Positions 1 through 20,837 of a stretch of DNA of 20,837 nt are shown here, in pieces (position 1 is the stretch's first letter; the number at the start of each line of letters is the position of its first letter). The translations under genes and the position numbers were made by a program. The stretch comes from a virus. The notes beneath the pieces are model-generated. The model was not told where the DNA came from. It searched no databases and saw nothing but the letters and a program-made list of their open reading frames with translations. The stretch spans positions 1 to 20,837 of IMG/VR virus record IMGVR_UViG_3300025383_000128. One strand, written 5' to 3'.

Positions 1-30
1 AAATTACATTAATCGAAGCACAAAATTGTA

Positions 31-59
31 TTGCAAGAGATTGGATTTTGTGTTATAAT
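31..59 (+). promoter_or_regulatory. sigma70-like promoter for the late/virion operon
   Basis: The -35 box TTGCAA (31-36) and the -10 box TATAAT (54-59) are separated by exactly 17 nt, and the -10 is extended by TGT. It lies directly before the first gene of the rightward operon. A transcript would start near 66, where an ATG opens a 3-codon reading frame (Met-Lys-Lys-stop) before the holin-like start at 79. The box match is seen directly; activity is inferred. Confidence 0.7.
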
Positions 60-78
60 AATACTATGAAGAAATAAA

Positions 79-273
79 ATGGTAGATCACTCACAACTAA
101 CTGAACCAGTAAAACATGTAGTAGATACTGTAGCAGCTGTAACAGCTTTAGGTACAATAACTACTTTATTACCCCCAATAGCAGCATTACTTACTATATT
201 CTGGACTTTTGTTCGTATATACGATAGATTCTTTTCTACTAATAAAAGACCCACTAATACATCACAGGATTAA
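79..273 (+). CDS. small membrane protein, holin candidate
   Basis: This 64-aa protein has a short polar N-terminus, two closely spaced hydrophobic stretches (about residues 14-30 and 32-47, separated by a Pro-Pro pair), an aromatic/Arg boundary (FVRIYDRFF) and a charged, polar C-terminal tail. That layout fits small phage holins, which form the inner-membrane hole that releases the endolysin. It is the first gene after a strong promoter. It lies almost 10 kb from the endolysin at 9872, at the opposite end of the same operon, which is unusual but known in podoviruses. No signal peptide or conserved catalytic residue is present. It could instead be an unrelated membrane protein, because the assignment rests on size, topology and general resemblance. 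Confidence 0.6.
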   Translation: MVDHSQLTEPVKHVVDTVAAVTALGTITTLLPPIAALLTIFWTFVRIYDRFFSTNKRPTNTSQD

Positions 274-275
274 TT

Positions 276-1022
276 ATGGCAGTCACTGGAACCACTACAT
301 TTACCGTTACCCGTAATCAAATTATTGAAGCTGCTTTAAGAGGACTATCTGTTCTTGAAGAAGGTGGTCAACCTTCAGCTGCAGCACTTGAAAATGGTTC
401 TTTTGCCCTTAATCTTATTATGAAGAAGTGGCAAACTAATGGTATTAAGCTTTGGACTATTACAGAGCTTACATTAGAACTTGATGCTAATGTTACTACT
501 TATACTATAGGACCTGATTCTGGTAATGATTTAGTTACTGATAAGCCTTTAAGACTTATTCAGTCATTCTTACGAAATACTTCTGTATCTCCTTATATAG
601 ATCAACCTATGCAAATTATATCTCAACAAGAGTATAATTTATTAGGTAGCAAGTTTTCTACTGGAACTACAAATAGTGTTTACTATATGCCTTATGCAAC
701 CTATGGTACAGTTAGTGTATTCTTAACACCTGATACTAATACAGCAACTAACTATGAATTGCATTTAACTGTTCAAAGACCTATCTATGATATTACAAAT
801 CCTAATGATAACTTTGACTTTCCATCAGAATGGTTTTTAGCTCTTAAATGGGCTTTAATGGCAGAGCTTGCTTCAGACTATGATAAGAACTTACAAGATA
901 AAGCTTACTATGATAGTAAAGCAATGATGCTACAAAAAGAACTTGAAGATTGGGATATTGAACATTCTTCTACATTCTTTCAACCAGATGTTAGAACAGG
1001 ATTTAATAGGAACTTTCGTTAA
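276..1022 (+). CDS. P22 gp4-like tail accessory factor (head-tail connector)
   Basis: This 248-aa protein begins with the pattern VTRNQIIEAALRGL followed by a Gly/Pro linker and ALNLIMKKWQTNG. This is the signature of the P22 gp4-like tail accessory family, which binds below the portal ring and starts closure of the DNA-filled head. The C-terminal region, with FPSEWFLALKWALMAELA and a long helix, also fits the family. The length is above that of P22 gp4 (about 166 aa) but common in aquatic podoviruses. An AGGA ribosome site precedes the ATG. The stop codon overlaps the next start as TAATG, so translation is probably coupled to the tail-hub gene that follows. Assignment is by motif memory, not by a search. 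Confidence 0.8.
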   Translation: MAVTGTTTFTVTRNQIIEAALRGLSVLEEGGQPSAAALENGSFALNLIMKKWQTNGIKLWTITELTLELDANVTTYTIGPDSGNDLVTDKPLRLIQSFLRNTSVSPYIDQPMQIISQQEYNLLGSKFSTGTTNSVYYMPYATYGTVSVFLTPDTNTATNYELHLTVQRPIYDITNPNDNFDFPSEWFLALKWALMAELASDYDKNLQDKAYYDSKAMMLQKELEDWDIEHSSTFFQPDVRTGFNRNFR

Positions 1023-3196
1023 TGCCTAAGTTACCTTTTGCCACTGAATTTAATTTTAGAACTAATGATATATCTAAAGATTCTAGAATGGCTAATTGCT
1101 ATGCAGAGACTAGCAATGGTACTGTTTATGCAATAAAAAGACCTGGTAAAAAAGCTTATAACTTAACTACAGCACTACCTGCAAGTGGACAAGGACTATG
1201 GACATATAACAATGGTCTATATGCAGTAGCTGGTAATAACTTATATAATATTACTAATGGTAATACTTTAATATTAAAAACAAACCTTAGTTCTAACGAA
1301 ATAAGTTGGGTTAATACTTTATCTACAACTTCTCCACATCCTTACATGGTATTTCATGACCAATTAAATGGATATTATTTAGATGCTACAGGTAATGTTG
1401 TTCAAATTAATACACAGGTAAACCAAGTAGTTCTTAATAATGGTGGATTAGGATACCCTGCTTCAGGTACTTTTACTGTAACAGGTTCAGGAGGTGGCTC
1501 AGGTGCCTCTGGTACTTACTCATCTATTGGTGGTTCTATTTATGCTGTAACTTTAACAAATCCAGGTTCAGGTTATTCTGGTACATTATCAATTAACTTT
1601 CTTGTAAGTACAGGTATAGGTACTGGAAGTATTTCAGGAACTACATTAACTATTAGTTCTTTAACATCAGGTAGTATAGCTGTAGGAAGTGCATTATCAG
1701 GTACAGGTGTTACTTCAGGTACTACTATTTTAAGTCAATTAACAGCCACAGGAACGCCAGTTGCTTCTCCTACGTTTGTAACTTCTACTAATTCTCAATC
1801 AGTATCAGGAGCTACAACTATTGCAGGTGCTTCAGGAACTAAAACTTTAACTTTGTCCTCTACTGACAAGCTTAGTGTAGGTCAATTTATTACAGGAACG
1901 GGTATACCTAGTGGAACTACAATTACATCTATAACTAATCCATTTGCAAATGACTTTAAAAACTTATCTTTGATTCAATTATTAGAATTCTTACAAAATC
2001 AAGGACAATATAATACTGTTACATTAAGTAATGCTTTAACAGCTCAAGCATCTGGTACCTATAATGTATATGCTGCTGATGGAACAGGTACTTATCAAGT
2101 AAGTGTTTCACAAACAGTTGCTAGTACAACTATAACAGCAACAGTGGCTCAAAATAGTGCCACAGCATCAGCTAATTTAAATTCATTCCCTACTAACCCA
2201 GTTCCAGGTTTAGTATATTTAGATGGATATGTATTTGTTATGGATCAGCAAGGCCAAATATGGCAGTCTGACCAAGAAAACCCAACTTCATGGGGAGCTT
2301 TAAACTATACCTCAGCTAGTTCTGAAGCAGATAAAGGTATGGCAATAGCTAGACACCTTAACTATATTGTAGCGTTTAAACAATGGACTACAGATTTCTT
2401 TTATGATGCAGGAACATCTCCAGGATCAACCTTAGCTATCAATTTATCTGCTCACATGGAAGTAGGATGTGCTGCTGGAAACTCAGTACAACATTTACAA
2501 CAATCTGTAATATGGATGTCTAATGTAAATGAAGGTGGTCGTCAAGTTATGATGCTTGATGGATTAAAACCTGTTAAAGTTTCTACTAAATCTGTAGAGA
2601 ACTTTTTAAATGCAAGTAATTTACAAGGTGTATATTCTTGGATTTATAAGATAGCTGGTCACACATTCTATGGTTTAGTATTAACAGATCAAAACGTAAC
2701 TCTTGTATATGACATAGAAGAAAAGAGCTGGGCTCATTGGACTACAAGTAAAGATTACATTGGTGGTGGTGAAAATTATTTTGAGTGTTCATATATGACT
2801 CAATTCCCATTTGACCAAGGTGCTTTCTATGTATTAGACGCTGTTAATGGATTAGTATTTACAATTGATCCTTCTAACTATGTAGATCCATTTGGTCCTA
2901 TTAGAATGAGAATGGTAACTCCTAGATTAGACTTTGGTACATCAGATCAAAAGACAAATCCACAGCTGGTAGTTTATGGTGATAACATTAAAGATGTTAT
3001 GCAAGTTAGATATTCTAATGATGATTATAATACTTGGTCTGCTTATAGAAATATAGATTTAGGTTTACAAAAACCTTGTTTGTATAATAATGGTAGATTT
3101 AGAAGAAGATCTTGGGAGTTCCTTTATACAGGTAGTCAACCTTTAAGACTTGAAAAAGTTGACCTTACTCTTAATGGTATTCCTGCACAACCATAA
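1022..3196 (+). CDS. P22 gp10-like packaged-DNA stabilisation / tail hub protein with large insert
   Basis: This 724-aa protein shows two gp10-like blocks. Residues 1-130 contain the R-x-x-NCYAE start region and a GLWTYNNGLYAVAGNNLY beta-blade. Residues 393-724 contain VPGLVYLDGYVFVMDQQG, a W-x-x-LNYTSA segment, VAFKQWTTDFFYDAG and IWMSNVNEGG. In P22, gp10 (about 470 aa) joins the gp4 ring to the tail needle and tailspikes. Here the blocks are separated by about 260 residues of Ser/Thr/Gly-rich sequence, which accounts for the extra length. The order after a gp4-like gene matches the P22 tail module. Start and stop overlap both neighbours as TAATG, indicating coupling. Confidence 0.8.
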   Translation: MPKLPFATEFNFRTNDISKDSRMANCYAETSNGTVYAIKRPGKKAYNLTTALPASGQGLWTYNNGLYAVAGNNLYNITNGNTLILKTNLSSNEISWVNTLSTTSPHPYMVFHDQLNGYYLDATGNVVQINTQVNQVVLNNGGLGYPASGTFTVTGSGGGSGASGTYSSIGGSIYAVTLTNPGSGYSGTLSINFLVSTGIGTGSISGTTLTISSLTSGSIAVGSALSGTGVTSGTTILSQLTATGTPVASPTFVTSTNSQSVSGATTIAGASGTKTLTLSSTDKLSVGQFITGTGIPSGTTITSITNPFANDFKNLSLIQLLEFLQNQGQYNTVTLSNALTAQASGTYNVYAADGTGTYQVSVSQTVASTTITATVAQNSATASANLNSFPTNPVPGLVYLDGYVFVMDQQGQIWQSDQENPTSWGALNYTSASSEADKGMAIARHLNYIVAFKQWTTDFFYDAGTSPGSTLAINLSAHMEVGCAAGNSVQHLQQSVIWMSNVNEGGRQVMMLDGLKPVKVSTKSVENFLNASNLQGVYSWIYKIAGHTFYGLVLTDQNVTLVYDIEEKSWAHWTTSKDYIGGGENYFECSYMTQFPFDQGAFYVLDAVNGLVFTIDPSNYVDPFGPIRMRMVTPRLDFGTSDQKTNPQLVVYGDNIKDVMQVRYSNDDYNTWSAYRNIDLGLQKPCLYNNGRFRRRSWEFLYTGSQPLRLEKVDLTLNGIPAQP
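1412..2197 (+). repeat. Ser/Thr/Gly-rich insert with internal repeats in the tail hub protein
   Basis: Codons 131-392 of the gp10-like gene form a low-complexity insert. It opens with a Gly-rich unit (GGLGYPASG ... NPGSGYSG, residues 141-187). It then carries two copies of a beta-type unit: VGSALSGTGVTSGTTI at residues 221-236 and VGQFITGTGIPSGTTI at residues 286-301, each preceded by a Thr/Ser-rich strand. Residues 303-392 are less repetitive. Such Gly/Thr units are common in surface-exposed phage tail and fibre proteins. A host-contact or spacer role is inferred. Confidence 0.7.
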
Positions 3197-3612
3197 TGAA
3201 TATAGCATTAGTTCCTAAAGAAGATTACGATACTATATTCCCACATGTTAGAGAGTATCTTAGAAAAGCAGCAAACCTCTCTGGTGGTAGAACCACTATA
3301 GAACATGTTGAGTCTAATTTATATACTAAACCACAACAACTTTGGATTGCTTTTGATGAAGGAAAAATTGTTTGTGGTGCTATAACTGAAATACTTGAGT
3401 ACCCTACTAAAAAAGTATTAGCTGGTCTTTTTATAGGGGGTAATCAACTTGCTGAATGGAGAAAACCTATTGTAGATAATATGGCTCTCTTTGCTAAAGC
3501 TAACAATTGCTCTTGTATAGAGTTTATGGGTAGACGAGGCTGGGGTAAAGTATTAAAACAAGATGGATGGAAACAAACTTATATATCATACGAATTTCCT
3601 TTGGAGAATTAA
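3196..3612 (+). CDS. GNAT-fold-like small virion-module protein
   Basis: This 138-aa protein looks like a compact N-acetyltransferase-type fold. It has an N-terminal helix pair (YDTIFPHVREYLRKA), a central strand pair LWIAFDEGKIVCGAITEI, and a C-terminal FAKANNCSCIEFMGRRGWGKVL, where the terminal GWGKVLKQDGW resembles the final strand of acyltransferases. T7 gp13, an internal virion protein, has a similar fold and a similar position before ejection proteins. A clear acetyl-CoA loop (Q/R-x-x-G-x-G/A) is not evident, so catalysis is uncertain. It is coupled to the tail hub gene by a TAATG overlap and followed 3 nt later by the next gene. A structural role is at least as likely as an enzymatic one. 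Confidence 0.5.
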   Translation: MNIALVPKEDYDTIFPHVREYLRKAANLSGGRTTIEHVESNLYTKPQQLWIAFDEGKIVCGAITEILEYPTKKVLAGLFIGGNQLAEWRKPIVDNMALFAKANNCSCIEFMGRRGWGKVLKQDGWKQTYISYEFPLEN

Positions 3613-3615
3613 AAA

Positions 3616-4383
3616 ATGTTTAAAATGTTTAACTTATTTAACTGGGTACAAAACTTAGTAGAAGCATTTACCTTCTATGGTGGTGGTAAAGGTGGTGGCT
3701 CTACTTCTACTTCAACCTCTACACCTGTAGACTTCTTTGGTGTTGGTAATAGAGCACCTTATGCTAACTTATTAGGCCAACTACTTGGTGTAGGTCCTAT
3801 GAGTAATTATGGTGCAACAGGAGTTGCAGGTAGTGGTACAAGTAACTATGGATCAGGGTCTTCAGGTAAAAAACCAGAAGCAACTAATTTAGCAGCTTTA
3901 ATTCAATCTCAACCTGGATATCAATTTGGTATGAATCAAGGTTTAAACGCTTTAAATGCTAACTATGCTTCTACAGGTCAAGGTCCCTCTGGTGCTCAAC
4001 AAGTAGCATTACAAGGCTATGGTCAACAATATGCTGGTCAATATTATCAAAACCTTATTAATAATCTTATGGCTCCCTCTGGTTCAGGTATTGTGGCTCA
4101 ACAAACTACTTCTTCATCTCAATCAAGTGGTGCATCACCTTTATTTGGTGTAGCTGGTATGGCATTAGGTGGCTACTTACAATCTGATAGAAATTTTAAA
4201 ACTAATATTAAACATATTGATACTATTAAAGGTATTAAGATTTATAGCTTTAACTATATCTGGTCTTACATTAAATCTATTGGTGTTATGGCTCAAGACC
4301 TACTTGAAATGCCAGAGTATAAAGATGCTGTTCATTTAACAAATTATGGTTATGTAGTAGACTACAGTAAACTACCTATCTAA
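3616..4383 (+). CDS. virion protein with C-terminal S74-like intramolecular chaperone domain
   Basis: This 255-aa protein has an amphipathic/hydrophobic start (FNLFNWVQNLVEAF) and a Gly/Ser/Thr-rich stretch at residues 23-75. Residues 95-150 are Gln/Ala-rich helix (QSQPGYQFGMNQGLNALNA). The C-terminal 66 residues begin SDRNFKTNIK and continue with KIYSFNY, IGVMAQDLLE and NYGYVVDYSKL. This is the pattern of the peptidase S74 / endosialidase chaperone domain, which folds a trimer and then cuts itself off. S190 and K195 match the Ser-x4-Lys catalytic pair of that family. The body resembles the small ejection or tail proteins of podoviruses, although S74 domains are better known on fibres. GGAG at 3603-3606 sets the start. 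Confidence 0.65.
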   Translation: MFKMFNLFNWVQNLVEAFTFYGGGKGGGSTSTSTSTPVDFFGVGNRAPYANLLGQLLGVGPMSNYGATGVAGSGTSNYGSGSSGKKPEATNLAALIQSQPGYQFGMNQGLNALNANYASTGQGPSGAQQVALQGYGQQYAGQYYQNLINNLMAPSGSGIVAQQTTSSSQSSGASPLFGVAGMALGGYLQSDRNFKTNIKHIDTIKGIKIYSFNYIWSYIKSIGVMAQDLLEMPEYKDAVHLTNYGYVVDYSKLPI

Positions 4384-4400
4384 TATAAAAGGATAATATT

Positions 4401-6125
4401 ATGGAAAGTGCATGGGACCTATTTTTACAAGGATTTCAAACAGGACAAAGTCTTGTAGAAAAATCTCAAGCTAAAAAGAGCCAGCAAGAAATGTTAGCTC
4501 TTATGAAAGCAGCTAATACAGGAGATACAACTCAACCTCCTACATCTGATTCAGGTACACCTCCAGCAAGTACAGTTTATACTCCTGCTGGACAACCTTC
4601 AGATCAAGCTAAACCTACAGATCAAACTCAAGCTAAACCTGTTCCAGGTGGTACTGACTTTTGGAAAGGACAAGCTCCTACTGATGCTCAAAGAACAGAT
4701 ATGGCTGCTGGTAAGGATTTAACTCAAGGTATGTCTCCAACAATGGCACCTCAAGTTCAACCTACACAACAAGCAACTACTCCTCATGAAGATTGGTTAA
4801 ATGCACATCAAAAGGTACAAGACTATTCTACACAGATTGCTTCTATTGATAAAAAACTTACTTTAGCTTCTACTATACAAAGTAAAGCAAATACTTTAGA
4901 TCAATTTAACTTTGCTGATAAACTTAAAAAGGATGCTCTAACTGAAAAGACAAGTCTTTTAAATCAACAAAAAGAACAACAATCTATTATTGAAAAACAA
5001 AATGAACAATATGCTGGTATATTAACTAACATTAATAGCCAACAAGATTTAAACATTGCTAAGATGCAATTACAAAAGAATGGAGTACAATTACCTGCTT
5101 CTATTCAAGTACCTCGTATGAATCCAGATGGCACTCCTATTTTAATGCAAAATGGTCAACCAGTTATGGATCAACTTCGTACTGATGTTTACTCACCTCA
5201 ACTTAAACAATATGCCAATTCATTAGGTATGAGTTTACTTGATGCTAATAAGCAAATGACACTTAGAAATCAAATGTCAGAAATTCAAGCAAGAAGTGAT
5301 AAGCAAGGTCAAACTGTTGCTGGTACTTCTATTGGTACAAATGATCCTACTGTATTTAAAGGATTATCTGGTGCTGAAATTACTCCTAGAGATGACAAAG
5401 AAAAACGTCTCATTGCTAACTTAAATCAACCAGTAACTAAACCTGCCGCTTACCAAGTAGGTAGAAATTCTGCTGTATCTACAATGGCTGAGGAAATTGC
5501 GTCATTTTCAGAAACTATTTCTAAATCTGTAAAAAATAGTGGTTTAAGTGAAGCTGGTATGTTTGGCGGATTAAAAGATAACACATGGGTATCAGCTATT
5601 GGTAAACGAGTTGGTATTAAGATTACTGATCCTGATAAGCAATCATATAGTGCTATCATGAAACCTTTATCTCGTATGGCTTCTACGCTTGAAACAGCTG
5701 GTTATGGTCAAGGAGGTGGTGCAGCTCAAATTGAAGCTCTTAATCAATCTATTACTGCTCAACCAGGTCAAGATGAATTAACTAAACTTCAGAAGATTGG
5801 TGAAGCAGCTAACATTGTTAAAGCAGGTCTTATGGGTGCTTCTGAAAATACTTCATTTAATCCAGCTCAACGAGAAGGTATTGCTAGAGCTTACCAAGAT
5901 TGGAATAAACTTATTCCATTTAATCAAAATGATGTACAAGATTTTAAAGAGTATGCTAAAGAAAATCATGAAAGAGCTAATCTTAAAAACTTTCAAGAAT
6001 GGCTTGGTACTTCAGGTAGATCTTTTGCTGAAAAAACTCCTAGTACAACTACAGCAACCCCAGCTTCTGCTAAACCAGAGGCTACTTCAACTAAAGCAGG
6101 TGATTACAGTAGTTTGTGGAGATAA
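4401..6125 (+). CDS. Gln-rich internal virion / DNA ejection protein
   Basis: This 574-aa soluble protein has no catalytic motif. Residues 1-130 are Gln/Thr/Pro-rich and probably disordered. Residues 130-210 form a long charged helix, likely a coiled coil (LNAHQKVQDYSTQIASIDKKL ... EQQSIIEKQNEQ in shortened form). The rest is Ala/Gln-rich helix with a further low-complexity Thr/Ala/Pro tail. Composition, length and place directly before a transglycosylase-bearing protein fit podovirus ejection proteins, which leave the capsid with the DNA to form a channel across the envelope. A strong AGGA site lies before the ATG. The stop overlaps the SD region of the next gene. The function is inferred from context and composition only. 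Confidence 0.6.
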   Translation: MESAWDLFLQGFQTGQSLVEKSQAKKSQQEMLALMKAANTGDTTQPPTSDSGTPPASTVYTPAGQPSDQAKPTDQTQAKPVPGGTDFWKGQAPTDAQRTDMAAGKDLTQGMSPTMAPQVQPTQQATTPHEDWLNAHQKVQDYSTQIASIDKKLTLASTIQSKANTLDQFNFADKLKKDALTEKTSLLNQQKEQQSIIEKQNEQYAGILTNINSQQDLNIAKMQLQKNGVQLPASIQVPRMNPDGTPILMQNGQPVMDQLRTDVYSPQLKQYANSLGMSLLDANKQMTLRNQMSEIQARSDKQGQTVAGTSIGTNDPTVFKGLSGAEITPRDDKEKRLIANLNQPVTKPAAYQVGRNSAVSTMAEEIASFSETISKSVKNSGLSEAGMFGGLKDNTWVSAIGKRVGIKITDPDKQSYSAIMKPLSRMASTLETAGYGQGGGAAQIEALNQSITAQPGQDELTKLQKIGEAANIVKAGLMGASENTSFNPAQREGIARAYQDWNKLIPFNQNDVQDFKEYAKENHERANLKNFQEWLGTSGRSFAEKTPSTTTATPASAKPEATSTKAGDYSSLWR

Positions 6126-6127
6126 TA

Positions 6128-8137
6128 ATGGCTGATACCACTTTTGATACTTATGTACCAGAAAACTTATTCCAAGCAGTAGTTAGTAAAGAGTCTAAGG
6201 GTCAACAATATGATCCCTCTGGTGAAATATTAACTTCACCTAAGGGTGCTGAAGGTGCTACTCAAATTATGCCTTCTACTCAAAAGGATCCTGGATTTGG
6301 TGTTACTCCTATGAAGGATAAGTCACCTCAAGAATTTATGAGGGTTGGTAAAGAATATCTATCAGCTATGTATCATAAGTATGGTGGTGATGTTACTAAA
6401 ACAGCTGCTGCTTATAATGCAGGTCCTGGTACAGTAGATAAGCTTATTGAAAAGCACGGAGATCAATGGACTGAGCATCTTCCTAATGAAACTAAAGATT
6501 ATGTAAACACTATTCAATCTGAATATAAACCTACTCCTAAATGGTCTGAAGTTTCTCAAAAAGAACAGTTTAAAGCTCTTCCTCCTGAAGAACAAGAGAA
6601 AGCTCGTCAACAATATTTTAATGATGTTGTAGCTCCTCGTATTAAAGATCAAAGTCAAATTGAAAATGTTAAAAAACAGTTTGATGCTGATACTACTGGT
6701 CAACCTTCTACTCCTACTCAAGTATCCACAGCTACTACTAAGAAACCTGCTGGTGCTTTAGAAACAGCTACTAAATTTATTCAAAAGGCTACAGAGGGTT
6801 ATGCTAAAGGAGCTGAAAAACTTGGTTTAGGTAAAGTAGGTGAATATCTTACTAAAGAAGGTGAACAAAGAGAATTTAGCTTTACACCAGTTGGTGTAGG
6901 TGCAGCTATTAATACAGGTATTGCTTATGCTTTAGCTCCTGAGACAGGTGGACTATCTCTATTAGGTGCTGGAGCTCTTGGAGCTTTATCTTCAGCTGCT
7001 GGTGAGTTTGTAAGATCATCTGGAGGTTCAGAAGGTGAAGCTATCACTACTGAATTACTCACTGGTGGTGGATATAGTGCTATTAAAAAATTAGCATCAA
7101 CTCCTGTTGGTGCCCTTACAATGCCTGGATGGGTTAAGTTTGCTTCTAAATTCTTCCCTGAATCTTCAACTGAAATTAAAGCAACTCTTGCAGCTAAAGA
7201 AGCTATGTTTGGTGATGAAGTTCTTAAAGGTATGGGTTCTATAGCTCATTCAGAAGAAGCTCGTAGAAAGCTTACTACAGAAGCTACTACTCTTGGTATG
7301 CAACTTGATCCTGCTAAAAAAGTATCTGAAAGTGTAGTACAAAACATCTATAAAGATACTCAAGGTCTTACTATAAACTTTACTGATCTTTCTAAACAAC
7401 TAACAGCTTCAGGTGCTAAACCAGAAGAGATTGCTAATATTAAAAGAGTATTAGAGAATCGTGCTAAACCTCAATTAGCTGAAAAAGCTAATGCTGATAT
7501 TGTTAACTATATGAAACATGGTGGTCCTTTCAATCCTAAAGCTAATAGAGTAACTGACCAAGTTCTTAGCTCAGATACTAGACAAGCTTTTGAGAATTAC
7601 ATGAAAGAAAAACTCCCTAAGTTTGAATATAAGAATCCTGAAACAGGTGAAATATCTCAAATAAGTAAGTATGACTATTTTGATAAAGCTGTTAACAAAG
7701 AAAAAGTTGCAGAAGGTCTTGATAGTATTCCTACATTAGTACAACATGGTTTTGAGAATAGAGCTGTATATGGTGCTGATGCTAAGATGGGTTTAGAGAG
7801 TGCTATAAGAAACATTATTCAAAGCCCTACTGGTAAAGAAGATTTAACAAAAGCCGTTAATACTCATTTTATGAATCTTGTTGATGAAACTAAACCAAGC
7901 ACTCTTAATCCAGATAAGATCATTAAAGAATGGCAAAGATTAGGTCCTATCTTAAAGAAGACAGGTGCTATGGATCAAACTCAACTTACAAGTATTTATG
8001 ATACTATTAAATCTTTACCTGCATCTATTGCTAAAGAAAAGAAATCAGTTCTTATTAAAAACATTATTTCTAACGGGTTAGCTCCAGTTATTGCTGGTCA
8101 AGCTTCTAAACCATTTATATCTCAAGGACAAGAATGA
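6128..8137 (+). CDS. internal virion protein with lytic transglycosylase (SLT) domain
   Basis: Residues 12-120 carry a soluble lytic transglycosylase domain. VSKESKG holds the catalytic Glu (E22), GATQIMPST (43-51) is the substrate-binding strand, and AAYNAGPGTV (94-103) is the third family motif. The remaining 550 residues are helical with a glycine/alanine-rich hydrophobic patch near residues 255-300, which could insert in a membrane. Such proteins are ejected with the genome and open the peptidoglycan during entry, like the T7 gp16 transglycosylase. The ATG at 6128 is preferred because GGAG (6118-6121) sits 6 nt upstream. A GTG at 6116 gives four more residues. The end overlaps the next gene as ATGA. 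Confidence 0.85.
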   Translation: MADTTFDTYVPENLFQAVVSKESKGQQYDPSGEILTSPKGAEGATQIMPSTQKDPGFGVTPMKDKSPQEFMRVGKEYLSAMYHKYGGDVTKTAAAYNAGPGTVDKLIEKHGDQWTEHLPNETKDYVNTIQSEYKPTPKWSEVSQKEQFKALPPEEQEKARQQYFNDVVAPRIKDQSQIENVKKQFDADTTGQPSTPTQVSTATTKKPAGALETATKFIQKATEGYAKGAEKLGLGKVGEYLTKEGEQREFSFTPVGVGAAINTGIAYALAPETGGLSLLGAGALGALSSAAGEFVRSSGGSEGEAITTELLTGGGYSAIKKLASTPVGALTMPGWVKFASKFFPESSTEIKATLAAKEAMFGDEVLKGMGSIAHSEEARRKLTTEATTLGMQLDPAKKVSESVVQNIYKDTQGLTINFTDLSKQLTASGAKPEEIANIKRVLENRAKPQLAEKANADIVNYMKHGGPFNPKANRVTDQVLSSDTRQAFENYMKEKLPKFEYKNPETGEISQISKYDYFDKAVNKEKVAEGLDSIPTLVQHGFENRAVYGADAKMGLESAIRNIIQSPTGKEDLTKAVNTHFMNLVDETKPSTLNPDKIIKEWQRLGPILKKTGAMDQTQLTSIYDTIKSLPASIAKEKKSVLIKNIISNGLAPVIAGQASKPFISQGQE

Positions 8138-9447
8138 AAGTATTATTAATTGACCCAGCTGGTGCCTTTGTAGACTTTGGTATTAAATGCCAAAATGCAA
8201 GGCATGAAGTAAAACAATGGATAAGAAAAGTACCAGGTCATGATGACTCTAAAATAGGTCAAGGACTTGTTCCTAGAATCTATAACTGGCGTTTGTATAT
8301 GGACTGGGCAGATATCATTGTCCTATCAGATAATGCTTATGAGAACCGTGATTTAGAGAAATACTTTAAACAAGGCTATCCTATTCTAGGTGCTAATGAC
8401 TTAATGTCAGATCTAGAACTTAATCGTGGATTTGGTCAAGATATATTAGAAAAAGCTGGTCTAGACATTATACCATCTATGACTTTCAAAGACTATAATG
8501 AAGCTATAGATCATGTTAAGAACAACCCTGTTCGTTATGTATCTAAACCTTCTGGTGATGCTGACAAAGCTTTAAGTTATGTTTCTAAATCTGCTGCTGA
8601 TATGATATTCATGTTAGAGAGATGGAAATCTAAGGGTAAAGTTAAGATGCCATTCATCTTACAAGAGTTTGTCCCTGGTATTGAAGTTGCAGTGGGTTCA
8701 TGGATTGGTAAAGGTGGATTCTCTAAACACATTACAGAGAACTTTGAGTTTAAGAAATTAATGCCTGGTAATTTCGGTGTTAACACTGGTGAAATGGGTA
8801 CTGTTCTTAAATATGTTAAAGAATCTAACCTATTCAAAGAAACATTAGGTAAACTAGAAGATTATTTATGCTATAACAACTATCATGGTTATGTAGACCT
8901 TGCATTTATTATTGATGATACAGGTAGCCCTAGACCACTAGAATGGACTGTAAGACCAGGTTGGCCTTTATTTAATATTCAGTCAGCTTTACATAAGGGT
9001 GATCCAGTAGAATGGATGTTAGACCTTATTAATGGTAAAGATACATTGAAAGTAATGGATAAACATGCTGTGGGTGTTGTAGCAGCTATTCCTGACTTCC
9101 CATTTACTAAATCAACAGGACGTGATCCTTCAGGATATCCTATCTATGGTTTAGAAGAAGTTATGGATGATGTTCATTTATGTGAAGTTATGGTGGGTAA
9201 AGCACCTGTTATGAAAGAGGATAAAATAGTTGAAGAAGAACATATTGTCAGTGCTGGTGATTATATACTTGTCGCTACGGGTACTGGGTCTGATATTTGT
9301 AGTGCTGCTAGAAAAGCTTATGAAGTCATTGACCAAATAAATGTTCCGAATAGTTTAATTGTTCGTGATGACATTGGTGAAAGACTTGAAAAAGAACTTC
9401 CTAAATTACAGAAATATGGTTATTGCACAGACTTTAAATACGAATGA
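8134..9447 (+). CDS. PurD-like ATP-grasp ligase
   Basis: This 437-aa protein resembles phosphoribosylamine-glycine ligase (PurD) through most of its length. The PurD-like parts are a strand-turn MKVLLIDPAGAF at the start, an ATP-binding KPSGDADKA (K138), LQEFVPGIEVAVG (E178), NTGEMGTV (217-224, compare PurD NTGGMG), LEWTVRPGWPLF (269-280) and a final domain with VVAAIPDFP. PurD uses ATP to join phosphoribosylamine and glycine. Two features depart from it: the N-terminal GGREHA phosphate loop is missing, and the metal-binding E-x-N appears as E270-W-T272. The substrate may therefore differ. It is coupled by ATGA overlaps to the ejection protein before and the fibre-like protein after, so it is made late. 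A role in purine supply or in modifying a virion component is open. Confidence 0.7.
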   Translation: MKVLLIDPAGAFVDFGIKCQNARHEVKQWIRKVPGHDDSKIGQGLVPRIYNWRLYMDWADIIVLSDNAYENRDLEKYFKQGYPILGANDLMSDLELNRGFGQDILEKAGLDIIPSMTFKDYNEAIDHVKNNPVRYVSKPSGDADKALSYVSKSAADMIFMLERWKSKGKVKMPFILQEFVPGIEVAVGSWIGKGGFSKHITENFEFKKLMPGNFGVNTGEMGTVLKYVKESNLFKETLGKLEDYLCYNNYHGYVDLAFIIDDTGSPRPLEWTVRPGWPLFNIQSALHKGDPVEWMLDLINGKDTLKVMDKHAVGVVAAIPDFPFTKSTGRDPSGYPIYGLEEVMDDVHLCEVMVGKAPVMKEDKIVEEEHIVSAGDYILVATGTGSDICSAARKAYEVIDQINVPNSLIVRDDIGERLEKELPKLQKYGYCTDFKYE

Positions 9448-9875
9448 CAACTCCTAGTATAACCCCTATACCATTACTTCCAGTATCAGATGTTCATCAA
9501 TGGAGAGAATGGTTCTACCAAGTATCTCAACTTACTGGTACTCATAACTCACTTGTAGGATTACAAGGTGGTAATTCGTCTACTGGTGAATACTATCATG
9601 TGACAGCTACTGAACATAGCTATTTATCTAATTATACACTTCCTGTTCAAACTATTACTGTAGGTGCTAGTCCTTTTACTTATCAGAATACTACTAATGG
9701 TAATGCTGATGTTATTATCAATGGTGGTACTGTATCCTTAGTAAACTTTTCTAGAGATAATAGTAATTTCTATACAACAGCAACTGCAACTAACACTATA
9801 CTAAGACTTAGCCCTAATGATTATGTTCAAGTAACATATAGTGCAGCTCCAACTATGGTACTCGTTCCCCGATGA
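9444..9875 (+). CDS. tail-fibre-like structural protein
   Basis: This 143-aa protein has an N-terminal Pro-rich start, a helix (HQWREWFYQVSQLTG), and LVGLQGGNSSTGEYYHVTATE (shortened here to LQGGNSSTGEYYHVT). The LQGG...YYHLT pattern is common in phage fibre and baseplate-type proteins. The C-terminal 80 residues are Thr/Asn-rich beta sequence ending in TMVLVPR. It is far shorter than a typical fibre, so it may be a small appendage or a trimerising adaptor. It overlaps the ATP-grasp gene before it and the endolysin after it by ATGA, consistent with one late transcript. Function is inferred from motif and context. Confidence 0.55.
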   Translation: MTTPSITPIPLLPVSDVHQWREWFYQVSQLTGTHNSLVGLQGGNSSTGEYYHVTATEHSYLSNYTLPVQTITVGASPFTYQNTTNGNADVIINGGTVSLVNFSRDNSNFYTTATATNTILRLSPNDYVQVTYSAAPTMVLVPR

Positions 9876-10306
9876 AAACTTCTGAAACTGGTATTGCTTT
9901 AATTAAAGCTTTTGAAGGTTTTAGTGCTACTCCTTATAAAGATGTAGCAGGACTATTAACTATTGGGTATGGTCATCTAATATTACCAGGTGAAGTATTT
10001 GGTGCTATTAGTTCTATGGAAGCTGATCTTCTTATGAGAAAAGATGTAGCAGAAAAAGCAGAACGCTTTGTAAATGATTTAGTTGAAGTACCTTTAAAAC
10101 AAAATGAGTTTGATGCTTTAGTATCATTCACATTTAATGTAGGAGGTGCTAACTTTAAGAAATCAACTCTATTGAAAGTGTTGAACGAAGGTAAAAAAGA
10201 AAACGTCCCTCAAGAACTGCTGAAGTGGGATTTTGCTGGCGGGCACCAATCCGATGCAATTCTCAAGAGACGTCAAAAAGAGGCAAGGCTCTTTAGTTTG
10301 AATTAG
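9872..10306 (+). CDS. GH24 endolysin (T4-type lysozyme / muramidase)
   Basis: This 144-aa protein is a complete phage lysozyme of glycoside hydrolase family 24, cutting the MurNAc-GlcNAc bond of peptidoglycan at lysis. FEGF contains the catalytic E15. The exact family spacing follows: E15, then D24 in YKD and T30 in LLTIGYGH. Later family marks are FDALVSFTFNVGG and the C-terminal ILKRRQKEARLF. There is no signal peptide or signal-anchor, so release should depend on a holin, for which the gene at 79 is the candidate. It is the last gene of the rightward operon. The stop codon overlaps the stop of a leftward gene by 3 bases. Confidence 0.92.
   Translation: MKTSETGIALIKAFEGFSATPYKDVAGLLTIGYGHLILPGEVFGAISSMEADLLMRKDVAEKAERFVNDLVEVPLKQNEFDALVSFTFNVGGANFKKSTLLKVLNEGKKENVPQELLKWDFAGGHQSDAILKRRQKEARLFSLN
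10277..10294 (-). terminator. candidate terminator hairpin for the leftward operon
   Basis: On the - strand the sequence reads AAAGAG-CCTTGC-CTCTTT followed by TTG, giving a 6-bp stem with a 6-nt loop and a short U run. It sits just past the last leftward stop codon (10303), but inside the endolysin coding sequence. The stem is AT-rich and therefore weak. Confidence 0.3.
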
Positions 10307-10449
10307 CCTTTAATGTAGGCTAGAACATCATCAAATGATGTAAACACACTAATGGTTTGTTCAGGACGTTCTTGACCAAATGCTGTCTTTTGAACATTAA
10401 CTACAAAACCATTGTCTACCTTATTAATTACGATTGATGCAAAGTTCAT
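10303..10449 (-). CDS. hypothetical 48-aa protein
   Basis: This small gene encodes 48 residues: MNFASIVINKVDNGFVVNVQ at the start, then KTAFGQERPEQTISVFTSFDDVLAYIKG in two parts, KTAFGQERPEQ and TISVFTSFDDVLAYIKG. It looks like a small beta-beta-alpha fold: two strands, then a terminal helix with the DDVLAYI pattern common in small phage proteins. A textbook AGGAGA ribosome site stands 5 nt before the ATG. It is the last leftward gene and its TAA lies at 10303-10305, overlapping the endolysin TAG. No function is recognised. The strong SD and protein-like composition are the reasons for calling it. Confidence 0.7.
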   Translation of the reverse strand: MNFASIVINKVDNGFVVNVQKTAFGQERPEQTISVFTSFDDVLAYIKG

Positions 10450-10462
10450 ACTTTCTCCTTTT

Positions 10463-10606
10463 CTAGTTTAACGAAATTACTAATCTTATAATGAATAGTT
10501 CAATTGTCAAATAGTTCTTGTTTTCACCATTTTCAAAAACCTCTGACGAATTGACTAATTCAAATCCTAGACCTACTCCACAAATAGGGTGACAAGTGAT
10601 GTGCAT
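10463..10606 (-). CDS. hypothetical 47-aa protein
   Basis: This small reading frame encodes 47 residues. They begin MHITCHPICGVGLGFELVN and end NYLTIELFIIRLVISLN. The GLGFE...YLTIELFII pattern of alternating hydrophobic strands resembles small phage proteins often found in early operons. It starts within the TAA of the RNR gene (TAATG), so translation is probably coupled. The frame fills the whole interval between the RNR and the 48-aa gene, arguing for real coding. Two Cys and two His lie near the start (H2, C5, H6, C9), but there is no complete zinc site to claim. Function unknown. Confidence 0.6.
   Translation of the reverse strand: MHITCHPICGVGLGFELVNSSEVFENGENKNYLTIELFIIRLVISLN
10483..10510 (-). 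promoter_or_regulatory. possible promoter before the last leftward gene
   Basis: On the - strand TTGACA (10505-10510) and TAAGAT (10483-10488) are 16 nt apart. The -35 is perfect and the -10 matches 4 of 6. It lies inside the 47-aa reading frame, so coding constraint could explain it. If active it would drive only the 48-aa gene. Confidence 0.3.
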
Positions 10607-12486
10607 TATATCTCACATACTCCTGCTACACAGGCTAGGGTCTGTGCTCCCTCTGTATTATCATCCTTCTCTACCAGTTCTTCCCAATTGATATCACCTG
10701 GCATTTTAGATGCTAATTCTTTATATTGCTCTTCTGTTATATCCTCATAAGGAGCTTGTTGATATGTATGGTTTGAATGAGGAAGGAATGAGATTCCTGA
10801 TACTTCATCAAAATGTCTCCATACCCATGCACCTACATCAGGCCATTCACAATCCTTAACAGTGATAGTTACTGAAGGTTTATGTTCACACCAATATCTT
10901 TGATATTCTAACCACAACTTTAATTGCTCTAAGGCAGTCATATCATTTCTAGTGATAGCTCCCTTAGGTGCTTTCATCGGAAACGAGAAAACAGCTGTCG
11001 AATCTGGCCTAAATACTTCATCTTCCACTGGAAAGCCTTTTTCCTTGAGGAACGAGTATACAGGATCCTTTTTATCAATTCGTACCCTTCTAATATAATG
11101 AGCATTGTGTCTAGCATGAATGCCACTAGCACTGTCCACCAACTGGCTGACTGTACCTGAAGGCTTAACACAAGTGATAGAAGCAGAAGGAGCAACACCA
11201 AGTTTTTTAGAAAGTTCTTCGTTTGTTTTTCTCGCTGCATCTCTTAACCTTTCTAACATTCTAGGATCAGGTTTACTTGTTAACTTACAATCCATGATAC
11301 CTGTTAATGAAACTCCTAATAATCTTTCTTCTTCAGTATTCTTTTTCCATTCCTCACTTAGAAATTGGAAGCTGGTGAGAGTGGACTGAATTGTACCGAG
11401 TATTGTAGCGAGGGACACTTTATGAGCCAAGGTAGATTCGGTATCGTCCCCCCGTACAACCACTTCCGTAAGATTGCAGAATTGTTTATCACGGAGGATA
11501 ATTTCTGAGCATGGATTGGTGCCATAGCTGAGAAGCGGATCTCGTCTCCCCCATTTTCCTGCTTGAGCCTGAGAAGCAACACGATTAAAGATTCCTCGTT
11601 CACCTGATTTTGACTTAACCAAAGCGAGCCATTCTTCCATGAAAGTTTCAGAATCGGGTCTTTCGGTGTAGGCCACACTGTTGTTGGCAAGTCCTCGGTA
11701 AGGGTAATCGTTATACCAGGCTCCTGATTTTGCATCTCGCATCCTTTTATCTGTTAAGTTACTCAAAGAGATTAGAGCAGATCGTCTTACACCACCTACT
11801 ACAACAATCTCACCAATCATACACATAATATCGTGTACTTCTAAACTGTTTAGTTTTCTTCCTGCTGATCCTTTAGCCGTGTGTATTGTGAACTCAAACA
11901 ACTTACGCAATGGGTCTGGTCCAGAAGCTCTGCCACCAAAGGTTTTAAGTCTCGCACCAGATGGTCGAACCCGTGAGTAGTCAATCTTAGGAACATCTCC
12001 CTCCCACAAAGAGGACAATAGTTTTTTGAATGCTTTTGCCCATCCGAGTTTAGAGTCTCCAACCACGATGACATCATCTACCTCCTTAAATGTAGCAGGT
12101 AATGGAGGAAGCTTATCAATCTCTTGTCTCTCACAAGAGAATCCTACACCAGTACCATTCATTAAAATATAAAGAGCTTCTGAGAATGCTCTCTTGTTAT
12201 TGATAGCTAGATAAGAACAGTTGTATGCTGATATGTTATCTCTATCACATGCTTCACCTGCGGTCATTAATAGACGCATTGAAGGCATCACTTCTAGATT
12301 CGTAATAGCATCTTGAAGTTGTTTATATGTAGCATCATCTACTTTACCATCTGTTTTAGTCTTTAAATAAGAGATTAAACGTGCAACTGTTTCTTCCCAA
12401 GACTCTCGTCTACCTTGTTCTTCAATATAACGAGCATATCTGCTTTTATGGATAAACTTACTGTAGTTCGTCAATTTCGTAGTCAT
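10606..12486 (-). CDS. class II (adenosylcobalamin-dependent) ribonucleotide reductase, monomeric RTPR type
   Basis: This 626-aa enzyme reduces ribonucleotides to deoxyribonucleotides for phage DNA synthesis. Visible marks are C90 in YNCSYLAINN (first redox Cys), GTGVGFS (111-117), the active-site loop NPCSEI (C326 thiyl-radical Cys, E328) and C337 in FCNLTEV (second redox Cys). The Pro-Ser-Gly-Thr phosphate loop is CVKPSGTVSQL, and the tail C619-VAGV-C624 is the reducing shuttle pair. The absence of any small subunit or activase gene nearby and the similarity to the Lactobacillus RTPR layout point to class II, using vitamin B12 coenzyme. It is shorter than bacterial RTPR (about 740 aa), as is common in phages. 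It overlaps the small gene upstream by 29 nt and the one downstream by TAATG. Confidence 0.9.
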   Translation of the reverse strand: MTTKLTNYSKFIHKSRYARYIEEQGRRESWEETVARLISYLKTKTDGKVDDATYKQLQDAITNLEVMPSMRLLMTAGEACDRDNISAYNCSYLAINNKRAFSEALYILMNGTGVGFSCERQEIDKLPPLPATFKEVDDVIVVGDSKLGWAKAFKKLLSSLWEGDVPKIDYSRVRPSGARLKTFGGRASGPDPLRKLFEFTIHTAKGSAGRKLNSLEVHDIMCMIGEIVVVGGVRRSALISLSNLTDKRMRDAKSGAWYNDYPYRGLANNSVAYTERPDSETFMEEWLALVKSKSGERGIFNRVASQAQAGKWGRRDPLLSYGTNPCSEIILRDKQFCNLTEVVVRGDDTESTLAHKVSLATILGTIQSTLTSFQFLSEEWKKNTEEERLLGVSLTGIMDCKLTSKPDPRMLERLRDAARKTNEELSKKLGVAPSASITCVKPSGTVSQLVDSASGIHARHNAHYIRRVRIDKKDPVYSFLKEKGFPVEDEVFRPDSTAVFSFPMKAPKGAITRNDMTALEQLKLWLEYQRYWCEHKPSVTITVKDCEWPDVGAWVWRHFDEVSGISFLPHSNHTYQQAPYEDITEEQYKELASKMPGDINWEELVEKDDNTEGAQTLACVAGVCEI

Positions 12487-12652
12487 TTTCTATCTCTTTC
12501 ATTAGTTTATCATAGTTATCTTCAATAAAGTCTTCAAACCTATTTACTAGATCATAAGAGTTAATACTAAGTAATTCTAAAAGAGTGATCTCATCTAATC
12601 TTTCAGCTAATCTCTCTTTTAATTCTTCTAAGGTCAACATCTTATGTTCCAT
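12458..12652 (-). CDS. hypothetical acidic 64-aa protein
   Basis: This 64-residue, strongly acidic helical protein starts MEHKMLTLEELKERLAERLD and ends in EIENDYEIDELQ. The TLEELKERLAERLDEITLLELL pattern suggests an amphipathic helix, possibly a dimerising one. It overlaps the RNR start by 29 nt and the preceding 53-aa gene by 11 nt. An inner ATG at codon 5 (12640) is an alternative start. Small acidic proteins of this kind occur widely in phage early regions, sometimes as inhibitors of host proteins, but nothing specific is recognisable here. Confidence 0.6.
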   Translation of the reverse strand: MEHKMLTLEELKERLAERLDEITLLELLSINSYDLVNRFEDFIEDNYDKLMKEIENDYEIDELQ

Positions 12653-12803
12653 CTTTCTTTAAGTAATCAGGTATACCACCCTTATTTTCATCAAACAATG
12701 GCTTGACAACAAGACCCTCTAGCATAGCCACTCTTTCGTAAGCACTATCCATAGAAGGAGCTTCATCCACCCATTCTCTTTCATCTTCCGTTAGTTTTCG
12801 CAT
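12642..12803 (-). CDS. hypothetical 53-aa protein
   Basis: This small gene lies between the DUF3310 gene and the 64-aa gene and encodes 53 residues. It starts MRKLTEDEREWVDEAPSMDS, continues AYERVAMLEGLVVKPLFDE and ends NKGGIPDYLKKDGT. It is helical and acidic in the first half. It overlaps both neighbours (by 23 nt and 11 nt), typical of this densely packed operon. A GGA element lies about 9 nt before the ATG. No function is recognised. The frame explains an interval that would otherwise be an unusual gap. Confidence 0.55.
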   Translation of the reverse strand: MRKLTEDEREWVDEAPSMDSAYERVAMLEGLVVKPLFDENKGGIPDYLKKDGT

Positions 12804-13008
12804 TTTTAGATTCCAATTCTATAAGTAATTCGGCAAAGTGAATAATCTTTTCTAAATCTTTAATACCACCTTTATCTTTCCAGCGAGTAGCATACTTAAT
12901 AATGCAACCTTCAATAAAAGGTACTTTATTAGCATGGTTATATTCTGCTGGTTGTATTACTAACTTTTTGTAATGATCTCCATCTACCTGTTTACTTAAT
13001 GCACTCAT
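12781..13008 (-). CDS. DUF3310 family protein
   Basis: This 75-aa protein matches the DUF3310 pattern: DHYKKLVIQPAEYNHAN, then FIEGCIIKYATRWKDKGG, then DLEKIIHFAELLIEL. The family is widespread in phages, sometimes fused to nucleotide kinases, and its biochemical role is not established. It follows the 3'-5' exonuclease gene by 21 nt. A TATAAT box stands exactly 6 nt before the ATG and no well-placed ribosome site is visible (an AAGGA lies about 17 nt upstream). The gene may be read from a leaderless transcript or by coupling. Confidence 0.8.
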   Translation of the reverse strand: MSALSKQVDGDHYKKLVIQPAEYNHANKVPFIEGCIIKYATRWKDKGGIKDLEKIIHFAELLIELESKNAKTNGR

Positions 13009-13014
13009 ACTATT

Positions 13015-13043
13015 ATTATACCATCCTTTTTAAACATTTACAA
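13015..13043 (-). promoter_or_regulatory. sigma70-like promoter before DUF3310 and the RNR cluster
   Basis: On the - strand TTGTAA (13038-13043) and TATAAT (13015-13020) are 17 nt apart with a TGG extension of the -10. The predicted start point falls on or next to the ATG at 13008. It could give independent expression of DUF3310, the two small genes and the RNR. Confidence 0.5.
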
Positions 13044-13776
13044 GCTTTAATGAGCCTTTTTCTTTAAGATTCTTATTATCTCTAAACCAATTACCACAGG
13101 CTCTACATTGATAGCGTTGGTATTTACCAGCAGATGTCAAATTATAGCCTCGTCTTTGGAAGTTCTTAGAAGAACAAGTAGGACAGCATAAGTCAGTACC
13201 TTCAACTAGGTTACGGTTAAGATGATTCTTGATCCATGGCTTAAATCGTTCATACACCTTCTCTAAGAGGATTACATCATTCTTATTGTATTCCTCCATC
13301 AACTTCCATGCTTTTGGAATACCTGCCATACATTGAACCCATAACTCATGACCACTATGTTCTGTTTTCTTACCCAAACCTAATGACTGTGCTACATAGT
13401 CTAGCTTGTTAGATACAAACCTAAATCTACCTTTAGCTACAGTCAATAAGTCAATCTCTTTAAACGGTGCTGGAGGAAACATACCATGTAATAGAAACTC
13501 TTTATTAAGACTTGGTATGTCAAAGCGTTTACCATTGTAGTGTATTACTGCATCAGCTTCGTCTAGAAGCTTATGGATGCCAGCTAACATCTTCTTATCA
13601 CCACTCTTCTTAACAGAGTCAAACATCATCTTCTTATCACCTAGCCATTTAGCGGCATAGCACATAACATAAGATGACTCTTGTAACTGATTGATGCCAA
13701 TGTTCTGATCCCAAATACCCCAAACATGTGCAACATTAGGAGCCATTTCAATATCTAATAATAATATTTTACTCAT
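13030..13776 (-). CDS. 3'-5' exonuclease (RNase H-like, DnaQ/PolB type) with C-terminal zinc ribbon
   Basis: This 248-aa protein has a DEDDy-type exonuclease domain in residues 1-185: D8 and E10 in LLLDIEMAP (ExoI), D86 in YNGKRFDIPSL (ExoII), and Y163/D167 in EEYNKNDVILL (ExoIII). These four acidic residues and the Tyr bind two metal ions in proofreading nucleases. Residues 197-230 form a zinc ribbon: C198-x2-C201 (CPTC) and C224-x2-C227 (CRAC), followed by a basic tail. The ribbon likely grips nucleic acid. It lies between the double dioxygenase and DUF3310 genes. It may trim DNA ends or process recombination intermediates, or supply proofreading to the split polymerase if that lacks its own exonuclease, which cannot be seen here. 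Confidence 0.85.
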   Translation of the reverse strand: MSKILLLDIEMAPNVAHVWGIWDQNIGINQLQESSYVMCYAAKWLGDKKMMFDSVKKSGDKKMLAGIHKLLDEADAVIHYNGKRFDIPSLNKEFLLHGMFPPAPFKEIDLLTVAKGRFRFVSNKLDYVAQSLGLGKKTEHSGHELWVQCMAGIPKAWKLMEEYNKNDVILLEKVYERFKPWIKNHLNRNLVEGTDLCCPTCSSKNFQRRGYNLTSAGKYQRYQCRACGNWFRDNKNLKEKGSLKLVNV

Positions 13777-13784
13777 TCTATCTC

Positions 13785-14939
13785 CTATTTAAAGTATGGA
13801 CCGACCATCCATGTTACTACTGTATATCTCATACCTTTTGTTACGGGTTCTACACCATGAAGCATAAAAGAAGGAAATACAATTATATCACCTTTAGCTT
13901 GTGGTGGGTATATCTTATCATGACCATTCATAATATAAAACTTACCACCTTCAAAGTCATCATTAAGAATAGCTAGTGCTGTAAGCTTACGAGTTTCTGT
14001 TCCATGTTGATGAAATGTATCTACATGAGCTTCGTACTTACCATTGACATCATACATAAGAAACTCTGTTTGATTAGAATGTGTTACATCAAACTTCCAA
14101 AAAGCATGGTTCATATTTAAAGCACAAGACGTTAAAGTAGCACCTATACCTTGGTTCATAGGTAATGGAAGTCTTAATACATTACGAATGTTAAGGTTGA
14201 TATTCTTTTCAGGGTCTCTACCTTCACCAATAAATGGTTGTTCTTTTTCTACTTCAGGTTTAGAATACTCTTCAATTAACTTATCACAGAAAGCATTTGA
14301 TACTGCCTTTTGCATAACATAAGCTACATCTAATTGAGGGTTTTGAGCTACAGGTTCACATATTGTTTTACTGATACCTAATGATTCTCGCTTGTCATAC
14401 TTCCATTCAGCATGAGGACCATCTTGATCTACATAGTGTAAGAATACTTGTGCTTGCCATTTACCTTCAGTATAAGGTTCACGCCAATGGTATTTATCCA
14501 TACCACGATACATTACAGCATCACCAACTTCCATTTTAATCTCAGAAGCACCTGACTTATCTTCTGCATCACCCATATATATAGGCCATACATCACCTTC
14601 AAATCCTAAGGTTAAAGTAGCACTGATTTCACAAGCAGGACGATCACGGTGTACTTTTAATTCTTCACCTTGAGTATCATATAATCTAGCATATGAATAA
14701 GTAGGGAATAAACGTAGGCCACTAGCCTTCTCAAAGTAAGGTGTTAAGTATTCAAGTAGTCTATCAAAGGCTTCAGCACCATGTACTGCTTCAGATAAAG
14801 GACATTGAGGATCATTGACTGTTTTGTTCTCTGCAACAAGTCTTTTAAGTTCTGTAGTAAGTTCTTCACAAGTATGTTTAGGCAAGAAGTCTTTTAGATG
14901 CACATACCCATTGTCTTTAAATAGCTCAACTGTGTTCAT
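13785..14939 (-). CDS. tandem 2-oxoglutarate/Fe(II) dioxygenase (two catalytic domains)
   Basis: This 384-aa protein contains two oxygenase domains in one chain. Domain 1 (about residues 1-175) has H97-R-D99 in KVHRDRP and H151 in YHWREPYTEGKW. Domain 2 (about 195-384) has H305-V-D307 in AHVDTFHQHG and H361 in FMLHGVEPVTKGMRYTVV, with R371 as the probable 2-oxoglutarate-binding Arg. The second domain resembles PKHD/PiuC-type prolyl hydroxylases. Both iron triads look intact. Enzymes of this class couple 2-oxoglutarate decarboxylation to hydroxylation of proteins, nucleic acids or small molecules. The substrate is unknown. It overlaps the DUF1289 gene upstream by 14 nt and precedes the exonuclease gene by 8 nt. 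Confidence 0.8.
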   Translation of the reverse strand: MNTVELFKDNGYVHLKDFLPKHTCEELTTELKRLVAENKTVNDPQCPLSEAVHGAEAFDRLLEYLTPYFEKASGLRLFPTYSYARLYDTQGEELKVHRDRPACEISATLTLGFEGDVWPIYMGDAEDKSGASEIKMEVGDAVMYRGMDKYHWREPYTEGKWQAQVFLHYVDQDGPHAEWKYDKRESLGISKTICEPVAQNPQLDVAYVMQKAVSNAFCDKLIEEYSKPEVEKEQPFIGEGRDPEKNINLNIRNVLRLPLPMNQGIGATLTSCALNMNHAFWKFDVTHSNQTEFLMYDVNGKYEAHVDTFHQHGTETRKLTALAILNDDFEGGKFYIMNGHDKIYPPQAKGDIIVFPSFMLHGVEPVTKGMRYTVVTWMVGPYFK

Positions 14940-15174
14940 TTTTAATCCTATCTAATACTTCCTGTTTAGTATTATTATTGTAATCATACCACTCTGTTAT
15001 CTCTCTAGTAGTTCTTTTACAACCTTTACATATACCTTCAATCAGAGTACATACACCAATGCAAGGACTCTCTACTTCTTTTTGCTTACCAAAAACTCTT
15101 TCCCAGCCTTCTTCAAACATTTCAGAGTTTGGTTTAGATTTAATCCAATCACCTGTTATATCATTCTTACTCAT
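14926..15174 (-). CDS. DUF1289-family cysteine-rich protein
   Basis: This 82-aa protein carries the DUF1289 signature SPCIGVCTLIEGICKGCKRT in residues 37-55, followed by the invariant TTREITEWYDYNN helix start. The four cysteines C38, C42, C49 and C52 are placed to hold an iron-sulfur cluster or zinc. The family is common in Proteobacteria as a small protein of unknown role, often next to dehydrogenases or hydroxylases, and is seldom discussed in phages. The first 36 residues are an extra polar extension. It overlaps the dioxygenase gene by 14 nt, so the two products may work together, for example by electron or metal supply; that link is inference. Confidence 0.8.
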   Translation of the reverse strand: MSKNDITGDWIKSKPNSEMFEEGWERVFGKQKEVESPCIGVCTLIEGICKGCKRTTREITEWYDYNNNTKQEVLDRIKNEHS

Positions 15175-15349
15175 GTGATAATTCTCTCATTCTTTTTAAT
15201 AGTTTACTTAATGGTTGTGATTTCATAGCTCTCACACATGAAATGTATATAGGATTAAATTGACGACCAGAATCTGTTTCTTCTACTAAGTCTAAATAAT
15301 CATCAAATAATTCTTTTACTAGAAGTTTTAATTCATTATTACTACTCAT
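15167..15349 (-). CDS. hypothetical 60-aa protein
   Basis: This is a 60-residue polar, helical protein, MSSNNELKLLVKELFDDYLD followed by LVEETDSGRQFNPIYISCVR and a basic end. It starts inside the stop of the gene before it (ATGA) and overlaps the DUF1289 gene by 8 nt, which fits a coupled operon. No domain is recognised. The acidic first half and basic second half may suggest a protein-binding role, but nothing more can be said. Confidence 0.6.
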   Translation of the reverse strand: MSSNNELKLLVKELFDDYLDLVEETDSGRQFNPIYISCVRAMKSQPLSKLLKRMRELSHE

Positions 15350-15543
15350 GCTTTAATAAATTCCTCATCTGGTATCTGACTTAATAGATCCATCTCTGCT
15401 TCTTTATTCTGTCTAATTATTGCTATAGTTCCTACAAGATAGTCAAGTGCAATGTTTACAAAGAAATTAGCCTCTTCTTCATTAACTTCCAGTACAAGAT
15501 CAAACTTGTCGCTTTCTACTTTTTTTAGGCTTTTTACTTGCAC
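15346..15543 (-). CDS. hypothetical 65-aa protein (GTG start)
   Basis: This 65-residue acidic protein has MQVKSLKKVESDKFDLVLEV, then NEEEANFFVNIALDYLVGTI, then a charged tail. It begins with GTG; no in-frame ATG lies early enough for a sensible product. An AGAG element is upstream. It overlaps the end of the HNH endonuclease gene by 44 nt and the next gene by ATGA. The pattern EEANFFVNIALDYLVGTIAI resembles small phage proteins of unknown role with a beta strand and an amphipathic helix. Function unknown. Confidence 0.6.
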   Translation of the reverse strand: MQVKSLKKVESDKFDLVLEVNEEEANFFVNIALDYLVGTIAIIRQNKEAEMDLLSQIPDEEFIKA

Positions 15544-15892
15544 TAGTTCTCTCTTTCTTTTCTGTTAATGTTTTTGACGAGTGACACGTTTTGCAGAGGA
15601 CTTGTAAATTTTCTTTATCGCAATAGAGCCTGTCGATGAAAACATCCCAGGTCTTAAATCCTTGCTTAGAGTCCACCACAGGTTCAATATGGTCAACTTG
15701 AACTTCCTTAGCAGGGAAGTCTTCTTTACAGAGATTGCATGTGTAGTGCATTGCAATTCGTTTAGTTTTAACATTTTCTTTCTTTCCCGCTTGTGCTTCT
15801 TTGAGTGTTTCATACTTGGGAGGCCACCTCCGATAGCCACTTCTTAATACAGATGTTATAAATGATTTCTTACGTCCTTCAGTCCAGTCCAT
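15500..15892 (-). CDS. HNH endonuclease
   Basis: This 130-aa protein has a standard HNH nuclease core: C52-x2-C55 (YTCNLC), VQVDHIEPVVD with H68, then LYCDKENLQVLCKTCHSSKT with N95, C100, C103 and H104. The two CxxC pairs hold zinc and the H-N-H triad binds the catalytic metal. The tail is very basic and should bind DNA. The N-terminus (WTEGRKKSFITSVLRSGYRRWPP) is typical of phage HNH proteins next to replication genes. Such proteins act in packaging, in homing or as free-standing nucleases. It begins in the stop of the gene before it (TAATG). Confidence 0.85.
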   Translation of the reverse strand: MDWTEGRKKSFITSVLRSGYRRWPPKYETLKEAQAGKKENVKTKRIAMHYTCNLCKEDFPAKEVQVDHIEPVVDSKQGFKTWDVFIDRLYCDKENLQVLCKTCHSSKTLTEKKERTSASKKPKKSRKRQV

Positions 15893-16107
15893 TATTTATA
15901 CTTTAATCGTTCATCAAGCATTGCATCTGCTATCTGATACCACTCTTCAGCTTTATATTGTGCTTCATTTTTAATACCATCAAAGCCTTCTTTAGTTAAA
16001 AGAGCATGCATAGCTTCTAATGCAAAATAGTCCCTAAGGTTCATACCTGTGTAAACATTCTTTTTACTATCTTGACATGGAAATGCTGGTGAATTACCTT
16101 TACTCAT
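15892..16107 (-). CDS. small conserved phage protein
   Basis: This 71-aa protein has the pattern SPAFPCQ...GMNLRDYFALEAMHALL and AEEWYQIADAMLDER. The GM-x-LRDYFA-x-xAM core is found again and again in small proteins of tailed phages and prophages, without an assigned function. It is coupled by TAATG overlaps to the lipoprotein gene before it and to the HNH gene after it. The gene is complete. Confidence 0.7.
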   Translation of the reverse strand: MSKGNSPAFPCQDSKKNVYTGMNLRDYFALEAMHALLTKEGFDGIKNEAQYKAEEWYQIADAMLDERLKYK

Positions 16108-16361
16108 TATTTACCCTCCACAATGAAGGTACCTGATACTCTAACATTAGTACCTTGTTTATCTACAAAGGCAGCTACGGGTCCATTGTATTCAATTAAG
16201 TTTGTAGTATTCCATGTTTTAATAACATGACCATCATTAGCATATAGTGTAACAGTTCTATCTAATAAACCTGTACTAGATTTAACATCATTTACTACAT
16301 TGTCTACTTCACCACAGCCTGCTAATAATAAAACTGATATAAATAATAATACTTTATTCAT
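16107..16361 (-). CDS. phage-encoded lipoprotein
   Basis: This 84-aa protein starts MNKVLLFISVLLLAGCGEVD: a short basic n-region, a hydrophobic core and the lipobox LAGC with C16 as the acylation site. Gly follows the cysteine, with no Asp at +2, so in a Gram-negative host it would probably be sorted to the outer membrane. The mature 69 residues form a small beta-rich domain (RTVTLYANDGHVIKTWNTT ... VSGTFIVEG in part). In other phages small lipoproteins block superinfection (T5 Llp is the known case) or act in lysis as spanin subunits. Its place in the early/replication arm favours the former, but this is inference. It overlaps the exonuclease gene by 8 nt. Confidence 0.75.
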   Translation of the reverse strand: MNKVLLFISVLLLAGCGEVDNVVNDVKSSTGLLDRTVTLYANDGHVIKTWNTTNLIEYNGPVAAFVDKQGTNVRVSGTFIVEGK

Positions 16362-17025
16362 TTAGTAACCTTTCATAATGTTTAGTCCAGTCATCATCTA
16401 GACTTCTTAAAATCCATAGACAACGGCCATTCATTAATAGCCAATCATCATTGTTATACTTCTCACGAACTACATCAAACATCTCTTTTTCTGTTTCACA
16501 GAACATAAGAGCTTTATTAGCTTTTACAGGACCAATACCCTCAATACCTTTAATATGGTCTGAACTATCTCCTGTTAGAAGCTGTGCATAGAATCTTCGT
16601 AGTCCCTCAATCTCTTCAATTGTGTGAAACTCTTTTTTAACAAAATTGTAGTGTTTGCCTCTAACTTGAAGCAAATCCTTATCAATAGAACATATAATAG
16701 AATCATCAGTTTGATGAATGGCAAGGTAATCATCCGCTTCCATCCCATCAGCTTCCACTGCACTCCAGTCATTGATTAAATAATCCTTTAAAAATGTTAA
16801 ATGTTTAGGAGGAGGTGTTTTGCGATTAGCTTTATATTCAGGATAAATCTTTTTACGGAAGTTATCTTTAGATGTTAAGAATATTTTATACTCATCAGCA
16901 TCTACCTCAGCCAAACATTGTTCTATCATTTCATTGATACGATAGATAGCAATTCCATCAGGATCATTCTCAGTAGTACAAGCTACTCGGAATGCAAATA
17001 TATCACCATCTAATAACGCTATCAT
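16354..17025 (-). CDS. 5'-3' exonuclease (FEN / T7 gp6 type)
   Basis: This 223-aa protein has the flap nuclease layout. D6 and D8 stand in LLDGDIF. The arch/basic region FRKKIYPEYKANRK (56-69) binds the 5' strand. EADGMEADDYLA holds E91, E96, D98 and D99. SIDKDLLQ holds D115 and D117. The helix-hairpin-helix is LLTGDSSDHIKGIEGIGPVKA with D153 and D156. The enzyme removes RNA primers and recesses 5' ends during replication and recombination, and also degrades host DNA in T7. It is separate from the polymerase, as in T7. It overlaps the lipoprotein by 8 nt and the membrane protein upstream by ATGA. Confidence 0.88.
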   Translation of the reverse strand: MIALLDGDIFAFRVACTTENDPDGIAIYRINEMIEQCLAEVDADEYKIFLTSKDNFRKKIYPEYKANRKTPPPKHLTFLKDYLINDWSAVEADGMEADDYLAIHQTDDSIICSIDKDLLQVRGKHYNFVKKEFHTIEEIEGLRRFYAQLLTGDSSDHIKGIEGIGPVKANKALMFCETEKEMFDVVREKYNNDDWLLMNGRCLWILRSLDDDWTKHYERLLNE

Positions 17026-17399
17026 AGACTTCCTTTTACTGGAGGTTGTAATGGTTCTTTAGTGCCTTTAGGGTCTAATAGAAACGCATTAGCAGGAATC
17101 TTTGTTTGATCTCCATGATACCATTGAATGATGATGTCTTCACCTTCACCTCTGTAACAACCAATAAGTCTTTCTCCGTCATCTCTTGTAGCAATTGCTG
17201 AGTATGGAAATAAATCTTTAACACCAGGAATCATGCAATCAATATTAGAAATTGTTAAGACAACTCTAGGATTGAATTTATAGTGTAAAAATTTATCTCC
17301 ATCTTTAGCTAGAAGACTGGATAATACAAGTCCAATCCAAAATAAATTTAAGGTTAAAATTATTCCTAATGCAACTCGTATTACCCAAACTTCTTTCAT
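17022..17399 (-). CDS. hypothetical membrane-anchored protein
   Basis: This 125-aa protein has one hydrophobic segment near the N-terminus (VIRVALGIILTLNLFWIGLV, residues 5-24), followed by a soluble domain of about 95 residues with no recognised motif. The short basic start suggests an uncleaved anchor with the main domain outside the cytoplasm. It sits between the SSB-like gene (11 nt away) and the 5'-3' exonuclease (ATGA overlap). It is the only membrane protein in this arm apart from the lipoprotein. Function unknown. Confidence 0.6.
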   Translation of the reverse strand: MKEVWVIRVALGIILTLNLFWIGLVLSSLLAKDGDKFLHYKFNPRVVLTISNIDCMIPGVKDLFPYSAIATRDDGERLIGCYRGEGEDIIIQWYHGDQTKIPANAFLLDPKGTKEPLQPPVKGSL

Positions 17400-17409
17400 T
17401 TAAAACTCC

Positions 17410-17901
17410 TTATGAAGGTGTGTCCGAAGACTCATTACCAAAGACATAGTTTTCTAGTTGTTTAGCAACTGATAAAACATTGTCAACTTTTACATCATTA
17501 CCATTGGATTTAAGTAATTCAATGGCACTTGAGATTGAGCTTTGACGAACAATATAAACTTGTCGTTTAGCTCTTTCATCAGGTGTCTCATAATTACTTC
17601 CTGTTACTTTTCCACCACTAGCTGCTGGTTTAGAAGTAGCCACAGGTTCTGTACCATCAGACTTCTGTACAGCTTTCCATTGCCAATAGCCTTGATCGTC
17701 TTTTACAGCTTCAACATTAAGAATGTCACCTTTAGCAAACTCCTGAATAGCCTTAAAGACTGTAGGGTTACTAAAAGACATAAGTTTTTTACCTTGAATC
17801 TGTCCTTGCTCGTTCTTGTAACTTACTTCAATTGCTTGATACTGACCCTTAGCCGTTTTAGTGACTTGAGGGGTTGAAACATCTACTAATGTAATTAACA
17901 T
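17410..17901 (-). CDS. single-stranded DNA-binding protein (phage type)
   Basis: This 163-aa protein has an OB-fold-like first half: MLITLVDVSTPQVTKTAKG, QAIEVSYKNEQGQIQGKKL, a PTVF helix, and GDILNVEAVKDDQGYWQWKAV. This is followed by a Ser/Ala/Pro linker (90-102) and a conserved YETPDERAKRQVYIVRQSS segment leading to a helix. The strand order and aromatic residues fit a nucleic-acid-binding OB fold. The ERAKRQVYIVRQS block is shared, from memory, with SSBs of marine podoviruses. The C-terminus (NESSDTPS) is only weakly acidic. It stands directly behind the strongest promoter of the arm, consistent with high demand for an SSB. An AAGGAGA site precedes the ATG. Confidence 0.75.
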   Translation of the reverse strand: MLITLVDVSTPQVTKTAKGQYQAIEVSYKNEQGQIQGKKLMSFSNPTVFKAIQEFAKGDILNVEAVKDDQGYWQWKAVQKSDGTEPVATSKPAASGGKVTGSNYETPDERAKRQVYIVRQSSISSAIELLKSNGNDVKVDNVLSVAKQLENYVFGNESSDTPS

Positions 17902-17932
17902 AATTTCTCCTTTTTCTATACTACTATATAAT

Positions 17933-17960
17933 ATTATACCATAAATCTACAAAATGTCAA
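17933..17960 (-). promoter_or_regulatory. strong sigma70-like promoter for the SSB-like gene
   Basis: On the - strand a perfect TTGACA (17955-17960) and a perfect TATAAT (17933-17938) are 16 nt apart, with a TGG extension of the -10. The transcript would start near 17926, giving a leader of about 25 nt that carries AAGGAGA before the SSB ATG at 17901. The -35 overlaps the stop codon of the 50-aa basic gene. Confidence 0.8.
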
Positions 17961-18109
17961 CCATCCCACCTTGTTTTAAAATGCCACCATTTCTTTCTTA
18001 ACCTTTTCATTTCTAAGTCTAATCTTTTTCTTCTATCAGAAGATCTAAGTTTAAACCATCTTCTTAATAATAGTTTTCCACCTACTCTTTTAGCTCCGTA
18101 GACTATCAT
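17957..18109 (-). CDS. very basic 50-aa protein
   Basis: This gene encodes 50 residues: MIVYGAKRVGGKLLLRRWFK, LRSSDRRKRLDLEMKRLRKK and WWHFKTRWDG. About 19 of 50 residues are Arg or Lys, with only four acidic ones, so the calculated charge is high. It looks like a nucleic-acid-binding or RNA-polymerase-binding peptide, but no family is recognised. AAGGG lies about 7 nt before the ATG. Its end overlaps the -35 box of the SSB promoter. It occupies an interval that otherwise holds only that promoter. Confidence 0.55.
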   Translation of the reverse strand: MIVYGAKRVGGKLLLRRWFKLRSSDRRKRLDLEMKRLRKKWWHFKTRWDG

Positions 18110-18167
18110 TCGTAACCCTTTTTTTTAATTTATATTCCAAGTCATATTGTTCTCTTTTTAGATACAT
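18090..18167 (-). CDS. possible 25-aa peptide
   Basis: This tiny frame encodes MYLKREQYDLEYKLKKRVTN and five further residues. It begins within the end of the 73-aa gene and overlaps the start of the 50-aa basic gene. The charged helical composition looks like protein, and it fills the 48-nt space between the two. There is no good ribosome site, so it may be chance. Confidence 0.25.
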   Translation of the reverse strand: MYLKREQYDLEYKLKKRVTNDSLRS

Positions 18168-18379
18168 TTGTTCTTGTTTAAAGAACATTTCCAAGCATAT
18201 TTAAATCTTTCCCACCATGATAACTTGTCTATATTATCATTTACCATGTTTTTTAATGCTTGATTTATACCTGCTTGCATAAGTATTCTACGACCCTCTT
18301 GATTAGTATCTACTGTAATATCCCAAGTATCACCAGAATCTTTAACATTTAATACTTTTAATTTTGCTTTTTTAGCCAT
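18158..18379 (-). CDS. hypothetical 73-aa protein
   Basis: This 73-residue basic protein begins AKKAKLKVLNVKDSGDTWDI, then ITVDTNQEGRRILMQAGINQ and ends in a Trp-rich helix with SLNKNKCI. The middle (EGRRILMQAGINQALKNMV) has an amphipathic helix and resembles small phage proteins of unknown role. It overlaps the next gene upstream by 8 nt. AGGAG stands before the ATG at 18379. No function is assigned. Confidence 0.6.
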   Translation of the reverse strand: MAKKAKLKVLNVKDSGDTWDITVDTNQEGRRILMQAGINQALKNMVNDNIDKLSWWERFKYAWKCSLNKNKCI

Positions 18380-18773
18380 TTTTATCTCCTTTATCCTTAT
18401 TCATTGTATGAATATGTTTTTCTTTTGATATGGTAAAGATTTCAATCGGTATATCTTTTCTTTTATAAGCATTATCACGACCTAACTTATAGCCCGCTAC
18501 CCATGCTTGCCACATTTTTTCATCGTCGTATTTAAGTTCACACATACTAGGGCTTTGTAAAAATACTCTTTCATACCACCATGTAAACTCTTCGTTTAAT
18601 TCAGGTTTCATTTCTTTAGGTTGTGGTTTAATGCGGTATTCCCAATGAGTTGCATCCCAAATTGGAGTTTCAACATATTGCCATTCTTCATTTTCATCAG
18701 ATAACCATTTAGCTTCAATCTTTTTACCTTCAGCCCATGCTTTTATTTCTTTATGCCATTTATGTTGTTTCAT
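18372..18773 (-). CDS. hypothetical phage protein with W/YRIKP repeat-type motif
   Basis: This 133-aa protein opens with HKEIKAWAEGKKIEAKW and then WQYVETPIWDATHWEYRIKP, a pattern common in small tailed-phage proteins: an AWAEG helix, a WDATHWEYRIKP strand, then Pro/Lys. The second half has EFTWWYERVFLQSPSMCE, followed by MWQAWVAGYKLGRDNA. The two halves may be two small domains. Function unknown. It overlaps the genes on both sides by 4 and 8 nt. Confidence 0.65.
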   Translation of the reverse strand: MKQHKWHKEIKAWAEGKKIEAKWLSDENEEWQYVETPIWDATHWEYRIKPQPKEMKPELNEEFTWWYERVFLQSPSMCELKYDDEKMWQAWVAGYKLGRDNAYKRKDIPIEIFTISKEKHIHTMNKDKGDKNG

Positions 18774-19006
18774 AACATACTCCTTACTTTTTTAAATACT
18801 TCTCGTCTATCACTAAATTTAACTTTGCCTTGTATTTCAATAGGGCTAAAAAATGCAGTCCATCCATGATCAGCATGAAATGTTCCTGTAACCTTTTTAC
18901 CGTTAATAGTATCAAAATAAATCCAAGGATAATTGGCAGCAAAGGTTACATCTATACCTAATTTATTGAGTCTATGCACAAATGTTTTTATTCTATATTC
19001 ATTCAT
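18770..19006 (-). CDS. hypothetical 78-aa protein
   Basis: This 78-residue protein starts MNEYRIKTFVHRLNKLGIDV and continues TFAANYPWIYFDTINGKKVT, then HADHGWTAFFSPI. The small beta-rich core with NYPWIYFDTINGKKV and AFHADHGWT-like order recalls short phage proteins conserved near polymerases, but no name applies. A GGGAGA ribosome site is 5 nt before the ATG. It ends in the start of the 133-aa gene (ATGA). Confidence 0.65.
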   Translation of the reverse strand: MNEYRIKTFVHRLNKLGIDVTFAANYPWIYFDTINGKKVTGTFHADHGWTAFFSPIEIQGKVKFSDRREVFKKVRSML

Positions 19007-19027
19007 TTATCTTCTCCCTTATGCCAT

Positions 19028-19243
19028 TTAGGTTGTTTTATTTTGTTTCTCCACTTTTGCTATTTTCTTTCTGAGCCAAAGATAATCAGACATTGCGTCG
19101 CCTTTACCTTTGTCATACCAATCTAAAGCTTGTTTACTAAATAGTTTTCTTACAATCCAAGGTAAACTTGCATGAAATTGCAACATACTTAATTCAAGCT
19201 TTCCTTCTATTAGATTCATTTTTTGTTTTCTAGTGAGTTTCAT
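19028..19243 (-). CDS. hypothetical 71-aa protein
   Basis: This 71-residue basic protein begins MKLTRKQKMNLIEGKLELSM and includes QFHASLPWIVRKLFSKQALD. The last third is Lys-rich. It overlaps the end of the polymerase C-part by 14 nt and precedes the 78-aa gene by 21 nt. It looks soluble and helical. No family is recognised. Confidence 0.6.
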   Translation of the reverse strand: MKLTRKQKMNLIEGKLELSMLQFHASLPWIVRKLFSKQALDWYDKGKGDAMSDYLWLRKKIAKVEKQNKTT

Positions 19244-19952
19244 TCCAAACCTCCATATCTTTCCAGTTTTTACCTACTTGTACTTCTGCTTTCATTGGAA
19301 GGTTAAATTCCGTTCCAAATAGCTTAGCAAAGTTCTTAGGTACATCTTCAAATACATCTAACATCATCTTAGCTAAAGTATCAGTATGGCTATCGTCACA
19401 ATCAATGATAATACTATCATGAACCGTATTGACAAGTTTTGCATTTTCATATCCTAGTTTCCTCATTCTATTGTGTAACGATACTCTAGCTATAGTCATT
19501 AAATCTGCACCTAATCCTTGTACAGGGTAGTTGAGGATTGTGGTACGAGGCCACACTTTCTCGCCTCGTCTATCCTCGGACTTATACTGATAGATTCTCC
19601 CCGTGGGTAATTTGACCATTCCTGTCGTTGTTGCTTCTTGCATAAGTTTCGTATGCCACTTATGTAAACCTTTATACTTTGCATAAAATTCATCTATTAC
19701 TCCTTGCCAAAATTTCTCTGATTTACTTACGTCTGCAAAGTTAGCATCATGAGCATAGGAGTAAGCTGACCCTCCGTAAATGAGACGAAATACAAATGTT
19801 TTAGCAATAAGACGGCTAGGCAAACCAAAGCGATTCTGATTATCAGTGTGTTGATCGACATTATTTTTAATCTCCTCTAATGCAACTGGATCTTGACTCA
19901 AGAAGGCAGCACATCGCCATTCGAGAGCCGAAGCATCTCCCTGAATAAGCAT
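19230..19952 (-). CDS. DNA polymerase A, C-terminal part (palm/fingers with motifs A, B, C)
   Basis: This 240-aa protein holds all three polymerase motifs of family A. Motif A is LIQGDASALEWR (D6, E11). Motif B is RLIAKTFVFRLIYGG, with R47, K51, F55 and Y59; F55 corresponds to position 762 of E. coli Pol I. LNYPVQGLGADLMTIA provides the conserved Gln region. Motif C is VHDSIIID (H178, D179; the usual Glu is Ser180). PMKAEVQVGKNW closes the domain. The thumb and the strand before motif A lie in the separate upstream gene at 20375. The ATG at 19952 overlaps the stop of the 60-aa gene as TAATG. The two products must associate, or the RNA be joined, for activity. Confidence 0.85.
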   Translation of the reverse strand: MLIQGDASALEWRCAAFLSQDPVALEEIKNNVDQHTDNQNRFGLPSRLIAKTFVFRLIYGGSAYSYAHDANFADVSKSEKFWQGVIDEFYAKYKGLHKWHTKLMQEATTTGMVKLPTGRIYQYKSEDRRGEKVWPRTTILNYPVQGLGADLMTIARVSLHNRMRKLGYENAKLVNTVHDSIIIDCDDSHTDTLAKMMLDVFEDVPKNFAKLFGTEFNLPMKAEVQVGKNWKDMEVWNETH

Positions 19953-20134
19953 TACTGAAAGTACTCCACCATAGTTATTTGAGTTTCTTTATCTAAATCT
20001 TTAAAGACATTATCAAAACCAAATGCTTTAACTAATGATTCAAACTCTGTTATTGTATGAAAGTAGTAAGCTTCTTCTTGATCTTGTTGTTCTTGTTCAT
20101 AATACTCTTCTGTTGTTAAGTCATCATCATACAT
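19952..20134 (-). CDS. acidic 60-aa protein inside the polymerase split
   Basis: This 60-residue acidic protein starts MYDDDLTTEEYYEQEQQDQE and continues TEFESLVKAFGFDNVFKDLD before a helical end. The first 20 residues are nearly all Asp, Glu, Gln or Tyr. AAGGAG stands 9 nt before the ATG. It overlaps the 79-aa gene by 8 nt and the polymerase C-part by one base (TAATG). No domain is recognised and it has no homing-endonuclease motif. Its interest is its position. Confidence 0.6.
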   Translation of the reverse strand: MYDDDLTTEEYYEQEQQDQEEAYYFHTITEFESLVKAFGFDNVFKDLDKETQITMVEYFQ

Positions 20135-20366
20135 AGTTTTCTTCTCCTTTATATAAATCTTGTCTCATTCTTTCTTTTGCTGTTAAAAATCCTGCTACAA
20201 ATCCTCTTCTTAAATCAGTTTCCCACCCACTTATACCTTCAGATGCTTCTAAAATTTCTTTTCCCCATTCTTTACCCCATACATAATTTACCCAAAGTTT
20301 AAATGCTTCAGGAGCATCTTCTTCATTTCTAGACCATCCTCCAACTTTAGTCTTTTTAAGTTTCAT
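20127..20366 (-). CDS. hypothetical 79-aa protein inside the polymerase split
   Basis: This 79-residue protein begins MKLKKTKVGGWSRNEEDAPE and includes FKLWVNYVWGKEWGKEIL and LRRGFVAGFLTAKERMRQD. The GFVAGF-x-x-AKER pattern resembles the VAGYKLGRDNA segment of the 133-aa protein at 18372, suggesting a common small phage fold. An AGGAG site is 5 nt before the ATG and overlaps the stop codon of the polymerase N-part. It is not a LAGLIDADG, HNH or GIY-YIG nuclease. Function unknown. Confidence 0.6.
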   Translation of the reverse strand: MKLKKTKVGGWSRNEEDAPEAFKLWVNYVWGKEWGKEILEASEGISGWETDLRRGFVAGFLTAKERMRQDLYKGEENYV

Positions 20367-20374
20367 ACTATCTC

Positions 20375-20837
20375 CTAATATCTAGAATAAAATAACTCTT
20401 TTATCTCTGAGTCGAAGTTTTGTAAATTCGGTTTCGAGGAAGATAGACGACCTGTTCTAGCGACACATTGATTGAGTTGACCGTGTAGTCTGCCTTGAAT
20501 CCAACCTTGAGTAACTCGTAACTCGGGGAGTCCTGTATAGTAAGTGCCTTTACGCTTTTCCAAGACATTCCGTTCAAGTATGAGCTTAATAATTTCTTTA
20601 CTCTCCTTTGTACCCTTGAGACTTCTGAGAGTTTGTTCATCTGTACTAAAGTATCCATCTTTCTTTAACTCACTTCCTTTTAATGGTTCTATTAATCTAG
20701 GCATATCATAATTATAATCTACCCAACCTTCTTTGTCAAGTCCTTTACGATCACCTGTTTTAAATACCCCAATGATTTCTTTTTTAGGTATTGTAACCCG
20801 TCCACCATAGAGTAGACAGCTAAGATGATCTTTACTA
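20375..20837 (-). CDS. DNA polymerase A, N-terminal part (incomplete at the window edge)
   Basis: The reading frame is open to the window edge, so the gene starts beyond 20837; the ATG at 20704 is internal. Visible family A features, in order, are HLSCLLYGGRV, then KTGDRKGLDKEG, ELKKDGYFSTDEQTL, and GRLHGQLNQCVARTGRLSSS followed by KPNLQNF, which is the thumb and the TGRLSS-x-PNLQN block that precedes motif A. The protein then ends with IKELFYSRY and a TAG stop. In an unbroken polymerase the next segment is motif A, which here starts a second gene at 19952. AGGAG for the next small gene overlaps the TAG. The 3'-5' exonuclease part cannot be seen. Confidence 0.85.
   Translation of the reverse strand, partial: SKDHLSCLLYGGRVTIPKKEIIGVFKTGDRKGLDKEGWVDYNYDMPRLIEPLKGSELKKDGYFSTDEQTLRSLKGTKESKEIIKLILERNVLEKRKGTYYTGLPELRVTQGWIQGRLHGQLNQCVARTGRLSSSKPNLQNFDSEIKELFYSRY
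20711..20739 (-). promoter_or_regulatory. perfect sigma70 consensus inside the polymerase N-part
   Basis: On the - strand TTGACA (20734-20739) and TATAAT (20711-20716) are 17 nt apart, a complete consensus match. It lies within coding sequence, reading Leu-Asp-Lys ... Asp-Tyr-Asn. The expected start point coincides with the in-frame ATG at 20704. If active it would drive a leaderless message for a truncated polymerase N-part and the genes behind it. Confidence 0.45.

Follow-up and report, generated by a model that had tools for sequence, protein, structure and literature searches.

A family A DNA polymerase split directly before motif A across a lineage of MEP401-type phages, very probably working as a two-chain enzyme

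The DNA polymerase (DNAP) of phages MEP401 and MEP402 is encoded in two ORFs with a small ORF of unassigned function between them; split DNAPs were found in most group I genomes, and an intron was suggested as a possible cause (PMC10580990, Microbiol Spectr 2023). In T4-like phages, the gp43A and gp43B genes of Aeromonas phages 25 and 44RR are separated by a homing endonuclease or by an untranslated stretch, and the two chains of phage 25 co-purify and are active (PMC2988022). The NrdA protein of Aeromonas phage Aeh1, split by insertion of the HNH endonuclease gene mobE, likewise still works as two chains (PMC2988022).

We have studied a polymerase locus at one end of a viral metagenomic record, IMG/VR IMGVR_UViG_3300025383_000128; the complete stretch of 20,837 nt that was analysed is referred to as the window. 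At the window's end, an operon on the minus strand has two small genes enclosed by two pieces of a family A DNA polymerase (Table 1). The initial annotation had proposed, from the letters alone, that this polymerase is split just before motif A, and the coordinates, lengths and motifs were confirmed. The N-half is visible over 153 aa, its 5′ part lying beyond the window end, and terminates in ...TGRLSSSKPNLQNFDSEIKELFYSRY followed by the stop codon, while the C-half (240 aa) starts with MLIQGDASALEWR. The gap between them (19953-20374; 422 nt) is occupied by ORF79 (79 aa) and ORF60 (60 aa), and the stop codon of ORF60 overlaps the start codon of the C-half by 1 nt. Shine-Dalgarno-like sites occur upstream of ORF79, ORF60 and the C-half, as the initial annotation had stated for the two gap genes.

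Residues 55-143 of the N-half correspond to positions 49-133 of the Pfam DNA_pol_A profile (PF00476) and residues 2-232 of the C-half to positions 154-381. The two genes cover the profile in order, and much of the stretch of about 20 profile positions between the two matches is accounted for by the EIKELFYSRY tail of the N-half. Compared with the unsplit polymerase of HMO-2011 (SRFDGGKVMEADFAQLE; ...VSRFDGGKVMEADFAQLE), the split pair misses about three loop residues, in keeping with the earlier claim that little or nothing was lost. The break falls after the TGRLSSSxPNLQN...SRY segment and before the motif A strand, such that the N-half comprises the 3′-5′ exonuclease, the thumb and the start of the palm, and the C-half the motif A strand, the fingers, and motifs B and C. 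The usual definition of a family A DNA polymerase as one continuous polypeptide does not hold for the window polymerase.

Table 1. Features of the split polymerase locus (window coordinates).
Feature	Position	Strand	Evidence or conservation
N-half, family A DNA polymerase	20375..20836	-	Pfam DNA_pol_A, 3.8e-18
TGRLSSSKPNLQN motif, palm segment upstream of motif A	20417..20455	-	conserved
ORF79, gap gene without detectable relatives	20127..20366	-	phmmer
ORF60, small acidic protein of a gap-only family, homologue of MEP402 gp14	19952..20134	-	profile searches
GGAG, Shine-Dalgarno-like, upstream of the C-half start codon, within ORF60	19964..19967	-	
C-half, family A DNA polymerase	19230..19952	-	Pfam DNA_pol_A, 2.1e-31
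Motif A, GDASALEWR (catalytic Asp = C-half residue 6)	19914..19940	-	D6, E11 invariant in 20 homologues
Motif B, R-LIA-K-TFV-F-RLI-YG (O helix)	19773..19814	-	R47, K51, F55, Y59, G60 invariant in 20 homologues
Motif C, VHDS	19413..19424	-	V177, H178, D179, S180 invariant in 20 homologues

The window shares the hallmark of the MEP401 type, i.e., a DNAP in two ORFs, the N-terminal one containing the exonuclease and the start of Pol A, the C-terminal one the remainder, with a small ORF between them. Genes found downstream in MEP401-type phages occur on the same strand of the window: a 5′-3′ exonuclease (16354-17025), an HNH gene (15500-15892) and a ribonucleotide reductase, RNR (10606-12486). The same operon includes a separate RNase H-like 3′-5′ exonuclease related to the exonuclease domain of PolB (13030-13776, minus strand), and the replication region also encodes a 384-aa 2-oxoglutarate/Fe(II) oxygenase-like protein (13785-14939, minus strand).

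The initial annotation had suggested a search for the same break in related contigs. We assembled MEP401-type sequences from IMG/VR scans (using the C-half as query as well as two alignments) and from a phage collection. In all 132 distinct sequences that show both halves, the polymerase is split at the same place, and the two halves stay together at every such locus. Two isolates, MEP402 (gp13/gp15) and Alcaligenes phage QDWS535, are in this set, as are the complete genomes MW202796 and MW202697. Further scans of viral contigs contributed little, with no loci for the QDWS535 protein, none for that of ICP2 and five for that of VpV262. A scan of genome contigs yielded one more split copy, on a contig derived from a metagenome-assembled genome (MAG), and four distant unsplit copies. 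The split copy (L232; JAGWGB010000025.1) has an ORF60-like gap gene, and the MAG is labelled Thaumarchaeota; it is more likely a phage contig that was binned with a Thaumarchaeota MAG.

Unbroken polymerases, which the initial annotation had considered as evidence against a split, were absent among the MEP-type relatives; the unsplit homologues seen are more distant, i.e., of the VpV262 and HMO-2011 types, and others. In the phylogenetic tree, the unsplit sequences are on one side and every split sequence is on the other, albeit with very long outgroup branches, and one change is therefore sufficient to account for the distribution. The window groups with L076 (same contig as L001) inside the MEP401-type lineage. 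The other possibility raised at the outset, a complete polymerase elsewhere in the genome, was addressed with the complete relatives: searches with PF00476 and PF00136 detected no family A or B polymerase beyond the two DNA_pol_A halves in MEP402, MW202796, MW202697 and QDWS535. By analogy, the window's own phage, the record of which is incomplete at 20.8 kb, presumably lacks a second polymerase too. Judged by these sequence comparisons, the split is evidently an inherited, old and stable trait of a large phage lineage.

Both halves are under purifying selection, with dN/dS values (11 pairs) of 0.10-0.24 for the N-halves and 0.05-0.16 for the C-halves, and the N-half distances are correlated with the C-half distances (r = 0.91; 70 genomes). 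In addition to the invariant C-half residues in Table 1, the positions T360-S365, P368, N369, Q371 and N372 of the TGRLSS..PNLQN segment are invariant in 17 N-half homologues. In family A enzymes, the palm and thumb residues of this segment contact primer and template. The exonuclease DEDD residues D7, E9, D73 and D151, together with Y147, are invariant in 17 full-length N-halves; these were scored in relatives, the corresponding part of the window's N-half being located beyond the window end. L001:4114-5274 (387 aa) served as the full-length N-half homologue.

Structure models were generated with AF2 for single chains only, using the L001 homologue for the N-half. The C-half model (mean pLDDT 93) aligns with residues 648-876 of Bst polymerase (Z 24.0, rmsd 2.0, 217 residues aligned), and the N-half model (pLDDT 85) with residues 313-650 (Z about 16, rmsd about 4.8). 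Profile searches with either half matched the same Bst chains. Since the two chains tile the Bst polymerase, the active site would have to be shared between them. In the N-half model, pLDDT drops below 50 over the palm segment (residues 353-367), as would be expected if this segment needs its C-half partner.

We consider it very probable that the two genes specify a single replicative family A DNA polymerase, stably split into two chains, because the whole clade shares the break, purifying selection acts on both halves, the catalytic residues are invariant and the complete relatives lack a further polymerase of family A or B. In such an enzyme, the N-chain would supply the 3′-5′ exonuclease, the thumb and the beginning of the palm with TGRLSS..PNLQN, and the C-chain, beginning at the motif A strand, would supply the fingers, motif C and the two catalytic aspartates. 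Translation would start at a separate ribosome site for each chain, and the chains would co-fold to build the active site jointly.

The size of the gap varies from an overlap of 17 nt to 876 nt, with an extreme of 3.6 kb in MW202796, where the gap harbours a C-5 cytosine DNA methylase gene and a stomatin-like gene (L060:1400-5000). It does not exceed 150 nt in 40 of the 132 sequences: in 24 of these, the genes overlap or abut without a gap, and the other 16 have 1-150 nt. In the overlapping types, a GGAG is present inside the N-half directly before the C-half start codon. Amongst 51 distinct start contexts, the C-half start is offset from the N-half stop in all three frames (23/15/13). Short genes fill most of the gaps in the relatives. 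Neither ORF79 nor ORF60 belongs to a significant Pfam or PHROG family, but their distributions differ from each other. ORF60 homologues are present in 84 of the 132 sequences, all of them amongst the 92 with a gap larger than 150 nt, and missing from sequences with a short gap or none; the family thus looks ancestral but dispensable. We have found it nowhere outside the polymerase gap in the fetched loci. A profile built from close relatives of the window detects the MEP-type gap gene at 1e-7; in the opposite direction, L001 is recovered at 5e-6 and the window's ORF60 at 1.5e-4. The ORF79 protein, used as a phmmer query against all fetched loci, returned only itself. The initial description of two unrelated genes in the gap had to be revised in that ORF60 is not incidental, its family being conserved in the gap lineage-wide. 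A second recurrent family of gap genes occurs in L001, L134 and L020. In L047/L048, a winged helix-turn-helix gene (PF14090) adjoins the ORF60-family gene. Small genes would enter and leave the gap over time, with the ORF60 family being inherited there. That ORF60 is a dedicated third polymerase subunit, bridging or regulating the broken palm, is an idea we regard as unlikely; if true, the replicase would be a three-component family A enzyme.

These data bear on other explanations of the locus. The halves could act apart, without stable assembly, the N-chain as an exonuclease alone and the C-chain as a minimal polymerase, and indeed the C-half model folds confidently by itself and the N-half exonuclease domain looks complete, its nearest folds including NrnC and RNase D. 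This is nevertheless quite unlikely, given that the N-half retains the invariant thumb and palm residues of TGRLSS..PNLQN, pointless for a lone exonuclease, and that the two genes have remained together wherever both are visible. A decaying pseudogene or an assembly error has next to no probability: the window record is metagenomic and cut inside the N-half, and an extra early stop is present in one relative, but the break is shared by 132 distinct sequences, the sequenced isolates MEP402 and QDWS535 among them, and the low dN/dS values (0.05-0.24 over both halves) and invariant catalytic residues refute decay for the lineage. The early stop in question, a TAG ahead of the TGRLSS segment in the N-half of L018 and L095 (same contig), is possibly itself an assembly error or a recent pseudogene.

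There is very little to be said for an intron interrupting the polymerase gene, as raised in PMC10580990. Group I introns are frequent in phage polA genes and the one in Xanthomonas phage phiL7 sits near the break position, but there is no room for an intron in the 40 sequences with gaps of up to 150 nt, let alone in the 24 without any, and the gaps are mostly taken up by short genes. Rfam had no match in the window, L001, L029, MEP402, MW202796 or QDWS535 while detecting the phiL7 intron at 7e-6, and in the window no intron match, hence no group I catalytic core in the gap, was obtained at E values up to 5; with this positive control and the many zero-length gaps, we rejected the intron. A single fused product, made by programmed frameshifting, stop codon readthrough or ribosome bypassing, is slightly less probable still. 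The two frames do meet within a few codons in the overlapping members, and T4 gene 60, the split of which is linked to mobA insertion, provides a precedent for bypassing; against this, the relative frame varies between lineages over all three offsets, and the gaps contain complete genes with their own starts. We also rejected a split intein of the DnaE kind: in both halves, at most about 20 residues extend beyond the polymerase homology, which leaves no room for intein halves.

As for the origin of the two-chain polymerase, relatives and other phages carry homing elements near the break. The initial annotation described the gap genes as non-nuclease, which is true for the window, where a homing endonuclease gene is absent from the break, but not for its relative L029/L113 (same contig), in which the same gap contains an Endonuclease_7 (HNH) gene (2.5e-19). 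Directly after this gene, the first ~150 codons of the L029 C-half are 53-74% identical with those of L027, whereas identity is mostly 97-100% over the N-half (lowest windows 92 and 83%) and 98-100% over what remains of the C-half. The mosaic tract in L029 (3829-4921), i.e., the endonuclease gene with the adjoining start of the C-half, imported as compared to L027, looks like the result of homing with co-conversion. In phiL7, the polymerase is interrupted directly after TGRLSSSDPNL by a group I intron (Rfam RF00028, 7.1e-6) that carries an HNH gene. In ICP2-type vibriophages, the polymerase is split ~13 residues upstream of the MEP-type break, and in ICP2 itself the gap contains an HNH-like gene (L066:41308-41796), across which the database record joins the polymerase CDS; no Rfam intron match was obtained there. 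The same N-half stop and a 9-nt gap in sister phages suggest that ICP2, too, has two separate genes rather than an intron. From the cases of L029, phiL7 and ICP2, it follows that the stretch between PNLQN and motif A is a repeated target for mobile elements. The MEP-type split would most simply descend from a mobile-element insertion: we infer, with moderate confidence, that a homing endonuclease or a group I intron inserted into this hot spot, and that the splicing or the endonuclease was later lost while separate translation starts became fixed. Our best reading of the sequences is an obligate two-chain polymerase that probably arose by insertion of a homing element.

If the chains do assemble, this would be a natural family A polymerase cut directly before motif A with an active site shared between chains, and it would offer a ready-made scaffold for split-polymerase tools. 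The proposed origin, if true, would make it a clear example of a gene fission that a homing element left behind for good and that is inherited lineage-wide. For the annotation of viromes, the split means that reads with only the C-half or only the N-half can represent complete genes rather than fragments.

The window polymerase resembles gp43A/43B in being a phage replicative polymerase in two chains, for which assembly was shown in the T4-like case and is expected here. It differs from that family B enzyme in belonging to family A, with an unrelated fold and break position. To our knowledge, no split family A polymerase has been biochemically characterised. The split NrdA of Aeh1 concerns another enzyme, essential in nucleotide metabolism, in which the nuclease is still present, unlike in the window's gap. 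The interruption in phiL7, near the MEP-type break, differs by its group I intron signal, hence its exons are likely joined. Closer in kind is Icepovirus (the ICP2 group), likewise with a family A polymerase in two reading frames (PNLQNISN-stop / MSDIKRC; one joined CDS in the ICP2 record), the gap being empty (9 nt; Haiti isolate), or filled by a small gene (VP41s3) or the HNH-like gene (ICP2). With their breaks ~13 residues apart, the ICP2-type and MEP-type splits may be independent; we found no paper describing the ICP2 polymerase split as such.

The window polymerase belongs to the split kind of the MEP401/MEP402-type OM43 phages (Zobellviridae; ORF13/ORF15), where the break, the N- and C-terminal domain content and a small gene between the halves are as in the window, except that a single gene was reported there and the window has ORF79 in addition. 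The expectation that a family A enzyme cut in the palm would be unusual is weakened by the 2023 report on MEP401/402 (PMC10580990). What is new with respect to that report is the evidence against an intron, the clade-wide series of gaps and the gap-only ORF60 family, as well as the HNH gene of L029 with its co-conversion-like tract and the similar split of the ICP2 type slightly upstream.
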